This document shows positions 1-64,000 of a stretch of DNA of 64,000 nucleotides, in pieces. Origin of the DNA: a virus. Numbering within the stretch: the first letter of the stretch is position 1; each line of letters begins with the position of its first letter. The position numbers were made by a program, and so were the translations under genes. The notes beneath the pieces were generated by a model. It made no database searches. It saw nothing but the letters and a program-made list of their open reading frames with translations, and was not told the origin of the DNA. The stretch spans positions 28,974 through 92,973 of IMG/VR virus record IMGVR_UViG_3300027763_000043; one strand, 5' to 3'.

Positions 1-1708
1 CAATTATAATTTGTTGACCTTTCCTATCTTGCGCCACTGAAGGAACATTTTGTCCTGGTGGAGTTGTTGGAGAAACTTTTGCTATTTGTGGTTTTTGGTT
101 ATTAAGAAATGCTATAGGATCTACCGTATTTTCAAATCCACCATCAACTTTTTTTCTAATTTCATAATGAATAACTCCCGTACCACTTTCCCCCACTGCA
201 ACTAAATCTCCGGGTTTAATTGTTTGACCCGGTTTAACCACTATTTTTGCAGCTTCAGCAATTCTTTCATATACACCAAGTTGCTGATTGTATATGTCTG
301 TCGCCCATCCATCGTCACCATATCTAAATTGTCCACCATATACAACTCCCCCAATTCTACTGTAAAACTTGGCATTTGGTCCACTAATATCAAAATCAAC
401 ACCAGCATGTTTTCTACCCGGTCTTGAAGCACCATAATGCTGTTTTCCAGGTAAAGTGTTTGTTGGGGGTAATGGTGGTAAAGAACTTTGAGATATTCCA
501 GATACTCCAGTTGGTTTTGTGGGAGAAGTTAAAGAAGATTGATAAACTGATTTTAAGTCTTGAGATCTTTTTGTTGGTTGTCCATAAGTATTTCCAGGAA
601 AAGATGCCCATTCTGGAGAAAGTTTTTTAATAACTGTTTCACTAAGACCTTCCCTTTTCAATACCTCAGAAGTTACACCTCTTGCAGCAGCGAGACGAAG
701 TGCCATCTCATCTTGAAAACTTTGATCAAATTTTCGATTCATATTCATTCCCAAAGATCGTGCCTTCGCTGTAATATCAATAATTTGATATGCACCAACA
801 GCAGCAGAACTACCACCACCAAACTTTGATTGCGGATCGTTTAAGAATTTAGTAACTAATTTTTCAACTTCATTGGCACTTAGTTTCGTCAAATCTCCAT
901 ATTTTGATTTTCCATATTTGTCTCCAAAAAACATACTATATCCAGTAGGTCCTGCAGTTCCTTCAGCAAATCTAATAGTTTTTAATAATGCTTGTTGTTC
1001 TTTAGTTCCATATCCAGACACATCACCACCACTAGTTGGTCCAGGTTGAGTATAATCAGTATTCAGTTCTGGAACTGATTCTTCTCCAGGACCTTCTCCA
1101 AGAGGTTTACTAAGCATATCGAATCCTTGCAGGAATTGATCACGCATTGTTTCAAGATTAACATTCAAATCGTCCATAGCACTTTGGACTCTTTTTGATT
1201 GATCAGTAAAATCAAATTGAGTAACATTCTGATATACACCAGAAAGAAGATTTCCAAAATTTTGAAATGTATATTTAATATTTGTCATAAAATCTGACAG
1301 TAATCCATATAAAGATTTAATTCTAGTAATCAAATCTTCAATTGCCGTCATAATTGTTGGCAAATTATAAAGTAACCAACCAATCAAAAGACTGGAGGAA
1401 AAATCCAATATTCTCTCAAGAAATCCCTTTGTACTATCACCAATAACTGATGCAGTTCTTCTCATTGCACCACCAATTCCAGACGCTTCGATTATACTTT
1501 CTTGATCTTTTCTTCGAATTGCTTCCTCTCTCATATTTGAAAGAACTTTATCTCTGGCAAAAGATTCTCTTTTTATTCGAGTTCTATTAAGAGTTACAGT
1601 TTTTATAGTATCTGAAGACTTTTTTAAATTTCCCAATCCAGCATTAAGGGAATTCATCCCCTTTGAAACATTAGTAATATTAATTCCCGGTGCTAATGTT
1701 GTTGCCAT
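1..1708 (-). CDS. Tape-measure/hub-like protein with lysozyme and M23-like modules (3' end cut by window)
   Basis: The reading frame is open from ATG at 1708 to the window edge (569 codons, no stop). The N-terminus is basic and helical. A hydrophobic stretch near residues 95-125 (SSLLIGWLLYNLPTIM) could be a membrane segment. Residues about 235-385 resemble a lambda-endolysin/GH104 lysozyme fold: IRFAEGTAG with candidate catalytic Glu249, then GYSMFFGDKYG and AAVGAYQI. Residues about 420-530 look like an M23 endopeptidase with zinc motif HAGVD (His434, Asp438) and GVIHYEIR (His514). The usual HxH is VxH here, so the catalytic His is missing. The ATG is one base beyond the stop of the gene before it, so translation is probably coupled. 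It probably digests peptidoglycan at the tail tip during DNA entry. The module calls come from motifs; the tape-measure role is inferred from position. Confidence 0.7.
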   Translation of the reverse strand, partial: MATTLAPGINITNVSKGMNSLNAGLGNLKKSSDTIKTVTLNRTRIKRESFARDKVLSNMREEAIRRKDQESIIEASGIGGAMRRTASVIGDSTKGFLERILDFSSSLLIGWLLYNLPTIMTAIEDLITRIKSLYGLLSDFMTNIKYTFQNFGNLLSGVYQNVTQFDFTDQSKRVQSAMDDLNVNLETMRDQFLQGFDMLSKPLGEGPGEESVPELNTDYTQPGPTSGGDVSGYGTKEQQALLKTIRFAEGTAGPTGYSMFFGDKYGKSKYGDLTKLSANEVEKLVTKFLNDPQSKFGGGSSAAVGAYQIIDITAKARSLGMNMNRKFDQSFQDEMALRLAAARGVTSEVLKREGLSETVIKKLSPEWASFPGNTYGQPTKRSQDLKSVYQSSLTSPTKPTGVSGISQSSLPPLPPTNTLPGKQHYGASRPGRKHAGVDFDISGPNAKFYSRIGGVVYGGQFRYGDDGWATDIYNQQLGVYERIAEAAKIVVKPGQTIKPGDLVAVGESGTGVIHYEIRKKVDGGFENTVDPIAFLNNQKPQIAKVSPTTPPGQNVPSVAQDRKGQQIII

Positions 1709-1709
1709 A

Positions 1710-3503
1710 TTATAACACTACATTATAATTAATTTGTGAATATAATGTATAGAAATTATCAGTATTTGATGATGGAATAAAAGGAACATCACTAGCAGCA
1801 CCAGTACTCAGTGGTTGCTGTTGTTGTGGAGTAGAAGATCCGGAAGGAGCATAAACTACATTTGGTTTTGGTTCAGGTTCTGGTCCAATATTAAATGGAA
1901 CAGTTTGCATTTTTGTTGTTTGTGCTGGAGTTATTTCTGGTGTAGAAGGTTTTGAAGAAGTTTCTGCTGGAGTAGTTGTTGATGTAGTAGAAGGTTTGGA
2001 TGAAGTTTCTGCCGTTTTTGGCATCTCTTTAGAAGGAACTGGTGATGTCTGATTTACTGGATCAGGTAATTTCATTTCTTTCCAATCATATCCTTTTGAT
2101 GTTGCCCAATCTTTTGCTTGCTGCTTTTCTTCAGAACTCATTTTATTCCAAGCGCCTTCTATTCTTCCTCTTGCCAAAGGATTATTTTTATATTGCCATG
2201 CCTGTTCAAACTGTTTTACTTTTGCAGGATCTGGTGCTTTTGGAGTTTCTGGTACTTTTGGAGTTTCTAATGCTTTTTGGGTATCTGGTGTTTTTTGAGT
2301 TTCTGGGGCATTGATCTGCAAATTACTTGCAGGGGGTGTCATAGAAGTTGTTGGAGCAGGTTTAGCAGTTGCTGGTTTTGGTGGTTCATCTTTTTTAAGT
2401 GGAGATGATGTAAGTTTATTTTTTTTATTTTTTTGTGCTTCTTCTTTTGCAACCTTAGCAATTGCTTCTGCCTGTTTTTTCTTTTTTGGATCTTCCCCGA
2501 ATAAATTACTACCAAATGCTTCTGCTATTTCATCAGCAAGAAATCCCGCACCGGCAGCCAATTTCACAAATTTTCCTGGACCAAGAAGAGTTGCTATTGC
2601 TAAAAGGGCATCAACATTTTCACCATTGAAATAATTCATTAATCCAGAAATTACAGTTACACCTTTAGAAATAGTACCTCCTATTCCTCCTCCTACTTTT
2701 GGTCCTTTAGGTCCTGTACCTTTAGGTGGTGTTGGAGTTCTACCAGGTAAAGCACCCCCCAATCCACGCATGACTGCCTGAAATGGTTTAATAATTAATC
2801 CACCAACTAAAAATTTTCCAATCTTTCCGACAAGTCCAGTAATAGTACTAATAACTTTAACTATACCAACATTGATAATAGTAAATACACCACCCGCAAT
2901 TAGTAGAGTTTTAATTACAGAATCTTTAATTTCATTTAGTTTCTTCGTATTGCCATCTTGAAGTGCCTTTAAGACATTAATTCCTTGAGTGGTTAACCAT
3001 CCACCAAGAAGTGTCATTACAAAACTCATCAAATTATTGAAACCAAATGATACCTTATCACCAATACGCTTTACTGGTTCTGATAAGGCACTCTGAATTT
3101 TAGTTTCTAATAAACCTTCTTGTCCTCCTCGTGCTCCAGATTCTGCTAATCTCTTTTGCTTCTCTTGTTCATAGAGATCCTTCTGCTTTTCTAATGCACT
3201 TTCACTTGCAGTGATTGTTGCAACCGATTGTAACGTATCACTAATTCCATTCAATTGAAGTCTAACACTATCTACTTGCGCCTGAAAACTTCCAATCTGA
3301 GTTAGATTAGAAAGTATTTGTGCATTAGTTTGTGATAATTGGTTTACTTGTTTCTGCAGGGATGCTACTGCAGAAGTATTTGCGTTTATTGCAGATTCCG
3401 TTTGTGGATCAACTTTATTTCCACCACCAAAAATACTTCCCGATACGGTACTCTGATTAATACCTGCAAGAGAATTAGAAAGTGGCGATGCTATAACAGC
3501 CAT
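1710..3503 (-). CDS. Probable tail tape-measure / baseplate hub protein
   Basis: This 597-residue protein has a Q/N/S-rich coiled-coil-like N-terminus (residues 30-135), a hydrophobic middle (FVMTLLGGWLTTQG, then LLIAGGVFTIINVGIVKVI and a Gly-rich stretch), a Lys-rich segment near 340-370 and a long Pro/Thr/Ser-rich C-terminus. It lies just after gp26 and the gp51-like ORF, where tail phages usually keep the tape measure. T4 gp29, the T4 tape measure, is about 590 residues, so the length fits. It shares a GD...F...LL.GWL pattern with the next gene, suggesting distant paralogy. I see no direct sequence similarity to gp29, so the role is an inference from position, length and composition. A late promoter lies at 3545-3552. 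Confidence 0.5.
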   Translation of the reverse strand: MAVIASPLSNSLAGINQSTVSGSIFGGGNKVDPQTESAINANTSAVASLQKQVNQLSQTNAQILSNLTQIGSFQAQVDSVRLQLNGISDTLQSVATITASESALEKQKDLYEQEKQKRLAESGARGGQEGLLETKIQSALSEPVKRIGDKVSFGFNNLMSFVMTLLGGWLTTQGINVLKALQDGNTKKLNEIKDSVIKTLLIAGGVFTIINVGIVKVISTITGLVGKIGKFLVGGLIIKPFQAVMRGLGGALPGRTPTPPKGTGPKGPKVGGGIGGTISKGVTVISGLMNYFNGENVDALLAIATLLGPGKFVKLAAGAGFLADEIAEAFGSNLFGEDPKKKKQAEAIAKVAKEEAQKNKKNKLTSSPLKKDEPPKPATAKPAPTTSMTPPASNLQINAPETQKTPDTQKALETPKVPETPKAPDPAKVKQFEQAWQYKNNPLARGRIEGAWNKMSSEEKQQAKDWATSKGYDWKEMKLPDPVNQTSPVPSKEMPKTAETSSKPSTTSTTTPAETSSKPSTPEITPAQTTKMQTVPFNIGPEPEPKPNVVYAPSGSSTPQQQQPLSTGAASDVPFIPSSNTDNFYTLYSQINYNVVL

Positions 3504-3544
3504 TAGGATTGTTGATTCTTGAGATTTTCTTCTTCAGTCAAGAA

Positions 3545-3562
3545 TATTTATGTTCATAAATA
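3545..3562. promoter_or_regulatory. Bidirectional late promoter palindrome
   Basis: TATTTATG-tt-CATAAATA is a perfect 8-bp inverted repeat. Each arm reads as the late box CATAAATA in its own direction. The minus-strand box serves the gene starting at 3503. The plus-strand box points at a hairpin at 3592 and the endonuclease gene. Both directions being active is an inference. Confidence 0.6.
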
Positions 3563-3591
3563 GAAATACCTGTTGAACCGCATTCGCAGGG

Positions 3592-3615
3592 GGGGAGTGA
3601 AAATCTCCCCTTTTT
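3592..3615 (+). terminator. Hairpin plus T-run, plus strand
   Basis: GGGGAG (3592-3597), a 7-nt loop and CTCCCC (3605-3610) are followed by TTTTT. It would stop plus-strand transcripts from the 3555-3562 box, insulating the promoter that follows. Confidence 0.65.
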
Positions 3616-3617
3616 AA

Positions 3618-3625
3618 TATAAATA
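3618..3625 (+). promoter_or_regulatory. T4-type late promoter for the GIY-YIG gene
   Basis: TATAAATA matches the T4 late consensus exactly and lies 25 bases before ATG 3650 on the plus strand. Confidence 0.75.
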
Positions 3626-3649
3626 ATATTGCGGTTCAATAGAGTAGAA

Positions 3650-4264
3650 ATGTATTATACTTACGCATATTTGCGGGAAGATAGAACTCCCTACTACATA
3701 GGTAAAGGAAAAGATAATAGGGCATATGAAAAAAGAAGGAAAGGTATAAAACCACCAAATGATAAATTAAGAATAATACTATTAAAACAAAATCTTACTG
3801 AAGAAGAAGCATTTAGACACGAAATCTATATGATTTCTGTGTTTGGTAGAAAAGATTTGGGAACAGGTATTTTACACAATATGACTGATGGTGGAGATGG
3901 ATGTAGTGGTGCTATTCGTTCATTAGAATTCAAGGAAAATTTAAGAAATTTAAATAAAAATAAAGTTCTTTCAGAAGAACACAAAAGAAAAATAGGTGAT
4001 GCACAAAAGGGAGACAAAAATCATAATTATGGTAAGTCCTCCTCACCAGAAACTAGAGAAAAGATGAGTAAATCAAGAAGAGGTGAAAAGCACCATTCAT
4101 CTAACTGGTGGAAACTTACCTACACAACTGGAAATACAATTACGATATGTGGATTATCCATTTGGGCAAAGGAAAACGGTTATAATGTTGGTAATATTCA
4201 TAGTATTTACATGGGAAATAGAAAAAAACATAAAGATATCATAAAAGTTGAAAAATTAAAATAA
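3650..4264 (+). CDS. GIY-YIG homing endonuclease (free-standing, Seg-like)
   Basis: Starting at ATG 3650 the protein begins MYYTYAYLRE and continues PYYIGKGKDNRAYEK, the GIY-YIG nuclease core. The central part has NUMOD3-like DNA-binding repeats (SEEHKRKIGDAQKG, SPETREKMSKSRRG). The C-terminus (GLSIWAKENGYNVGNIHSI) looks like a helix-turn-helix NUMOD1-type element. An earlier TTG at 3629 is possible but lies outside the conserved core. It is on the strand opposite to the tail genes on either side and has its own late promoter. It probably cuts intronless or unoccupied sites to spread itself, as T4 seg nucleases do. Confidence 0.85.
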   Translation: MYYTYAYLREDRTPYYIGKGKDNRAYEKRRKGIKPPNDKLRIILLKQNLTEEEAFRHEIYMISVFGRKDLGTGILHNMTDGGDGCSGAIRSLEFKENLRNLNKNKVLSEEHKRKIGDAQKGDKNHNYGKSSSPETREKMSKSRRGEKHHSSNWWKLTYTTGNTITICGLSIWAKENGYNVGNIHSIYMGNRKKHKDIIKVEKLK

Positions 4265-4279
4265 AACGGAGATAATATT

Positions 4280-4453
4280 TTAACTTGACTGCTGATTTTT
4301 AAGATTTTCTTCTTCAATGTACTGTTGCAATAATGTAATATAAACTTCCTTTTCCCAAGGAATCATATCATTAATTTCTGTTAATGACCATTTATGGTGT
4401 TGCATCAAGGAAAAATTAGTTCTAAAGTATGACGCAAGATCATTGTGCGCCAT
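4280..4453 (-). CDS. 51: gp51-like small tail/hub assembly protein, possible -1 frameshift extension of gp26
   Basis: This is a 57-residue ORF with ATG at 4453, two bases after the gp26 stop. It has the pattern W.LTEINDMIPWEKEVYITLL and an acidic C-terminus. In T4 the gene after 26 is 51, which encodes a hub assembly catalyst (about 250 residues there). The IPWE..VY..LL motif also resembles the T domain of G/GT tail assembly chaperones. The ORF is in the -1 frame relative to gp26 and stays open upstream past the slippery site at 4462-4468. It may therefore be made as a fusion, from its own ATG, or both. The gp51 name rests on gene order; no clear similarity is visible. Confidence 0.6.
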   Translation of the reverse strand: MAHNDLASYFRTNFSLMQHHKWSLTEINDMIPWEKEVYITLLQQYIEEENLKNQQSS

Positions 4454-4455
4454 AC

Positions 4456-5175
4456 TTACACGAAAAAAGATGGAAGTCCCTCCAATACGACTTCACTTTC
4501 GACACCAGTATTAGGATTTTTAATTTGAATAAGATGAGAAAGTTTTGGCATCGTTTCAAAAAACTTCTCAATTTCCTTAAATTGCTTGGAACTTAATTGC
4601 TCAACAAATTCGGAAAGTTCTTTTTTAGAGCATTCACTTCCAACCCATGACTCTTCTTCAGAATACACTTGGTCAATACAAGCACAAATCAAGTCAAAAG
4701 ATTCATTAACACCAATTCCCTCTCCACTATTAAAATTGTTCTTAATGAATTCTGCCATAGAAGGATATTTCATTCTCATAGTCAAAGTATCATCCAACTT
4801 AATATCTCTCGAATGTCCTTCCTGATCTTGTACCATAATCTCATCCAAATTAATGCTGACAGGAACTTTTGTCACACCATCATCTGGACAAGTAATTAGT
4901 ACATCAACAGTCTCACCAACTGACTTGCCACGAATATTAAGGAACAAATATTCAATGTCAAATGTGGCAAGATCATCAATCTTAATTCCTTTACTTAAAA
5001 TACAGTTAGAAATTACTGTCTTAACTGCATTTGCAATTTGCTTACTATCCTCACTCTCCATTGCAATGATGAGGATCTTTTCTTCTTTAACTAAAAATGG
5101 CCTATATCTAATCTTTTTCTTTAATGATGGAATTTCCAACTCATAAATTGGAGTCGCAATCTTTGGTAAAGGCAT
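4456..5175 (-). CDS. 26: Baseplate hub subunit gp26
   Basis: This 239-residue protein has the T4 gp26 family pattern: N-terminal MPLPKIATPIYELEIPS, then KKKIRYRPFLVKEEKILIIA and a central LDDTLTMRMKYPSM segment. T4 gp26 is 208 residues. It acts in assembly of the baseplate hub. The gene ends CCA TCT TTT TTC GTG TAA, with a slippery run next to the stop, and is followed at once by the gp51-like ORF. A late box lies at 5202-5209. The T4 gene order 26-51 is kept. Confidence 0.85.
   Translation of the reverse strand: MPLPKIATPIYELEIPSLKKKIRYRPFLVKEEKILIIAMESEDSKQIANAVKTVISNCILSKGIKIDDLATFDIEYLFLNIRGKSVGETVDVLITCPDDGVTKVPVSINLDEIMVQDQEGHSRDIKLDDTLTMRMKYPSMAEFIKNNFNSGEGIGVNESFDLICACIDQVYSEEESWVGSECSKKELSEFVEQLSSKQFKEIEKFFETMPKLSHLIQIKNPNTGVESEVVLEGLPSFFV
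4462..4468 (-). promoter_or_regulatory. Candidate -1 ribosomal slippery site U_UUU_UUC
   Basis: In the gp26 zero frame the codons are TCT TTT TTC GTG TAA, giving the canonical X_XXY_YYZ heptamer. Slipping back one base after TTC reads CGT GTA AGT ATG and enters the 57-residue ORF without a stop. No pseudoknot was verified. Confidence 0.5.
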
Positions 5176-5201
5176 AATAACCTATAGAATTCAGGTGCTT
5201 T

Positions 5202-5209
5202 TATTTATG
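5202..5209 (-). promoter_or_regulatory. Late promoter before gp26
   Basis: The minus strand reads CATAAATA about 27 bases before the gp26 ATG, overlapping the end of gp54. Confidence 0.6.
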
Positions 5210-6095
5210 TTACAGTAAACCATCCACTAACGTTTTTAGATGTTGATGAATTGGAACGATTAGATGAACTTCTACCAGCATTGGCAGTATTGATGTCATT
5301 AACATTATTAATAGGTCCACCAATTCCTCTAGGTCTTGGATCATCCAATCTTCCAGTACCCTGATTAAGATTTCTCCACATTAATTCATCTCTTCCAGTT
5401 GCAAGTCTACCATTATTATTGGATGCATCTGCATAATTCGATGCTGTTATATTTTGAGGTTTCTTATTATTATCTCTTAGGTAACTTACATCCAAACTTC
5501 TAATAGAACCGCAAACATATCTTTCATAACTAAATGATGCGGTTACGGTCAATACTTGAGAATCATTGTATGCTATCGTTGGAGAATACATTGATGTTGG
5601 AAATAATCCGACAAAATTATATTCAATCTCATTATTATAATCACGGTCAAACTTCAAAATTCTAGTTGCATCTGTCTTATAATCTGCAGGATACTTCATC
5701 CTGAAAAAATATCCCTTATCGATAGAAATTGATCTAGATCCGCTAGCAATAAATTCTATCCAATGTTCTAAAAATTTAATCATTTTATATTCTTTATCAA
5801 CATAAAATGTTAAATCAATTGGAGTAAATATTCTAGTATGAGCCATCTTCTCAGTGACACCCGTAACATCACCAACAATATCAGCAGTTCCAAGAGAACT
5901 ACCTGGCAATGATGCAGAAGAGCACAACAATCCAGCATCTTCAACAACAAATCTCCAATCAACACCTCTCAAAGATAAGTGAGTTTGAAGAGGGGGTTGC
6001 AATCCCCCAAAAATTACTTGATAATGACTGGTTTGTGCCAGATTACCAAAAAGTGGTTTAATTTCTGATATTCTGCGAGGACGTGCTATGGACAC
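5205..6095 (-). CDS. 54: Baseplate tail-tube initiator gp54
   Basis: This 296-residue protein begins MSIARPRRISEIKPLF and has the tail-tube-like core LTFYVDKEYKMIKFLEHWIEFI and PTIAYNDSQVLTVTASFSYERY, matching T4 gp54 (about 320 residues). gp54 binds the baseplate with gp48 and starts tail tube polymerisation. The Ser/Asn-rich C-terminal tail (SSSNRSNSSTSKN) is low complexity. It is divergent from gp4, which starts 35 bases away, so they share a short promoter region. In T4, 48 and 54 are adjacent; here they are on opposite strands with gp4 and a hypothetical between. Confidence 0.85.
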   Translation of the reverse strand: MSIARPRRISEIKPLFGNLAQTSHYQVIFGGLQPPLQTHLSLRGVDWRFVVEDAGLLCSSASLPGSSLGTADIVGDVTGVTEKMAHTRIFTPIDLTFYVDKEYKMIKFLEHWIEFIASGSRSISIDKGYFFRMKYPADYKTDATRILKFDRDYNNEIEYNFVGLFPTSMYSPTIAYNDSQVLTVTASFSYERYVCGSIRSLDVSYLRDNNKKPQNITASNYADASNNNGRLATGRDELMWRNLNQGTGRLDDPRPRGIGGPINNVNDINTANAGRSSSNRSNSSTSKNVSGWFTVT

Positions 6096-6096
6096 T

Positions 6097-6103
6097 CTAA
6101 ATA
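6097..6103 (+). promoter_or_regulatory. Late promoter before gp4
   Basis: CTAAATA is a late-box variant about 27 bases before ATG 6130, inside the 34-bp gp54/gp4 divergent gap. Confidence 0.5.
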
Positions 6104-6129
6104 CTGTTAAGGTCTTATGTACTGTATGT

Positions 6130-6567
6130 ATGTCATATAAGGGAAAATATCAACCAACTAATCCCCAGAAGTACCGAGGAGATCATAGTAACATTATTTA
6201 TAGGTCTTTGTGGGAACGCAAGTTTATGAAGTATTGTGATCTTAATGAAAATATTCTTGAATGGGGAAGTGAAGAAATTGCATTGCCATATAGATCTCCC
6301 ATCGATAATAAGATTCATAGATATTTTCCAGATTTTTATATTAAAGTAAGGGAAAGTAGTGGTGAAATTAAAAAATGTATCATAGAAATTAAACCCAAAA
6401 AACAAACAGTAGAACCAATTCCACAAAAAAGAAAGACAAAAGGATATATTTACGAAGTGGTTGAGTATGCAAAGAATCAGGCAAAGTGGAAGGTAGCAAA
6501 AGAATGGTGTGCTGATAGAGGATATGAGTTTAAAATTCTCACAGAAGATCACTTAGGTATCAAATAA
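6130..6567 (+). CDS. 4: Head completion protein gp4
   Basis: From ATG 6130 the 145-residue product begins MSYKGKYQPTNPQKYRGD and has IIYRSLWERKFMKYCD, ILEWGSEEIALPY and RYFPDFYIK, the signature of T4 gp4 (gp50/gp4 head completion). The fold of the family is nuclease-like (TnsA-type); Glu, Asp and the K of IIEIKPKK are in the expected pattern. An upstream ATG at 6088 exists but overlaps gp54 and adds unconserved residues. The family acts in head completion before tail joining. The stop overlaps the next ATG (TAATG). Confidence 0.88.
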   Translation: MSYKGKYQPTNPQKYRGDHSNIIYRSLWERKFMKYCDLNENILEWGSEEIALPYRSPIDNKIHRYFPDFYIKVRESSGEIKKCIIEIKPKKQTVEPIPQKRKTKGYIYEVVEYAKNQAKWKVAKEWCADRGYEFKILTEDHLGIK

Positions 6568-7121
6568 TGGCACTCACAGGATACGAAAAATCATTAGAAC
6601 AATATACTAAAAATGAATTAGTTGATATTGCAAAAGAATATACCATATATTATAAGACAGATTCTGGGCAAGGATCTACTGGAAATTATGACAAATTAAC
6701 AAAAGAAAAATTAATCTCGATCATAAAATCTGATAGAGATTATCAAAACTCTGCTCCGCCAACTAAAAAATTAAGCAGAGTTGAAATGATGATGCAAAGA
6801 ATTTCGCAAGGAATTGATACCGCAGATGAAATTATGGCAGTTATTCGGGAAGTTTTTGATGATACTGAAAAATATCCAAGACCAGGAAATATATACACAT
6901 TTGTTTATACAGCAAAAACACCAGGAATTCGATATGATCAACATCCATTATTAATGGTTGAATCAATTAGTTTATCAGGATTCAAAGGATATAATGTTCA
7001 TTGGCCCGATCATAGAAATTATGTTTGGGAAGGAGTTGAAAGTTCATTTCATAGAGTTCAAAGAGGTGAAGAATTTGATTATCTTCATGATGTACCATAT
7101 ATGAAAAAGATGTCAACATAG
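6567..7121 (+). CDS. Conserved cyanophage structural-region protein
   Basis: This 184-residue protein is not recognised by function. The N-terminal 55 residues (YTKNELVDIAKEY, LTKEKLISIIK) look like a SAP-type helix-extension-helix. The C-terminal half (PRPGNIYTFVYTAKTPG, YDQHPLLMVESI, YNVHWPDHRNYVW) resembles a small domain common in tailed phages that begins P-G-x-Y-x-F-x-Y. It is translationally coupled to gp4 and followed by gp48, so a role in head or baseplate completion is likely by context only. Confidence 0.65.
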   Translation: MALTGYEKSLEQYTKNELVDIAKEYTIYYKTDSGQGSTGNYDKLTKEKLISIIKSDRDYQNSAPPTKKLSRVEMMMQRISQGIDTADEIMAVIREVFDDTEKYPRPGNIYTFVYTAKTPGIRYDQHPLLMVESISLSGFKGYNVHWPDHRNYVWEGVESSFHRVQRGEEFDYLHDVPYMKKMST

Positions 7122-7122
7122 T

Positions 7123-7129
7123 CTAAATA
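7123..7129 (+). promoter_or_regulatory. Late promoter before gp48
   Basis: CTAAATA lies in the 22-bp gap, 15 bases before ATG 7144. It would drive gp48 and gp53 separately from gp4. Confidence 0.5.
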
Positions 7130-7143
7130 GTTAGAAAATCTAA

Positions 7144-8019
7144 ATGGCGGAAACTCTCAGATATCCACTAAAAAAAATAAATGCTTCGGATGATTATCTG
7201 CAGATTCTTGTCGTCAAGTATGCCCCTCCAGGTGTAAGTACAAATCCATCAAATCTTATTCAAAGAACTTCCACTGAGGCATTAGGTCCAAGTTTGAATT
7301 TAAAGAATTCATTGTATCAGATTCTTCTTCCCATGCCACAAGGAATTAGTGATAGTAATATGGTTGATTGGGGTGATGATAGTTTAAATCCATTAGCTGC
7401 GGGACTAGTTGGTGGGGCACAGCAGGCTATAGCAGGAGATCCTGAAAAAGGATTTAAAGATATTACATCAGCAATAAAAAATGTTGCCACAAGCGGAAAT
7501 GGACAAGATTTAGTTACCAGTTATTTTGCAGCAAAGGCAGCCAATTCCCTTAATGCGAATGTAAGTGCAGAAGGTCTTCTTTCCAGATCAGAAGGTAAAG
7601 TTCTTAATCCAAATATGGAACTCCTATTCAAAGGAGTTACGTTGAGATCATTTAATTTTTCATTTAATCTTGCACCAAGAGATGAAACAGAAGCAGGATC
7701 TGTTAAGAATATTATAAGAGCATTTAAAAAATCAATGGCCGCCAGAACCTCAAGTGGTGCTGGTGCTGGATTGTTTATTGATTCTCCAAATGTATTTCAA
7801 CTAGAATATAAAAGTGGGAATAAAAAACATCCATTCTTACATTCATTTAAACCATGTGCATTGACAAATATGGCAGTTGACTATACTGCATCTGGTGCTT
7901 ATGCAACTTATGAAGATGCAACACCTGTTCATATGAAACTTACACTATCATTTCAAGAATTGAATCCAGTTTACTTTAGTGATTATGATGATTCGAATGA
8001 TATTGGAGTAGGATACTAA
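7144..8019 (+). CDS. 48: Baseplate tail-tube cap gp48
   Basis: This 291-residue protein has the gp48 core: LNPNMELLFKGVTLRSF, FNLAPRDETEAGSVKNIIR, FKKSMAAR, SPNVFQLEYKSGNKKHPFLH, and a C-terminal YTASGAYATYEDATPVHMKL. T4 gp48 has about 360 residues. It sits on top of the hub, binds the first ring of tail tube with gp54, and is needed for tube assembly. The Ala/Gly-rich insert at about 95-140 is less conserved. The stop overlaps the gp53 ATG. Confidence 0.9.
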   Translation: MAETLRYPLKKINASDDYLQILVVKYAPPGVSTNPSNLIQRTSTEALGPSLNLKNSLYQILLPMPQGISDSNMVDWGDDSLNPLAAGLVGGAQQAIAGDPEKGFKDITSAIKNVATSGNGQDLVTSYFAAKAANSLNANVSAEGLLSRSEGKVLNPNMELLFKGVTLRSFNFSFNLAPRDETEAGSVKNIIRAFKKSMAARTSSGAGAGLFIDSPNVFQLEYKSGNKKHPFLHSFKPCALTNMAVDYTASGAYATYEDATPVHMKLTLSFQELNPVYFSDYDDSNDIGVGY

Positions 8020-8666
8020 TGGGATACTTTAGAGAACTACCAGACTTAGAATATCAATCACCTTTTTCAGACAGAAATTCTTCTGATTCATATGTTCGTG
8101 CTAAGAATTTATTTCGTAGAATCAAACTTCGTGATGACTTACAAAATGTTTTTACACTCTTTAACAAGTACCAAATTCCTGATGGTGCTCGTCCAGACAC
8201 TGTTGCAGAAGAATTTTATGGTAGAGCAGATTTAGATTGGGTTGTGATTCTAACTGCAGGAATTGTAAACGTAAGAAACGAATGGCCGCTATCCGACAGA
8301 GATGTTTATGATTATACCGAAGACATTTATGGAGAAAACTTAAACTCAATTCACCATTATGAGACTAGAGAAGTTAAAGATTCACAAGGTCGTTTGATTC
8401 TTCCTGCTGGTAATGTTGTCGATTCAAATTTTACAATTCAAAATCCTAATGATTATAGAGCAACATTAAATCCTGTTGTTGGTATCAGTAATTATGAATA
8501 CGAAGTTCTTAAAAATAATAAGAAAAGATCAATTTATATTTTAAAGAAAGGTTATCTTCAACAATATCTAAACGATATGAGAAGAATTATGTATTATGAT
8601 AAGTCTTCACAATATGTTGACAAGACTCTAATTCGTACCGAGAACACTAGAGTCACAATGCCATAA
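8019..8666 (+). CDS. 53: Baseplate wedge subunit gp53
   Basis: This 215-residue protein begins MGYFRELPDLEYQSP and has LRDDLQNVFTLFNKYQIPDG, RPDTVAEEFYGRADLDWVVIL, the LysM-like wedge domain of T4 gp53 (196 residues). gp53 joins neighbouring baseplate wedges around the hub. It is the last gene of the plus-strand unit and ends just before a hairpin facing gp32. Confidence 0.9.
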   Translation: MGYFRELPDLEYQSPFSDRNSSDSYVRAKNLFRRIKLRDDLQNVFTLFNKYQIPDGARPDTVAEEFYGRADLDWVVILTAGIVNVRNEWPLSDRDVYDYTEDIYGENLNSIHHYETREVKDSQGRLILPAGNVVDSNFTIQNPNDYRATLNPVVGISNYEYEVLKNNKKRSIYILKKGYLQQYLNDMRRIMYYDKSSQYVDKTLIRTENTRVTMP

Positions 8667-8688
8667 AAAAGGGGAGGTTTCCCTCCCC
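8665..8688 (-). terminator. gp32 terminator
   Basis: On the minus strand GGGGAGG and CCTCCCC (8682-8688 and 8671-8677) form a 7-bp stem with a 4-nt loop, followed by TTTTTT. It lies just after the gp32 stop. On the plus strand it lacks a good T-run. Confidence 0.8.
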
Positions 8689-8695
8689 GCTCTTA

Positions 8696-9613
8696 TCACT
8701 CGGCAAGTTTTGCAAAGTAACTCAGAGTATCATCGTCCTCATCCTCATCATAAGAAGAAGACTTAGTGGGAGCAAGATTCTTCAGTTCTGTACGAAGATC
8801 TTCATCGAGTTCACGAACCGAACCACGAGAAGTTGATTCCTCATCGGCAACTTCGGGATCTTGACGACGAGCACCCTTGTTACCAAGCACATAATCAAGA
8901 CGCTTCTTCAGTTCATCATAAGACTTGAACTGATCAGGTGCAACAAGTTCTGCAAGAGAATACTGCTTCTTCCACACTGCTTCCATCGCATCATCATCGT
9001 CGAGCATAGCACCTTGTGCGGCAAACTCACTGGAATCATAGTTGCGATAACCGGCAACGTTCTTTGCCTTCAGTTTGAAGTTAGCACCCTGCCAGAAGTC
9101 AAAAGGATCGATAGGAGTCTCATCCTCAAACTCAGGTTGCATTGCGGCAGTGATCTTATCAAAGATTTTCTTACCAAACTTATAAAGGAATACTTTACCT
9201 TCATTATCAGGATTGGCAGGATCTTTGACCACATAGATGTTGCTTACATAAGTCAGTTTACGCTTCTGCTTACGGGCAATTTCCTTACCAGCATCTGTAC
9301 CATTGTTCCACAGTTCAGAATTCATTTCCGAAACTGGATCTTTTTGGTTCAGAGTGGTGAGAGAGTTTTCAATGTACCAACCACCAGAACCTTGGAAGGC
9401 ATGAGAATACAACTTAACAAACGGCAGATCTTCGCCGTTAGGAGCAGGAAGGAAACGAATGACGGCATAACCGTTGCCGCTCTTATCGCATTCAAGTTTC
9501 CATACACGATCATCACCAGATGATGTGGTATTATTCATTTTTTCGACTTCCTTGACCAGTTTTGCGGTCAGGGAACCAAGTTTGGATTGTTTCTTAAGAT
9601 CAGAAAAAGACAT
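8696..9613 (-). CDS. 32: Single-stranded DNA-binding protein gp32
   Basis: This 305-residue protein (T4: 301) begins MSFSDLKKQSKLGSLTAKL; the basic LAST-like motif is the cooperativity domain. The core includes GNGYAVIRFLPAP, FVKLYSHAFQG, GGWYIENS and LTYVSNIYVVKDP. The C-terminus is strongly acidic (DEDEDDDTLSYF), the arm that binds gp59 and other partners. The zinc-binding His/Cys cluster of T4 gp32 is not visible, as usual in cyanophages. It coats ssDNA in replication and recombination. It has a perfect sigma70 promoter at 9657-9685 and a terminator at 8665-8688. Its codons look more GC-rich than those of its neighbours, suggesting high expression. Confidence 0.93.
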   Translation of the reverse strand: MSFSDLKKQSKLGSLTAKLVKEVEKMNNTTSSGDDRVWKLECDKSGNGYAVIRFLPAPNGEDLPFVKLYSHAFQGSGGWYIENSLTTLNQKDPVSEMNSELWNNGTDAGKEIARKQKRKLTYVSNIYVVKDPANPDNEGKVFLYKFGKKIFDKITAAMQPEFEDETPIDPFDFWQGANFKLKAKNVAGYRNYDSSEFAAQGAMLDDDDAMEAVWKKQYSLAELVAPDQFKSYDELKKRLDYVLGNKGARRQDPEVADEESTSRGSVRELDEDLRTELKNLAPTKSSSYDEDEDDDTLSYFAKLAE

Positions 9614-9656
9614 TTGGATTCGTTGTGTAAATTGGGTGTTTTGGATTTACTTGGAT

Positions 9657-9685
9657 ATTATAACAAAAATGATCTCACTTGTCAA
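9657..9685 (-). promoter_or_regulatory. Consensus sigma70 promoter for gp32
   Basis: TTGACA (9685-9680), a 17-base spacer and TATAAT (9662-9657) read on the minus strand. It lies about 45 bases before the gp32 ATG, overlapping the 3' end of the DUF1825 gene. Confidence 0.85.
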
Positions 9686-10007
9686 TAAATTGTTTGAGAG
9701 ATTCAATTGTTTTAGTCATACTATTGAACAGTACGTTCATATCTGTGTCTGGTGGGAATCCCATCAGAGCCACAGATTTGCGTAGATTCTCTTTCATCTC
9801 AACTGCTTGTGAGTCATCAGAAAGAGAAAGTCTTGTGTACATGATGCGTTGCTTTTCTAACAACAAAGACAGTTTATCAATATGTTCCAGTTTATCTTCA
9901 CGAGTCATAGAACCAAAAGACAGGATACTCCCGTAAATGAACTTTTGAAGTTCATTAATTTCTTCAAGTTCATCTTGAATCAACTCAGAGTCAAAGAATT
10001 TACTCAT
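9675..10007 (-). CDS. DUF1825-like protein
   Basis: This 110-residue protein begins MSKFFDSELIQDELEEIN and has MTREDKLEHIDKLSLLLEK and MYTRLSLSDD..A. This matches the pattern of the DUF1825 family of cyanobacteria (FFDSEIVQ.E, a REGK..FI..ME.L.. region, RFELSDD). Function is unknown. It sits between gp32 and gp59 and overlaps the gp59 stop by 8 bases, so it is co-transcribed with replication genes. A host origin is an inference. Confidence 0.65.
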   Translation of the reverse strand: MSKFFDSELIQDELEEINELQKFIYGSILSFGSMTREDKLEHIDKLSLLLEKQRIMYTRLSLSDDSQAVEMKENLRKSVALMGFPPDTDMNVLFNSMTKTIESLKQFIDK

Positions 10008-10590
10008 TTACTATTTCCCGTAGAAGTTTTTTGTACTGAAACTTATCAATATTTAGAAATGGTTTGTACTTCTTAATTTTTAAACTTACTGTTTCCCATA
10101 CAGGATCCAGAAGTTTTTTATCAAACACATCACCAAACATGAATATTATATCATAAATCACCAGAGTTTCAATACCAATCTTCCCACTCAGGAATTTTTT
10201 TAGAATTGGTGGATGACCTTTCGAACAGTTGAAAGCATCTTCTAATTTTATCTCCGAGAACAATTCTTCCGATTGTTCTTTGAACAAGTAGGTCAAACTC
10301 TGCCGTCGTTTCATCCACTCGACGTATGTTCTTTCTCCAGAATTTATAATTTCTCCGATCCATAAGTTTTGGGGATTATCTGTGGAAACAAAATTTGATA
10401 CAAGAAAATCTACAATTTCCTTATCAGAGTACTTTCTTGAACTTTTTTCAAACCAATACTTATCCTTACGTTTGTTGAAGGAAGTCAGAGTTGCTCTAGA
10501 CTTCCCACCATATTTAAAGAAATCGTATTTTGGATTTGTAAAATGACTTTTGAGAGAAAGATAATGTTGATAACACTCAAAAGGACTCAT
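10000..10590 (-). CDS. 59: gp59 loader of gp41 DNA helicase
   Basis: This 196-residue protein (T4: 217) begins MSPFECYQHYLSLKSHF and has YDFFKYGGKSRATLTSFNKRKDKYWFEK in the family position, followed by a helical C-terminal half. gp59 binds fork DNA and gp32 and loads the gp41 helicase. Gene order 33-59-32 matches T4 except for the inserted DUF1825 gene. Start and stop overlap both neighbours by a few bases. Confidence 0.88.
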   Translation of the reverse strand: MSPFECYQHYLSLKSHFTNPKYDFFKYGGKSRATLTSFNKRKDKYWFEKSSRKYSDKEIVDFLVSNFVSTDNPQNLWIGEIINSGERTYVEWMKRRQSLTYLFKEQSEELFSEIKLEDAFNCSKGHPPILKKFLSGKIGIETLVIYDIIFMFGDVFDKKLLDPVWETVSLKIKKYKPFLNIDKFQYKKLLREIVNE

Positions 10591-10847
10591 AGGGGAAGTT
10601 TTGCCCTCGACGTTTTTTTCATAAAATTAAGATTGATAGCATCATACTTCAATCTTTCTTTGAGGGGTTTTGATACTAGTTTCGTAATAGAATCTACCTC
10701 GATCTTATTAATCTCACAATAATGAACAATAGCATCAATGTAATTCATATTCTCATCCACAACAATCTTCTCTATCTCTAGAGAAAACTTGGAAGGAGTT
10801 AGAAACTTATCCTCTATTGCCTGTTCTAATTCTTTATTTGGTTCCAT
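10587..10847 (-). CDS. 33: Late transcription coactivator gp33
   Basis: I place the start at ATG 10847 (MEPNKELEQAIEDKFL), giving 86 residues and a 14-base overlap with the exonuclease gene. A longer frame from 10928 would overlap it by 95 bases. The core (SLEIEKIVVDENMNYIDAI, CEINKIEVDSITKLVSKPL, LNFMKKTSRAKLPL) is the cyanophage gp33 pattern. gp33 bridges RNA polymerase and the sliding clamp for late transcription with gp55. This fits the late boxes seen in front of the structural genes. Confidence 0.85.
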   Translation of the reverse strand: MEPNKELEQAIEDKFLTPSKFSLEIEKIVVDENMNYIDAIVHYCEINKIEVDSITKLVSKPLKERLKYDAINLNFMKKTSRAKLPL

Positions 10848-11517
10848 AGAGTTCCAATTTATCTCTAACAAATGTTCTAATATATTCGGAGAGCAATTTG
10901 ATGTACTTTCCTTTGTCGTATTCTTCATAAACTACACATTCTCCATTTTCACAAGCCATAATAATGACTAATTTCTTTACCATTATACCAGTAATTTCGT
11001 ATAACATACAACCATATGCCATACACTGAACAAAATAATGTTCAATCCACTCTCGTGGTTTTGGTTTTTTAGAAGTCTTAAAGTCGATAATTGCCAATTC
11101 TCCATTGTATTCTGCAATACAATCGACTGTTCCCGCAATACCTAATTGCTTACTATATAGGGAACCTTCAAGAGCGTGAATATTATTTATACGATTGAGT
11201 TCCGCTTTAGCAATCTTAAAAAGAAAATCCGGCAACGGCGGAACAGACGGTAAATCTTGATTTTTAAGATAGTTCTCCGTAAGAGAATGCATATCCGTAC
11301 CACGAGCAGTAGCTGCCTTAGTAATCTTCTCCGCCTCCTCATCACCAATCCTTTTGCGCCATTTAACAAAGATTTCTTTATTGAAATGACTGGTCACCGA
11401 AGTAATCGAGACCAGTCGGAGAAGTTCTTCTTCATCAGGAACTTTATAATATCGAATACCATCTATAGTCTCCCGATCAAGTTTCGGGAGAATCAAATCA
11501 ACATGATTGAACATCAA
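10834..11517 (-). CDS. PD-(D/E)XK exonuclease
   Basis: This 227-residue protein has GIAGTVDCIAEYNGELAIIDFKTSKKPK, which gives the D...(D/E)xK active site (Asp of GTVD, then DFK), followed by EHYFVQCMAYG. This is the cyanophage exonuclease family related to RecB-like and MGME1 nucleases. It probably trims DNA ends in recombination or degrades host DNA. It overlaps phoH by ATGA (11514-11517) and gp33 by 14 bases, so the three are in one operon. Confidence 0.8.
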   Translation of the reverse strand: MMFNHVDLILPKLDRETIDGIRYYKVPDEEELLRLVSITSVTSHFNKEIFVKWRKRIGDEEAEKITKAATARGTDMHSLTENYLKNQDLPSVPPLPDFLFKIAKAELNRINNIHALEGSLYSKQLGIAGTVDCIAEYNGELAIIDFKTSKKPKPREWIEHYFVQCMAYGCMLYEITGIMVKKLVIIMACENGECVVYEEYDKGKYIKLLSEYIRTFVRDKLELYGTK

Positions 11518-12269
11518 AAACCTGCTTCTATTTTTGCAAGGATGTATTCTTTGACAAGTCCAGAGCGGACAATATCATCAACACCAAACTCTATTATATC
11601 AATAGATGGCATTTTACGCAAGATGCTCATAAAATCAACAATTCCATTACGCTCATTAGATTTCTGCAAATCCGACTGAGTAGCATCTCCACAAAACATA
11701 ATCTTAGAGTTCTCACCAACACGAGTAATGATCGAGTCCAGTTCATGTGATGTACAATTTTGAAATTCATCTACGATCACAATTGCGTTATCAAGAGTAG
11801 TACCTCTTAAGAATGATGTGCTCCAGAACTTAATTGTTTCCTGAGATTTGAGATTACCATAGAGCATCTCGAACTCAGCATCAGAAGGCATCTGGAACAT
11901 ATACTTCACCATATTCTTATAAGGAATTTGGTAGATGTCCGACTTATCCTCATAAGAACCAGGAAGGAATCCAATCTCTCTGGTGGCAACTAAAGAACGA
12001 ACCAGATAGATTTTCTCATAAGGAGTTCTTTCATCAAGAACTTCACGAAGAGCATTATAAAGAGTAATGAATGTTTTACCGGTTCCTGCACATCCGTAGG
12101 CAACTACATGTTTACCTTCGGCATATGCATCAAAAAGTTTTCTTTGATTGTCTGTTAAGGGTTCAATATCTAAAAGATATTCATTTCCCAGTGCTTTTTT
12201 TCTTTTTGGTTGGCGGCCAGCAAGATCTGGACCGGTTTGTTGTTCATTTGCTCTTTTTCTTCTTGCCAT
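11514..12269 (-). CDS. phoH: PhoH-like P-loop ATPase
   Basis: This 251-residue protein has Walker A GCAGTGKT, Walker B AIVIVDEFQNC, and the PhoH/SF1-like IMFCGDATQSDL motif. The N-terminus is basic (MARRKRANEQQ). PhoH is widespread in cyanophages; its job is uncertain (RNA or phosphate-related ATPase). It ends in an ATGA overlap with the exonuclease gene. Confidence 0.92.
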   Translation of the reverse strand: MARRKRANEQQTGPDLAGRQPKRKKALGNEYLLDIEPLTDNQRKLFDAYAEGKHVVAYGCAGTGKTFITLYNALREVLDERTPYEKIYLVRSLVATREIGFLPGSYEDKSDIYQIPYKNMVKYMFQMPSDAEFEMLYGNLKSQETIKFWSTSFLRGTTLDNAIVIVDEFQNCTSHELDSIITRVGENSKIMFCGDATQSDLQKSNERNGIVDFMSILRKMPSIDIIEFGVDDIVRSGLVKEYILAKIEAGF

Positions 12270-12278
12270 ATTAGTAGT

Positions 12279-12521
12279 TTAGATTTTTTTGACTTTTGAT
12301 TTGGGAGCTTTGCTTGCATTGCCTAGAACTTCGTTCCATCCTGGATGTTTGGAAACCAACTTATTACGCCAATCTCCAACTTCTCCCGGAGTCGCACATC
12401 CTTGCGACCAATCTCTTTGCCATTCGGGATTGTCCTGATACCACTGAGTGATGTCATGAACACTCATTTCAATCACTTTAGTCTCGCCAGTTTCTTTATG
12501 AATAATCGGATAAATTGCCAA
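12279..12521 (-). CDS. Small conserved cyanophage protein
   Basis: This 80-residue protein begins MAIYPIIHKETGETKVIEMS and continues HDITQWYQDNPEWQRDWSQG. The N-terminal layout resembles FmdB-like small phage proteins (MPTYxF.N.ETGE..E..MS), but only one Cys is left, so a zinc ribbon is unlikely. The basic C-terminus is KAPKSKVKK. It precedes phoH by 9 bases and has a CTAAATA late-like box at 12548-12554. Function is unknown. Confidence 0.7.
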   Translation of the reverse strand: MAIYPIIHKETGETKVIEMSVHDITQWYQDNPEWQRDWSQGCATPGEVGDWRNKLVSKHPGWNEVLGNASKAPKSKVKKI

Positions 12522-12547
12522 AATTAAATCTCCATTTTATATGACTT

Positions 12548-12554
12548 TATTTAG
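12548..12554 (-). promoter_or_regulatory. Late-type box before the phoH unit
   Basis: The minus strand reads CTAAATA about 27 bases before ATG 12521, overlapping the thyX stop. Confidence 0.4.
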
Positions 12555-13201
12555 ATGCTCCACTCATCAGAACCACCAAGTGCTTCATAGCAAGTAGGAA
12601 ATTGTTCTCCAAATACTGCTTTACAGGATTTGGCAATATCCATATGTTCTTTCTGAGTTCCCGATTTTTCTCTGAGAGCAATGTAGGTTATCCACGACCT
12701 GCAAGAACCCGTCATATAAATCCGTGTGGGAACTGCCAGTGGCAATACAAACCTTGCACATTCCTTTGCCACATCTGCCTCTAAGAGTTCCTTGTAGAGG
12801 TTCTGAGCAGCATCAAAGTGATCTTGGATCTTGGAGTAGAGTTCAATCTTAAGATCCACTGGAAGGTCATCTGTGGAGTTCTGACGGTTCTTTGTGTCTT
12901 GCCTACGAAGTTCTGGTAGAGGAATATCCTCAGCAATCAAATTCGTGTCAGCATAGCGTTGACTGAACTCTTGAAATGTGAAACTACGGTGACGCAGAAT
13001 CTGTGCCGCAATACCACGAGTGGTCTCAATCTCCAGAGTCATAGAAGACTGCTCAAACACAGACCAATGATTATGCTTAATGCAATAAGCAAGCAACTTG
13101 GAATAGTTTTGGTTGTCCTGATTCGCAGGATTAGAAACTCTCGCAATAAATGCCATTGTTTTTTCTGCATCTGGTGTAATACTAATCAATTTTACAGTCA
13201 T
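12551..13201 (-). CDS. thyX: Flavin-dependent thymidylate synthase ThyX
   Basis: This 216-residue protein carries the ThyX signature RHRSFTFQEFSQRY (Arg70, His71, Arg72, Ser80, Arg82). Other family positions are HWSVFEQSSMTLEIET near 45-60 and GSCRSWITYIALR near 166-178. It makes dTMP from dUMP using FAD and methylene-tetrahydrofolate, supplying thymidine for AT-rich phage DNA. It overlaps the upstream small gene by ATGA. Confidence 0.95.
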   Translation of the reverse strand: MTVKLISITPDAEKTMAFIARVSNPANQDNQNYSKLLAYCIKHNHWSVFEQSSMTLEIETTRGIAAQILRHRSFTFQEFSQRYADTNLIAEDIPLPELRRQDTKNRQNSTDDLPVDLKIELYSKIQDHFDAAQNLYKELLEADVAKECARFVLPLAVPTRIYMTGSCRSWITYIALREKSGTQKEHMDIAKSCKAVFGEQFPTCYEALGGSDEWSI

Positions 13202-13365
13202 TTTTTTCCAAATCCTTTTGAGTATTTTGCTTCGATTTGTGCAAGTTCTTCTTTTACAACTCGCAATTGTCCTTTCATTTCTTTAATTTTCTCACCAGAA
13301 TATAAATGATCCTGCTTTGTAAGTTTCTCAAGCAACTTCACTAATTGTTTTGCTTTTTTAGTCAT
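13198..13365 (-). CDS. Small basic coiled-coil protein
   Basis: From ATG 13365 the 55-residue product reads MTKKAKQLVKLLEKLTKQD, then a Glu/Lys-rich helix ending AKYSKGFGKK. It overlaps thyX by ATGA and the ORF before it by 8 bases. A longer frame from 13437 would overlap that ORF fully, so the short start is preferred. Function is unknown. Confidence 0.65.
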   Translation of the reverse strand: MTKKAKQLVKLLEKLTKQDHLYSGEKIKEMKGQLRVVKEELAQIEAKYSKGFGKK

Positions 13366-13516
13366 CGTCATCCTCAAAGATTTCGTCATAATCCGCTTCT
13401 CTTGGTTTAATATCATCATATCGATATGACGATACATCAGAATAAATTTCTGCCTTCAAAGAATCAACAAGAAGTTCCATATTTCGAACAATCAATTTTA
13501 GTTTGTCTTTGTTCAT
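13358..13516 (-). CDS. Small acidic-tailed protein
   Basis: This 52-residue ORF (ATG 13516, stop 13358) reads MNKDKLKLIVRNMELLVDSL and ends IFEDDDD. It lies just before the basic small gene and thyX with an 8-base overlap, so it is probably the first gene of this unit. A helical N-terminal half with an acidic tail is all that can be seen. Function is unknown. Confidence 0.6.
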   Translation of the reverse strand: MNKDKLKLIVRNMELLVDSLKAEIYSDVSSYRYDDIKPREADYDEIFEDDDD

Positions 13517-13547
13517 GGGTTAAAAATGTTTCAGTTTATTTTAGCAC

Positions 13548-13573
13548 AAAAAAAGGAGGGAATCAATCCCTCC
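13548..13573 (-). terminator. Terminator after the 30-residue ORF
   Basis: GGAGGGA and TCCCTCC pair over 7 bp with a 5-nt loop, followed on the minus strand by TTTTTTT. Confidence 0.8.
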
Positions 13574-13579
13574 AGATAA

Positions 13580-13672
13580 TCAGCGCATTGCCATTGCTAG
13601 TTTTGCTTGGTGTTTGCGTTGTTCTTTTTCTTTTTGTTTTTTGATTAAAATAAGTTGCCAGTTGTTTTTCAT
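13580..13672 (-). CDS. 30-residue basic micro-protein
   Basis: The ATG at 13672 follows a good Shine-Dalgarno sequence (AAAGGAGCATCTCTT). The product is MKNNWQLILIKKQKEKEQRK and then HQAKLAMAMR, a single basic amphipathic helix. The stop is 7 bases from a strong terminator. The ribosome binding site and terminator argue that it is real. Function is unknown. Confidence 0.55.
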   Translation of the reverse strand: MKNNWQLILIKKQKEKEQRKHQAKLAMAMR

Positions 13673-13758
13673 AAGAGATGCTCCTTTACTTTGTGGGTAT
13701 TGGTGCGTTGCTTCCCGTATTGGTACTTCCACTGGTTTCCCAGTCAACGATTGCAATT

Positions 13759-14988
13759 TTATTTGCCGGGAAGCATCTTGACTCCTAATGCCTTATTGCG
13801 AGCAGTATCAGATTGACGTGCCTGATTAAGTTTCTTAGCGGCATTCGCAGCATCAGATTGCTTATAAGCACCAGCAAATAAAGATCTACCAATTCTTTCT
13901 AATGGATTGGAGGATGTCTGCGCCAGACTCTTAGTATCTGATCTCTTATAAACTGCCTTACCATCTTTATATGCAAGATTACCAACTTCTTGTTTGCCAG
14001 TTTTAGGATTAGTAACAACAGAAGTCTTACCTAACTGAGCAGTTTTTCCTCCACTCGTAATGGTATTCTTTTTGGTATCGAAAGTAGTCTTACCACCAAT
14101 ACCTTTGATTGCTCCACCCGCCTGACCTTGACGATTAGCAGTTGCAATTGCTCTTCTTTCTTTTGCATTTGCACCAGCAGCAACATCAAATGCCTTTGAT
14201 GCTGCCATAGATCCACCTACAGCACCACCAACTGTTCCAACTGGACCAGCAACGCTTCCTCCTGCACCACCAAGAGCACCACCAGCGGCAACCACAGCAC
14301 CTTTTGCCAATGATCTTGCCCATCCAGATCCTTTTGATCTTTCATCAGCAACATCAAGTGCGGCAGAAGCAGGTCCGATAAGTTTTCCAGCACCCCTAAG
14401 AATACCTTTTCCTACAGATTTTGTTGCTGTTTTGGCGGCCGCCTTTTCTGCTTCCTTCGCAGCAGAAGAGGCACCTGAAGGAAGTGCTTTTGGTTTACTA
14501 CCAGAAGGTAATTTGCCCTTAGGTTCATTAAGAACTTTCACATCTACTGGTTTAACTGATGTATCCACAACTGATGATGAAGATTTATTTGCAAGATTAC
14601 CAGATTTTGGTATTGTTGCTAATGCATTAGAAGATTTTGATGTAGTTGCCAATGCACCAGATTTTGGTGTTGTTGTTAATGCACTAGAAGATTTTGGTCG
14701 TAATGCCAATGCACCACCTTTTCCAGTTTCACCCCTAACATCAGATCCAGGTACTTTAGTTGTTTTTGGTTCTGGAATCTCCATTTGTCCAGGAGATGTT
14801 CTTGGCCCTTCAGGAGATCCGGCAGGTAATCTTCTGGATGCTGGTGTTGGTGTAGGATCAGTTCCAGTAAATGGAATTCTTTTAGGATTTCTAAAATTCT
14901 GAGCAGTTCCCCTATTTGTAAGTAATCTACCTTGCACCTCCTCTTCACTCAAATAGCATTCATTTAAAAACTGATTAAACGATTTCAT
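13759..14988 (-). CDS. Probable capsid-internal protein with T4-type capsid targeting sequence
   Basis: This 409-residue protein begins MKSFNQFLNE, which aligns residue for residue with the T4 capsid targeting sequence MKTYQEFIAE of internal proteins. T4 prohead protease gp21 cuts after (L/I)xE, here L8-N9-E10; L13-S14-E15 is a second site. The rest is low complexity: Pro/Thr/Ser/Lys repeats (residues 40-190, recurrent PKSGALAT), then a glycine-zipper-like stretch (AAGGALGGAGGSVAGPVG near 235-260) and a basic C-terminus. It has a perfect TATAAATA late promoter at 15007-15014. Ejection with DNA and membrane insertion are inferences. Confidence 0.6.
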   Translation of the reverse strand: MKSFNQFLNECYLSEEEVQGRLLTNRGTAQNFRNPKRIPFTGTDPTPTPASRRLPAGSPEGPRTSPGQMEIPEPKTTKVPGSDVRGETGKGGALALRPKSSSALTTTPKSGALATTSKSSNALATIPKSGNLANKSSSSVVDTSVKPVDVKVLNEPKGKLPSGSKPKALPSGASSAAKEAEKAAAKTATKSVGKGILRGAGKLIGPASAALDVADERSKGSGWARSLAKGAVVAAGGALGGAGGSVAGPVGTVGGAVGGSMAASKAFDVAAGANAKERRAIATANRQGQAGGAIKGIGGKTTFDTKKNTITSGGKTAQLGKTSVVTNPKTGKQEVGNLAYKDGKAVYKRSDTKSLAQTSSNPLERIGRSLFAGAYKQSDAANAAKKLNQARQSDTARNKALGVKMLPGK

Positions 14989-15006
14989 TTTTTTCGTCTT
15001 TTTAGT

Positions 15007-15014
15007 TATTTATA
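15007..15014 (-). promoter_or_regulatory. Late promoter for the capsid-internal-like gene
   Basis: The minus strand reads TATAAATA, the exact T4 late consensus, about 19 bases before ATG 14988. Confidence 0.75.
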
Positions 15015-15030
15015 AAATTGCCCATAAACA

Positions 15031-15060
15031 AAAAAGTACCGGAAAGATCTTCCAGTACCT
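15031..15060 (-). terminator. Terminator after the 15067 gene
   Basis: A stem of GTACTGGAA with GTACCGGAA-type pairing (one wobble) around AGATCT is followed on the minus strand by TTTTT. Confidence 0.65.
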
Positions 15061-15066
15061 TTAAAA

Positions 15067-15414
15067 TCACTTTCTCTTCTTAGGTTGAGGTGGTTTATAT
15101 CCCCAAAGTCTAGGATTTACACTACCCTCAGTCCACTCAATAGATTTAAGACAATCACCGAATTTATCATAGTACATATCAAAAATACCAACTTTCTTAC
15201 TCGTTTTGATGATGTCATGAAATACATTACCATCAATTTCATAAGTAACTAGATGAGAATCAAGAGGTAGTTGTTTATTCTTTGCATCCTGTCTTGTACA
15301 CCGTTCTTGTAGAATTTCACACCCATAACGAGACCTAGAGATTTCTCTTTCTTGATTAGACCAGACTTCAGGTTTATTCTCTTTACTAGATGTTTTTTCC
15401 TTTTCTTCCGCCAT
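15067..15414 (-). CDS. Conserved cyanophage hypothetical protein
   Basis: From ATG 15414 the product has 115 residues and begins MAEEKEKTSSKENKPEVW. A TTG start at 15441 would add nine residues. The middle (RSRYGCEILQERCTRQDAKN) and C-terminus (DMYYDKFGDCLKSIEWTEG, NPRLWGYKPPQPKKRK) look like a small folded domain with a basic tail. No family is recognised. It lies after the DUF6433 gene and is followed by a terminator. Confidence 0.6.
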   Translation of the reverse strand: MAEEKEKTSSKENKPEVWSNQEREISRSRYGCEILQERCTRQDAKNKQLPLDSHLVTYEIDGNVFHDIIKTSKKVGIFDMYYDKFGDCLKSIEWTEGSVNPRLWGYKPPQPKKRK

Positions 15415-15469
15415 TGTATTAGTTTTGGTTATATTTTCCAAATTTATTCCTCATGATTAAAAATTAAAT

Positions 15470-16051
15470 TTATCCTCGATTACCCCATTGGATATCCGGA
15501 TATGCTTCAGAAACAATTTCTTTTGTAATCTTATATTTTGTTGCAAGTTTCTTATCCTTCACAAGACACAGAATTTCTGCTTCTAGAGGATGAAGACCTT
15601 GAAGAATGTTGATAAACATACTTTCTCTACGAAGAGAACTCAGTCCATCATTACCACCTTTGATAAAATTATAAAACTTCTGATATTCTTTACGAATTGA
15701 AGATCTTCCCTGATCTTGAGAACCTAATGAATTAGAACCAAGTTCACTCATCTTATCAACGGCATCATTAATCTTTTCAGAGAGTGTACCACTGAAAGAA
15801 TTTTGCTCACTTGTTGCTGCATAAGGAACTTCACCTTCTGGAAGAACAGAAGTAATACTTTCATCAAAATTCCAAATAAAAATTGCCTTCAAAGAAGGGT
15901 CTTCATATCTTTTCAGTAGTTCTACCTTTTTTGCATTTGAACGTTGTTTAGATACAAGATTCAAAACTTCAAAAGAAAAAGGATTTGAAGGAAGATCTTC
16001 AGGTACTGTTTCTACCTTTTTGGTCGTTGCTTTAGTTTTTGTTACGGTCAT
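15470..16051 (-). CDS. DUF6433-like protein
   Basis: This 193-residue protein carries EVLNLVSKQRSNAKKVELLKRYED, LKAIFIWNFDESITSVLPEGEVPY, FYNFIKGG and ILCLVKDKKLATKYKITKEIV ending PDIQWGNRG. This is the pattern of DUF6433, a conserved family of T4-like cyanophages with unknown function. It is not sigma factor gp55. The N-terminal 20 residues are Lys/Thr-rich and variable. Confidence 0.75.
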   Translation of the reverse strand: MTVTKTKATTKKVETVPEDLPSNPFSFEVLNLVSKQRSNAKKVELLKRYEDPSLKAIFIWNFDESITSVLPEGEVPYAATSEQNSFSGTLSEKINDAVDKMSELGSNSLGSQDQGRSSIRKEYQKFYNFIKGGNDGLSSLRRESMFINILQGLHPLEAEILCLVKDKKLATKYKITKEIVSEAYPDIQWGNRG

Positions 16052-16079
16052 GTCAAAAAATTTTTATTAATTGTACAAT

Positions 16080-16304
16080 TTATTCCTCATCATCCTCATC
16101 ATCGTATCCAAAATCACTTTCAAAACGAAATGCAATGACTTCATCAGGAATCAGATTTCCCTGCGAATCAAACATTTCTGGATGTGGCATTGGAACTTCA
16201 CGATAGTTCATCATATATTCTCTTGCTACCCAACCACCGATGAGGCCCACTATTAGAAACAAAACGGTTAGAAATGAACCTAGGACTAGACTAACTGCTA
16301 ACAT
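16080..16304 (-). CDS. Small single-span membrane protein
   Basis: I use ATG 16304 because GGAG lies eight bases before it; the longer frame from 16343 has no ribosome binding site. The 74-residue product begins MLAVSLVLGSFLTVLFLIVG, a membrane segment, followed by an acidic C-terminus ending FGYDDEDDEE. It is likely a type I or III inner membrane protein. Function is unknown. It follows a long structured leader driven by the late box at 16488-16495. Confidence 0.65.
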   Translation of the reverse strand: MLAVSLVLGSFLTVLFLIVGLIGGWVAREYMMNYREVPMPHPEMFDSQGNLIPDEVIAFRFESDFGYDDEDDEE

Positions 16305-16442
16305 TTTTTTTCTCCGGGAATTTAGTGCGTTTCCTTGACTCAAAAGAAAATTGAAAATGAATGATGATTTCTCGATTCAGAAAACAAATCATCTTCTCAA
16401 AAATAATATGAAATGGATAGGTCTTTTTTCTCTTTCCTCCCG

Positions 16443-16483
16443 TGAGAATGAGTTCGACTCCACGATTTATACCGTGGTTCTCA
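16443..16483 (-). promoter_or_regulatory. Structured 5' leader (three-way junction)
   Basis: TGAGAA (16483-16478) pairs with TTCTCA (16448-16443). Inside are CCACG/CGTGG with an 8-nt loop and GAG/CTC with loop TCGAA. The late box ends five bases before it, so the transcript should begin at or in this structure. It may protect the 5' end of the message. Confidence 0.45.
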
Positions 16484-16487
16484 GAGT

Positions 16488-16495
16488 TATTTATG
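16488..16495 (-). promoter_or_regulatory. Late promoter before the membrane protein gene
   Basis: The minus strand reads CATAAATA just after the glutaredoxin stop, giving a leader of about 175 bases before ATG 16304. That leader contains no convincing gene. Confidence 0.6.
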
Positions 16496-16501
16496 TTCCT
16501 A

Positions 16502-16738
16502 TTAGACAACTTGCTTCTCTTTCAAAAACTTAACAGTATCAGTGCATCCACCAAGTTTTTGATCATCACAAAGAACCTGTGGGAAAGTAGAACCTTCACC
16601 AAACTCAGAATAGAACTCTTCTTTGGTAAAGTCTTCTCCCAAAGTATACATTACAAAGTTATTTCCTGTCAACTCTAGAACTTGTTTGACTTTATAACAA
16701 TGTGGGCAATCTTGTTTCGAATAAACTGTGAAATTCAT
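16502..16738 (-). CDS. Glutaredoxin
   Basis: This 78-residue protein has the thioredoxin-fold active site C11-P-H-C14, the cis-Pro motif TFPQV and the C-terminal LGGCTD. Phage glutaredoxins reduce ribonucleotide reductase or other disulfides during nucleotide synthesis. It stands alone between a terminator and the membrane-protein leader; a TATAAATT late-like sequence lies upstream. Confidence 0.93.
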   Translation of the reverse strand: MNFTVYSKQDCPHCYKVKQVLELTGNNFVMYTLGEDFTKEEFYSEFGEGSTFPQVLCDDQKLGGCTDTVKFLKEKQVV

Positions 16739-16769
16739 AATTGTTTAATATCTAAAGTAATTTATATAA

Positions 16770-16795
16770 GAAAAAAGAGGAGATTTCTCCCCTCT
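16770..16795 (-). terminator. Terminator upstream of glutaredoxin
   Basis: GGAG/CTCC extended by AGA/TCT past a 2-base bulge, followed on the minus strand by TTTTTT. It ends the short unit that starts at the perfect promoter 16875-16903. Confidence 0.65.
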
Positions 16796-16868
16796 CGTTA
16801 TACCACCAACCGACCTTTCCCACCACAGAAAGGATCTTCATTCCCAAAGATACAAGGATTTTGAAGAC
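16770..16868 (-). ncRNA. Candidate small RNA of about 100 nt
   Basis: A perfect sigma70 promoter (16903-16875) and a hairpin-U-tract terminator bracket about 100 bases with no proper gene. One frame reads QGLQNPCIFGNEDPFCGGKG and then RLVV to a stop at 16798 but has no start codon. Another starts at an ATG near 16820 (MKILSVVGKVGWWYNERG) without a well-placed ribosome binding site. It may be a small RNA, a decayed gene, or a peptide with an unusual start. Confidence 0.4.
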
Positions 16869-16874
16869 CTTGAT

Positions 16875-16903
16875 ATTATAAGGGATTTTGAATCAAATGT
16901 CAA
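16875..16903 (-). promoter_or_regulatory. Perfect sigma70 promoter
   Basis: TTGACA (16903-16898), 17 bases, TATAAT (16880-16875) on the minus strand, overlapping the end of the methyltransferase gene. Confidence 0.85.
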
Positions 16904-17498
16904 GTATTCTCTTTTTACTCACCAAAACCCATGCATCAACAGTTACATTATTAGATATTTCCATAGTAGTAGAGCATAAGTTTACAATTTTCATGTGTGG
17001 TTCTATAAATGAAATCATTTCAGAACAAGTCCTTCTTGGTGGACCACAATATACTTCTTTACCATCATACGATCCAATAATACTTAACCATAACCCACTT
17101 GGTGATATGATTCTACTTACCTCATAAGCAAATTTTTCAATGTCACCGTAATTCATTCCATGAATACATCCCCGATCAAAAACAAGATCATAATAATTGT
17201 CGGATAATGTATTATTTTCCAAAAAATTCATTACATCAAAATCAACTTGAAGATTTTTATTCTTCAAATTACTTTTAGCAGTATCAATTGCTCTTTCAGA
17301 TATATCAATCCCAGTAACTTTAATACCTTGACTAGCCATCCATAAGGAATTAGTACCAAGACCACATCCAATATCAATTGCAGTTTTAAATTTTATGTTA
17401 TTGGAAGAAAAAAATGATACCAAATTTTTATCGGGAATATATGTTTCCCATGGTAGATTATCGATATCATTATTATTCCAGTATTCTATCCAGTTCAT
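16893..17498 (-). CDS. SAM-dependent class I methyltransferase
   Basis: This 201-residue protein has motif I AIDIGCGLGTNSLWMA near residues 40-55, acidic loop VTGIDISERAI near 60-70, and motif IV-like YYDLVFDRGCIH. It resembles small-molecule methyltransferases of the TehB/thiopurine type rather than DNA methylases (no NPPY). It is the last gene of the tailoring operon, two bases after the 2OG oxygenase. Substrate is unknown. Confidence 0.8.
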   Translation of the reverse strand: MNWIEYWNNNDIDNLPWETYIPDKNLVSFFSSNNIKFKTAIDIGCGLGTNSLWMASQGIKVTGIDISERAIDTAKSNLKNKNLQVDFDVMNFLENNTLSDNYYDLVFDRGCIHGMNYGDIEKFAYEVSRIISPSGLWLSIIGSYDGKEVYCGPPRRTCSEMISFIEPHMKIVNLCSTTMEISNNVTVDAWVLVSKKRILDI

Positions 17499-17499
17499 T

Positions 17500-18123
17500 T
17501 TAATCCAAAGAATTTATATTAAAAGATATACTTATTCTTTCACTATCGGAAGAATTGCTTCGCACACCATGATCCAACCAACTGGGAAATAATATTATCA
17601 TTCCGGTAACTGGTGTAATTTCATAATCTTGACTGGAATAATCGGATGAAGATCTACTGAATATATTAGAGATCTCCATATATTTTGTTGGAGTTCTAAA
17701 ATACAAATTCCCATCCTTTCCACTAGTTTTATAATAATAAATTCCAGAAATATCACAACTCTGATGATGATGAGTTTGTGTATAATTTCCCCTATCTGAA
17801 AATGTTACCCAAGAATTTTTTATATTAAGATTAATAGGGCCTTTTATGCCAATATTGGAAAAATACTGATTTACATTTTCTGATATTTTCTGTACTAATT
17901 CCGAACAACTATATTCATTTAAAAATTTAGAAGTTGTTATGTTACCATAAACTTTTGTATTTAATGGATCATGTTCGGAATGAAAATAATTTGAGCTTAC
18001 AATATCATTATTAGATTTTACAAGATCAATTGCATCTTTAATTTCTTTCTGAATTGTATCTAGGTCCGTATATTCAAATATATTTGAATATATTGGAGTT
18101 GAAAATAAATTCCAAATGGTCAT
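17500..18123 (-). CDS. 2OG-Fe(II) oxygenase (2OG-FeII_Oxy_5 type)
   Basis: From ATG 18123 (MTIWNLFSTPIYS) the 207-residue protein shows the cyanophage pattern NSWVTFSDRGNYTQTHHHQS followed by SGIYYY, then GMIILFPSWLDHGV and ERISISFNI. Candidate iron ligands are in the H118-H120 cluster and His185; Arg196 probably holds 2-oxoglutarate. An upstream in-frame ATG at 18144 overlaps the halogenase. Target is unknown. It follows the halogenase stop by two bases. Confidence 0.8.
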   Translation of the reverse strand: MTIWNLFSTPIYSNIFEYTDLDTIQKEIKDAIDLVKSNNDIVSSNYFHSEHDPLNTKVYGNITTSKFLNEYSCSELVQKISENVNQYFSNIGIKGPINLNIKNSWVTFSDRGNYTQTHHHQSCDISGIYYYKTSGKDGNLYFRTPTKYMEISNIFSRSSSDYSSQDYEITPVTGMIILFPSWLDHGVRSNSSDSERISISFNINSLD

Positions 18124-18125
18124 TT

Positions 18126-19304
18126 TCAGAATCCATGAACACAAACATTTTTAGTAAATTCCGTCATTGGCATTCCAGTCATTCCAGAATGAATTGCTCG
18201 AAAATCTTGATAACAAAATACTCCAATATTTAAGAAATTATTTGTCCTATACTTACTTGCATAATTGTAGGCATAAGATAAAGATTCTTCAGAAAGTCTT
18301 GGATGAATATTCATAAAGTCTTTTGCTCTGGCATGAACATCTTGCCAGAAGATACTATCAAACTTTGAACCATAAGAATAATGAAATGCCAATGAAATTT
18401 GATAATCAAATAATTCTTGATAGTAAAGTTGATTTGCATATTCAAAACTTTCTAGCGTTCTATCTTCCAAAAACTTACAAATATGTTGAGCATATCTAAC
18501 ATAATAAAATAATGATAGTGCTTGCAATGGTTCCAGGAACATCAGACGATTGCCATTATTTGCAGCATACTTATTTGCAATCATCTTCTTGGCATATTTT
18601 GGTGTCCAATCGATGGTTTTACAATCTTCTTTTCCAAGAAGTTTTTGTACTTCTTCTTTATTATGGAATTTCTTATTAAATAGATACCCACATTTAGTTA
18701 GATTTCTGTCTGGAAATGGAAGACCGAATTGCCAACCATGCTCTGTGGCACGATGCAAAGTATATGTAGGATCATCTACTTCATTCTCAGTATAAAGAAT
18801 GGCACTATTCACAGTTTCAAAAAGTGGTTTCACATAATCATTATCATTAGACCATCCACTACAAGAAATGATGAAATCGTATTCGTGTCCATTGATATAA
18901 ACCTTATCGTTTTCAATACGATATTCTGAAATTTTCTTTGGATGATACTTAACACCAACTTCTTCTAGTTTTTGATGAATGAATCCATTAAAGATTGAAC
19001 TTTCAAACTGAAAAGCATCTGAGTTATTGTTGAAATGATGCCTAAAATAATCAGATTTACCATAACCCCAATTAATAAATTTAATTCCATTTTTAAAAGA
19101 GACAATACCATTATCTCTTAGATCACCAATACAAATATCTAAAATACTTGTAAGTAATTCACCAATATGAGGTGTTGTAGATTCTCCAACATTCAGTGCT
19201 GGTTTATCTGGATCATAATGAATTTCAACTTGGTGACCATTTTGAATGCAAACTAATGCACTAATAATGGCACTTGTTCCTTTTCCAATAATTGCAATTT
19301 TCAT
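18126..19304 (-). CDS. Flavin-dependent (tryptophan-type) halogenase
   Basis: This 392-residue protein begins KIAIIGKGTSAIISALV, the FAD-binding GxGxxx motif. NVGESTTPHIGELL matches the VGEAT region of PrnA-type halogenases, and SFKNGIKFINWG aligns with TYKLAVRFENW, keeping a Lys (Lys71) at the catalytic lysine. A second conserved region is NRLMFLEPLQALSLFYYVRY. The WxWxIP motif typical of halogenases is not evident, and the protein is shorter than PrnA (about 540). It could halogenate an indole or phenol, or have become a different flavin mono-oxygenase. It overlaps the 66-residue gene by ATGA, so expression is coupled. Confidence 0.72.
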   Translation of the reverse strand: MKIAIIGKGTSAIISALVCIQNGHQVEIHYDPDKPALNVGESTTPHIGELLTSILDICIGDLRDNGIVSFKNGIKFINWGYGKSDYFRHHFNNNSDAFQFESSIFNGFIHQKLEEVGVKYHPKKISEYRIENDKVYINGHEYDFIISCSGWSNDNDYVKPLFETVNSAILYTENEVDDPTYTLHRATEHGWQFGLPFPDRNLTKCGYLFNKKFHNKEEVQKLLGKEDCKTIDWTPKYAKKMIANKYAANNGNRLMFLEPLQALSLFYYVRYAQHICKFLEDRTLESFEYANQLYYQELFDYQISLAFHYSYGSKFDSIFWQDVHARAKDFMNIHPRLSEESLSYAYNYASKYRTNNFLNIGVFCYQDFRAIHSGMTGMPMTEFTKNVCVHGF

Positions 19305-19501
19305 TCAGTAATAAGTCTCCATTCCAAATTTAGGCTTTCCATATAATCTACAAGATCTTGTCCATTAATGGAACAAATATCTACGGCCGTATCAAAAACA
19401 AAATCTGCCTCATAGAGATTTTCTTCTCCATCAACCTCACGAATAGCAGTTAGATATCCTTGAATGTTTCTAATTTGAAACTTTCTAATTTCTTTAATCA
19501 T
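19301..19501 (-). CDS. Small acidic protein in the halogenase operon
   Basis: This 66-residue protein reads MIKEIRKFQIRNIQGYLTAI and then acidic sequence (EVDGEENLYEADFVFDTAVD). A strong Shine-Dalgarno AGGAG precedes the ATG. Its stop overlaps the halogenase start. No family is recognised; it may be a partner of the halogenase or an independent phage gene. Confidence 0.65.
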   Translation of the reverse strand: MIKEIRKFQIRNIQGYLTAIREVDGEENLYEADFVFDTAVDICSINGQDLVDYMESLNLEWRLITE

Positions 19502-19518
19502 TGGTTTTCTCCTATAAA

Positions 19519-20088
19519 TTAATTTCCTCGGTCATAAGCATATTGGACACAATGACCATTTCTTCTTACATAATGAAAGAATACTTGATGATAATAACTA
19601 TCTTTATTTCCTTTCATCGGTTCCCTCCAATGTGGAAGAATACATCCCTTATAGAGTGCTCCATCTCCTGGTTTCATAGTACATGAAAGAGGTGGTTCTC
19701 CATCAGGGCGCTCAAACATAATTGGCCACTCATAATCTAAATTTTGACTTATATTTACAGTAATACTGATCTCACAAGAAGGTCTATCAGTATGCTTTGT
19801 AAGTTCATGACCTTTAAAATAAAATCGATCATAATAATAGGTGGGATACAATCGTTCACCAATCGTATCCTCAATCACTTGCATAATTTCATAGTGTGCT
19901 TCTTTGAATTTGGGATGATTATATCGTGCCAAACTACCAGAAACTTGTGCCTCATTTGGTTCTACAGAAACTCTTCCAGGACCATCATAACGATACATTC
20001 CTCTTTCCCAAGGAACATCCTCATAAAGTTGAGATGCATCAATGAGATTTGGCATCTCAATTACAGACCATTCTACTTTATTACTCAT
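19519..20088 (-). CDS. 2OG-Fe(II) oxygenase
   Basis: From ATG 20088 (MSNKVEWSVIEMP) the 189-residue protein has the jelly-roll motif KHTDRPSCEISITVN (His99, Asp101) and a distal LPHWREPM (His153, Arg155), then YYHQVFFHYVR. The start overlaps the stop of the previous oxygenase by ATGA and follows AGGTGG. It is a hydroxylase of unknown target. Confidence 0.82.
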   Translation of the reverse strand: MSNKVEWSVIEMPNLIDASQLYEDVPWERGMYRYDGPGRVSVEPNEAQVSGSLARYNHPKFKEAHYEIMQVIEDTIGERLYPTYYYDRFYFKGHELTKHTDRPSCEISITVNISQNLDYEWPIMFERPDGEPPLSCTMKPGDGALYKGCILPHWREPMKGNKDSYYHQVFFHYVRRNGHCVQYAYDRGN

Positions 20089-20681
20089 TTCCACCTAGGA
20101 CCTACCACCCAACCAATTAGTGATTTGCGATGACCAGAAATAACTTTCTTCACACGATGTTGAGTTCTACTATCAAATACGATTACAGTTCCTCTGGTCT
20201 TTGGAACAAAGTAGGATCTTCCATCACCATTCATCAACTGAACTTCACCACCCTCATAATCATCAGGGTCTGAAAGTTGTAGAATAAATGAGAGTTTTCG
20301 AATTTGTTCAGAATTCGTAATTACAAAATTTTCTTGTTTATTTTCTGTGGGTTTGTAAGAAACTTCAATACTTGCATCATTGTGCCAACCATAATATTCA
20401 CCTTTCTCATAAGAAGTATATTGCATTGCTTCCCCATCAAACCCAGTAACATCATACAAAAAGTTTTCACGATTTGCACGAAGAACATAATGATAACAAA
20501 GTCCTGTTGCCCAATGACTTGAGGGCAACCAGGAAGTTCTACTATCCCTTTTATCTAAGGTAAGTCCACCAAATGTTGTCGCCTGTTGGAAATTACCATC
20601 GAGTTGATTTAAATCTTTTTCAATCAACTCAACAATTTCTTTTGGCATTATAGTGGAATACCAAACTGATGTACCTGCCAT
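20085..20681 (-). CDS. Prolyl-4-hydroxylase-like 2OG-Fe(II) oxygenase
   Basis: This 198-residue protein has GWHNDASIEV (His100, Asp102), KLSFILQLSDPDDYEGGEVQ, VIVFDSRTQHRVKKV (His175) and GHRKSLIGWV (Arg185 for 2-oxoglutarate). This is the P4Hc layout, common in cyanophages. It is the first gene of the operon behind the promoter at 20706-20734. It may hydroxylate a phage or host protein; the adjacent glycine-rich fibres are possible targets by proximity only. Confidence 0.85.
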   Translation of the reverse strand: MAGTSVWYSTIMPKEIVELIEKDLNQLDGNFQQATTFGGLTLDKRDSRTSWLPSSHWATGLCYHYVLRANRENFLYDVTGFDGEAMQYTSYEKGEYYGWHNDASIEVSYKPTENKQENFVITNSEQIRKLSFILQLSDPDDYEGGEVQLMNGDGRSYFVPKTRGTVIVFDSRTQHRVKKVISGHRKSLIGWVVGPRWK

Positions 20682-20705
20682 ATAAAAATAATAATATTTT
20701 CAATA

Positions 20706-20734
20706 ATTATATAGGATTATAACTCATATGTCAA
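20706..20734 (-). promoter_or_regulatory. Consensus sigma70 promoter of the tailoring operon
   Basis: TTGACA (20734-20729), 17 bases, TATAAT (20711-20706) on the minus strand, 25 bases before ATG 20681. Confidence 0.85.
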
Positions 20735-21144
20735 GTTGTGGGTTTTGGTACGGGTGATTCCCATTCACAAGTTTCTTCATTCAAAATCCAAGAAGGATAA
20801 GGTTTTGGTGCAATAAATGCAGTTAATGTTTCATCATAAGTCCCACCAATTCCTGGTTGATTTTTGATTTCATCAGTATTTTCAATATAAATTGTATCGC
20901 CATAAGGTTTCGTATCCATAAACTCACGACTTGCAGAAATCGTGTTCAGGACAGATCCATCTTCTCCAATGTGTACAAATAATCTTGGAAGTTGATACTC
21001 ATAAATTGCTTGTGATTCTTCTTGTTGTTGCCTCTCAAGTTCTTGTTGTTGTTCTAGTTCATACTGAACAATTTCTTCTTGTGTTTTCCAAGAAGTTGTA
21101 AGTTCGTGCCAAAGGTATTCTGGCGTTTGTTCTGTGTTTTCCAT
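20731..21144 (-). CDS. Tail-fibre-region conserved protein
   Basis: This 137-residue protein has a Gln/Glu-rich coiled coil (EEIVQYELEQQQELERQQQE), a central domain, and a C-terminal YDETLTAFIAPKPYPSWILN followed by WESPVPKP, a motif common to short cyanophage proteins near tail fibres. It is the last gene of the adhesin transcription unit. It may be a fibre assembly factor or small structural protein; there is no direct evidence. Confidence 0.6.
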   Translation of the reverse strand: MENTEQTPEYLWHELTTSWKTQEEIVQYELEQQQELERQQQEESQAIYEYQLPRLFVHIGEDGSVLNTISASREFMDTKPYGDTIYIENTDEIKNQPGIGGTYDETLTAFIAPKPYPSWILNEETCEWESPVPKPTT

Positions 21145-21150
21145 AGTTTT

Positions 21151-21888
21151 TTAACCTATATATCTAATAATTACACAACCCGGATTTCCGGCAGCTCCTG
21201 GCGTTGATGTAGCAGTACTACCACCTAAACCAAACATTGTTGGGAAAGAAGTTGGATGGAGAGGTTGCCCTCCACTACCGCCTCCACTATAAAAAATAGG
21301 ACTACCAGTGATTGTATAGGGTACTCCCTGTCCACCTACACCTTGAAGAAAAGAACCTCCAGCACTTCCAGCACCGCCACCGCCGCCTGGATTGCCGGGC
21401 CCACCCGCCACCTGGCCAGGAAATCCAAGTCCTATAACATTAGCACCAGTGCCGGCGGGGTTGCCAGCACCACCAGAAGCTTGAGGGCTAGGGCCTCCGG
21501 AGTTACCAGGGCCAGGGCTACCAAAACCACCCCCCTGTGCAGTAATACTTCCACCATTATAAGTAAAAGTAGTAGCTGCACCAGAAAAAGGCCCAAGTCC
21601 CCCTGCACCAATAATTATTGGATAAGAAACACCGGCAACTAGTGGAATATTTTTTGAATATAAAGTAGCTCCTGCTCCGCCACCACCAGCCCAATTAGTT
21701 CGAGGGTTGAGTCCCCCCCCTCCGCCACCACCAACTACCAGAACATCTATAACAGTTCCAGATCCCGTTACACTGAATGTTGTTGCACCAGGAGTACTAA
21801 AAGTATGAACAACGTATCCACTATAATCAGTCTTAACTGTAGTAGAATTTGTTATGTTTGATATTCTATTTCCTACGATGATTGCCAT
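21151..21888 (-). CDS. Glycine-rich adhesin A (Gly_rich_2-like)
   Basis: This 245-residue protein begins MAIIVGNRISNI, then YVVHTFSTPG and VIDVLVVGGGGGGG, followed by tracts of Gly separated by Asn/Pro/Ser and a C-terminal CVIIRYIG. This VLVVGGGG...VIIRY layout is that of Gly-rich phage adhesins. The poly-Gly tracts recall the polyglycine helices of T4-like gp38 adhesins. The segments between the poly-Gly tracts differ between paralogues, as expected for receptor loops. It is one of a tandem paralogue set. Confidence 0.7.
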   Translation of the reverse strand: MAIIVGNRISNITNSTTVKTDYSGYVVHTFSTPGATTFSVTGSGTVIDVLVVGGGGGGGLNPRTNWAGGGGAGATLYSKNIPLVAGVSYPIIIGAGGLGPFSGAATTFTYNGGSITAQGGGFGSPGPGNSGGPSPQASGGAGNPAGTGANVIGLGFPGQVAGGPGNPGGGGGAGSAGGSFLQGVGGQGVPYTITGSPIFYSGGGSGGQPLHPTSFPTMFGLGGSTATSTPGAAGNPGCVIIRYIG

Positions 21889-21895
21889 GGTTTTT

Positions 21896-22675
21896 TTAAG
21901 TTATATATCTAACAATGATGACGCCAGGATTTCCAGGAACACCGCCAGGAGAAGGACTAGTTCCCGAAGTACCACCCAAACCAAAGTTTGTTGGAGAAGA
22001 AGTGGGATGTAAGGAACCAAGGGCGCCAGGGCCACCACCGCCACCGCCACCACCATAAGATACTGGAGATCCGGTAATACTATAAAGTACTCCCGCCCCT
22101 CCAGGTCCACCGGTGGAACCTGGTGCAGGACTACCAGCCCCACCAGCACCACCTCCACCACCGCCCCAATTTGATATAGCGTTTCCGCCAGGAAATCCCA
22201 GTCCAATAATATTAGCACCCGTACCACCGGGACGACCACCATCAGGTCCACTGCCACCACCGCCACCACTACCATTAGGAACCGAATTGCCAACAGTACC
22301 AATCGGGTTGGCCGATTGACCTCCTCCTCCACCGCCCACGGCAGTAATACTTCCACCATTATAATTTAAAACACTTGAAGTTCCATTTGTTGCTGCACCA
22401 CTAGATCCAGGACCAACAACAAATGGATACGATACTCCAGAAACAATTGGTATATTTTTTGCATAGATAGTAGAACCTCCACCTCCTCCACCGCTAGCCC
22501 AATTACTAAAGAACGCCTGTCCGCCGCCGCCACCAACTACAAGAACATCAATAATCCCACTTCCTCTTGCTACAAAATTACCTGATGATGTAAAAGTATG
22601 AATGGTATATCCACTAATGGTATTAATTGTTCCGCCAGTTGCCGTAACTATTCTTGGTCCTACGTATATGGTCAT
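21896..22675 (-). CDS. Glycine-rich adhesin B
   Basis: A 259-residue paralogue of A and C: MTIYVGPRIVTATGGTI, YTIHTFTSSG, IIDVLVVGGGGG and a C-terminal NPGVIIVRYIT. Eight or more poly-Gly stretches alternate with loops. Spacing to A is seven bases and to C four, so the three are one operon. Confidence 0.7.
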   Translation of the reverse strand: MTIYVGPRIVTATGGTINTISGYTIHTFTSSGNFVARGSGIIDVLVVGGGGGQAFFSNWASGGGGGGSTIYAKNIPIVSGVSYPFVVGPGSSGAATNGTSSVLNYNGGSITAVGGGGGGQSANPIGTVGNSVPNGSGGGGGSGPDGGRPGGTGANIIGLGFPGGNAISNWGGGGGGAGGAGSPAPGSTGGPGGAGVLYSITGSPVSYGGGGGGGGPGALGSLHPTSSPTNFGLGGTSGTSPSPGGVPGNPGVIIVRYIT

Positions 22676-22679
22676 AATT

Positions 22680-23417
22680 TTATGAAGGGTAACGGATAAT
22701 TATAACGCCATTGGTTCCGCCAAAATTACCTAGACCATTAGAAGAACCACCTAAACCAAAGTTTGTTGGGGAAGAAGTGGGGTGTAGAGCACCGGCAGTG
22801 GCGCCACCACCACCACCATAAAATACTGGAGAACCAGTAATACTATAAGATACTCCCACACCAGCCAAGGTAGTTGTACCACCACCAGCACCGCCGCCAG
22901 CACCAGAACCAGGGGCACCCCCAGGACCTCCTGGAAATCCATATCCTATAATACCAGCACCTGAACCACCACTGCCACCAAATGCACCACCGCCTCCAGA
23001 TGCAAGTGGCGAAGACGCTCCAGGATTGCCGGGAATTCTTCCGCCGCCGCCACCACCAGTGGCAGAAATTGCACCACCATTATAAGTACAAGTTGTTATT
23101 CCACCCGGAACACCAGTACTAGGCAAACCACCAGGAAGACCTCCAGCACCTATAGACATTGTATATGCAACACCAGAAATAACTGGTACAAATTTTTGAT
23201 AAATTGTAGCACCTCCTCCACCACCGCCAGCATCCTGTTGAGGCGCCGTCACTACTCCACCACCGCCACCACCACCAACAACAAGAACTTCTATAGGACC
23301 ACTTCCATTTGGAGTAAAAGTACCTGATAATGAAAAAGTATGAACAGTATAACCAGTGATACTACTAATAGTACCCCCAGTTGCCGAAGTTATTTTTGCT
23401 CCTAATAATAATGACAT
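22680..23417 (-). CDS. Glycine-rich adhesin C
   Basis: A 245-residue paralogue: GGTISSITGYTVHTF, PIEVLVVGGGGGGG, NGVIIIRYPS. A late box (CATAAATA) lies at 23433-23440, so this gene can head a late transcript through B and A. Confidence 0.7.
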   Translation of the reverse strand: MSLLLGAKITSATGGTISSITGYTVHTFSLSGTFTPNGSGPIEVLVVGGGGGGGVVTAPQQDAGGGGGGATIYQKFVPVISGVAYTMSIGAGGLPGGLPSTGVPGGITTCTYNGGAISATGGGGGGRIPGNPGASSPLASGGGGAFGGSGGSGAGIIGYGFPGGPGGAPGSGAGGGAGGGTTTLAGVGVSYSITGSPVFYGGGGGATAGALHPTSSPTNFGLGGSSNGLGNFGGTNGVIIIRYPS

Positions 23418-23432
23418 ATTTCTTTTTTCCTT

Positions 23433-23440
23433 TATTTATG
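23433..23440 (-). promoter_or_regulatory. Late promoter before adhesin C
   Basis: The minus strand reads CATAAATA 16 bases before ATG 23417. Confidence 0.55.
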
Positions 23441-23798
23441 CTGGATATCTAATAATAACAACACCAGGAGTTCCTGCGCCACCTAAACCATGTCCACCTG
23501 TACCATAAGTACCACCACCAGGAGATGCAAAACTAGTACCAGTTGCGTTTGCTCCACCGCCGCCACTACCATAAACGGTAGCAACTCCAGTAATGGCATA
23601 AACTACTCCTACTCCACCAGCACCACCCGAAGTATTGGTACTTGGTTGTCCATAGTCACCGGCACCGCCACCACCGCCACATCCATTACCAACAGCACTA
23701 TCTCCACCAGAAAAACCTATTCCAATTTGATTGGGACCAGATCCTCCAGTATTTGTAACTCGTGCGTTATTGTTTCCTCCACCACCAGAACCAGGCAT
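23436..23798 (-). CDS. Short glycine-rich adhesin D lacking the N-terminal domain
   Basis: This 120-residue protein starts MPGSGGGGNNNARVTNTGG and ends GVVIIRYPA. It matches only the C-terminal glycine-rich part of the other paralogues; the HTF...VLVVGGGG N-terminal domain is missing. It has its own late box (23822-23829) and AAGGATAA upstream, so it may be expressed. A truncated copy of its start lies at 26303-26335. Confidence 0.6.
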   Translation of the reverse strand: MPGSGGGGNNNARVTNTGGSGPNQIGIGFSGGDSAVGNGCGGGGGAGDYGQPSTNTSGGAGGVGVVYAITGVATVYGSGGGGANATGTSFASPGGGTYGTGGHGLGGAGTPGVVIIRYPA

Positions 23799-23821
23799 AA
23801 TTATTATCCTTAATTTTTAAT

Positions 23822-23829
23822 TATTTATC
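23822..23829 (-). promoter_or_regulatory. Late promoter before adhesin D
   Basis: The minus strand reads GATAAATA 24 bases before ATG 23798. The following leader is nearly the same as that before 26335. Confidence 0.5.
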
Positions 23830-26299
23830 AAAGTTTTACAATAATAACAAATCCACTACTACCATTACCAATAGAATTGGATTGATTGGATCCATTATTA
23901 AGAGAAGATCCGCCCCCACCATTTCCACCGGCACTTGATTGTCCCGAACCGCCGCCGCCAGAAAATCCTCCCCCTCCGGCGCCAAACTGTCGGGTTGACC
24001 CTCCACCACCAAAAGATCCCGCCTGGCCAAAACCTGGATTAGGTCCACCTGCCAAACCATTAAGAAAAGATTTACCCCCTATGCCCTCGGCGTTTGCACC
24101 ATTTGTTAAAAATCCTCCTCCACCACCCTGACCTCCAAATGATCCTCCACCATTTCCACCAGTTCCACCATTATTATCAGTTAAAAACTGAGTCCATGAA
24201 GCAGAACTATTTGCTGGATCTGATAAAGTTGCATTAGTAAATTGTGGTTGTGAAGGACCTCCAGATCCAGCACTACTTCCACCACCACCAGCAATTACTA
24301 ATATGTCAGAAGTTGTTGCTGCTCCTACAGTATTGTTTACAACAAATGTTCCCCCTCCACCACCACCAAAACCAGTACTTGAAGCAGTTTGTCCAACAGC
24401 TATTTTTATTTTTTGATTGATAACTAAGCTAAAATCACCTTGCATTATAGCACCAAGTCCAGGAGTACCAGAATTTCCTTGCCCACCTCTACCTCCTGCC
24501 GCAGTTATTCTGTAAGTACCAGTTACAGGAACAGTCCACAACTGAATTCCATCAGTAGAATTAAAATAATTTGTATTGTCTATCCAAGGAAATGATGAAG
24601 TATTATAAAATGTTTTAAGAGTTGCTAAAGATGGCCCAGCTGTCCCAGCAATTCCTGCACTACTAAAATTAAACGAAGTAAATGGATACAATACATCCAA
24701 AGTAGTAACAATAGGACTATAAGTAAGAATAGGTCCACCAGCACTTGTCTTAACACCTAACTGGAATGTTTCTTGATCAGTAATGCCATCATCAACTAGG
24801 GTAAGTGTTGTACTAGCAAAACCAGAAGAAACTGTATATATACCACTTAGAGAATTACTTGTAAAATCGGTAGAGGTAATTCCTGCAGAACCAATAATAT
24901 CATAATAAAGTGTAGTACCATTAGGAAATTCTGTGGCATTTGTTGTAAATGTGACTGACTGACCTTCTTCAACAGTATTTTTAGATACTACGGTTGTAAG
25001 TGTTGTATTATTAATTGCAACTATAGAACTGCTGGCAACTATTTGTCCATCAATACTTTGGTATCTAACCTGCACTCTAAAGGTTTCTGCAGCATCAACT
25101 AATGCATCAGTTGCTATGGAAACATTAAATGTTCCAGCATTATTATTGATTGTAAATGAACCCGAAGTAGCAATAAAATCAGAATCTACAGTACTTATAT
25201 TATCGATAGTCCAGAATAATGTGGTTCCGTTTGGTATATTAAATGTTGTAAAGTTAAATGTACCAGAAGCGCCTTCATTAATACTAGATGGTACTAAACT
25301 GAACGTATAAGTCTTAGCAGGTATTGTAACCGTAGAACTGGTAGCAACTACTTCTCCTGTAATACTTAGATACCTGATTTTTACCGTAAATGTTTCTGCA
25401 CCTTCTATAAACAAATTAGTTGCTATAGGAACACTGAATGTTCCAGAATTACTATTGATTGTAAATGAACCGGAAGTGGCACCAAAGTCTGCAGAATTAG
25501 TGGTTCCATGTTCTACAGTCCAGAATAATGTGGTTCCATTCGTTACGTTAGTGGTTGTAACGTTAAATGTGCCAGAAGCACCTTCAAGTATTGTGGATGG
25601 TACTGAACTAAACGCATAAGTCTTAGCAGGTATTGTAACTGTAGAACTTGTTGCGAGAACATTTCCACTAATACCAATACCTCTTACACTTACGGTAAAC
25701 GTTTCTGCACCTTCTGCAGTTAAATTAGTTGCTACAGGAACACTAAATGATCCAGCGTTACTTGTAATCGTAAAGGAACCCGAAGTGGCACCAAAATCAT
25801 TATCTAATGTAGTTCCATTGTTTATAGTCCAATATAAAGTAGTTCCGTTTGGTATTTTATCAGTGGTAACGTTAAATGTACCAGAAGCACCTTCATTGAT
25901 ACTAGATGGTACTGAACTGAATATAGTTTTTCCAAAACTACCAATACCAACATCTCCGGCAAGTGCAGTAATAATTTGGTTAGGAAGATTTATAACACTA
26001 TCAGTTCCAAGATTACCATTAGTTCCACCAGCACCAACATTCATTGTATAAGCAACACCAGCATTCACTTTAATCAGTTTTTGATATAAAACAGAACCTC
26101 CTCCTCCACCACCGCTACCACCAGTTTGAGCAGAACCAGCACCACCACCACCAACTACAAGAACTTCTATGGTTCCATCTGTAGTTGGTATAAAAGTATT
26201 GAGTCCTACAGTATTAAAAGTATGAAGTATATGACCCCCAATAGTACTAATCGTTCCACCAGTTGCACGATTTATTTTTCCGCCAGAGATAAATGCCAC
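23828..26299 (-). CDS. Glycine-rich adhesin E with Calx-beta-like repeats
   Basis: This 823-residue protein has an N-terminal glycine-rich adhesin module (GGHILHTFNTVG, IEVLVVGGGGAG), then three complete units of about 100 residues with INEGASGTFNVTT, NGTTLYWTI, DFGATSGSFTI, FSVPVATN and GAETFTVSVR. This is the Calx-beta/extracellular adhesion repeat pattern; a fourth, different unit (VEEGQSVTFTT) follows. The C-terminus is again glycine-rich (GGGGFSGGGGSGQSSAGG) and ends FVIIVKL. It is likely a receptor-binding fibre. A 164-bp tract is identical to part of gene H. It follows the 10-codon ORF at 26303 by three bases. Confidence 0.72.
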   Translation of the reverse strand: MAFISGGKINRATGGTISTIGGHILHTFNTVGLNTFIPTTDGTIEVLVVGGGGAGSAQTGGSGGGGGGSVLYQKLIKVNAGVAYTMNVGAGGTNGNLGTDSVINLPNQIITALAGDVGIGSFGKTIFSSVPSSINEGASGTFNVTTDKIPNGTTLYWTINNGTTLDNDFGATSGSFTITSNAGSFSVPVATNLTAEGAETFTVSVRGIGISGNVLATSSTVTIPAKTYAFSSVPSTILEGASGTFNVTTTNVTNGTTLFWTVEHGTTNSADFGATSGSFTINSNSGTFSVPIATNLFIEGAETFTVKIRYLSITGEVVATSSTVTIPAKTYTFSLVPSSINEGASGTFNFTTFNIPNGTTLFWTIDNISTVDSDFIATSGSFTINNNAGTFNVSIATDALVDAAETFRVQVRYQSIDGQIVASSSIVAINNTTLTTVVSKNTVEEGQSVTFTTNATEFPNGTTLYYDIIGSAGITSTDFTSNSLSGIYTVSSGFASTTLTLVDDGITDQETFQLGVKTSAGGPILTYSPIVTTLDVLYPFTSFNFSSAGIAGTAGPSLATLKTFYNTSSFPWIDNTNYFNSTDGIQLWTVPVTGTYRITAAGGRGGQGNSGTPGLGAIMQGDFSLVINQKIKIAVGQTASSTGFGGGGGGTFVVNNTVGAATTSDILVIAGGGGSSAGSGGPSQPQFTNATLSDPANSSASWTQFLTDNNGGTGGNGGGSFGGQGGGGGFLTNGANAEGIGGKSFLNGLAGGPNPGFGQAGSFGGGGSTRQFGAGGGGFSGGGGSGQSSAGGNGGGGSSLNNGSNQSNSIGNGSSGFVIIVKL

Positions 26300-26302
26300 G
26301 AC

Positions 26303-26335
26303 TTAATTATTTCCTCCACCACCAGAACCAGGCAT
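26303..26335 (-). pseudogene. 10-codon remnant of a D-like adhesin gene
   Basis: ATG 26335 reads MPGSGGGGNN and stops at 26303. The same ten residues open adhesin D (23798). The upstream leader and late box are also copied. It looks like a duplication with most of the gene deleted, but could act as a short leader ORF for adhesin E. Confidence 0.6.
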
Positions 26336-26359
26336 AATTATTATCCTTTAATTTTCAAT

Positions 26360-26367
26360 TATTTATA
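26360..26367 (-). promoter_or_regulatory. Late promoter before the remnant and adhesin E
   Basis: The minus strand reads TATAAATA, exact consensus, in the region copied from before adhesin D. Confidence 0.65.
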
Positions 26368-26380
26368 TTCCTCTTATAAA

Positions 26381-28243
26381 TTATTGAATATAAGTTACAA
26401 CAACAGAACCTCCTCCAGTATTCGTAGTAATAGTGTTTTGACCATTGCTAGAGAATGATCCGCCGCCACCGCCGCCACCGCCGCCTGGGAAACCGCCGCC
26501 GCCACCACCAGAAAATCCCCCTCCTCCACCACCATAACCATTACCTGTTGCACCTCCTCCTCCACCACCAAATCCACCTGAACCAACTGTATTTTCATTA
26601 TCTCCACCTATTGCAGGACCACTCAAAGATTTTGCATTAAAGTCACTAATTCTACCGCATCCTGAATTACCCAGCACCCCATCTTCATTCCATCCAGCAG
26701 CAGAGAAACCACAAACGCTGGGCCCGCCTTGACCCCCAGCACTTCCGCCAGATCCTCCATTTCCAATAACAGATCCAGGACCTAATAGACCAGAAGCACC
26801 AGAAGTAGAACTTGGTGCAGGTACTCCTCCATTATTTAATCCGGCGCCGCCACCACCACCAGCAATTGCAATTAAAGAACTAGTAGTTTCATTGTATACT
26901 ACACTTCCACCACCACCACCTGCTCCTACCGAATCAATTGTAGTCTGCCCAACTTGTCCAGCAACGATACGAATAATATGTGTTCTAGTTAATAAAATTG
27001 GATTGGTTGTAAATTTACGTCCAGTTCCACCAAGACTACCAGTGTTTCCTCCAGAAGCTCCGGCAACAGTAAATGTATAATACCCATCAATTGGAACAGT
27101 CCAAAGTTGAAGACCTTGTGTTACCACATTAAATTTATTAGTATTCAATAACCAAGGATATAATGTAGTATTATATGAAGATAGTAAGTTTGCCAATGTT
27201 GGTCCAGCAAATCCAGCAAGACCAGCATTCGTAAAAGTAAACGAATCAAATTTTTCACTAATAGTAATAGTAGGACTATAAGCAAGAATAGATCCACCAG
27301 CACTTGTCTTAACGCCCAACCGGAATGTTTCCTCAGGATTTTCCACAGCATCAATACTTGCAGTAAGTGTCGTACTAGCAACACCAGCAGAAACTGTATA
27401 TGTACCACTCAATGAATTACTTGTAAAATCAGCAGCAGTAATTCCTGCAGAACCAATAATATCATAATAAAGTGTAGTACCGTTAGCAAATCCTTGCGCC
27501 TGTGTTGTAAAGGTAACTGACTGACCTTCTTGAAATATAGTTTGAGATGCTGTAGTAACAAGAGTTCTATCAACAATACTAACTACAGGACTTGTACTCA
27601 AAATAGTACCACTAGGACTATCAGATCTTATACTTACAGTAAATGTTTCTGATCCATCAATTAATTGATCATGTGCTATAGGAACACTGAATGTTCCAGC
27701 ATCATTATTGACTACAAAAGAACCAGAAATGGCATCAAAGTCAACATTTACAGTACCTATATGATTAATAGTCCAGAATAATGTAGTTCCGTTTGGTATT
27801 TTATCAGTAGTAACGTTAAATGTACCAGAAGCACCTTCATTGATACTAGATGGTACTGAACTGAATATAGTTTTTCCAAAACTACCAATACCAACATCTC
27901 CAGAAAATGCAGTAACAGTTCCTGTAGGAAGATTTATAACACTATCAGTTCCAAGATTGCCATTAATTCCACCAGCACCAACATTCATTGTATAAGCAAC
28001 ACCAGCACTTACCCTAACTACTTTCGTATATAAAACAGAACCTCCTCCTCCACCACCGCTACCACCAGTTTGAGCAGAACCAGCAGCACCACCACCAACT
28101 ACAAGAACTTCAATAAGTCCATTTGTAGTTGGTGTAAATGTATTAAGTCCTACAGTATCAAAAGTATGAACTTTATATCCTCCAATAGTACTAATCGTTC
28201 CACCAGTTGCATTTTCCAATTTTCCGCCAGAAATAAATGCCAT
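26381..28243 (-). CDS. Glycine-rich adhesin F with Calx-beta-like repeats
   Basis: This 620-residue protein has the N-terminal module (GGYKVHTFDTVG, IEVLVVGGGAAG) almost the same as E, one complete Calx-beta-like unit (INEGASGTFNVTT, GSETFTVSIR), a FQEGQSVTFTT unit, and a long C-terminal glycine-rich region with GGGGGFSGGGGGGFPGGGG. It ends SVVVTYIQ. The repeat count differs from E and H, consistent with recombination between paralogues. Confidence 0.72.
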   Translation of the reverse strand: MAFISGGKLENATGGTISTIGGYKVHTFDTVGLNTFTPTTNGLIEVLVVGGGAAGSAQTGGSGGGGGGSVLYTKVVRVSAGVAYTMNVGAGGINGNLGTDSVINLPTGTVTAFSGDVGIGSFGKTIFSSVPSSINEGASGTFNVTTDKIPNGTTLFWTINHIGTVNVDFDAISGSFVVNNDAGTFSVPIAHDQLIDGSETFTVSIRSDSPSGTILSTSPVVSIVDRTLVTTASQTIFQEGQSVTFTTQAQGFANGTTLYYDIIGSAGITAADFTSNSLSGTYTVSAGVASTTLTASIDAVENPEETFRLGVKTSAGGSILAYSPTITISEKFDSFTFTNAGLAGFAGPTLANLLSSYNTTLYPWLLNTNKFNVVTQGLQLWTVPIDGYYTFTVAGASGGNTGSLGGTGRKFTTNPILLTRTHIIRIVAGQVGQTTIDSVGAGGGGGSVVYNETTSSLIAIAGGGGGAGLNNGGVPAPSSTSGASGLLGPGSVIGNGGSGGSAGGQGGPSVCGFSAAGWNEDGVLGNSGCGRISDFNAKSLSGPAIGGDNENTVGSGGFGGGGGGATGNGYGGGGGGFSGGGGGGFPGGGGGGGGGSFSSNGQNTITTNTGGGSVVVTYIQ

Positions 28244-28258
28244 GACTTACTAATACCT

Positions 28259-28621
28259 CTATAATGATTCTAACCAAGAATGAAAATTATCATCGCTCAT
28301 CTCTTCGCCCAATCCAGAATAAAGTGCTTGTATGATTTCTTCGTATTTTGAATTTACCCAGTCTACGTTAGAATATTTCCATTTACTAATTGGACAAGAT
28401 TTTAAACTAGATCTTGTCATAGAATCTAAATGGCAATTATATTGATTATAATTACACGTAACTTGAGATTCATTATAAAATTCACAAGATTTGCAAATAT
28501 TAAGACGTTGTTGTTGAATTTCTGGAGATACAAATAATGAATCACCATCAAGTGCTGCTTTAACGACTTGATATGCAGCATATTTAAATTTTCTCAATTC
28601 TTCTAATGGATCAACATTCAT
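28259..28621 (-). CDS. Cysteine-rich small protein between adhesin genes
   Basis: This 120-residue protein has ICKSCEFYNESQVTCNYNQY, then C..D, SSLKSCPISKW. The C..C...C...C...CP.sKW spacing is typical of small zinc-binding phage proteins found near tail fibre genes. The N-terminus (MNVDPLEELRKFKYAAYQVVK) and C-terminus are helical and acidic. It may be a fibre chaperone or assembly factor. A CTAAATA box lies at 28640-28646. Confidence 0.6.
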   Translation of the reverse strand: MNVDPLEELRKFKYAAYQVVKAALDGDSLFVSPEIQQQRLNICKSCEFYNESQVTCNYNQYNCHLDSMTRSSLKSCPISKWKYSNVDWVNSKYEEIIQALYSGLGEEMSDDNFHSWLESL

Positions 28622-28639
28622 AATTATCTATTTTTTAAA

Positions 28640-28646
28640 TATTTAG
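28640..28646 (-). promoter_or_regulatory. Late-type box before the Cys-rich gene
   Basis: The minus strand reads CTAAATA about 19 bases before ATG 28621. Confidence 0.45.
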
Positions 28647-28652
28647 TACAGT

Positions 28653-31600
28653 TTAACTTAGATAGAAAGTTCCAGCTGCTCCGACTAATCCATTACCACC
28701 ATTAACACTACCATCAGTACTAAAAGTAACGTTTCCAGAATTTGAAGTAAATGATCCACTAAATCCAGTTATTTTTTGATATGTATTTGATCTGCTGCCA
28801 GAAGCACTGAATATAGTTATTCCACCAAAATTCATACCATAAGAATCACAACATGATTCGGATGCTCCACTAATTGGCGATACACCAAAACTTCCGGTTC
28901 CAAATATATAACTAACATCACTCATAATACTATAATCTGATGCTCCCATCGTAAATGGTGTGATTTGATTTTGACCATTTGACACGAAGGAACTACTTGG
29001 CCAAGTTACTGGGAATTTGATTGATTTTACTGTGGATGGATCAGCAATTACTGCTAATGAGTATAATGTATTTGAAGTTCCTCTAAGAATTGCATTTTGA
29101 CCAATCGTGGCATTTGTTGTCCATAAAGCACGACTATTGATAATAGGAGTATCACTGATTGTAACTGTAGGACTTGTAGAAATATAAGGCCCTGTTGGAC
29201 CTGTTCGTATATTTAATTGGAATGTTTCTAAACCTTCACTAGATCCATCGGAAGTTGCAGTAATTGTCGTACTTGCAAATCCAGAAAGAACGTTATATGT
29301 ACCAGTTAATGAATTTCTAGTAAAATCTGCAGCAGTAATTCCTGCTGAACCAGTAATATCATAATAAAGTATAGTACCATCTGCATATGCCGCATTTGTG
29401 GTAAATATGACTGATGTACCTTCCTGAATTGCAGTTGTGGATGCCGTAGTTAAAAATGTCCGATCATTAATTGTAACAGAAGCACTGGTAGCATAAACAG
29501 CACCAGAAGTACTACCATCTCTCACACTTACAGTGAATGTTTCTGCACTGTCATTTAATAAATCATTTGCTACAGGAACATTAAAAGATCCAGCATTACC
29601 CGTAATCGTAAAGGAACCAGAATTAGATGTAAAGTCTGAAGAGTCGGTGGTTATGTGATTTATAGTCCAGAATAATGTATAACCATTACTTATACTATTG
29701 GTAGTAACGTTAAATGTACCAGAAGCACCTTCATTAATATTAGATGGAATGGAACCAAAAGTAACCGTGGCGGCAGATATGGTAACCGAAGAACTAGTAG
29801 CAACTACTTCTCCAGTAATGCTTTGATACCTCGCCTGAACACTAAATGTTTCCGCACCTTCAAGTGTTGCATCGGTTGCTATGGGAACACTAAATGTGCC
29901 AGAATTACTTGTAATTGTAAAGGATCCTGAAGTGGATGCAAAGTCAGCATCTACTGTAGTTCCATTTAATACTGTCCAGAACAATGTAGTTCCATTTGCC
30001 ACATTGAATGTTGTAAGTACAAAGTTTCCTGATGTACCGGTGGATTCATTTATAGCGGTTGGTGTAGTTGTGAATGCATAAGTCTTAGCAGGTAATGTAA
30101 CAGAGGCACTGCTAGCGACTATTTCTCCAGTAATACTTTGATATCTAATCTGAACTCTAAATGTTTCCGCACCTTCTGTAGTTAAATTAGTCGCTACAGG
30201 GACACTAAATGATCCAGCGTTACTTGTAATCGTAAAGGATCCTGAAGTGGATGCAAAGTCGGCATCTACAGTACTTATATTATCAATAGTCCAGAATAAT
30301 GTGGTTCCATTCGTTACATTCGTAGTTGTAACATTAAATGTACCAGAAGCACCTTCAAGTATTGTAGATGGAATAGAACTGAATATATAAGTCTTGGCGG
30401 GTATTGTAACTGTACCACTGGTAGCAACTAGTTCTCCACTAATACTTTGGTATCTAACCTGCACAGTAAATGTTTCTGCACCTTCTACAAACAAATTAGT
30501 TGCTATAGGAACACTAAATGTTCCAGCGTTATTTGTAATCGTAAAGGATCCTGAAGTGGATGCAAAGTCAGCATTTACTGTAGTTCCATTTACAATATTC
30601 CAGAATAGTGTGGTTCCATTAGTTACATTAGTGGTTGTAAAATTAAATGTACCAGAAGCACCTTCGTTAATAGTAGATGGAATAGAACTGAATATATAAG
30701 TCTTAGCAGGTATTGTGACCGTAGAACTTGTTGCATAAACAGCACCAGAAGTACTACCATCCCTTACACTTACTGTAAACGTTTCTGCACCTTCTATAAA
30801 CAAATTAGTTGCTATAGGAACACTAAATGATCCAGCATTATTTGTAATCGTAAAGGAACCCGAAGTGGCACCAAAGTCTGTAGAGTCGGTAGTTCCATTG
30901 TTTATAGTCCAGAATAATATATGCCCATTACTTATACTATTAGTAGTAACGTTAAATGTACCAGAAGCACCTTCATTGATAGTAGATGGTACTGAGCTAA
31001 ATGTAACTGTTGCGGCAGATACTGTAACTGAAGTACTAGTAGCAACTATTTCCCCAGTAATACTCTGATATCTAACCTGCACTCTAAATGTTTCCGCACC
31101 TTCAAGTGTTGCATCGGTCGATATAGGAACACTGAATGTACCAGAATTACTTGTAATCGTAAAGGATCCTGAAGTGGATGCAAAGTCAGCATCTACTGTA
31201 GTTTCATTCAATACTGTCCAGAATAATGTTGTCCCATTTGTTACATTGAATGTTGTAAGTACAAAGTTTCCTGATGTACCGGTGGATTCATTTATAGCTG
31301 TTGGTGCAGTTGTGAATGTATAAGTCTTGGCAGGTAGTGTAACTGCACCGCTGGTAGCAACTACTTCTCCTGTAATACTTAGATACCTGATTTTTACAGT
31401 GAATGTTTCTGCGCCTTCTATAAACAAATTAGTTGCTACCGGGACGCTAAATGATCCAGCATTACTGGTAATCGTAAAGGAACCAGAAGTGGCACCAAAG
31501 TCTGCAGAATTAGTGGTTCCATGTTCTACAGTCCAGAATAATGTGGTTCCATTCGTTACGTTAGTGGTTGTAACGTTAAATGTGCCAGAAGCACCTTCAA

Positions 31601-32615
31601 GTATTGTGGATGGTACTGAACTAAACGCATAAGTCTTAGCAGGTATTGTGACCGAATTACTAGTGGCAACTGCCGTACCAGAAGTACCATCAATTCTTAG
31701 ACTTACAGTAAACGTTTCTGCACCTTCTGCAGTTAAATTAGTTGCTATAGGAACACTAAATGATCCGGCATTATTTGTAATCGTAAAGGAACCCGAAGTG
31801 GCGCCAAAGTCTGTAGAGTCGGTAGTTCCATTGTTTATAGTCCAATATAAAGTAGTTCCATTCTCAACATTTGCAGTAGTAACATTAAATGTACCAGAAG
31901 CACCTTCATTGATAGTAGATGGTACTGAACTGAACACAAATGTTGCTTGTGGTATAACAACAGGAATAGGTAAAGTGGATACAATTTGCCCACTATTACT
32001 ATCTACTCTCAAATTCAACTTAAAGGATGTATTTCCCGTTCCAGTTATTGTTTTACTGATTGGAACAATTGCACTATTAGAAACAGTTGTTGCTCCAGTT
32101 AAAATCCCATCAGTAAAAGATGATGTAGACACACCAACAATATCATAGTATAATGTAGTCCCATTTGCCAACATTGAAGTGGAATTAAATATAACCGTTT
32201 GTCCAACTGTTCTTGTATATGAATTTGGAGTTATTGGTAAAAGACCATAACTACCAATACCAACATCTCCACCATAAGCAGTAATAATTCCTTCAGCATG
32301 ATTAAATACACTATCAAATCCAAGACCAGAATTACTATTAGTTCCACCAGCACCAACAATTACTGGATAAGAAACACCGGCAGTTACTGGAATGAATCTT
32401 TGATATAAAACAGAACCTCCTCCGCCTCCACCACTTACACCAGACTGAATGGAACCGCCAGCACCACCACCAACTACAAGAACTTCAACATAACCACTTC
32501 CTCTTGCTACAAAGGTATTCAGTCCTACAGTATCGAAAGTATGAACATTATAACCTTCAATTTGGGAAACATTTCCACCAATCGCCGTCACCCTTGATCC
32601 AGAAATAAATGCCAT
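28653..32615 (-). CDS. Glycine-rich adhesin H with about nine Calx-beta-like repeats
   Basis: This 1320-residue protein starts with the glycine-rich module (EGYNVHTFDTVG, YVEVLVVGGGAGG), then about nine units of about 100 residues (SVPSTINEGASGTFNVTT, NGTTLFWTI, SGSFTI, GAETFTVQVRYQS, VTIPAKTY), a QEGTSVIFTTN unit, and a distinct C-terminal domain lacking poly-Gly (SCCDSYGMNFGG near 1245, ending GAAGTFYLS). That tip differs from E and F, so host range may differ. Neighbouring units are highly similar at DNA level. Confidence 0.72.
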   Translation of the reverse strand: MAFISGSRVTAIGGNVSQIEGYNVHTFDTVGLNTFVARGSGYVEVLVVGGGAGGSIQSGVSGGGGGGSVLYQRFIPVTAGVSYPVIVGAGGTNSNSGLGFDSVFNHAEGIITAYGGDVGIGSYGLLPITPNSYTRTVGQTVIFNSTSMLANGTTLYYDIVGVSTSSFTDGILTGATTVSNSAIVPISKTITGTGNTSFKLNLRVDSNSGQIVSTLPIPVVIPQATFVFSSVPSTINEGASGTFNVTTANVENGTTLYWTINNGTTDSTDFGATSGSFTITNNAGSFSVPIATNLTAEGAETFTVSLRIDGTSGTAVATSNSVTIPAKTYAFSSVPSTILEGASGTFNVTTTNVTNGTTLFWTVEHGTTNSADFGATSGSFTITSNAGSFSVPVATNLFIEGAETFTVKIRYLSITGEVVATSGAVTLPAKTYTFTTAPTAINESTGTSGNFVLTTFNVTNGTTLFWTVLNETTVDADFASTSGSFTITSNSGTFSVPISTDATLEGAETFRVQVRYQSITGEIVATSTSVTVSAATVTFSSVPSTINEGASGTFNVTTNSISNGHILFWTINNGTTDSTDFGATSGSFTITNNAGSFSVPIATNLFIEGAETFTVSVRDGSTSGAVYATSSTVTIPAKTYIFSSIPSTINEGASGTFNFTTTNVTNGTTLFWNIVNGTTVNADFASTSGSFTITNNAGTFSVPIATNLFVEGAETFTVQVRYQSISGELVATSGTVTIPAKTYIFSSIPSTILEGASGTFNVTTTNVTNGTTLFWTIDNISTVDADFASTSGSFTITSNAGSFSVPVATNLTTEGAETFRVQIRYQSITGEIVASSASVTLPAKTYAFTTTPTAINESTGTSGNFVLTTFNVANGTTLFWTVLNGTTVDADFASTSGSFTITSNSGTFSVPIATDATLEGAETFSVQARYQSITGEVVATSSSVTISAATVTFGSIPSNINEGASGTFNVTTNSISNGYTLFWTINHITTDSSDFTSNSGSFTITGNAGSFNVPVANDLLNDSAETFTVSVRDGSTSGAVYATSASVTINDRTFLTTASTTAIQEGTSVIFTTNAAYADGTILYYDITGSAGITAADFTRNSLTGTYNVLSGFASTTITATSDGSSEGLETFQLNIRTGPTGPYISTSPTVTISDTPIINSRALWTTNATIGQNAILRGTSNTLYSLAVIADPSTVKSIKFPVTWPSSSFVSNGQNQITPFTMGASDYSIMSDVSYIFGTGSFGVSPISGASESCCDSYGMNFGGITIFSASGSRSNTYQKITGFSGSFTSNSGNVTFSTDGSVNGGNGLVGAAGTFYLS

Positions 32616-32624
32616 TTTATCTGC

Positions 32625-33377
32625 TCAATTTAAATATCTGATGAATATACATCCAGGTGTTGCATCCGGAAAAAATGCTCCAGATCCTCCACTACCGCCC
32701 AATCCAAAGTTTGAAGGACTGGACGTTGGATGCAATGATCCACCACCTCCAAATCCTCCTCCGCCGCCGCCATAAAAAGTAGAAACTCCAGTAATACTAT
32801 ATGCCAATCCTTGACCCCCAATATTGTCAATAGCTGCTCCACCGGCACCTCCACCAGCACCAGTAAAAGTATCACTACCATTTCCACCAGGAAATCCAAA
32901 TCCGGGATTACCATTTCCAATTCCCCCAGCACCACCTCTTCCAGGAAAAGCCCCACTACCGCCGCTAGCAGAACCAACAGGATTTGGATTTCCAGGAAAA
33001 GATGCACTACTAGGAACACCACCGGAACCACCACCAGCAGTAATAGTTCCACCATTATATCTAAAAGTAGTTGCAGTACCAGCAACAGTTCCGGCACCTG
33101 TAAAACCTACATTTAGACTATATGAAACACCAGAAAGAACAGGAACAAATCTCTGATAAAAGACAGAACCTCCCCCACCACCACTAATTTCATTTGCACC
33201 AAGATTTTCACTTCCTCCTCCACCACCACCAACAACGAGAACATCAACAGTTCCATTCCCTCTGGGTGTAAAAGTAAAAGTTCCCGGAGTAGTAAAGGCG
33301 TGTACAACGGCACCAGGAATATTATTTATTATTCCACCAGTAGCAGTGGTAACACGAGGTCCTGCAATAAATCCCAT
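32625..33377 (-). CDS. Glycine-rich adhesin I
   Basis: A 250-residue paralogue of A-C: MGFIAGPRVTTATGGII, VVHAFTTPGTFTFTP, VDVLVVGGGGGG, C-terminal GCIFIRYLN. It is the first gene of the array, behind a CATAAATA late box at 33399-33406. Confidence 0.7.
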   Translation of the reverse strand: MGFIAGPRVTTATGGIINNIPGAVVHAFTTPGTFTFTPRGNGTVDVLVVGGGGGGSENLGANEISGGGGGSVFYQRFVPVLSGVSYSLNVGFTGAGTVAGTATTFRYNGGTITAGGGSGGVPSSASFPGNPNPVGSASGGSGAFPGRGGAGGIGNGNPGFGFPGGNGSDTFTGAGGGAGGAAIDNIGGQGLAYSITGVSTFYGGGGGGFGGGGSLHPTSSPSNFGLGGSGGSGAFFPDATPGCIFIRYLN

Positions 33378-33398
33378 ATTATTTTATTATCTTTCCAG

Positions 33399-33406
33399 TA
33401 TTTATG
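33399..33406 (-). promoter_or_regulatory. Late promoter before the adhesin array
   Basis: The minus strand reads CATAAATA 22 bases before ATG 33377. Confidence 0.6.
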
Positions 33407-33411
33407 CTAAT

Positions 33412-34317
33412 TTATTGCGCTTCAATTGCCTCAAAGATTTTATCAATATCGAATAAATCTTCGTTCTCATTGAATGGATACTCATGTTCAGATCCATTAA
33501 AATCAAAATCAAACAAATAAGAACCAGGTAACTTAAAGTTATGAGGTTTTACTGTTTCAATATTCGTATGCATATCATATCCAAATACTTTAGGACTTGT
33601 ACCATTCCACAAAACAACAGAAGGAAGTTTGATTGCGGCGGCCGCATGTTGCAAACAACTATCAATCAATACTCTTTTATCACTATGAATAATTAAACTC
33701 AAAAATTCCAATGTAGAAAGTTGAGTTTCTTCATCAAACTGAATTGGAATTGTATTCATCAGTTTTGGTGAATTCATCTTAGTTGCCTGATAAATTGTAT
33801 ATTTTTTATGATACTTATCTACAATTTGTTGTGCAATATCAAAGGGCATATCTCTTGCCCACATATAAGGTTTTGCATCAGGAGTAATTAAACCACCATT
33901 GGTGTGAATAACCATTGTTGGTTTTTTATCCTTGAGCCAAACATCTTTTGAAATTTTCTTTTGTAATGGGTTAAAAATTAATTCTGGAGTTTCTCCCTTA
34001 TAATCCAATCCATACATCTTGCACCATGTTTGAATGAGTGGAAGTTTCTTATGAATATGATCTGTCGTAAAATAAGGTTCATTATGAAAAATCAATGAAT
34101 CTTGATTTTCAATATAATTTTGATAGAAATAATTGGTATTATTCAACTGATAGACTCTATCCACGAATGGTAGATTCATAAAAACATCAGTATAAACAGC
34201 AACTACAATGAGTTTTCTGCTTGGATGATTGTTTTTAATACACTTTGCTACTGCAGATGCTGCAATATGCTTTCCCAACCCACCTTGAACATGGAAAATA
34301 CTATACTTTTCTTTCAT
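33412..34317 (-). CDS. GT-B glycosyltransferase (GT9-like)
   Basis: This 301-residue protein begins YSIFHVQGGLGKHIAASAVA, a nucleotide-sugar transferase start, and has TMVIHTNGG near the middle. The C-terminal half has FLSLIIHSDKRVLIDSCLQH followed by AAAIKLPSVVLWNGTSPKVFG, matching the heptosyltransferase pattern (D...H.A.A....VLFG.T.P). It may glycosylate phage fibres or alter host surface sugars. It lies between the adhesin array and a sulfotransferase. Confidence 0.7.
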   Translation of the reverse strand: MKEKYSIFHVQGGLGKHIAASAVAKCIKNNHPSRKLIVVAVYTDVFMNLPFVDRVYQLNNTNYFYQNYIENQDSLIFHNEPYFTTDHIHKKLPLIQTWCKMYGLDYKGETPELIFNPLQKKISKDVWLKDKKPTMVIHTNGGLITPDAKPYMWARDMPFDIAQQIVDKYHKKYTIYQATKMNSPKLMNTIPIQFDEETQLSTLEFLSLIIHSDKRVLIDSCLQHAAAAIKLPSVVLWNGTSPKVFGYDMHTNIETVKPHNFKLPGSYLFDFDFNGSEHEYPFNENEDLFDIDKIFEAIEAQ

Positions 34318-34333
34318 TATAAAGTCTCAGAGA

Positions 34334-34669
34334 TTACCAGGGAAGTTCTGTAGAAATAGTTGTAGGTGCTGGAGGATTTGCAACGGCATCAATCCAGGCG
34401 GCATTATTAACTTCATGACCACCAAGACTTTCTCCAAGTTTTTCTTTTACCCATCCAATAACAGTTTCCTCATTTAAAGATTCATAAGGAACAAAGTTTT
34501 CAATGTTTTCTGTTTCCAATTGAATAGAACCGTATGCATCACAGGAATTAGTTCCATCAGTACTTCTAACCTTATAGTCCAAAGAAGTAACTGCACCAGA
34601 CCCATCATTCAATTGAACGAGTCTTTCAACTGTCCAAGTATGTGTGATTGTATTCTTCTTAGTTGCCAT
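34334..34669 (-). CDS. DUF7936-like small structural protein
   Basis: This 111-residue protein reads ITHTWTVERLVQLNDGSGAV, then DYKVRSTDGTNSCDAYGSIQL and VIGWVKEKLG. The TWTV...GAV..VHY.v...DG....Y.....l layout is that of a common cyanophage virion protein. Function is unknown. Confidence 0.65.
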   Translation of the reverse strand: MATKKNTITHTWTVERLVQLNDGSGAVTSLDYKVRSTDGTNSCDAYGSIQLETENIENFVPYESLNEETVIGWVKEKLGESLGGHEVNNAAWIDAVANPPAPTTISTELPW

Positions 34670-34680
34670 TTTATTCTACC

Positions 34681-35622
34681 TTAAGTTACAATTTTAATTT
34701 GATTTGAATTTGTTGAAATATATTTTGGAATAGAAACATCGGTTTGTTTCTGCCTCCAAATATCCATCCCATTACATTTATTTAACACATAAGAAGAAAG
34801 AACTTCTGATGGATTCGGGGCAGTTGATTTGAGTTTTGAACGTACTTCGTGCATATCTGCAAGTCCATAAGTATTCATATCTTGCTCACGATTTTGATTC
34901 TGCAAGTTATCAAATTCATGTTCATAATATTCTTCACCAAGAAACTCATACAATTTCTTAAGTGTTTGCTTTGATTTTTTAACAAGATCCCGATATTCCA
35001 CAAAATGCATTCTATCACCAAATTCTTGATTAAATCCTTCCACAATTGCAGATAATGATTGCCCAAGAATACCATTTGGGCCGGCAATATATTCACAGCG
35101 ATTATCATCAGTCAAAGGAATATTCAATTTTACAAGTTGTTCGTCAATAAAATTGATTCTTGAATTGCCTTCTTTGTAAGGATTTCTGCGAATCATCATA
35201 ATCATTGATGTTAGAATCTCATCAATATCACGAACAGGACAAATGATTTTTGCCTGTTGCCCAATATATCCTTCAATATAAGGTACTCTTACAGACCAAG
35301 CACGATTCTTATCAATGATTACTTCCTGATCAACATCACTATAAAACTGACGAATGATATTTGAAATGATTAAAGATGCCTGTTCTGGTTTTGGATATCC
35401 GTGATAGAGTTCATCATTTGCTAAATGATTTTCTACGGCATACATTGTAGAAAGAACAGGACTTGATGGACCAGAATAAAATAATGGATTTTGGTTCAAA
35501 ATCGAAGATAGCAAAGTACTTCCAGATCTTGGAAGTCCTGCCATAAAATAAAATCTCTTACTTCTCAAATGATTTGGATTTGTTGAAGTATTTGTCTGTG
35601 AAAAAAATCCAGAACTTACCAT
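34681..35622 (-). CDS. Sulfotransferase family protein
   Basis: This 313-residue protein has the PAPS-binding loop YFMAGLPRSGSTLLSSIL near residues 25-42, and AKIICPVRDIDEILTSMIMMI, the 3'-phosphate binding region. LKKLYEFLGEEYYEHEF is a typical late helix. It transfers sulfate to a sugar or protein; target is unknown. It is the first gene behind the consensus promoter at 35644-35672, so it may be expressed early, before fibre genes. Confidence 0.8.
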   Translation of the reverse strand: MVSSGFFSQTNTSTNPNHLRSKRFYFMAGLPRSGSTLLSSILNQNPLFYSGPSSPVLSTMYAVENHLANDELYHGYPKPEQASLIISNIIRQFYSDVDQEVIIDKNRAWSVRVPYIEGYIGQQAKIICPVRDIDEILTSMIMMIRRNPYKEGNSRINFIDEQLVKLNIPLTDDNRCEYIAGPNGILGQSLSAIVEGFNQEFGDRMHFVEYRDLVKKSKQTLKKLYEFLGEEYYEHEFDNLQNQNREQDMNTYGLADMHEVRSKLKSTAPNPSEVLSSYVLNKCNGMDIWRQKQTDVSIPKYISTNSNQIKIVT

Positions 35623-35643
35623 AATACTTTCACTAGTAAATTA

Positions 35644-35672
35644 ATTATACAACTATCTTATGTATATGTCAA
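35644..35672 (-). promoter_or_regulatory. Consensus sigma70 promoter for the sulfotransferase unit
   Basis: TTGACA (35672-35667), 17 bases, TATAAT (35649-35644) on the minus strand, 22 bases before ATG 35622. Confidence 0.85.
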
Positions 35673-38600
35673 TCAACTACCACTACTAATTCCAACACGT
35701 CTTTCAATTTCAAGTATTCTATTCTTGAGTTCTCTATTCTCAAAATCAAGTTCTTTGATTGCATTGACCATGATTGGAATTAGATTTGTTGTGCCAAGAG
35801 TATATTGATTTTTATCATTTGTATCAACAAGATTTGTATAAGGAACATTAAATTGTTCTACTATTTCCAGAACTTCCTGAGCAATGAAACCTGATGCCTC
35901 TTTACCTCTATCATTATCATTATTTCTATGATTCCATTCAAACTTACGTGGTTTAATATTTCTTAAGAAATCTCTACCAATTGATAGATCTTGAATATTC
36001 GTCTTATCACGTTGATCTGAAGTAAATGTCCAGGCAGAGGATGCTCCTTGGAAGCGAGCAAAATTAGTTCCGTTAGAAATAGTAACTTCATTAGATACTG
36101 TCGCAGATGATCCTTGAGCATTACAACCAATGATAACATTACAAGAACCAAGAGTATTGGTACATCCTGCTAGGCGTCCAAAGAAAGTATTATAAGTTCC
36201 ACCAGTTAGGTTTGCGCCAGCACTAGATCCGATTGCAATATTGCTACTTCCAGTAACTGGGTTAACAATACCTCTACCTGCTCCAAATCCTTCAAAGATA
36301 TTGCATGATCCACTAGTTGCATTACATCCAGCATAAGCACCAACGAAATTATTAAAACTTCCAGTTGTATTGCGTCCCGCATAACGACCTAAGAAAGTAT
36401 TGTGACATCCAGAAGTTAGGGAACGACCAGTTTGAGTTCCAATACCAATATTGTGTGAACCGGTTATTCCACCTGCACCACCACATCCAGAATAAGCGCC
36501 AATAAAGATATTATGAGTTCCAGAAGTATTGCAGAATCCAGCATTGCAACCAATAAAGGTATTAAAAGATCCAGTATTATTTCTTCCAGAACCAAAACCA
36601 AAGAAAGTGTTAAAGTCTCCAGCAGTAGCAGAAAATGCAGATAAATTCCCAATCGCAACATTATTGGATCCACTAGTATTAGATTGCCCCGCCTGAGATC
36701 CAAAATATACATTATGAGATGCAAGATTAACATCTCTTCCCGCCTGCAATCCAACAAAAAAGTTATGAGTACCATTATTAAAGAATCCTGCACACTGACC
36801 AATCATTGTATTGGAAGAGTTTGTAGAATTGCAGAATCCTGCACAACCACCAAAATAAGTATTATTATTTCCAGAAGTATTACAACGTCCTGCACCTTTA
36901 CCAAAGAAGTTATTATATGTTCCAGAATTATTACATAGACCTGCACAAGCACCAAAGAAGTTATTATAGTTGCCACTGTTATTACTACCACCACTGGCGC
37001 CGCCGCCTGCCATGGATCCGAAGAAGTTATTATGACAACCACTGGTATTATAACGACCAGCACCGTCACCAATAAAGTTGTTAAAATTGCCGTTAAAATT
37101 ATTACGTCCAGCAGAAACTCCAATTGCAACGTTAGAAGTTCCTGTAGTATTAGAACATCCAGCATAACGACCAATGAAGGTATTATCAACACCTGAAGTT
37201 AAGTTTGATCCAGCAGAAGTACCAATACCAATATTATTAGATCCAGTAATCGCACCACTTACACCTCTACCTGCATTAAATCCTATAAAAGTATTTGAAG
37301 ATGCTGTAGTATTATTACAACCCGCAGAAAATCCAAAGAAGTTATTATATCTTCCTGTGGTATTGCAACGTCCAGAATAAAAACCAAAGAAGTTATTATA
37401 AGACCCAATAGTATTAGCACGACCTGAACTTTGTCCAAAGAAGGTATTACTATTTCCAGAGATATTTGATGTTCCTGAACTATTACCAAAGAAGTTATTA
37501 TTAGATCCAATAGTATTAGAACATCCCGTAAACATTCCGAAGAAGTTATTATTAGGTCCAGTAGTATTATTACAACCCGAATAACGACCAAAGAAGTTAT
37601 TATTAGTTCCAGAATTATTACATAGTCCTGCACAAGCACCAAAGAAGTTATTACTAGATCCACTAGTTAAGTTTGCACCAGCAGAAGTACCAATGCCAAT
37701 GTTATTAGATCCAGTAACTGCTATTGCAGAAGAACCTCTACCAGCACCAAATCCAATAAAGGTATTATTGAATCCTGTAGTATTATTACATCCAGAATAG
37801 CAACCAAGGAAGGTATTATTACTTCCTGAGGTTAATAGTAATCCAGAACTAGATCCGATTGCAATATTATTACAACCAGTGTTTATTACTGCACCAGTAC
37901 CTCTAGCTGCTCCACATCCTGCAAAGAAGTTGTGTGCTCCTGAAGTAAGGTTACAACCAGCATTAAATCCAAAAATATTATTATAAGATCCAGTAGCATT
38001 TGCTCCAGCACAGAAACCAAAGAAATTATTATTTGAAGAAGTAGCAAATCTACCAGCAACAGCACCAAAGTAATTATTATTGATTCCAGTAATATTTGAA
38101 CAACCAGCAAATGTACCAAAGAAGTTATTATATCTTCCTGTAGTATTGAGACGCCCCGCTGCACAACCAGCAAAGAAATTTTGAGTACCAGAAGTAATAG
38201 AACATCCAGTAGAGTTATCACCAATTTTTATGTTATTATTTGGGAAACTTAAAGTTCCACCAATCGTAACAGTTGTTGTTGGATTTGTGGTTCCAATACC
38301 CAATGAACCAATTCCAGAAGGAACATAAACAAGATTGGTACTTACAAACAATGATGTGTTAAGACCAGAAGAAACTGATGAGAATCCAATAAATTGTGGA
38401 GTTGTTGCAGTAGATGTTATTACCGAAGCATTAGCTACACCAGCAGCACCAGTAATATTTTTTAAATTACTACCATCACCATGATATGTAAGTGCGCTTA
38501 CAATACCAGTAGAAGTAACAGTAAATGCAGTACCCACTTGCAATGCTGCTTGTGGATTTGTGGTTCCTATACCCACACCAGTAGTATTAGCTCTTAATTT

Positions 38601-41600
38601 TTCATTTGATGCTAATGTTCCGCCAGCAAATAATGAAACATACCTATTTACTTGTGCCGCACCAATGGATAAGTTTGTGTCTGATGTATATAAGTATCCA
38701 TCTAAAGGACCATTGATGGTCCAACCAACAAAGGAATATCCACTATTATTGATGCCTAAGTCAATAAAATTTGTAGTATCAGTTCCATTATTGGCAGTAG
38801 CAATAATATCAGTGGATGCATTGACACCATTACTTGCGTTTCTGGTATTGATTTGAGAAAAACTATTTGTATTTGTAGTGAAGTCTGCAATTACATTACT
38901 TAAATTTGGGGATGGAGCAGTGCCAATAGCAACAGTAAGGGGATAAATTGGATTATCAGTTCCAATACCGACAGAACCTACACCAGTTACAACAAATCCA
39001 GTTTGTCCAGTACCAACTTGGAGAGAATGTGCTGGATAGAAAGTTCCTATTCCAAACCTATTAGCAGCAGGAGATATAATTGATCCACCAGAATCTACAT
39101 CAAATAGAATTCTTCCAGCAGAATCCGCTACACGGAACAATGATCCATCACTTAAGTTATCATTAACTAATAATAGTGATGTATTTGCAGCACTAACAAC
39201 TTGAAGTTTTGCTGTTGGATTATTAGTTCCAATACCAAGTCCAGTAGAATTTATGATCCCAAATGTTCCACCAACACCCACATCCAACTCTGTTCTGGCA
39301 GTAATAATACCAGAGGAATTAATATTACTAAATCCAACAGCAGTTAATATACCAGTAACTAGAACATCACCACCAACAGTTAACTTACTAGTAGGATTAT
39401 TAAATGTAGTAGATCCAATACCAAGATTACCTGCAATTGGTATAATGATAGTACCAGAATTATCTACATCAAATAATACATTAGCGTTTGAATCCGCTAC
39501 ACGGAACAATGATCCATCACTTAAGTTATCATTAACAAGTAACAATGAGTTTCCTGTAGAAGTGTTCGCAATTGATAATCTACCAGTTGGAAGAGAAGTA
39601 CCAATACCAACTGAGATTGTAGATGGTTCATAATGAAAATATTTACCTCCAGTAAAAGCACCACCAACATTAATTTGAACTTGTCCTGAAGTACCTGCTG
39701 CACCAGTAACTGTTCCGGCAACCTTAGCAGTTAGTATACCAGTGATGATTGCATCACCAAAAACATGTAATTTACTAGTAGCACCGCCACTAGATATACC
39801 AACATTGCCGCTAGCATCAACATCTAATAACAAATTAGCGTTTGCATCCGCTACACGGAATAATGCTCCATCACTTAAGTTATCGTTAACAAGTAATAAT
39901 GATCCTCCGGTAGATGTATTGGCAATTGATAATCTACCTGATGGTGCAGATGTACCAATGCCAACAGAAACTGTGGATGGATCATAATTAAAATATTTTG
40001 CTCCAGTAAAAGCGCCGCCAACATTAACTTGAATTTGTCCTGAAGTACCTGCTGCACCAGTAACTGTTCCGGCAACCTTAGCAGTTAGTATACCAGTGAT
40101 GACAGCATTGCCATCAACAAACATGCTGCCACCAACATATAACTTACTAGTTGGTGTCAAGACTGTAGTACCAATACCAACATTACCAGTGATCGGCATA
40201 ACGATGGTTCCACCACCGTCCACATCAAATAATGGATTACCAGTATTATCATTTACACGGAACAATGATCCATCACTTAAGTTATCATTAACAAGTAATA
40301 ATGAGTTTCCTGTGGAAGTGTTAGCAATTGATAATCTACCTGATGGTGCAGATGTACCAATGCCAACAGAAACTGTGGATGAATCATAATGGAAATATTT
40401 GGCTCCACTAAACGCACCGCCAACATTAACTTGAATTTGTCCTGAAGTACCTGCCGCACCAGTAACTGTTCCGGCAACTCTAGCGGTTAATATACCAGTA
40501 ACAGTGGCATTGCCACCAATAAGCATATCTCCAGTAAAAGAACCACCACCAGCAACTTGCAACTTACTAGTTGGAGAAATAACTGTAGTACCAATACCAA
40601 CATTACCAGTGATGGGCATAATGATTGTTCCACCAGCATCCACATCAAACAATGGATTGCCAGTATTATCATTTACACGGAACAATGATCCATCACTTAA
40701 GTTATCATTAACAAGTAATAATGAGTTTCCTGTGGAAGTGTTAGCAATTGATAATCTACCTGATGGTGCAGATGTACCGATACCAACCGAAACTAAGGAA
40801 TCATTGTAGTGAAAATATTGCGCACCAGAAGTAAGTCCAGATTTATTAAATTGAACTTGACCTGGAGAACCTCCTGCTCCACCAGTATTAATACCAGTTA
40901 TCTTACTTCCATCACCACTAAATTGATTTGCAGTAATAACACCACTAACATTAACATTACCTTGAACGATTAATTTTTGTGTAATATTTGTAGAAGTTCC
41001 AATACCAACGTTAAATGTCAGTTTATCAAAATTAAAGAATGATGCTCCAGCAAATGCCCCATTATCATTAAATTGAACTGTTCCAGTTGGTCCCGTCGCT
41101 GCCAAACCAGCAGCAGAACCTACAACAGGACCCCAAACAACCTTTGTACCATCTCCACTTATTTTTAATGCCTGATTTGCGCTTCCGGCAAAACCATCAT
41201 TATCAAGAAATAAACCACCAAGAGATATTGAAGTAACGCCCAATCTTTTTGTAGAAGGTTGAAAACTCAATGATCCCGCAGTACCAATTCCAAGTACAGA
41301 AGTATTTCCCGTTCCTAATACAAAGGTAAGGAATTGTGTTGCTGTTGAACTGGTTGTAGCAACACCAACAGACGCACTAGAATCGGACCATTCAATACCA
41401 GTTCCTGTCGATTTAAGAAATTTATTGTTTCCTGTAGAGTTTAATCTATCAATAAGAGCGCCAGTAATTCTAACATCACCCTGAACATGTAGAGTATTTG
41501 TTGGTACTGTGGTTCCAATACCCAATGAACCAACTCCAGAATTTCCAGGAGTAAAAACTAATGTAGGACTTGCAAAAAATGAAGTATTAACACCAGAAGA

Positions 41601-42215
41601 AGTTGTTGAGAATCCAATGAATTGTGGTGTTGTTGCAGAAGATATTGCTAGACTATTTGGAACCAATCCACTTAGATTACTACCATCACCAAAATATTTC
41701 AATGCTTTTACAGTACCATCATCAGATACGGTAAATCCAGTACCAACTTGAAAACTATCTGCCGGCGTATTTGTTCCGATGCCAACTCTACCCTGAAGTG
41801 GATTAAAAACAAATCTTTTACTTGAAACTCTTACATTAGTTTGTACTCCTGACGAAACAGTTACAAATGTAGGAAATACATTTGTGGCAGTTAAATTATC
41901 ATCATCAATAGTTATGGAATTAGCAGTACTCCAAGTAACACCAGATCCTGTAGATACTAATATTTCCCCACTATTTCCAGTTCTATTAGTTCTATCATAA
42001 ACTGCTCCACTAATATTCAAATTACCATTGGCATTTATAGTATTAGCATTCAAAACCCCGAAATTACCAGTACTATAGGTTACGTCAGTTCCACTCAATG
42101 AAGAAATAGATGCTACACCTATTCTTATACTTTGAATGGTTTCAGTACCACTTACATTTAAATCCTTAACCTCTAAGGGTTCGTTTGAATTGTGACTAAA
42201 CTGATTGATTGCCAT
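35673..42215 (-). CDS. Giant tail fibre with S74 intramolecular chaperone
   Basis: This 2180-residue protein has VGIGTxxP fibre modules, then about five repeats of about 120-135 residues with AGTVTGAAGTSGQIQVNVGG, SAPSGRLSIANTSTGNSLLL and DNLSDGSLFRV (roughly residues 450-1000). Residues about 1300-2040 are short repeats of type NNFFGxxAGxxNTTG that look like a trimeric beta-roll. The C-terminal S74 domain begins S2066-DQRDK2071, the Ser/Lys self-cleavage pair, followed by GFIAQEVLE and a coiled coil (KELDFENRELKNRILEIERR). After trimerisation the tip is cleaved off. It is probably the long tail fibre or a side fibre. Confidence 0.85.
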   Translation of the reverse strand: MAINQFSHNSNEPLEVKDLNVSGTETIQSIRIGVASISSLSGTDVTYSTGNFGVLNANTINANGNLNISGAVYDRTNRTGNSGEILVSTGSGVTWSTANSITIDDDNLTATNVFPTFVTVSSGVQTNVRVSSKRFVFNPLQGRVGIGTNTPADSFQVGTGFTVSDDGTVKALKYFGDGSNLSGLVPNSLAISSATTPQFIGFSTTSSGVNTSFFASPTLVFTPGNSGVGSLGIGTTVPTNTLHVQGDVRITGALIDRLNSTGNNKFLKSTGTGIEWSDSSASVGVATTSSTATQFLTFVLGTGNTSVLGIGTAGSLSFQPSTKRLGVTSISLGGLFLDNDGFAGSANQALKISGDGTKVVWGPVVGSAAGLAATGPTGTVQFNDNGAFAGASFFNFDKLTFNVGIGTSTNITQKLIVQGNVNVSGVITANQFSGDGSKITGINTGGAGGSPGQVQFNKSGLTSGAQYFHYNDSLVSVGIGTSAPSGRLSIANTSTGNSLLLVNDNLSDGSLFRVNDNTGNPLFDVDAGGTIIMPITGNVGIGTTVISPTSKLQVAGGGSFTGDMLIGGNATVTGILTARVAGTVTGAAGTSGQIQVNVGGAFSGAKYFHYDSSTVSVGIGTSAPSGRLSIANTSTGNSLLLVNDNLSDGSLFRVNDNTGNPLFDVDGGGTIVMPITGNVGIGTTVLTPTSKLYVGGSMFVDGNAVITGILTAKVAGTVTGAAGTSGQIQVNVGGAFTGAKYFNYDPSTVSVGIGTSAPSGRLSIANTSTGGSLLLVNDNLSDGALFRVADANANLLLDVDASGNVGISSGGATSKLHVFGDAIITGILTAKVAGTVTGAAGTSGQVQINVGGAFTGGKYFHYEPSTISVGIGTSLPTGRLSIANTSTGNSLLLVNDNLSDGSLFRVADSNANVLFDVDNSGTIIIPIAGNLGIGSTTFNNPTSKLTVGGDVLVTGILTAVGFSNINSSGIITARTELDVGVGGTFGIINSTGLGIGTNNPTAKLQVVSAANTSLLLVNDNLSDGSLFRVADSAGRILFDVDSGGSIISPAANRFGIGTFYPAHSLQVGTGQTGFVVTGVGSVGIGTDNPIYPLTVAIGTAPSPNLSNVIADFTTNTNSFSQINTRNASNGVNASTDIIATANNGTDTTNFIDLGINNSGYSFVGWTINGPLDGYLYTSDTNLSIGAAQVNRYVSLFAGGTLASNEKLRANTTGVGIGTTNPQAALQVGTAFTVTSTGIVSALTYHGDGSNLKNITGAAGVANASVITSTATTPQFIGFSSVSSGLNTSLFVSTNLVYVPSGIGSLGIGTTNPTTTVTIGGTLSFPNNNIKIGDNSTGCSITSGTQNFFAGCAAGRLNTTGRYNNFFGTFAGCSNITGINNNYFGAVAGRFATSSNNNFFGFCAGANATGSYNNIFGFNAGCNLTSGAHNFFAGCGAARGTGAVINTGCNNIAIGSSSGLLLTSGSNNTFLGCYSGCNNTTGFNNTFIGFGAGRGSSAIAVTGSNNIGIGTSAGANLTSGSSNNFFGACAGLCNNSGTNNNFFGRYSGCNNTTGPNNNFFGMFTGCSNTIGSNNNFFGNSSGTSNISGNSNTFFGQSSGRANTIGSYNNFFGFYSGRCNTTGRYNNFFGFSAGCNNTTASSNTFIGFNAGRGVSGAITGSNNIGIGTSAGSNLTSGVDNTFIGRYAGCSNTTGTSNVAIGVSAGRNNFNGNFNNFIGDGAGRYNTSGCHNNFFGSMAGGGASGGSNNSGNYNNFFGACAGLCNNSGTYNNFFGKGAGRCNTSGNNNTYFGGCAGFCNSTNSSNTMIGQCAGFFNNGTHNFFVGLQAGRDVNLASHNVYFGSQAGQSNTSGSNNVAIGNLSAFSATAGDFNTFFGFGSGRNNTGSFNTFIGCNAGFCNTSGTHNIFIGAYSGCGGAGGITGSHNIGIGTQTGRSLTSGCHNTFLGRYAGRNTTGSFNNFVGAYAGCNATSGSCNIFEGFGAGRGIVNPVTGSSNIAIGSSAGANLTGGTYNTFFGRLAGCTNTLGSCNVIIGCNAQGSSATVSNEVTISNGTNFARFQGASSAWTFTSDQRDKTNIQDLSIGRDFLRNIKPRKFEWNHRNNDNDRGKEASGFIAQEVLEIVEQFNVPYTNLVDTNDKNQYTLGTTNLIPIMVNAIKELDFENRELKNRILEIERRVGISSGS

Positions 42216-42238
42216 AGTTTTTGAAGATTATACAGAAA

Positions 42239-45200
42239 TTATGCTTGTGCTTCGGTCCAAGAAAGGCGAGTTAATAGATTTACTCCTGTACCTGGAGTCA
42301 AGTTTGTTGCAGTAATTGTAAGAACATCAGGCCCATCTGGATAGATTTGAGTATTGGAATTTACTCCTCCACCACCAAGAATAGAATTTCCCAAATCTCT
42401 AACGGTAGAAAGGTCTAATGTACTTGTACTATTAACAAAGAATCCTGCAATAACTTCACCACCATTTACAGAAGTATTTCCACCAGCATAATCTGCAATT
42501 TGTGCCAAACTAGAGTTTTGAACTCCAGATACATTACCAACAGCATTCGTCCAAGTTGTTGTACTAGACGGAATTCCATTCAAAAATGCCCTAACCAGAA
42601 CGTTTGCAGTTGAAATACCTGCAATCGAAACACCCAAAGTACGGAGAACCAACTGCATTCTATTCGTCAATTCTCTTTGTCCAAATGCCGCCGCAACACC
42701 ACTATCAGCCGATGGTGCCACACGAATTGATAGTAGTGCTTTAGTTTGACCAGGAGTAAGATTAGTTGTAGTCTGCTGCCCAAAAGTAAAGATCAATGAT
42801 TTATCATCATCAAATCTTCCATCCATAATCACACTTGTACCCCAGTGAGAAATTGAAGGTGCATATGATGGGAATGCAAATTCAACTGGAATTGGTGAAA
42901 CTGTAGAAGTCGTAAATGATTGTCCAGATGTTGCACCCATCGGAGCAAATGTTACTGCAATACCAGAAAGTGTTGCAGTTGCCGACTGACTGAATGTAAG
43001 TGTACCAGAACCAATTGAACTTACAAAAGTTCCTTCAGGAATTGAACTACCAATTATTTTTTGACCAATTTGAATATTTGTTGTAGTTGCAGTTGCCACA
43101 TTAGAGTTCTGTGTCACCGAAATAGGAGTAACTGCTCCAGGACGTGCCCTGGTTAACCCAGTAAACGATGAACCAGAAATACCAGTATAATTTACATATT
43201 CATAATTTCCAGAACCAAAAGCATTATCACGAATAAGCAATGTCCCCCTTGTTGGGAATCCAGATGTACTTCCAACATTGATTGTAGTATCACTTGGTCC
43301 AATTGAGGAAGTCAAATAAGTTGCAGGAGGAATAGTTGATGTTTCATAACGTGCTGGAAGATTACCAGAACGCATATATGCTTCGGTATTGACATTATTA
43401 TTGATTAGTTTATGCACATAAATCACATTACCATCTGGACCTCTAAATCCCCAACGAACAAAACCTGCACCATACCAAGAATAATCAATATAGAACATTT
43501 GCATCTTGCTAAGATCAATATTGAATCCAGAAGGTCCAGTACCATCACACTTATCAATATTCCAAGATGATTGTGGAATTCTCGTATCCACAGTTTTTGA
43601 TGGAATTACAAACGTCGAACTTGCGCCCCTGTATCCAGGACTGATTCTTAATTGAGTATCGTTCTCAATATCAATTACACGATATGATTGTCCACGAAGA
43701 ACAATATAATCACCAACATTAATTTGCTTAGAAAACGCAGTTGGGAATGCTGCATCAGTTTGGAATACAGTATTTGAATTTTGGGATACAGTAACTTTAC
43801 CAGAAAGTTGATATGTAGAATTTCTGCGAACTGCATAAAGAGTTTGCCCATCATATTCAAAAAATAATCCATTTTGTTGATCAAAAACACCCAATCTAGT
43901 CGCAGAACCATACCAATTATTAACTGTCATGATATAATTTCCACTTGCTTTAGTTGTACTCAATCCAACTGTAGAAGCAAATGAAACTCTATTATATCCA
44001 GTCACTCCAGATACCATAAATGCACCATTATAACCAGTTTCATTTGCTCCACTAATAACTAATTCTGTTCCTGGTGTTACAAATTGAATATTATGAATAT
44101 CTTTTGTTTGAACTGTAATTGTACTTCCTATACTTAACCCAGAAGAAGTGATAGAATCAATTTGGATATTTGGTTTTAAAATAGTACCAGAACTTACCTG
44201 AATACCTTTTCCAGATTGATAACGGAAATATCTTCTGGTTTGGCGAATTGCCTGTTCAAAATTAGAAGCTCCATTACTACTGAATAATATACCACCATCA
44301 AATGGGCGATGTAGGAATTGTGCTCCTGGAAGTACAAAAAGTGACCCCCCTGTTGGAGTTCCGCCAGGAGGAGTGAGAGTATAAATTGTAAATACTGTTG
44401 GACTATTAATGCTAGATACAATAAATGTACCATTTACTGCCGTTTGTGTTGTTCCTGTAATTGCAATTTCATTACCTAATGAAAGTCCATGCCTATCTGT
44501 TGTGGTTACAGTAACTGCAATTCCTGCACCAACAGTAAATCCAGTGATAGGAATCTGAGAACTTACATAAGTTGATCCACTATAAATTCCTGTTTTATTT
44601 GAATCAAAAATATTTGTAATACCCGTACTATTTTGTGCCTTTGCAGTATATGTAAATTGGGTTGCGGATGGTGTAGTTTCTACCAAATAATTTCCATTTG
44701 CGATGCTAAGAATAGAATCTTGAACATAGATAGCAGTTCCAACTCCAGGACGAGAACTACCAGAAACGAGGTCAACAACGACTCCCTTTTGATTGGCGGC
44801 CATTGTAATAGAATTGATTGTTGCAATACCCACAGAAGATGGGAATGCAAATGGACGATTATTAACCATTCCAAGATTTTCCCACTTGGTGATTTGAGTA
44901 CCATACTCAAAGTCAGTATCAATCAGTGCTTGTGCTGTTGATGTACGAAATTTATTTACCGGATCAATATAAGTTTCAGAAGGAGTAAATTTCTCATCAT
45001 ACTCATCAATGGTAATTTGCAACTTATCAGTTGCACTCATTGAAATTGTATTATAATTCAATAATATAGTAGTTATATTTGTTCCTGCCGTTGATGATGT
45101 ACTATAAGAAGTTGCTCTCAAATTTGGATCACTAAAATTATAGATTACCTGATTATTTGTTACGTTTGTAATTAATACTATTCTTTCTCTCGGAATAATA

Positions 45201-45280
45201 CGAGGAATTATGATTGAACCACTACCACTACCACCAGGAGTAAATATATAACCAGTTTCAAGTAATACTTTTCTCGCCAT
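42239..45280 (-). CDS. Large virion structural (fibre/baseplate periphery) protein
   Basis: This 1013-residue protein begins MARKVLLETGYIFTPGGSGS. Repeated GLSLGNEIAITG / NGTFIVSSI elements (about 250-310 and 390-430) are beta-rich; TRGTLLIRDNAFGSGNYEYV and FTGLTRARPG are typical of phage tail proteins. WYGAGFVRWGFRGPDGNVIY lies near 640. It is a known type in cyanophage tail clusters, probably peripheral baseplate or fibre network. A TATAAATA box is at 45323-45330. Confidence 0.6.
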   Translation of the reverse strand: MARKVLLETGYIFTPGGSGSGSIIIPRIIPRERIVLITNVTNNQVIYNFSDPNLRATSYSTSSTAGTNITTILLNYNTISMSATDKLQITIDEYDEKFTPSETYIDPVNKFRTSTAQALIDTDFEYGTQITKWENLGMVNNRPFAFPSSVGIATINSITMAANQKGVVVDLVSGSSRPGVGTAIYVQDSILSIANGNYLVETTPSATQFTYTAKAQNSTGITNIFDSNKTGIYSGSTYVSSQIPITGFTVGAGIAVTVTTTDRHGLSLGNEIAITGTTQTAVNGTFIVSSINSPTVFTIYTLTPPGGTPTGGSLFVLPGAQFLHRPFDGGILFSSNGASNFEQAIRQTRRYFRYQSGKGIQVSSGTILKPNIQIDSITSSGLSIGSTITVQTKDIHNIQFVTPGTELVISGANETGYNGAFMVSGVTGYNRVSFASTVGLSTTKASGNYIMTVNNWYGSATRLGVFDQQNGLFFEYDGQTLYAVRRNSTYQLSGKVTVSQNSNTVFQTDAAFPTAFSKQINVGDYIVLRGQSYRVIDIENDTQLRISPGYRGASSTFVIPSKTVDTRIPQSSWNIDKCDGTGPSGFNIDLSKMQMFYIDYSWYGAGFVRWGFRGPDGNVIYVHKLINNNVNTEAYMRSGNLPARYETSTIPPATYLTSSIGPSDTTINVGSTSGFPTRGTLLIRDNAFGSGNYEYVNYTGISGSSFTGLTRARPGAVTPISVTQNSNVATATTTNIQIGQKIIGSSIPEGTFVSSIGSGTLTFSQSATATLSGIAVTFAPMGATSGQSFTTSTVSPIPVEFAFPSYAPSISHWGTSVIMDGRFDDDKSLIFTFGQQTTTNLTPGQTKALLSIRVAPSADSGVAAAFGQRELTNRMQLVLRTLGVSIAGISTANVLVRAFLNGIPSSTTTWTNAVGNVSGVQNSSLAQIADYAGGNTSVNGGEVIAGFFVNSTSTLDLSTVRDLGNSILGGGGVNSNTQIYPDGPDVLTITATNLTPGTGVNLLTRLSWTEAQA

Positions 45281-45322
45281 TTAAAAAAATCCCCTATCTT
45301 ATGTGTTTTACTTGTGTTACTT

Positions 45323-45330
45323 TATTTATA
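45323..45330 (-). promoter_or_regulatory. Late promoter before the 1013-residue protein
   Basis: The minus strand reads TATAAATA, exact consensus, 42 bases before ATG 45280. Confidence 0.6.
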
Positions 45331-45331
45331 A

Positions 45332-48300
45332 CTAGAACATTATGTCCAATGCTTTGAATGGATATTTTCTTGGAAGTATTGAATTAGATCCTACAGTGGT
45401 TTTAATCACAACTTGTGTCCCTACGGGAAGTGATTCTGTAAATTTAATATACCCATCATAATCAATTGTATATCCATCATTCGTACACAATAAACTAGTA
45501 TTCCAAACATATTCACTATTATGAATATACGCAGATTGAAGAACACCATTTATAGTAATCAATAATCTAAATGGATTTTCAATCAGAACAGTATTATAAT
45601 TATATTTTGGGACAAAAGTATTACTATAACCATTAGTTGCAGAAGTAATGTCATCCAATTCATATAAATCACCAATACTGGCAGTAAGATTAGTGAGTTG
45701 AGATCCATCGCCATAATAAGTAATGATACCAGTAGTTGCTTTTATAGTACCGGAAGAAATCTTAACTGTACCTAATGTAGCAATACCAGAAATATTTAAA
45801 GAAGTTCCTGCAATATCCGAACCACTTATAGTCCCACTACCAATTAATGCTCCATTAACATAAAATCCATTAGCAGAAGTAACACTACCGATAAAATAAC
45901 CACTACCACCAACCCAGAGTTTAGATGTTGGATTTGTGGTCCCAATTCCCAAACTTGAAGTAGAAGCATTGAAGATTAGATTTGGATTTGAATTTAATGA
46001 TGCAGTGGGATTTGCATCTGGTGTTTGGGAAAATACAATACTTGTTGATGTATTTGTTGTATTTGTTGAAAGAGCCACACTCTGAGCAGATGCCGCAGAC
46101 CCAATTCCAGTTAGTTTTGAACCATCACCATAATAAACAACAGTAGTAATTCCAGGATTTGATGATGTTATAATACCTAAAATACCATCAATTAATATAC
46201 CAGTAGATCCAACACCAACCGTAGCAATACCAGAAACACTGAGGTTATTGGATGCTTTAATACTACCAAATACATCTAAATTTGTAGTTGGATTTGTAGT
46301 TCCAATGCCAAGATAACTCAGAGCAGGATTGAATACGATAGAATTAGATGATACCGAAATGCTAGAAATCGTTCCACTATTATTTTGAGATAGTAAAGGA
46401 TAATAAGTTTGATTAGTATCAATATTTGAAATTATACTTGGAATATTACCCGTCAGATTAGATCCATCACCATAATAAACAACAGTAGTAATTCCAGGAT
46501 TTGATGATGATATAATACCAGTAATACCATTAATTAATATACCAGTAGATCCAACACCAACCGTAGCAATACCAGTAACATTAAGTTTCTGCGATGTTAA
46601 ATCAGTGGTACTAGTGACTCCTAAGGTAGTGATGCCAGAAACATTTAACTGTTTTGAAGTTAAACTGGTAGTACTAGTGATTCCAAGAGTAGAAATTCCA
46701 GAAACATGAAGTTGAGTAACTGATGCAATGCCACCAATAACATTTTCAGCAGTAAGAGCAACACCAACAGAATTACCTTGAGCTACTGGAGAACCATTGA
46801 TATCACCATAAAATGTAATAATACCAGAATTATTTGCTCTTATAGTACTAGAAGAAATATTAAATGCACCTATTGTACCAATTCCAGAAATACTTAATCC
46901 AGTACCTACAATATCTGCACCGGTTATAGATCCACCACCAATTAATGCCCCATTAACATAAAAACCAGAAGAAGTAACAATTCCAGTAAAGTAACCATCA
47001 CCTTCAACAAAAAGTTTAGATGATGGATTAGTTGAACCAATTCCAACATTAAATAAACTATTACCAATAATCCAAGAATTAGTTCCAGAACCAATTTTTA
47101 ATTGATCAGAACCAGTTGTGTCTGGTAATTGAACCTCAAATCCAATTGCAATGTTTCTATCACCAGCAGTTTGAGTGCATCCCGAACGAGTACCAAAGAA
47201 AGTATTATGCCATCCGTTCGAATTGGATCCCGAATGTTTACCAAAAAAGTTATTATATCTTCCAGTAACAACATTAATACCCGCCCACATTCCAAAGAAA
47301 TTATTATATTTACCGGTAGTGGCATTTTCTCCCGCACCAAATCCAAAAAAGTTATTATAAGATCCAGAGGTTATAGTTTTTCCAGCACCAGCACCAAATA
47401 TATTATTATGTTTACCACTAGATTGTCCAGATTGCCCTTTACCTGCTTCTTTACCAAAGAAATTATTGTAACATCCAGTAGTATTATAATATCCCGCAGA
47501 TTCACCAAAGAAATTATTCCATTTTCCAGTAGTATTATATCTTCCTGCTCCAGAACCGGCAAAAAAGTTATGAACCCCAGAAGTAATAGAACATCCAGTG
47601 GTATTATCACCAATTCTTATGTTATTATTTGTAAAACTTAAAGTTCCACCAATAGAAACAGTTGTTATTGGATTTGTGGTTCCAATACCCAATCTAGATC
47701 CAGAAGCATTAAATACTAAATTTGGATTAGTTTTTAATGTTGCTGCAATACTAACAGTAGGATCTGTTGCAAAAATTATGCTTGTAGTTTGATCACTTAG
47801 ATCAACTTCAATACTAACAGTCTGCGCCTGGGCAGCAGTACCAATACCAGTAAGTTGGGATCCATCACCATAATAGAAAACAGTACCAACACCCATATTT
47901 GCAGATGTTACAATACCCAATCCATTCTCAGATTTAATTAATACTCCATCAAATCCACCAAAGGTAGAAATACCAGAAACATTAAGTTTTTGTACTGTTA
48001 AATCAGTGGTACTGGTAACTCCTAATGTAGAAATACCGGAAACAGTAATATTAGTTACAATACCCGATGTAACATTAAGATTCGTAATAGTACCAGCAAT
48101 ACCAGTCAGGTTGGTTACAATGCCCGATGTAACATTAAGGTTAGTGATAGTACCCGCTACACCAGTTAGGTTAGTTACAATACCAGATGTTACTGTAAGG
48201 TTAGTGATAGTACCCGCTACACCGGTAATATTGGTAATAATACCCGATGTAACGGTAAGGTTAGTAATCGTACCGGCAATACCAGTCAGGTTAGTTACAA

Positions 48301-48865
48301 TACCTGATGTTACTTTAAGATTGGTGATTGTTGCTGCTATACCAGTCAGGTTGGTTACAATACCTGATGTAACGGTAAGGTTGGTGATTGTTGCTGCTAT
48401 GCCAGTCAGGTTAGTTACAATACCTGATGTTACTTTAAGATTGGTGATTGTGCCCGCTACACCAGTAAAGTTGGTAATGATACCAGATGTTACTGTGAGG
48501 TTGGTTATAGTACCCGCTACACCGGTAATATTAGTAACTATTCCAGAAGTTGCACTGAAGTTGATAATTGTACCAAGGCCAGAAATATTTAATCCAGTTC
48601 CTAAGATAGAACTAGCATTTATATTTCCAGTAAACTTACCATCTCCAATTACATCAAGTTTTACTGTTGGTACAGTAGATCCAATACCAACAAAAAATGA
48701 ACTTCCAATTTTTAAATCAGAATTTACCTGTCCACCAATACTAATATTGGTGCTAATTGCAACAGTATTTGCATTAATATTTAAGTTATTAGGGCTAGTA
48801 ATTGTTGGCGTACCAGATGCCCCGATTAAGCTAATCCTTTTTACGCCAAAATCCTTATCTGCCAT
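45332..48865 (-). CDS. Repeat-rich tail fibre with NNFFG beta-roll
   Basis: This 1177-residue protein has at its N-terminus about ten 20-residue repeats of type VTSGIVTNLTGIAGTITNL, then VGIGTTNP modules, a NNFFGxxAGxYNTTG beta-roll (about 420-570), and further fibre modules. The C-terminal part (YELDDITSATNGYSNTFVPK, LLITINGVLQ) is a separate domain. There is no S74 domain. The 20-residue repeat is shared with the 1444-residue fibre. Confidence 0.72.
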   Translation of the reverse strand: MADKDFGVKRISLIGASGTPTITSPNNLNINANTVAISTNISIGGQVNSDLKIGSSFFVGIGSTVPTVKLDVIGDGKFTGNINASSILGTGLNISGLGTIINFSATSGIVTNITGVAGTITNLTVTSGIITNFTGVAGTITNLKVTSGIVTNLTGIAATITNLTVTSGIVTNLTGIAATITNLKVTSGIVTNLTGIAGTITNLTVTSGIITNITGVAGTITNLTVTSGIVTNLTGVAGTITNLNVTSGIVTNLTGIAGTITNLNVTSGIVTNITVSGISTLGVTSTTDLTVQKLNVSGISTFGGFDGVLIKSENGLGIVTSANMGVGTVFYYGDGSQLTGIGTAAQAQTVSIEVDLSDQTTSIIFATDPTVSIAATLKTNPNLVFNASGSRLGIGTTNPITTVSIGGTLSFTNNNIRIGDNTTGCSITSGVHNFFAGSGAGRYNTTGKWNNFFGESAGYYNTTGCYNNFFGKEAGKGQSGQSSGKHNNIFGAGAGKTITSGSYNNFFGFGAGENATTGKYNNFFGMWAGINVVTGRYNNFFGKHSGSNSNGWHNTFFGTRSGCTQTAGDRNIAIGFEVQLPDTTGSDQLKIGSGTNSWIIGNSLFNVGIGSTNPSSKLFVEGDGYFTGIVTSSGFYVNGALIGGGSITGADIVGTGLSISGIGTIGAFNISSSTIRANNSGIITFYGDINGSPVAQGNSVGVALTAENVIGGIASVTQLHVSGISTLGITSTTSLTSKQLNVSGITTLGVTSTTDLTSQKLNVTGIATVGVGSTGILINGITGIISSSNPGITTVVYYGDGSNLTGNIPSIISNIDTNQTYYPLLSQNNSGTISSISVSSNSIVFNPALSYLGIGTTNPTTNLDVFGSIKASNNLSVSGIATVGVGSTGILIDGILGIITSSNPGITTVVYYGDGSKLTGIGSAASAQSVALSTNTTNTSTSIVFSQTPDANPTASLNSNPNLIFNASTSSLGIGTTNPTSKLWVGGSGYFIGSVTSANGFYVNGALIGSGTISGSDIAGTSLNISGIATLGTVKISSGTIKATTGIITYYGDGSQLTNLTASIGDLYELDDITSATNGYSNTFVPKYNYNTVLIENPFRLLITINGVLQSAYIHNSEYVWNTSLLCTNDGYTIDYDGYIKFTESLPVGTQVVIKTTVGSNSILPRKYPFKALDIMF

Positions 48866-48879
48866 TATACTTTTTTAGT

Positions 48880-48887
48880 TATTTATT
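48880..48887 (-). promoter_or_regulatory. Late-type box before the 1177-residue fibre
   Basis: The minus strand reads AATAAATA 14 bases before ATG 48865, which also overlaps the region after the protease stop. Confidence 0.45.
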
Positions 48888-48894
48888 TGATTAC

Positions 48895-50991
48895 TCATTC
48901 CAATTCCAATGATATATTCACACCTTCAAAGGAAAGGTTAGAACCAGATGCAAATTGTGCTGTTGAATTGGATATGGATATTTGTACAACTTGTCTAAAT
49001 GGGTTTGAAAGTACTCTATTTGTAGCGCCTCTCAAATTACTATTTCCTCTAAGATTATAAGAATCTCCAGGTAAATCTGGATTATCAGTAGAAAAGTTAT
49101 AAGATCTTGACCAATAATTTGCATCATTCACATTTGAAAATGGATCAGATAAATTAATTGCCACACTTCCATCAGTTTTCAACCAGGTACGAGTAGCACT
49201 TTGATCTGATGATCTATTATTCTGCAAGTACAATGCAATAACCGAACAAGCATTTGGTCCAGCAGCACTAGTTCCATTAAACCAAGTATCATGAAAAAAC
49301 GAATTATCGGACCTAAAATAATCTTCATAATTTGTAGTGTATCCAGCAGCCATGGTCATTTCAGCAGGAGCCCAGACATCAATCATTGGACCATTATTGG
49401 AATAACAAACTCTACGAACAGAAAAGGCAGTAGATCCTTGTCTAGATCCAGAAGGTTCAACTGCACAATCTAATGCACCAACACGTATTGATCCCTGATT
49501 ATTGGTAATATCACCAGAACCTCCTTTCTGAACTCCACCAACTCTATTAATAAATTGTGTATTAAAATCATACCAATTACCATAATCAACATCAGTTGGA
49601 TCAGAAAGTTTTTGATTATCATTACCAGCAGATGCTACAACAATACATCCCGCAGCAATTGCATTCTCCGCACCAGAATTGGAAGCATTTGAAACAAGAG
49701 TATCCAAAAATTTTCCAGAACCAGAATATCCAGTCGTTCCTACAAAAGAACCGTTATTATATGTAAAGTACATATGATTTCTTGCACTACCACAATTACT
49801 TGGTGGAGTATCATCAAATCCAGTTCCAACATAAGTTTGAGTGTTTCCTCGATATCCTATTGTATAGGTAGTTCCAAAAGTATTTCCAGTAGAAAAGGAT
49901 AAACCATAACTATTATTAATTAAGGTTGGATCAGGATCTCCACCTTGGGAAATTTTCTTTGCATTATGAAAAATAGTACAGACATTAAGTGCGGTAAATG
50001 GATCTAGATATCCACCTGCACCACTTAAAGCAATTCTTATATTCCATATATTACAATTAAAAGCAAGACCAAATGTTTTTCCACCTATTTGAGATGCACA
50101 TGCTGTTCCATGCCCACCGGCTATTTGATTTCCATTAGAATTTGGCGTTTTAGTAGACACATGTTCAAGTGTGTATAATGAAGTTAAACTAGATAACGTT
50201 CCTAAAGATAAGAATTGGGAAGATCTTTTCGAAGTATTTGTCCACCATTCATTTGCTGCTGTTGTAGCAATCCCAACTCCAACATTTACACCATCTACTG
50301 TTTTTGTATACGTTAGCCCTCTAGTATCAAAGTATGTTGGATCTACTTTATATGGTCCATCAAGTATAACATCTTTAACTCTTGTTGTTCCATCATCTTT
50401 CAAAAATTCGGGATGCAAATAAGCAACACCCTCATCAATGATTACGGCATCGACATTTGTTCCATCACGATTATAAGATAATTTAGAATCAACTTTTGAA
50501 GTTGTGACAATTCCAACTCCACGAAATGGTAAACTACTTGGAGTATTCACAAATAAATGTGACCAATTGCCTCTCACACCATTTTTATAAGTAATAGACG
50601 TAAAATCATTTCCAATAGATGCAGTTATTACTGGTTTATTAAATGCGACCTTATTGTTATAAAATCGCAATAACATCGTTGATTGTGGTTGTGGATACTT
50701 ATCAGGATTTAATTGAACACTTTCAATCTTTTCATGAGTTCTTAAAATATATGCTTCTTCTTGTGAAATTAAATATATCGCAGTTCTTAATGAAAATTCC
50801 TGCAAATTTGCACATTCTATTTTTCTATTTGGAATTCCATCAATTTCATTTTCATTAATAATATAATTATGAATTTCTTCCCAATCATTTTCATCGTTAA
50901 CTATGACAATATATTCATCAATTGGATCTGGAATATATTCAATTATTTCTACAGGAAAAGATGATCTAAAACTAGGATTAATTATTTCCAT
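48895..50991 (-). CDS. Subtilisin-like (S8) serine protease, virion-associated
   Basis: This 698-residue protein has a full S8 triad: Asp186 in DAVIIDEGVAYLHPEF, His294 in GGHGTACASQIGG, Ser575 in FNGTSAAGPNAC, and oxyanion Asn457 in VVASAGNDN. The N-terminal 180 residues may act as a propeptide or virion anchor; the 120 C-terminal residues are an extra beta-rich domain. There is no signal peptide. It lies two bases from the upstream 1444-residue fibre gene, among structural genes. It may process tail proteins or cut host surface proteins. Confidence 0.82.
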   Translation of the reverse strand: MEIINPSFRSSFPVEIIEYIPDPIDEYIVIVNDENDWEEIHNYIINENEIDGIPNRKIECANLQEFSLRTAIYLISQEEAYILRTHEKIESVQLNPDKYPQPQSTMLLRFYNNKVAFNKPVITASIGNDFTSITYKNGVRGNWSHLFVNTPSSLPFRGVGIVTTSKVDSKLSYNRDGTNVDAVIIDEGVAYLHPEFLKDDGTTRVKDVILDGPYKVDPTYFDTRGLTYTKTVDGVNVGVGIATTAANEWWTNTSKRSSQFLSLGTLSSLTSLYTLEHVSTKTPNSNGNQIAGGHGTACASQIGGKTFGLAFNCNIWNIRIALSGAGGYLDPFTALNVCTIFHNAKKISQGGDPDPTLINNSYGLSFSTGNTFGTTYTIGYRGNTQTYVGTGFDDTPPSNCGSARNHMYFTYNNGSFVGTTGYSGSGKFLDTLVSNASNSGAENAIAAGCIVVASAGNDNQKLSDPTDVDYGNWYDFNTQFINRVGGVQKGGSGDITNNQGSIRVGALDCAVEPSGSRQGSTAFSVRRVCYSNNGPMIDVWAPAEMTMAAGYTTNYEDYFRSDNSFFHDTWFNGTSAAGPNACSVIALYLQNNRSSDQSATRTWLKTDGSVAINLSDPFSNVNDANYWSRSYNFSTDNPDLPGDSYNLRGNSNLRGATNRVLSNPFRQVVQISISNSTAQFASGSNLSFEGVNISLELE

Positions 50992-50992
50992 A

Positions 50993-53900
50993 TCAAATCA
51001 TTGTCTCCCTACTAAATCTATAAGTTACTAGTCCACTTACACCACTTTCTGGAGTAAACAATAATTTACACATACCAGAAGAAACTGTTGCTCCGACTGA
51101 AACTATCAAACTTGGTTCAAACATAATTCCATATTCTTGAGAATATGCAGTTGTACCATTTTGCATCAAAAGAACCTTCTGTGCCTGCATGGAACTTGCA
51201 GATTGAACATAAATGGTATATTCTGCAGTTCTAAAATTGATAGAGGAAATTGAAAAACTGTCAATATCAGTACTTACACCAACAGAAGCTGAAAATGTTC
51301 CAACTCCTGTTTTTACACCATATATCTCAACTTGAATTGGTGTTGTTGGATTTGTGGACCCTATTCCCAAATTACCACTTACAAAAGCGCCACCAGTGAC
51401 TTGGAGTGGTTGTGATAGTGTTCCTGTTGAGGATCCAGTACTAATTAATACTGGACCGTTAGTAAATGTGGAAAGTCCAGTAACTTGGAGATCGGTAAAT
51501 GTATTAGGTGCATTAGCGATTGCCGTTTCAATTGTTTCCGTGGTTATAGCATCAAGAGAAGCAATGTTTTGCAGTTGTCTTGAAGAACTAATAACTTGAC
51601 TTGTACCAATATAATATGCGTTAGAAGTTGTAATTCCAGAAACATAAAGATTAGTTGCTGTTGCAATTCCTAAAGTAGCAATTCCAGTAATATTTAAATT
51701 TGTAAATGTTGCTGCTATACCAGTAATATTGGTAATGATACCTGATATTACATTAAGATTGGTTATAGTCGCTGCAACACCAGTAATATTGGTTACAATA
51801 CCAGATGTTACTGTAAGGTTGGTAATCGTACCGGCAATACCAGTAAAGTTGGTAATGATACCTGAAGTAACATTAAGGTTAGTAATAGTAGCAGCAATAC
51901 CAGTAAGGTTGGTTACAATCCCAGATGTTACTGTAAGGTTGGTAATCGTACCAGCAATACCAGTTAAGTTGGTTACGATACCTGAGGTTACTGTAAGGTT
52001 GGTAATCGTACCCGCTACACCAGTCAGGTTGGTTACGATACCTGATGTTACATTGAGATTCGTAATAGTACCAGCGATACCAGTAATATTGGTAATGATA
52101 CCAGATGTTACTGTAAGATTAGTAATAGTACCAGCGATACCAGTTAAGTTAGTTACAATACCCGATGTAACGGTAAGGTTCGTAATCGTACCAGCGATAC
52201 CAGTCAGGTTGGTTACGATACCTGATGTAACATTAAGATTCGTAATAGTACCAGCAATACCAGTCAGGTTGGTTACGATACCTGATGTAACATTAAGGTT
52301 GGTAATAGTACCAGCAATACCAGTAAAGTTGGTAATGATACCTGATGTAACATTAAGGTTGGTAATCGTACCAGCAATACCAGTAAAGTTGGTTATAATA
52401 CCAGATGTTACTGTGAGGTTGGTGATAGTACCAGCAATACCAGTAAAGTTGGTTACGATGCCTGAGGTTACTGTGAGGTTGGTTATAGTACCCGCCACAC
52501 CGGTAATATTGGTAATAATACCCGATGTAACGGTAAGGTTAGTAATCGTACCGGCAATACCAGTCAGGTTGGTTACAATACCCGATGTAACATTAAGACT
52601 GGTTATAGTGGCAGCAATACCAGTTAGGTTGGTTACAATACCCGATGTAACATTAAGACTGGTTATAGTGGCAGCAATACCAGTAAGGTTAGTTACAATA
52701 CCTGATGTTACTTTAAGATTGGTGATTGTGGCAGCTACACCAGTAATATTAGTAATGATACCTACTGTTGCATTAAAATCAGTAATAGTACCAGCAACAC
52801 CGGTAATGTAAGTGATAATTCCTACAGTACTGCTGATATCAGTAAAACTACCAGTTATAGCAGTAATTTGAGTATCAGTAACCTGAACCCCACCAACTGC
52901 TAAACGAACACCATTTGGTACAAGTGTAGATCCAATTCCAATTGCCTGATTAGATAACCAAGAATCGGTTGTACCAACACCATAAGTTCCCCCCTTAACC
53001 CACATAAATTGCTTATATGTATTTGGAAGACTACTAAGTCCAGTTCTTCCTAATGGAACTAACCAAGAACCTTCAGTACTTGCAATTGCAATGCCACCAT
53101 GATTTGCAGTATTATCCGTAGAAATATCATTTCCAAATGCATCAGTAGTAATACCAATTATAATATCCTTATCTTTAACTTGTAATGAAGCAACAGCAAA
53201 AATTGCATTAGTACCACCAACACTAACACTTCCAGTAATATTTAAATCACCAAAAACTGTAAAACTGTTTGAAGTCTGTAATCTATCCGCAGATACAGTA
53301 CCAGCATTTAAATTAGACGCATTTTGATAAAAAGTCCCAGGTTGATCATTCAAATACTGAACATTTAAATTTGAAACTAATGTAGATGAAGCAACAGAAA
53401 TTGGAGCAGTTCCATATACTATAGTAGAATCAAATCTAGATGCAGTTATAATACCAGAAGAATTAATATTAGTATTTGAAATATTGGCAATCGTACCAAT
53501 ACCAGTATAATTTAAATTAGTACCACTAAGATTGGTGATTGTGGCCGCTACACCAGTCAGGTTGGTTACAATACCTGAGGTTACATTAAGACTGGTAATT
53601 GTGACTGCTACACCAGTCAAGTTAGTTACAATACCCGATGTAACATTAAGATTTGTAATAGTACCTGCTACACCAGTAATATTAGTAATGATACCTGAGG
53701 TAACATTCAGATTCGTAATCGTACCTGCGATACCAGTTAAGTTGGTTACGATACCTGATATTACTGTAAGGTTCGTAATCGTACCCGCTATGCCAGTCAG
53801 GTTGGTTACAATACCTGATGTAGCATTCAGATTTGTTATAGTAACCGCTATGCCAGTTAGATTAGTTACGATACCTGAAGTAACATTAAGGTTGGTTATA

Positions 53901-55327
53901 GTACCAGCAATACCAGTTAAATTAGTTACAATACCAGAGGTAACATTGAGATTCGTAATCGTACCAGCAATACCAGTAATATTGGTAATGATACCAGAGG
54001 TAACGTTAAGACTGGTTATAGTACCCGCTACACCAGTAATATTGGTAATAATACCTGAGGTAACATTAAGATTAGTGATTGTTGCTGCTACACCAGTAAT
54101 ATTAGTAACTATTCCAGAAGTTGCATTGAAATTGGTTATAGTACCAATACCAGTATAATTTAAATTAGTACCACTAAGATTCGTAATAGTACCAGATACA
54201 CCAGTAATATTGGTAATAATACCAGATGTAACATTGAGATTAGTAATTGTTGCTGCTACACCAGTCAGGTTGGTAATAATCCCCGATGTTACTGTAAGGT
54301 TAGTAATCGTACCAGCGATACCAGTCAGGTTAGTTACAATACCCGATGTGACATTAAGGTTGGTGATTGTTGCTGCTACACCAGTCAGGTTAGTTACAAT
54401 ACCTGAAGTAACATTAAGGTTGGTGATTGTTGCTGCTACACCAGTCAGGTTGGTAATAATCCCCGATGTTACTGTAAGGTTCGTAATCGTACCCGCTACA
54501 CCAGTCAGGTTGGTTACAATACCTGAAGTAACATTAAGGTTGGTGATTGTTGCTGCTACACCAGTAATATTGGTAATAATACCTGATGTTACTGTAAGGT
54601 TAGTAATCGTACCAGCAATACCAGTCAGGTTAGTTACAATACCCGATGTAACATTAAGGTTCGTAATCGTACCCGCTACACCAGTCAGGTTGGTTACAAT
54701 ACCTGAAGTAACATTAAGGTTGGTGATTGTTGCTGCTACACCAGTAATATTGGTAATAATACCTGATGTAGCATTAAGGTTCGTAATCGTACCCGCTACA
54801 CCAGTAATATTGGTTACAATACCTGAAGTAACATTAAGGTTCGTAATCGTACCAGCGATACCAGTCAGGTTGGTTACGATACCAGAGGTAACATTAAGGT
54901 TGGTTATAGTAGCTGCAATACCAGTTAAATTGGTTACAATACCAGAGGTAACATTAAGGTTGGTTATAGTACCAGCAACACCGGTAATATTGGTAATAAT
55001 GCCTGATGTTACTTTAAGATTTACAATACTCCCAATACCAGTTATATTCCCATTTCTAGCAGTAAACTCATCAACTGTTAGATCATTGGAAATATATAAA
55101 TCTCTACCAACGTATAAATCTCCACCAGTAGTCGTAATACCTCCAGAAGATGCAAGTGTAGTAACTCCGGTTATTTCAGTATCACCAATGACATATAATT
55201 TTCTCCCCCCAGCGTTTGTCGTTCCAATGCCAACTTTACCAGTTACTTCAATAACTGTCTTATTTTCGGTATAAGAACTAATACCTACTTTAAGATTTTG
55301 TTGTCTACCGCTGAGATATTGCGACAT
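50993..55327 (-). CDS. Fibre of about fifty 20-residue repeats
   Basis: This 1444-residue protein is mostly two blocks (about residues 98-570 and 760-1230) of the repeat NVTSGIVTNLTGIAGTITNL, with spacing of 20 residues (60 bp) and alternation of I/V, A/G and L/I positions. Between the blocks is a unique module (about 600-760, VGGTNAIFAVASLQVKDKDI). The C-terminus (TGVGTFSASVGVSTDIDSFS, EYTIYVQSASSMQAQKVLLM) is a globular domain that may bind the next protein. The repeats probably form a long trimeric beta-structured shaft. Confidence 0.72.
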   Translation of the reverse strand: MSQYLSGRQQNLKVGISSYTENKTVIEVTGKVGIGTTNAGGRKLYVIGDTEITGVTTLASSGGITTTGGDLYVGRDLYISNDLTVDEFTARNGNITGIGSIVNLKVTSGIITNITGVAGTITNLNVTSGIVTNLTGIAATITNLNVTSGIVTNLTGIAGTITNLNVTSGIVTNITGVAGTITNLNATSGIITNITGVAATITNLNVTSGIVTNLTGVAGTITNLNVTSGIVTNLTGIAGTITNLTVTSGIITNITGVAATITNLNVTSGIVTNLTGVAGTITNLTVTSGIITNLTGVAATITNLNVTSGIVTNLTGVAATITNLNVTSGIVTNLTGIAGTITNLTVTSGIITNLTGVAATITNLNVTSGIITNITGVSGTITNLSGTNLNYTGIGTITNFNATSGIVTNITGVAATITNLNVTSGIITNITGVAGTITSLNVTSGIITNITGIAGTITNLNVTSGIVTNLTGIAGTITNLNVTSGIVTNLTGIAVTITNLNATSGIVTNLTGIAGTITNLTVISGIVTNLTGIAGTITNLNVTSGIITNITGVAGTITNLNVTSGIVTNLTGVAVTITSLNVTSGIVTNLTGVAATITNLSGTNLNYTGIGTIANISNTNINSSGIITASRFDSTIVYGTAPISVASSTLVSNLNVQYLNDQPGTFYQNASNLNAGTVSADRLQTSNSFTVFGDLNITGSVSVGGTNAIFAVASLQVKDKDIIIGITTDAFGNDISTDNTANHGGIAIASTEGSWLVPLGRTGLSSLPNTYKQFMWVKGGTYGVGTTDSWLSNQAIGIGSTLVPNGVRLAVGGVQVTDTQITAITGSFTDISSTVGIITYITGVAGTITDFNATVGIITNITGVAATITNLKVTSGIVTNLTGIAATITSLNVTSGIVTNLTGIAATITSLNVTSGIVTNLTGIAGTITNLTVTSGIITNITGVAGTITNLTVTSGIVTNFTGIAGTITNLTVTSGIITNFTGIAGTITNLNVTSGIITNFTGIAGTITNLNVTSGIVTNLTGIAGTITNLNVTSGIVTNLTGIAGTITNLTVTSGIVTNLTGIAGTITNLTVTSGIITNITGIAGTITNLNVTSGIVTNLTGVAGTITNLTVTSGIVTNLTGIAGTITNLTVTSGIVTNLTGIAATITNLNVTSGIITNFTGIAGTITNLTVTSGIVTNITGVAATITNLNVISGIITNITGIAATFTNLNITGIATLGIATATNLYVSGITTSNAYYIGTSQVISSSRQLQNIASLDAITTETIETAIANAPNTFTDLQVTGLSTFTNGPVLISTGSSTGTLSQPLQVTGGAFVSGNLGIGSTNPTTPIQVEIYGVKTGVGTFSASVGVSTDIDSFSISSINFRTAEYTIYVQSASSMQAQKVLLMQNGTTAYSQEYGIMFEPSLIVSVGATVSSGMCKLLFTPESGVSGLVTYRFSRETMI
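50993..55327. repeat. Tandem 60-bp minisatellite inside the fibre gene
   Basis: Two arrays (about 51690-52830 and 53530-55020) of a 60-bp unit that differ at few bases. They encode the 20-residue fibre repeat. The related array at about 48040-48560 lies in the neighbouring fibre gene. Array length is expected to change by recombination. Confidence 0.8.
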
Positions 55328-55336
55328 TTTGGAGTA

Positions 55337-55678
55337 TTAGTTGAGTGTTTCTAGAATACTTGCAATGAATTTCATATTACTTCCATCACTTGCAGATAAT
55401 ACAAGTGTATCACCAGATTCAAGAACCAATTTCCCTGGCAAAAGATTTGAAGTATCATTACCAGAAATTGGAAAATCTTTTAAAATTTCAGTTGTTACAG
55501 CAATTCCAACAAAAGTTCTCTTATGAAAAAAAGAAATCGTATGCGTATTTGAGTCTACATTTGATGCCTGAGCCAGAAGAACAACGCCAGTATATCCAAT
55601 TGGGGCAGTATAAATTCCAACTGGATTTATTGGTGCTACTTTTGTAATTGTCTTAAATACGTTAAGTGCTAATGCCAT
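55337..55678 (-). CDS. Small conserved structural protein
   Basis: This 113-residue protein reads MALALNVFKTITKVAPINPV, IGYTGVVLLAQASNVDSNTH, and LLPGKLVLESGDTLVLSASD. It is a small beta-rich protein found next to large fibre genes in cyanophages; it may cap or decorate the fibre. It sits between two giant genes with gaps under ten bases. Confidence 0.65.
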   Translation of the reverse strand: MALALNVFKTITKVAPINPVGIYTAPIGYTGVVLLAQASNVDSNTHTISFFHKRTFVGIAVTTEILKDFPISGNDTSNLLPGKLVLESGDTLVLSASDGSNMKFIASILETLN

Positions 55679-55684
55679 TTTTTA

Positions 55685-58600
55685 CTAACCTCCGAGTGCA
55701 AGAATAAATGGTGTCATAGTAGAGAACAAACTCTTCGAATAAAATCTACCAGAAATAGTTCCAGTTTGTTGATTAATTGCAACACCTTCACCAATTCTAA
55801 AATTACCAGATTGATCAGTAGATGTAAAAACTACCAATCCACCATTTCTAGAATCAGTCTCATTATCTTGAATTGGAACTCCTCCCCTCAATGGAACAGC
55901 GCTTGCAATATCATTACCAGATCCAATATATTCAAAAGAATGCCCAGAAGCTAATACTCTACTTTGCTTGTAGAAAAGAACCTCAGTACCAACTCCTACA
56001 GAATAAGGAAGATTTTCATTTACGGTAATCGTAGTAATTCCAGAAGAAACTGGAGTAGATCTCAAAATGGAATAGTAAGTAGGCAATAATTCAATTGTTG
56101 CCGTTGCTGTATTTATTCCAATATTCGGGGAACTAATTGTTATTGTTGGAGATTTAGTATATCCTCTTCCATTTGATACAATTTCAAATCCAGTAACCGA
56201 TCCACCACTAATTACTGCAACTGCTGTTGCCACTACTCCCCAAGAAGTATCTGGTTCCGAAATTGTTACTGTTGGGGTAGTAATATATCCAGTGCCACCA
56301 AATCCCACAGTTACTTTCCCAACAGTGGAATATAAATCCCCAAAATAAACTACTTGCCCATCAAATGGTCGGACTACATTTATTTTAGCAGTTCCAGTAT
56401 TAGGAACATAAGTATGTGGTTGAGTTGCAATACCAACATTCATCGTGAATACAGTACTTGCCATTGAAACTGATGGAAGTCCAGTCAAACTTCCCTGACC
56501 AACAAATGTAGTCAGAATTCCAACAAGATTATCAATATTTGATTTAACATCAGAACAAGACAATGGATCCGTATTAGAACCAGTTAGAGGATCTATAGCA
56601 ACAGTCAAGTCCTTCACATTTAACATATTGTTAATTGCAAGTTTAGAATAATCACGAACTGCATTAAATGCAGTAATTGATTCCACAGTTTCACCAACTA
56701 ATCCATTAGAAATTGGAGTTCCCGAACTTGTAAAATATGACTTTGTTGCTGCAATAATACTTTTATTTGTATAGTTTTTAACATCAGAAGCAACGGCATC
56801 AACAATATAACCAAGATCTCTTTTACACTTAGATTCACCTGCCAAAAATGTTCCACGATTTATAGTAATATTATTGAGAATGTTTAGATTACCAGCACCA
56901 ATTGCTTGAGTTGAAATACTAACAAGAGTATCAATTGAATCTCTTACATTTGTACAGGAATATGGATTTGTATTTGAGGTAGTTCCAATTCCTGGATTTG
57001 GATCTGCAGTGATTGTAAGATCCCTCACATTTAATTGGTTTGTAATCGCCTTCTTAGCATAATCACGAGCACTATTAAATGCATAGATCGATTGAGATTC
57101 TTCACCCAGAAGTGCGGTCGTAGCAGACCCAACACTAGTAAAGTATTGTTTAGTAAATCCAATTGTATAAGAATTTCCACCAGTAAACAAATCGGTAGAG
57201 ATAGCATCCACAAAGTAACCAATATCTCTAGCACACTTATTTGTTGTAGAAATACCAAGATTTGTTGTGGGTAATGAAGTTGTATTTCCTATTCCAATTA
57301 CAGTAGTGATGATACTAACCAGAGTATTAATACTATTCTGAACATCAGCACATGCATTCTCATTTCCAGATTGATCAACTGTAATTGTATTTCCAGTACC
57401 AACATAAGTTGACAATCCAGCACTAACTAAAAGATTCTTAGAATTCAATTGATTTGATACTGCTTTCTTAGCATAATCTCTTACAGCATTGAAGGCAGTG
57501 ATTGATTCATTTGTTTCACCAACTAATCCATTAGAAATTGGATTACCAGAATTATCAAAATACTTTAATACAAATCCTTTTGCATAAGCATTACCACCAG
57601 TAAATACATCAGTTGCAAGGGCATCAATCAAGTATCCAATATCTCTAGCACATTTTGTTCCACCAGTGGTAAAACTACCGAGATTTGTTGTTGGTAATGA
57701 AGATGTATTTCCTGCACCAATTGTAGTAGTAACAATGCTTGTTAAAGTATCAATATTATCCTGCACATCAGAACAAGATAATGGACTTGTATTTGCAACT
57801 GGGAATGGACTTCCGGATCCTATTCTAGCAGGCCCAGTAGTAAGAGTTAAATCAGAATACCCAGCGCCAACAAGATTATTTGTTATTGCATTCTTCATTA
57901 AATTTCTTGCTTGTTCGAAGGCAAAAATTGATTCGACAGTTTCACCAACTAATCCATTTGAAATTGGATTTCCTGCACCATTAAAATATTGTAAAGTGAA
58001 TTGTTTTACATAATTATTTCCACCAGTAAAGACATCGGCAGACACTGCATCAAGAAAAAATCCAATATCTCTTTTACACTTTACTTGAGTTGCAGAAATA
58101 CTTGGATATGAATTATAAGTATTGGTCCAAGCAGTTCCAACAATCACATCTCGGTTTCTTTGAATTAAACGATACGCATCATAATATCTCGATCTACTAT
58201 TTGTTTGAGAATCTCCAGGAAAATAAAAATCAGAATGAGCAATCGCAACTACAGCAAGTGATTTATCAATAATTTCTTGTTTATTGATTTGAATTAAACG
58301 AGAAGCATCATAATAACGATTTTGATTATAAGGAACAGGGTCCGTGGGAAATCTAAAGGATGATGGAAAACCAACAGCAATAGAAGCAAGTGATTTATCT
58401 ACAATTTCTTGCTTATTTTGTTGAATTAAACGATAAGAGTCCTTATATCGATAAGAAACATCATTTACAGAATCTCCAGGAAAAACAAAATCTGGATGAT
58501 TGATTGCAATTGCTGCAAGAGATTTATCAACGATTTCAGTTCTATTTGATGTGATTAAATTGCCTGCATCAATATATCTTCCAGGAGCAACCGATTTAAT

Positions 58601-59677
58601 GTCAAAAACATATCCCTTTTGGCCACTTGGATAATATCTGATTCCTGGTTCATAGGGGCAAGTAAATCCAAGTCCAGCAATAGTTACTCCCATTCCAACA
58701 GAAAAGTTGTGAGGAACTGAAGTATATGCCTTCAGAATTCCAGTAACATTATTATAAGAAGCATTTGTAATATTTAAAGTTGGTGTTGATATATCTAATA
58801 CGAATGTGTCCGCATTTGCATCAGCAGTAGTTGTAATAATTCCAATATATTTTAATGGACTTGTGCCATCAGCAACGAGACCATAAGTACCAAATGATGA
58901 GTTAGAGTTTGTAAGATCACATGCACCACCAGTTCCACAGTAAACTGCAATGTCATCACAAATTGTAAAGAGAGACACCAACTGGGCATAACCCTCATTG
59001 GTCATTGATGCACCAATACCACCCTGATTATATTGAGTATAAGAATCAAGAACCATTGACTTTAATGGACCCAATGCATGATCACCATTAACTTTTAATC
59101 CTATGCTTCCAGGAATAAAATTAGTACAGTTCTGAATATATGGAGATTGATCAATATATCTCTGATTATTTGGATTAAATGCTACAGCTGCACCACCATT
59201 AGATACCGATCCACTAGGAACAGTAAAGGACATTTCGGCAATATAGCATCCAGTACCAACATAAAATAAGTCCGAATTAATATTCTGGGGTTGAACTTCT
59301 ACTTCTCTTAAACTATCCCCAACAATACTAACTTGATCTGGTAATTCAATTGGATTATTTTCTATATAACGTCCAGCACTAACTCTAATAACAGTTCCTG
59401 CGGAGGAAATTGAGACTGCTCCTTTAATGGTTGCTTTTGCGTCTCCGAGTTTGAGTCCTGTGTTTGCGTCGTTTCCGTCTCTTGTGACATAGATAACATT
59501 AGTAACTGTTGTGCCCGCACCAATACGAATAATATCTGTACCGATACCAGGACGCTCTCTCTTAGCAACCAGTTCACCGTCGTAAGTATTATATGCTAAT
59601 TCAGCACTTAAGAGTTGATCTGGTGTAGGTCTTTTTCCAGGTACGACAGATCTTTTAATCCTGATGGGAGTTGACAT
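55685..59677 (-). CDS. Large beta-helix structural protein
   Basis: This 1330-residue protein begins MSTPIRIKRSVVPGKRPTPD (a phage fibre attachment motif), followed by VIYVTRDGNDANTGLKLGDA, a pectate-lyase-like beta-helix start (residues 70-300). The middle has about three IDKSLA repeats and four units of about 120 residues with CARDIGYLIDALATDVFTGG and NPISNGLVGETVESI. The C-terminus is beta-rich and ends GRFYSKSLFSTMTPFILALG. It is probably a baseplate-attached fibre or plate protein. An AATAAATA box is at 59727-59734. Confidence 0.65.
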   Translation of the reverse strand: MSTPIRIKRSVVPGKRPTPDQLLSAELAYNTYDGELVAKRERPGIGTDIIRIGAGTTVTNVIYVTRDGNDANTGLKLGDAKATIKGAVSISSAGTVIRVSAGRYIENNPIELPDQVSIVGDSLREVEVQPQNINSDLFYVGTGCYIAEMSFTVPSGSVSNGGAAVAFNPNNQRYIDQSPYIQNCTNFIPGSIGLKVNGDHALGPLKSMVLDSYTQYNQGGIGASMTNEGYAQLVSLFTICDDIAVYCGTGGACDLTNSNSSFGTYGLVADGTSPLKYIGIITTTADANADTFVLDISTPTLNITNASYNNVTGILKAYTSVPHNFSVGMGVTIAGLGFTCPYEPGIRYYPSGQKGYVFDIKSVAPGRYIDAGNLITSNRTEIVDKSLAAIAINHPDFVFPGDSVNDVSYRYKDSYRLIQQNKQEIVDKSLASIAVGFPSSFRFPTDPVPYNQNRYYDASRLIQINKQEIIDKSLAVVAIAHSDFYFPGDSQTNSRSRYYDAYRLIQRNRDVIVGTAWTNTYNSYPSISATQVKCKRDIGFFLDAVSADVFTGGNNYVKQFTLQYFNGAGNPISNGLVGETVESIFAFEQARNLMKNAITNNLVGAGYSDLTLTTGPARIGSGSPFPVANTSPLSCSDVQDNIDTLTSIVTTTIGAGNTSSLPTTNLGSFTTGGTKCARDIGYLIDALATDVFTGGNAYAKGFVLKYFDNSGNPISNGLVGETNESITAFNAVRDYAKKAVSNQLNSKNLLVSAGLSTYVGTGNTITVDQSGNENACADVQNSINTLVSIITTVIGIGNTTSLPTTNLGISTTNKCARDIGYFVDAISTDLFTGGNSYTIGFTKQYFTSVGSATTALLGEESQSIYAFNSARDYAKKAITNQLNVRDLTITADPNPGIGTTSNTNPYSCTNVRDSIDTLVSISTQAIGAGNLNILNNITINRGTFLAGESKCKRDLGYIVDAVASDVKNYTNKSIIAATKSYFTSSGTPISNGLVGETVESITAFNAVRDYSKLAINNMLNVKDLTVAIDPLTGSNTDPLSCSDVKSNIDNLVGILTTFVGQGSLTGLPSVSMASTVFTMNVGIATQPHTYVPNTGTAKINVVRPFDGQVVYFGDLYSTVGKVTVGFGGTGYITTPTVTISEPDTSWGVVATAVAVISGGSVTGFEIVSNGRGYTKSPTITISSPNIGINTATATIELLPTYYSILRSTPVSSGITTITVNENLPYSVGVGTEVLFYKQSRVLASGHSFEYIGSGNDIASAVPLRGGVPIQDNETDSRNGGLVVFTSTDQSGNFRIGEGVAINQQTGTISGRFYSKSLFSTMTPFILALGG

Positions 59678-59726
59678 TTATCGCATTCGGTATTTACCAA
59701 ATCGACAGTATTTACTGCCTTTCATT

Positions 59727-59734
59727 TATTTATT
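59727..59734 (-). promoter_or_regulatory. Late-type box before the beta-helix protein
   Basis: The minus strand reads AATAAATA about 50 bases before ATG 59677, touching the HNH gene stop. Confidence 0.4.
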
Positions 59735-60105
59735 CAAGTCGCATTATTGCGTCTTGGACGATAAGCATAAAGATTAGTAGGTGCCTCAGGTTTCATCCAT
59801 TCTTCTATCTTATTAAATTTATCTTCATTATAAAAATCTTGCTGAACATACCATAACTTCCAATGATCATGCCCCTTCGACTGATTGCAAGAATGGCAAC
59901 AAGCAACTACGTTTGTCTTAATATCAAGTCCACCTTTACACTGTGGAGTAATGTGATCTAGTGTGATATTTTCTTCAGAATCACAATAGGCGCACTTATT
60001 TTCCCATTGATCCTTTATATTTTTTCTCCACAATCGTTTTGCATCTGCTTTACTCGTTGTTTCCAAATTAAACAAGTAGTCCTTAAACGAATGTAGAGGA
60101 ACCAT
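59734..60105 (-). CDS. HNH endonuclease
   Basis: This 123-residue protein has KCAYCDSEENITLDHITPQC, KGGLDIKTNVVACCHSCNQS: two CxxC pairs and the D-H-I...N...C..C..K HNH core. It is a stand-alone HNH of the homing or restriction type; position between structural genes suggests a mobile free-standing homing gene. A late-like box is at 60126-60133. Confidence 0.85.
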   Translation of the reverse strand: MVPLHSFKDYLFNLETTSKADAKRLWRKNIKDQWENKCAYCDSEENITLDHITPQCKGGLDIKTNVVACCHSCNQSKGHDHWKLWYVQQDFYNEDKFNKIEEWMKPEAPTNLYAYRPRRNNAT

Positions 60106-60124
60106 AAGTATTTGCGACTTATAG

Positions 60125-60247
60125 TTATTTATTCTTTGTTACTATAACTTCCATAAGTTCTTTAAGTGTGATGTATATGTAGTGAAACTCATCATAGTAA
60201 GTGATATCAGAGTCTCTTTCGAGGAAATGTTTAATTTTGTTTATCAT
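60125..60247 (-). CDS. 40-residue hypothetical ORF
   Basis: ATG 60247, stop 60125: MINKIKHFLERDSDITYYDE and then FHYIYITLKELMEVIVTKNK. It overlaps the end of the zinc-finger ORF by 17 bases and lies just before the HNH gene. Helical and acidic; no family recognised. It may not be real, since its ribosome binding site is only a purine run. Confidence 0.4.
   Translation of the reverse strand: MINKIKHFLERDSDITYYDEFHYIYITLKELMEVIVTKNK
60126..60133 (-). promoter_or_regulatory. Late-type box before the HNH gene
   Basis: The minus strand reads AATAAATA about 21 bases before ATG 60105. Confidence 0.4.
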
Positions 60248-60431
60248 TTTTTTTCTTACAGGCGTCTCTCGCCCAAGCACGACTTAAACTATTTACATAA
60301 GAACAAGATCTGCCAGACTTTCCACAATATGGACATTTTTCATCTGGGGGATCTTTTAGGTATCCATCTGGAGTATAAGTCATCTTTTTCTTTTTAAAAT
60401 TTTCAGATTGCTTATGCTTTCGGGGATTCAT
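60231..60431 (-). CDS. Small zinc-finger-like protein
   Basis: This 66-residue protein (MNPRKHKQSENFKKKKMTYT...) has EKCPYCGKSGRSCSYVNSLS and a later Cys (DACKKK), a possible zinc knuckle. ATG 60383 is an alternative start after a purine-rich stretch, dropping the Lys-rich segment. Function is unknown. It follows the glycosyltransferase by eight bases. Confidence 0.5.
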   Translation of the reverse strand: MNPRKHKQSENFKKKKMTYTPDGYLKDPPDEKCPYCGKSGRSCSYVNSLSRAWARDACKKKNDKQN

Positions 60432-60439
60432 AGTGAAAA

Positions 60440-61423
60440 TTAAGTATAATATACGGTAGAAATTGGTTTTTGAATAGTATTTTTCCCATCCAATACTTTA
60501 CCAAATATCATAGAATAATCGCACAATTGATTTTCTAATGCCTCAGAAACTTTATTTTGTAAAAAATTTACCATTCTATTCCACCAGGCAATATTTTCAT
60601 TTTGCATTTTTTGAAGTGTTTCAAAATCAAATTGTATATCTTGACATTTTTTTGTGGCTTCGCACCAACTTTCAGCATAAATCCATGGAGGTGTTTCTTC
60701 AAATTGATAAGTCCATTCAATTTCATTCATTGGACCAACAATTACCGGTATTGCACCAGCAATTGTTGCCTCATAATTTCTAAAGCAATCTAAAGAAAAA
60801 TTTCCCCTTCCACAAGGAACAAAAATAGATTCCGAATATAGATCAAAAACTTCATTTCCAGGAATATATGCATTACAAATAGTAACATTCTTCCACATAT
60901 TCCAAAACCAATTGATCATTTCTCTGCGATCATTTTTCAAAACTCCAACCCACGTCCAAGTATACTTCCTATCTACAATTGGTTTTATTCTTGTGGATCT
61001 ATTATAAAATCCATTCACATATCCCAGTGGTATTATAGTTGTATTTTCAGTATATGAAGAGAGTTGAGATTCATGTCTGTGTTGTTTTAGAAATAAATTG
61101 CAAAAATTTCCTAGCAAATTATGAATTTCATTATGTTCCGCCCAACATTCATCTGCCAATTGAATAATAATTTTTGGTTTAAATTTAAGAACTGCTTTTT
61201 TAGTCTGTTCATATGATGGCGGAACTCCAAAATAACTTTGACGATTTGTATCAGTACAGTTATAAACAAAAACATCATAGGTTTTGTTGAATTGATCTTC
61301 TTGTCCGATTGAAATATATTCACAATTAATATCCTTATAATTTGCAAATATATCATCTACGATATACTCATGATTATTAATTGGAGAATCAACTCCATAA
61401 AAAAGAATTGATAAATTCAACAT
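60440..61423 (-). CDS. Exostosin-like glycosyltransferase
   Basis: This 327-residue protein has SIFVPCGRGNFSLDCFRNYE and then ATIAGAIPVIVG, the conserved C-terminal motif of exostosin (GT47)-type transferases (F.P.G....S.R..EA...G.IPVI). The N-terminal half (LSILFYGVDSP, KIIIQLADECW, TTIIPLGYVNGF) looks like a GT-B domain. It may modify phage fibres or host surface glycan. The two GTs in this window are not close paralogues. Confidence 0.65.
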   Translation of the reverse strand: MLNLSILFYGVDSPINNHEYIVDDIFANYKDINCEYISIGQEDQFNKTYDVFVYNCTDTNRQSYFGVPPSYEQTKKAVLKFKPKIIIQLADECWAEHNEIHNLLGNFCNLFLKQHRHESQLSSYTENTTIIPLGYVNGFYNRSTRIKPIVDRKYTWTWVGVLKNDRREMINWFWNMWKNVTICNAYIPGNEVFDLYSESIFVPCGRGNFSLDCFRNYEATIAGAIPVIVGPMNEIEWTYQFEETPPWIYAESWCEATKKCQDIQFDFETLQKMQNENIAWWNRMVNFLQNKVSEALENQLCDYSMIFGKVLDGKNTIQKPISTVYYT

Positions 61424-61425
61424 AC

Positions 61426-61743
61426 TTATACTTTAAAAGGTTCTTGTTGTCCTTCTGGCAATTTTATTTGAGGCAATGGTCCGCCACCATTTCCGCCAGT
61501 TGAAATTGGAGGTTGCCAAGAACTACTAACAGCACCTTGCACTATCTCATTCGTAGGAAGTGCTTTCGGCATTTCTATATCAATCACTGGTCCCATCAAA
61601 AACTTATTTCTCGTGATTGTCCGATTGGTAGGGTCAAATGCAACCATTGCATGAGCATCTTGTTCGTCACCACAATCTAAAATTTTTCTACCAGTCCTAG
61701 TCTCAATGACAGAAAAGTAATCTTCGCTATTATACCTGTTCAT
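61426..61743 (-). CDS. Conserved cyanophage hypothetical protein
   Basis: This 105-residue protein reads NSEDYFSVIETRTGRKILDC and AMVAFDPTNRTITRNKFLMG, followed by a Pro/Gly-rich tail (GGNGGGPLPQIKLPEG). The N-terminal 60 residues look like a small beta domain. Function unknown. A TTTACA-N17-TATAAT promoter lies at 61763-61791, and the stop is two bases from the glycosyltransferase start. Confidence 0.6.
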   Translation of the reverse strand: MNRYNSEDYFSVIETRTGRKILDCGDEQDAHAMVAFDPTNRTITRNKFLMGPVIDIEMPKALPTNEIVQGAVSSSWQPPISTGGNGGGPLPQIKLPEGQQEPFKV

Positions 61744-61936
61744 GTTTTGAGGTCTTTTGATTATTATACTCCCTTTTCATCGGTCTGTAAAGGTTGGGCC
61801 AAGTATCGTGAATAATTTCTGCGAGTTTATATGGAGTGTGTGAGGATATCATAATAGGGACATTAGAAAGAGGAACACTCCGAATAACTGGAAGAGCAGG
61901 AGGATGAGGAGCATTTTTGTAAGTATTTAACTGCAT
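61730..61936 (-). CDS. Small hypothetical ORF overlapping the endonuclease 3' end
   Basis: ATG 61936 gives 68 residues (MQLNTYKNAPHPPALPVIRS..., HTPYKLAEIIHDTWPNLYRP). It overlaps the endonuclease VII-like gene by 74 bases and the next gene by 14. It might be a conserved gene whose 5' end was displaced or overlapped by the nuclease insertion. An internal start (MISSHTPYKLAEII) is possible. There is no strong ribosome binding site. Confidence 0.45.
   Translation of the reverse strand: MQLNTYKNAPHPPALPVIRSVPLSNVPIMISSHTPYKLAEIIHDTWPNLYRPMKREYNNQKTSKHEQV
61763..61791 (-). promoter_or_regulatory. Near-consensus sigma70 promoter
   Basis: TTTACA (61791-61786), 17 bases, TATAAT (61768-61763) on the minus strand. 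It lies within the 68-residue ORF, 20 bases before ATG 61743. Confidence 0.6.
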
Positions 61937-62426
61937 TGCTTAATGTACTTATATTATCACCAACCAATCCTAACATTCTATTACAATTACTACAAAGTAA
62001 TCCACGAACTTGTCCAGTCTTATGGTCGTGGTCTACATAAAGACTATTACTATCCTTTCTACCATTAGTATTTGGATTAAAACAAATAGCACATACTTCG
62101 TTTTGTTCTTGGAGGATATTTTCATACTGCTCCAATCCAAAATCTTTACCATAGGTATACTTCAACATATAGTCCTTCTTCTCACTATAAGAAGGTCTCT
62201 TATCTTTATAAGTTTCACTATAACAACTCTTACATCTCTTATGTCCTTTGTAGTAATCGGATATTTGTTTTTCTACACTACACTTATTACAGATAATATG
62301 CGTTTTACTGGACCAGTTTTCGGCATAAGTTTTTTCCTCACACCTCAAACACCTCCTACGACCTTCTCTAAAATCAGAAGTAGGAAGTTCTTTGGTGCAA
62401 GTTCTACAAATCTTAGTGGTTCTCAT
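61863..62426 (-). CDS. Endonuclease VII-like free-standing nuclease beside psbA
   Basis: This 187-residue protein has two N-terminal zinc-finger-like CxxC blocks (ICRTCTKELPTSDF, ICNKCSVEKQISDYYKGHKR) and a C-terminal recombination endonuclease VII core: NEVCAICFNPNTNG, LYVDHDHKTGQVRGLLCSNC and NRMLGLVGDN. The His-Asp-His motif and zinc Cys pairs are intact. The Ser/Cys-rich tail (CSSSSCSSSYSECSSF) is unusual and reads through the overlapping ORF. It lies 90 bases after psbA, where phage S-PM2 has the homing nuclease F-CphI (HNH family), so it may target psbA. It has a TATAAATA box at 62448-62455. Confidence 0.82.
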   Translation of the reverse strand: MRTTKICRTCTKELPTSDFREGRRRCLRCEEKTYAENWSSKTHIICNKCSVEKQISDYYKGHKRCKSCYSETYKDKRPSYSEKKDYMLKYTYGKDFGLEQYENILQEQNEVCAICFNPNTNGRKDSNSLYVDHDHKTGQVRGLLCSNCNRMLGLVGDNISTLSNAVKYLQKCSSSSCSSSYSECSSF

Positions 62427-62447
62427 TATGGTGTTTAATCTTTTAAC

Positions 62448-62455
62448 TATTTATA
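62448..62455 (-). promoter_or_regulatory. Late promoter before the endonuclease VII-like gene
   Basis: The minus strand reads TATAAATA, exact consensus, 22 bases before ATG 62426. Confidence 0.7.
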
Positions 62456-62479
62456 AAATATTAAACTCCATTATACCAT

Positions 62480-62508
62480 AAAAAAAGAGACCTCGTAAAG
62501 AGGTCTCT
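62480..62508 (-). terminator. psbA terminator
   Basis: A 9-bp perfect stem AGAGACCTC/GAGGTCTCT (62486-62494, 62500-62508) with a 5-nt loop is followed on the minus strand by TTTTTT. It lies eight bases after the psbA stop. Confidence 0.88.
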
Positions 62509-62515
62509 AAGGTTA

Positions 62516-64000
62516 TCAACCGATTGCAGGTGCAGTAAGAGCAACTTGAGTTGTCTCAGCAGTAGCAAGGTCTAAAGGAAAGTTATGTGCATTCTTAAAC
62601 TTTTCTTAACTATCTGGTATTACTACCAGGATTGGACTATATCATCACCATTTCTGGTGTCGGACGCTTAAACCTGTTATTAAGGAAACTCTATTCCTCA
62701 GGTAGTCTCTGAACCTTTCTCAGATGTATCTGAGACTTGGCTGCTGATTGTCCCGTAGGATTTCCAGCAATTCATCCGATTTAAAGAGCGCAAAGCACAA
62801 CTTGACGCTCATGCATTACCTCAAGACCAAGACCAGCACGATTAAGAATATCAGCCCAAGTAGGAATTACATTGTTCTGATTATCAACAATAGACTGGTT
62901 GAAATTAAAACCATTGCACTAGACCCATAAGTTTACCATTCTTATGGAGTGGACTATATCTTCATCCCGTAGGATGTCGGACGCTTATTCCTGTTATTAA
63001 GGGAACTCTATCCCTCAGGTAGTCTCTGAACCTTTCTTAGATGTATCTAAGACTTGGCTGCTGATTATCCATTTATGGAGGACTTCCAGCAATTCATCCG
63101 ATGTTTGCCGTTTAATTACTTAAACGGAACCCCAATTGAGGTTAAAAGCCATCGTGGATACACCAAGAGCGGTGAACCAGATACCTACAACCGGCCAAGC
63201 AGCAAGGAAGAAGTGCAGTGAACGTGAGTTATTAAAGGACGCATATTGGAAAATAAGGCGACCAAAATAACCATGAGCAGCAACGATGTTGTATGTCTCT
63301 TCTTCTTGTCCAAACTTATAACCATAATTCTGCGATTCAGTTTCAGTGGTTTCACGAACCAAAGAAGAAGTAACTAAACTTCCGTGCATCGCAGAGAACA
63401 ATGAACCACCGAAGACACCAGCAACTCCAAGCATGTGGAAGGGGTGCATCAGAATGTTATGTTCTGCTTGGAAGACAAGCATATAGTTAAAAGTACCAGA
63501 AATGCCAAGAGGCATAGCATCAGAGAACGATCCTTGTCCGAAAGGATATACCAGGAATACTGCAGAAGCGGCAGCAACGGGTGCTGAGTAAGCAACCATA
63601 ATCCAAGGACGCATACCCAAACGATATGAGAGTTCCCATTCACGACCCATGTAGCAGTAGATGCCAATGAGGAAGTGAAATACAACAAGTTGAAAAGGAC
63701 CACCGTTATACAACCATTCATCTAAGGAAGCAGCTTCCCAGATAGGATAGAAGTGAAGACCAATAGCATTAGAAGAAGGAACAACAGCACCAGAGATGAT
63801 GTTGTTACCGTACATTAATGAACCAGAAACAGGTTCACGAATGCCATCAATGTCCACAGGGGGAGCACCGATGAATGCGATGATAAAGCAAGTGGTTGCA
63901 GCAAGCAACGTTGGAATCATCAGAACACCGAACCAACCAACATAAAGACGGTTATCGGTAGAAGTCACCCAGGAACAAAATTCGTCCCAGGCATTAAAAG
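62516..64000 (-). CDS. psbA: psbA, photosystem II D1 protein, split by two group I introns (5' end outside window)
   Basis: The gene reads from the window edge (about fifteen N-terminal residues missing) as [32 protein letters not shown], the conserved D1 helices and NVVA-type His ligands, ending exon 1 at 63139 (MAFNL). Exon 2 is 62916-62805 ([20 protein letters not shown] through EVMHER, 37 codons plus one base). Exon 3 is 62593-62516 ([20 protein letters not shown] then APAIG and TGA). Joined, the C-terminus is complete, including the processed tail after Ala344. Unspliced, the frame stops at 63120 after three wrong residues. The phage D1 keeps photosynthesis running during infection. Confidence 0.93.
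62594..62804 (-). ncRNA. Group I intron 2 of psbA (211 nt)
   Basis: It starts after GAGCGT (HER) and ends in G before AATGCA. The guide GCGCTC (62791-62786) pairs with GAGCGT giving a U.G at the splice site. P7 strands TTCAGAGACTA (62713-62703) and GATATAGTCC (62643-62634) are present. It has no ORF. The core is nearly the same as in intron 1, with different P9-region and terminal hairpins (CACCA/TGGTG, CTGGTA/TACCAG). Confidence 0.88.
62917..63138 (-). ncRNA. Group I intron 1 of psbA (222 nt)
   Basis: It starts after AACCT and ends in G before CAATGG. The guide GGGTT (63132-63128) pairs with AACCT, again with U.G at the splice site. P7 strands TTCAGAGACTA (63030-63020) and GATATAGTCC (62960-62951) are conserved. 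Terminal hairpins are CATCC/GGATG and CCATAAG/CTTATGG. It has no ORF. S-PM2 psbA is known to carry a single group I intron of about this size. Confidence 0.88.

Follow-up and report, generated by a model that had tools for sequence, protein, structure and literature searches.

Organization of the gp26 junction

The window (the whole 64,000-nucleotide stretch of viral DNA that we analysed) encodes on its minus strand a gp26 protein whose profile matches to PF12322 (E=1.6e-73) and phrog_150 (E 2.4e-82) place the short form in the T4-like tail assembly chaperone (TAC) family, and it is the only PF12322 gene in the 93-kb record. Read on the minus strand, the gene end and the bases that follow are ...GGA CTT CCA TCT TTT TTC GTG TAA GT ATG GCG CAC.... 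The original prediction had picked out the terminal TCT TTT TTC GTG TAA, a slippery heptamer in zero frame near the gp26 stop and a -1 frame open into a 57-residue ORF, and all three are borne out: the first base of T_TTT_TTC lies 10 nt before the stop, and from U_UUU_UUC the -1 frame reads FF-RVS-MAHNDLASYF... until it stops at 4280. This downstream ORF, which we call the T ORF, belongs to phrog_634 (E 2.6e-28) and also matches phrog_150 at its end.

The junction lies between an upstream tail tube-type gene and an ORF that is tape measure-like by position, with a homing endonuclease gene intervening downstream of T (Table 1). The 597-aa ORF at the tape measure position has no Pfam match and only weak PHROG matches; in HTVC008M, a gene near the equivalent place is annotated as a putative tail tape measure. 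Contig L053 and P-SSM2 have a closed gap where the window carries the homing endonuclease gene.

Table 1. Features at and around the gp26 junction in the window, with window coordinates.
Feature	Position	Strand	Description
Tail tube-type protein	5205-6095	-	Upstream neighbour; PF23849 6.4e-14; phrog_45 5.7e-37
gp26	4456-5175	-	239 aa, C-terminus ...EGLPSFFV; zero-frame product (TAC-N), G-like short form of tail assembly chaperone
GGAGGG, SD-like element	4478-4483	-	Candidate stimulator, 9 nt upstream of the heptamer
Slippery heptamer T_TTT_TTC	4468-4462	-	Zero frame; TTTTTTN in 192/195 dereplicated relatives
Zero-frame stop TAA	4456-4458	-	One codon past the heptamer
Downstream hairpin, 5' arm	4446-4456	-	AGTATGGCGCA; 5 nt past the heptamer; holds the ATG of the T ORF
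Downstream hairpin, 3' arm	4426-4436	-	TGCGTCATACT; 9-nt loop between the arms
-1 frame from slip site	4280-4468	-	T-like C-terminal domain (TAC-C); 62 codons counted from the slip
T ORF (database 'gp51')	4280-4453	-	57 codons; ATG at 4453-4451
Homing endonuclease gene	3629-4264	+	NUMOD3, weak GIY-YIG match; separates T from the tape measure-like gene
597-aa ORF	1710-3503	-	Candidate tape measure protein by position; next downstream in the gp26 direction
Long ORF	1708-2	-	Runs open to the window edge

The heptamer is conserved at the level of its bases

Among the nearest IMG/VR relatives, the exact T_TTT_TTC is in place and followed by an open -1 frame in 79 of 80, the exception being L053. 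A broader collection of 247 loci was dereplicated at 95% DNA identity to 195; it spans cyanophages, pelagiphages, and rhizobial phages, as well as single isolates from Aeromonas, Stenotrophomonas, Ochrobactrum, and Vibrio. A zero-frame TTTTTTN precedes the stop in 192 of these 195 (N is C in 169, T in 22, and G in 1), and the three that have lost it are the Vibrio phages K475 and D509 and contig L053. The T domain occupies the -1 frame in all 188 loci that are long enough to contain it, with the motif P[WFY]E in 187 and PWA in the remaining one (L107). The locus thus has the hallmarks of a programmed -1 frameshift site, a zero-frame X_XXY_YYZ heptamer ahead of the stop and a -1 frame that stays open and encodes a conserved domain. 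The expectation that heptamer and register would be kept in relatives holds for cyano-, pelagi-, rhizobial, Aeromonas, Stenotrophomonas, and Vibrio phages and fails for T4. Contig scans with gp26 of Vibrio D481 and with the Aeromonas gp26 found no locus.

Several loci (L084, L094-L098, L104, L113, and others) have the zero-frame stop 31 nt after the first base of the heptamer, about eight codons further on. The zero frame there overruns the heptamer and overlaps the region that encodes T, which gives the short form an extra tail.

Both phenylalanines are nearly invariant in the family, and the heptamer might accordingly be nothing but conserved Phe-Phe coding with no role in recoding. Codon choice contradicts this: TTT TTC encodes the terminal Phe-Phe in 169 of 192 genes but only 10 of the 195 Phe-Phe pairs that lie inside these genes. 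Moreover, the preceding codon ends in T in 192/192, across Ser, Ala, Asp, Asn, Thr, and His (log10 P ~ -45 against the gp26 codon background, a value that overstates the evidence because related sequences are counted as separate, although the contrast is still very large). Zero-frame U6N occurs at only 31 of 44,930 other gp26 codon positions, compared with 192 of 195 gene ends. The heptamer is therefore conserved far beyond chance, with selection acting on the bases and not on Phe-Phe alone, and we give the coding-only explanation practically no credence.

The same run of six or seven T in nearly all relatives could also invite slippage by RNA polymerase, which would produce mRNAs with a base inserted or deleted, from which ordinary translation would make the fusion. 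Such transcriptional slippage is known on longer runs in bacteria, but the cited runs comprise nine A or T (PMC5009743), and here the run is closed at six by a C in 169 of 192 loci. The elements that flank the heptamer (described below), an SD-like sequence and a downstream hairpin, are moreover candidate stimulators of ribosomal slippage, and we consider a transcriptional origin of the fusion very improbable. Ribosomal frameshifting predicts a tryptic junction peptide that ends in ...SFFR, which would be NPNTGVESEVVLEGLPSFFR in the window and ENEVVLEGLQSFFR in P-SSM2.

Many relatives have no start codon for a separate T protein

A check of conservation among relatives had been proposed for the -1 frame, and besides the T domain it revealed many lineages without a T start codon. 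In 86 of 195 loci, none of the nine -1 codons that follow the slip, up to the beginning of the conserved SHxxLE stretch, is an ATG, GTG, or TTG, and 53 of these 86 also lack an ATG further into the first part of the T domain. Without an early start codon, these 86 relatives could hardly make T whole except by fusion.

The strongest competing explanation is that gp26 and T are two separate proteins, with the T ORF translated alone by termination-reinitiation at the nearby ATG (often arranged as stop-GT-ATG) and GGAGGG serving the coupling. An ATG indeed lies 2 nt past the stop in many relatives, K475 and D509 have a TAATG stop-start overlap and no heptamer, and a Shine-Dalgarno sequence near a gene end can act in coupling (PMC5009743). 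About half of the relatives have a plausible T start codon and could thus translate T separately. Against reinitiation stand the 86 loci with no start in the first nine -1 codons, 76% of which nevertheless have the SD-like motif, the conservation of the heptamer at the base level, and the fusion of T to the gp26-like part in both T4 gp51 and L053. In the window, the ATG of the T ORF sits inside the hairpin stem and has no SD at normal distance; the SD-like element is about 24 nt away from it, too distant for normal initiation. We judge reinitiation improbable as the general explanation and frameshifting the far better account.

An SD-like element and a hairpin flank the heptamer

Candidate stimulatory signals are present on both sides of the slip site. 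Upstream, a Glu codon followed by GGN lies 9 nt before the heptamer, and it is GAG in 109 of the 132 relatives that have Glu (83%), compared with a 30% background. GAGG or a similar SD-like 4-mer occurs at this place in 87% of relatives versus 9% of other gp26 stretches, and the motif is kept in 76% of the relatives without a T start codon.

Downstream, the minimum-energy fold of the window contains a hairpin with an 11-bp stem (z -3.6), evaluated against a null in which the -1 protein was recoded with synonymous codons and the protein sequence kept. The mean z of the folding energy is -3.07 over 67 sequences of the window's clade and approximately -1.4 in more distant groups, and a spacer of 5 nt separates heptamer and hairpin in the window, the range among relatives being 5 to 8 nt. 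Across 72 distinct sequences, 91.4% of the hairpin cells are paired, versus 26-42% when the arms are slid; 32 cells changed on both sides, which was reached by 0 of 500 shuffles. One pair (41-55) covaries (UA:38, GC:28, AU:2), and the Ala codon of the 5' arm tracks its 3' partner (GCG with GCG in 24, GCT with GAG in 37). The Ser codon of the 3' arm is TCA in 73 of 73 rows versus about 22% of Ser codons elsewhere.

Mapped onto the gp26 tree, one side of the covarying pair shows 10 changes, the other 11, and their joint state 12. Restricted to supported branches, the test is not significant (p 0.125, with few changes at the pair), so the covariation is suggestive, and block exchange of the junction could contribute to it. 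The RNAalifold consensus over all 70 columns recovers only five of the hairpin pairs, and the longer stem is backed by single-sequence folds, the synonymous null, and the pair counts. The hairpin is strong in the window's clade only, and it is absent in L002 and L008, both of which also lack the ATG. Four loci (L002, L003, L007, and L008) have a gp26 of the window's clade with a different junction, which lacks the T ATG and the hairpin and carries CCCTCTCCCAC like pelagiphage-type loci; this looks like recombination at the junction.

T4-type phages have two genes in place of a slip site

The original prediction called the downstream ORF gp51-like. This is correct for the C-terminal part of T4 gp51 and not for the whole protein: the T profile matches gp51 C-termini (hhalign P 96%, E 2.4e-9), which establishes homology, and the match of T4 gp51 (249 aa) to phrog_150 covers positions 13-280 of 282, T part included. 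Since T4 gp51 is itself long and ends in the T domain, the downstream 'gp51' of the window corresponds to the C-terminal domain of gp51 only. T4 gp26 (208 aa) is a short form, and its gene ends in GAG TTC TTT GAG, without the slip site.

Copy numbers follow the same division. A single PF12322 copy is present in 14 of 14 searched records with the slip site, and two copies are present in 6 of 6 T4-type records without it. With two PF12322 genes and no slip site, T4-type phages would have one gene per product, 26 for the short form and 51 for the long form. From these sequence comparisons, T4 genes 26 and 51 are best understood as divergent paralogues, with gp51 an already fused long form.

Three genomes, K475, D509, and L053, have a single PF12322 copy and no slip site. 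In K475 (L085:3190-3405) and D509 (L093:3190-3410), a T-like ORF is kept that overlaps gp26 by TAATG, and the heptamer is missing; a second PF12322 gene that might compensate for the lost slip site was not found in these two records. In L053 (L053:3001-3894), gp26 and T are fused in one frame via a small deletion at the heptamer, the neighbouring genes are intact, and the 236-kb record has a single PF12322 gene.

Comparison with known frameshifted genes

The slippery heptamer of lambda G/GT differs from U_UUU_UUC, and the short part is 239 aa here versus 140 aa in lambda. Lambda gpG/gpGT is placed between the tail tube and tape measure genes; the gp26 junction follows a tail tube-type gene, and the ORF beyond the homing endonuclease gene is tape measure-like by position. 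In both systems, the first ORF ends in a site where a -1 slip gives, or here would give, short and long forms (PMC5009743). Comparisons of lambda G with gp26 and of lambda T with the T domain each returned an hhalign P of about 0.1%, and with no sequence or fold link found, homology is not supported for either pair. The analogy with lambda is therefore functional and positional, and we assign the locus to the T4-like chaperone family.

Searches of the PDB by sequence and by fold gave nothing significant, and the T domain has only weak, scattered matches in Pfam, with no match to the P2 E' family; the comparison between E' and T was made through Pfam families. The contractile-tailed phage P2 has an annotated -1 frameshift in gpE/E+E' just before its tape measure gene, and P2 is an older myovirus counterpart of G/GT. 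The proposal that T4 gp26/gp51 is the myovirus counterpart of G/GT thus stands as a functional and positional likeness; it needs correction in that T4 has no slip site, no homology to lambda was found, and P2 came earlier.

The arrangement of the junction resembles Escherichia coli dnaX, which also combines an upstream SD-like stimulator, a homopolymer heptamer, and a downstream stem-loop (PMC5009743). The heptamer is A_AAA_AAG in dnaX and U_UUU_UUC here, and the shift shortens the dnaX protein whereas it would extend gp26.

The AlphaFold model of the natural fusion in L053 (mean pLDDT 88.6) predicts a body of mixed alpha/beta structure, after which T forms three helices. Among viral predicted folds, a search with this model retrieved T4-type gp26/gp51 relatives and uncharacterised phage proteins. 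The latter include proteins of PaBG, phiRSL1, Motura, and Siphoviridae ctYh54 that match the chaperone fold (E 1e-7 to 2e-5), which makes them candidates for unrecognised tail chaperones on the basis of predicted structures.

A model for short and long forms of gp26

We consider it very likely that gp26 and the following ORF are one tail assembly chaperone gene that gives short and long forms by -1 frameshifting. The computed basis is sequence conservation, register, missing starts, RNA covariation, T-gp51 homology, and copy numbers; slipping itself, its rate, the binding partners, and the copy ratio are what we infer from these sequence data. In the proposed mechanism, gp26 and the next ORF would form a single gene for a tail/hub assembly chaperone, on which the majority of ribosomes would terminate one codon past the heptamer and release the short form. 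A minority would pause at the heptamer, held by SD-like pairing of GGAGGG behind and, in the window's clade, by the hairpin ahead, and the Phe tRNAs of these ribosomes would slip back one base on U_UUU_UUC into the -1 frame. The resulting long form would lack the final Val of gp26 and carry about 60 further residues. The probable binding target of either form is the tape measure protein; a partner from the tail tube or hub is probably recruited through the T domain. T4 would obtain the equivalent pair from the paralogous genes 26 (short) and 51 (long).

On balance we favour, with less assurance, the further idea that the junction is a three-part dnaX-type cassette, in which GGAGGG, U_UUU_UUC, and a hairpin that hides the T start would hold the short:long ratio fixed across diverse marine phages, while T4-type phages make both products from 26 and 51. 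Given the flanking candidate stimulators, the slip rate could be tested with a short reporter construct.

Relation to earlier work and annotation

Vladimirov, Gautam, and Davidson reportedly found frameshifting to be conserved in several T4-like groups, with T4 using 26 and 51. For T4-like phages, the core idea is already in print (Vladimirov, Gautam & Davidson 2022, Virology 566:9-15). Two later papers, on PRFect (PMC10885494) and on Adele (PMC12846349), cite this work. The Adele paper mentions poly-T sites within short-form genes of T4-like phages, and between them the two papers speak of poly-T frameshift sites in such genes or of separate short and long genes. We found no report of an SD-like element or a hairpin at the junction, the 2022 study being represented by its title and the papers that cite it, and these two elements and the environmental scale may be new. 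The present analysis adds the wide environmental survey, the base-level selection test, and the lineages without a start codon.

T4 has long been stated as an exception to the conserved tail-gene frameshift (PMC5009743). With relatives of T4 predicted to slip from one gene where T4 has two, T4 gp26 and gp51 can be assigned a defined function, that of the short and the long tail chaperone. A consequence for annotation is that the T part should be joined to gp26; among the 60 matches listed from public cyanophage records, none has a name for a joined gp26-T feature. Some of these records list the T part as a gene of its own, named 'baseplate hub assembly catalyst', whereas others call it hypothetical or leave it unannotated (e.g., S-WAM1, ACG-2014d, and ACG-2014i).

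Follow-up and report, generated by a model that had tools for sequence, protein, structure and literature searches.

Two group I introns in a cyanophage psbA gene, probably spread with the help of a downstream Endonuclease VII-type gene

The window analysed here is a stretch of 64,000 nucleotides (G000:C1:28974-92973) of a viral record of 92,973 bases, and its right edge is the end of the contig. At that edge, on the minus strand, lies a cyanophage psbA gene (62516-64000) whose 5' end is lost. Since the gene runs off the contig, about ten N-terminal codons (by S-PM2 numbering), together with any intron among them, are out of view; we number residues by the window's D1, from which S-PM2 numbering differs by an offset of 10 taken from the S-PM2 coordinates. 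Read unspliced, the D1 frame meets a stop at 63120. Removal of two segments, 62917-63138 (intron 1, 222 nt) and 62594-62804 (intron 2, 211 nt), joins stretches of 862, 112 and 78 nt into a single open D1 frame of 349 residues with a normal D1 C-terminus. Exon 1, cut off at its 5' end, occupies 63139-64000, and intron 1 follows the second base of codon 287 (297 in S-PM2 numbering). Exon 2 spans 62805-62916, intron 2 lies in phase 0 between residues 324 and 325 (334/335 in S-PM2 numbering), which is the site of the S-PM2 intron, and exon 3 with the stop codon spans 62516-62593. Residues near this second site are presumably ligands of the manganese cluster. Both introns are preceded by U and have G as their last base; the boundary of intron 1 can slide over 4 nt with the same spliced message, the given placement being the only one with U before and G last, and the boundary of intron 2 has a single possible placement. 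A first-pass annotation had already claimed the wrongly placed stop, the two excisions, an exon 1 ending two bases into a codon, the lengths of exons 2 and 3, and the U and G at the intron borders, and each of these points agrees with our mapping, the excisions to the exact coordinate.

Just 3' of psbA, on the same strand, reading by eye reveals a terminator-like hairpin, AGAGACCTC-TTTAC-GAGGTCTCT, followed by a T run (62480-62508). Beginning 89 nt after psbA there is a free-standing gene for an endonuclease of 187 aa (61863-62426, minus strand), which Pfam places in the Endonuclease VII family (PF02945, E 2.8e-22). The introns themselves are too short to encode an endonuclease. Some 1.8 kb beyond the Endonuclease VII-type gene, standing alone, is a 123-aa HNH gene (PF14279, PF01844; 59734-60105, minus strand).

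Both segments are group I introns, as supported by the covariance model, guide helices, a P3/P7 pseudoknot, covariation and the continuity of the protein. Against Rfam model RF00028, for which the gathering score is 50, intron 1 matches over 63148-62925 with 90.3 bits (E 8.4e-22) and intron 2 over 62874-62613 with 87.5 bits (E 5.7e-21), each across the full model, and the window holds no other Rfam match at gathering score. We drew the helices by hand on the window introns: P1, P2 (in intron 1 only), P3 to P9 and the P3/P7 pseudoknot. In intron 1, P1 (63128-63143) pairs the exon bases 63143-63139 (AACCU) with 63132-63128 (GGGUU), and P7 (62952-63024) pairs 63024-63020 (GACUA) with 62956-62952 (UAGUC). 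In intron 2, P1 (62786-62810) pairs the exon bases 62810-62805 (GAGCGU) with 62791-62786 (GCGCUC), and P7 (62635-62707) pairs 62707-62703 with 62639-62635. A U.G pair stands at the splice site of both.

For covariation we aligned the distinct introns at each site, 32 at site 287 (the window's included) and 52 at site 324. The U.G pair at the splice site is unvaried in all 32 and all 52 sequences; as our splice finder demanded a U before and a G at the end of each intron, the relatives' agreement at those two letters is built in, while that of the pairing G of the guide is not. All six P1 pairs of intron 2 form in 52 of 52 sequences, and four of the five P1 pairs of intron 1 are kept in 32 of 32, the fifth being unpaired in 22. 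Across the drawn helices, 92.7% of cells are paired at site 287 and 98.0% at site 324, with 25 of 64 and 24 of 55 pairs, respectively, changed on both sides. At site 287 there are 207 cells changed on both sides versus a shuffled mean of 68, and a covariation score of 0.269 versus 0.112; the corresponding values at site 324 are 340 versus 113 and 0.330 versus 0.140. At neither site was compensatory pairing as high in any of 500 shuffles, which ignore relatedness, and sliding the 3' strands by one to three columns reduces pairing to 30-45%. For further pair types the count does not exceed that of shuffles, 499 of 500 being as high at site 287 and 429 of 500 at site 324. The weak helices at site 287 are P7.1 and P7.2, paired in about 76% of cells, and P2, parts of which fail in 21 to 22 of the 32 sequences. 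P7 and P4 are invariant at both sites and thus have no say either way on covariation. The group I assignment with P1 guides and P7 strands, which the first-pass annotation had made together with a proposal for a covariance-model scan, is therefore upheld by the located helices, by the shuffles and by scores far over the gathering score.

The same viral record contains a third group I intron, outside the window, with 63.4 bits (L003:1420-1720, minus strand; G000:C1:10779-10970). By eye it lies inside a tRNA-Leu(UAA)-like gene beside tRNA-Met and tRNA-Ile, and ARAGORN called no tRNA-Leu there. Cultured cyanophages such as S-TIM5 match the two tRNA-Leu ends only, and the intron part is matched in huge uncultured phages.

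Among isolates, S-PM2 and S-RSM88 carry an intron at site 324 alone. They resemble the window in the site and P1 of intron 2 and in the Endonuclease VII-type gene that follows psbA, and window intron 2 is identical to the S-PM2 intron at 200 of 212 positions. The window differs from S-PM2 in having a second intron, 112 nt upstream of intron 2, and in its endonuclease, which at 40% identity over 134 aa is of a different type, one that goes with the upstream site. The isolate S-SRM01 (MW015081.1; psbA at L004:1817-4224) has three psbA introns: one of 910 nt with an HNH gene at 82.0, and two short ones at 240.0 and 324.0. Rfam matches the short pair above threshold but misses the long intron. It shares with the window more than one psbA intron, one of them at the S-PM2 site, and has an F-CphI-like gene downstream; unlike the window, its other introns lie at sites 82 and 240 and its site 287 is empty. 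Its GenBank annotation gives only two psbA fragments, around the first intron, and leaves the two short introns unannotated; the accessible part of the S-SRM01 paper likewise infers a single psbA intron and makes no mention of the two short ones (PMC8557907).

Intron 1 has no such counterpart among the isolates searched. A distant search of 50,697 phage records found no intron like it at its site: of the 12 records matched, seven are entries for S-PM2, S-RSM88 and S-SRM01 with introns at other sites, and five are weaker matches in unrelated phages. It is identical at 218 of 222 positions to the site-287 intron of an uncultured record (L183). Looking for a host source of the site-287 intron, and for this site only, we scanned 84,980 genomes for a D1 motif next to the intron's 3' end, and none of the nine stretches obtained has a psbA match (seven have no hit at all, and two have hits at E 0.58 and 0.74).

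Several introns in one psbA gene, or in one phage gene, have precedents elsewhere. Chlamydomonas chloroplast psbA reportedly has four introns with light-regulated splicing, in an organelle gene and with large introns, and phage Twort is said to have three introns in one gene, with exon skipping. Two or three group I introns per gene are described, in the accessible text of a phage intron survey, for DNA polymerase and terminase genes of Bastillevirinae, with exon skipping in one terminase (PMC11878797). The likeness of Twort and the Bastillevirinae to the window is that several group I introns share one phage gene, but the genes and phages are different ones, and among the window's relatives the number per gene rises to seven and nine rather than two or three.

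To place the window's gene among its relatives, we compiled a census of viral psbA introns from five pattern scans of IMG/VR, 80 D1 relatives and three phage hits, mapped with the dynamic-programming splice finder. In the record count, L137 and L329, which are one contig, were merged, as were same-contig repeats (L401, L406, L412), and the window was left out. At least 163 other psbA records bear introns. Among those listed, 95 have one, 39 two, 19 three and 6 four, and there is one record each with five, six, seven and nine, making 68 with two or more. Many of the records are fragments, so the numbers of introns per gene are minima, and since the census was mostly sought by intron patterns, its counts are not frequencies. 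A rough base rate comes from the best 80 of at least 600 D1 relatives, of which 77 reach the C-terminus: 8 of the 77 genes have introns, 2 of them two, and 69 are intronless, in a sample that required an unbroken first 278 residues and is therefore blind to upstream introns.

The introns occupy the following sites, given as residue and phase: 50.2, 67.2, 82.0, 96.2, 126.0, 157.1, 173.2, 176.1, 180.0, 205.0, 240.0, 287.2, 321.2, 324.0, 326.0 and 327.0, and perhaps 320.2 in one record. No two of sites 324, 326 and 327 are occupied together among the records listed. The search for insertions at the window's two sites, proposed by the first-pass annotation, found site 287 occupied in at least 46 other viral records and site 324 in at least 86, and the two in combination in at least three (L131, L132, L166). 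That annotation had also taken only single psbA introns to be known in cyanophages. This stands for the papers, in that the accessible open-licence literature searched yielded no report of a phage with more than one psbA intron, but not for the sequences, given the three introns of S-SRM01 and the 68 of at least 163 records with two or more.

The most intron-rich gene in the census carries nine introns (L133:6686-11257, also L343; record G001), and removal of the nine segments leaves an intact D1 from ATG to C-terminus. All nine match RF00028, eight of them over the gathering score and one with 48.7 bits (E 3.8e-13). We ran Rfam on 12 multi-intron loci, three phage loci and 10 whole records. 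In the 12 multi-intron loci, 33 of the 38 predicted introns are over the gathering score; the five misses are long introns, two of which matched below threshold in the whole-record scan. The contig of the seven-intron psbA (record G002) also holds a second cluster, in another gene region, of five group I matches, two of them over the cut-off (L344; G002:C1:31500-36500). By eye, the inner modules of the introns (P6a, P7.1/P7.2) occur in few versions across many sites and the 5' and 3' ends are site-specific; intron cores thus look as if they had been shuffled between sites. Several of the intron-bearing loci (L004:1680-1777, L132:1605-1698, L123, L131, L068, L089 and L133) have a PhotoRC-II cis-regulatory RNA (RF01717) ahead of psbA, in a region that the window lacks.

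The gene that follows psbA offers a means of relating introns to endonucleases. F-CphI is the S-PM2 enzyme, and according to the accessible text of PMC6083498 its cutting is blocked by the psbA intron; collaborative homing is also discussed, in the available portion of another paper, for other phages (PMC10448857). The window endonuclease is a distant relative of F-CphI, being neither that enzyme nor of its close type; among phage records none has a best match of at least 60% identity to it. We typed the downstream genes of 190 psbA loci, each spanning residues 270 to 345 with no less than 900 nt beyond the gene (0.9-2.5 kb examined). A type was given by a best match of at least 60% identity, for the one type to the protein of the window, for the other to F-CphI or to the related S-SRM01 protein. 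Left out before these counts were a duplicate (L002), S-RSM88 (L006), a copy of S-PM2 (L265) and the same-contig repeats. Also excluded were 13 seemingly intronless loci with a typed endonuclease, which start at residues 277-324 and had been retrieved through the 3' end of an intron.

Enzyme type goes with intron site. Of 36 genes with an intron at site 287 and none at 324, 22 are followed by the window type, none by the F-CphI type, 3 by a divergent enzyme and 11 by none; of 70 with an intron at 324 and none at 287, 47 are followed by the F-CphI type, 2 by the window type, 7 by a divergent enzyme and 14 by none. The three genes with both introns have the window type twice (the window and L131) and the F-CphI type once (L132). 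Introns at other sites (19 genes) are accompanied by the F-CphI type in one case and by none in 18, and the 62 intronless genes by neither type, 12 having a divergent enzyme and 50 none. The contrast of 22:0 with 2:47 gives a Fisher p of 2e-16, and after dereplication 11:0 with 2:29 gives 1.8e-8, in tests that ignore relatedness beyond the 90% dereplication.

A tree of the endonucleases, which kept 54 of 97 proteins, left 21 of 51 inner branches open and drew a program warning of long branches joining, places the window-type enzymes in one clade with 100/100 support and 11 rows (7 with intron 287, 2 with both, 2 with 324). On the whole tree, the label 287 changes 7 times versus a shuffled mean of 9.4 (7 of 500 shuffles as low) and the label 324 changes 9 times versus 17.9 (0 of 500). 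With this many label changes, site and enzyme must have been re-sorted on several occasions. Two loci, L291 and L294, have a window-type gene and no 287 intron, and in both the target stretch departs from the sequence usual in site-287 genes, strongly so in L294; the L291 target is also common in intronless genes, so these two loci prove nothing. Judged by this typing, the window-type gene and site 287 have the appearance of a second pair engaged in collaborative homing, next to that of F-CphI, and from this association we think it likely that the window-type downstream enzyme acts at the 287 site. In the isolates and the accessible text of the papers that we searched, this site-287 system does not appear.

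Our preferred explanation, which we hold with good though not complete confidence, is that the window's psbA carries two self-removing introns whose spread is aided by the downstream Endonuclease VII-type enzyme. Introns 1 and 2 would each be removed from the psbA transcript in a reaction of its own, leaving a D1 message without interruption. That both splice themselves out is, judging from structure and frame, very probable, and the S-PM2 intron at the site of intron 2 splices during infection, according to the accessible portion of PMC5931967. The free-standing enzyme (61863-62426) would act as a homing endonuclease and spread introns by collaborative homing, cutting intron-free copies of psbA so that repair transfers both the intron and the gene for the endonuclease, while the donor's psbA would be shielded by its intron from the donor's own enzyme. 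This homing role we infer from where the gene lies and from the way in which endonuclease types go with intron sites. By its type, the window enzyme would be the partner of intron 1. Intron 2 would belong to the F-CphI system of S-PM2, the enzyme after the window's psbA not being of the F-CphI type. Two rival endonuclease/intron pairs are likely to be involved, with both sites shielded in the window's psbA. As to how the double allele arose, a one-intron copy may have gained the other intron through a short repair tract, and the product would resist both enzymes; we give somewhat less than even odds to this account, in which the double allele exists because it shields both sites. The pairing has its limits, in that 11 of the 36 site-287 genes have no such enzyme within the 0.9-2.5 kb examined and 3 have a divergent one, and that the 287 + 324 combination is rare, genes with both introns and enough downstream sequence numbering three, the window included.

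There are other possible explanations for the two introns. The first is that they are kept mainly as a regulatory switch, serial splicing setting D1 output, for example by light, with mobility secondary. Any failure of splicing would truncate D1, since retention of intron 1 gives a protein ending WGSV, retention of intron 2 one ending QVVLCAL, and skipping of exon 2 a frameshift (its 112 nt are not divisible by 3). Light-dependent splicing at the site of intron 2 is reported for S-PM2d, in the accessible portion of PMC5931967. Yet 69 of the 77 sampled genes are intronless, albeit in a sample picked for an intact first exon, and the patchy occupancy of 16 to 17 sites, with endonuclease genes accompanying introns, has the look of mobile elements. 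We regard a mainly regulatory role as unlikely.

The second is that introns 1 and 2 are a single intron in two copies, the outcome of duplication or homogenisation inside the gene. In its favour, the inner modules of the window introns are 91% identical, and those of L131 100%, and when site 287 is compared with C-terminal sites in 13 genes, similarity is 0.760 within genes versus 0.723 shuffled (167 of 5000 shuffles as high). These comparisons draw on the 186 of 211 short introns that could be parsed into modules. Over 113 intron pairs in 45 genes, however (those kept, with repeats removed, of 60 with two or more parsed introns), similarity is 0.703 versus 0.711 shuffled, with 866 of 1000 shuffles as high, and pairs over 0.90 number 5 versus 3.4 shuffled (245 of 1000 as high). 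Furthermore, over their whole lengths the window introns share only 167 of 222 positions with each other, which, set against their identities to S-PM2 and L183, puts each in its own site family. Duplication thus seems improbable to us. Concerted evolution of introns within one gene, borderline for site 287 with C-terminal sites and negative over the 113 pairs, is not claimed.

The third is that the gene is dead or its D1 truncated, the downstream pieces being relics, as the stop at 63120 would imply if the transcript went unspliced. Compared with the window, pN/pS for the region before the intron 1 site is 0.096 in 91 intron-bearing genes, 0.089 in the 29 with a 287 intron and 0.078 in 68 intronless genes, and for residues 288-349 it is 0.200, 0.188 and 0.196, respectively (91 near-complete loci being counted of 159 indel-free intron-bearing ones). 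Such similar values with and without introns indicate that the last 62 residues of D1 are under the same constraint. As exons 2 and 3 keep the pN/pS of intronless genes, both intron structures covary, and the spliced frame is open in 70 of 70 multi-intron loci (partly built in, as the mapper penalises stops), we consider a dead gene highly improbable. Least credible of all is an assembly artefact, for although the source is a single assembled metagenome record cut at psbA, the same pair of sites recurs in three other records, an intron stands at each of the two sites in dozens of other records, and the cultured S-SRM01 has three psbA introns.

Returning to collaborative homing, the census allows a broader reading, in which homing endonucleases compete for cyanophage psbA, with at least 16 sites, each with its own group I family, and a build-up of introns to as many as nine driven by shielding; the window would hold introns of two of these systems. 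Each site would often have its own endonuclease, whether GIY-YIG, HNH, probably LAGLIDADG or one of two Endonuclease VII types, and multi-intron alleles would accumulate because every additional intron protects psbA against a further enzyme. Among the intron-borne genes, Pfam matches over curated cut-offs are to GIY-YIG at site 67 and to HNH at sites 82 and 205, with sub-threshold matches to HNH_2 at 173 and 180 and to LAGLIDADG at 50. Reading frames from sites 96, 126, 157 and 176, one each, have no supporting Pfam match, and it is only in our own reading of the letters by eye that they appear HNH-like. On this broader reading we are evenly divided.

The two-intron psbA of the window is a variation on a known theme; the interesting wider pattern is that of a viral gene holding as many as nine introns, with endonucleases matched to their sites. 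Up to nine introns in one phage gene exceeds the two or three per gene in the accessible text of the phage intron survey (PMC11878797). By inference, counts of genes in metagenomes may miss or fragment psbA genes that are split in this way. Viral psbA presumably sustains photosynthesis while infection proceeds, and its interruption therefore touches a widespread ecological process. The natural series of zero to nine introns offers a test of whether introns protect a gene against rival endonucleases, of how similar neighbouring ribozymes avoid exon skipping, and of whether splicing sets D1 output in the light.
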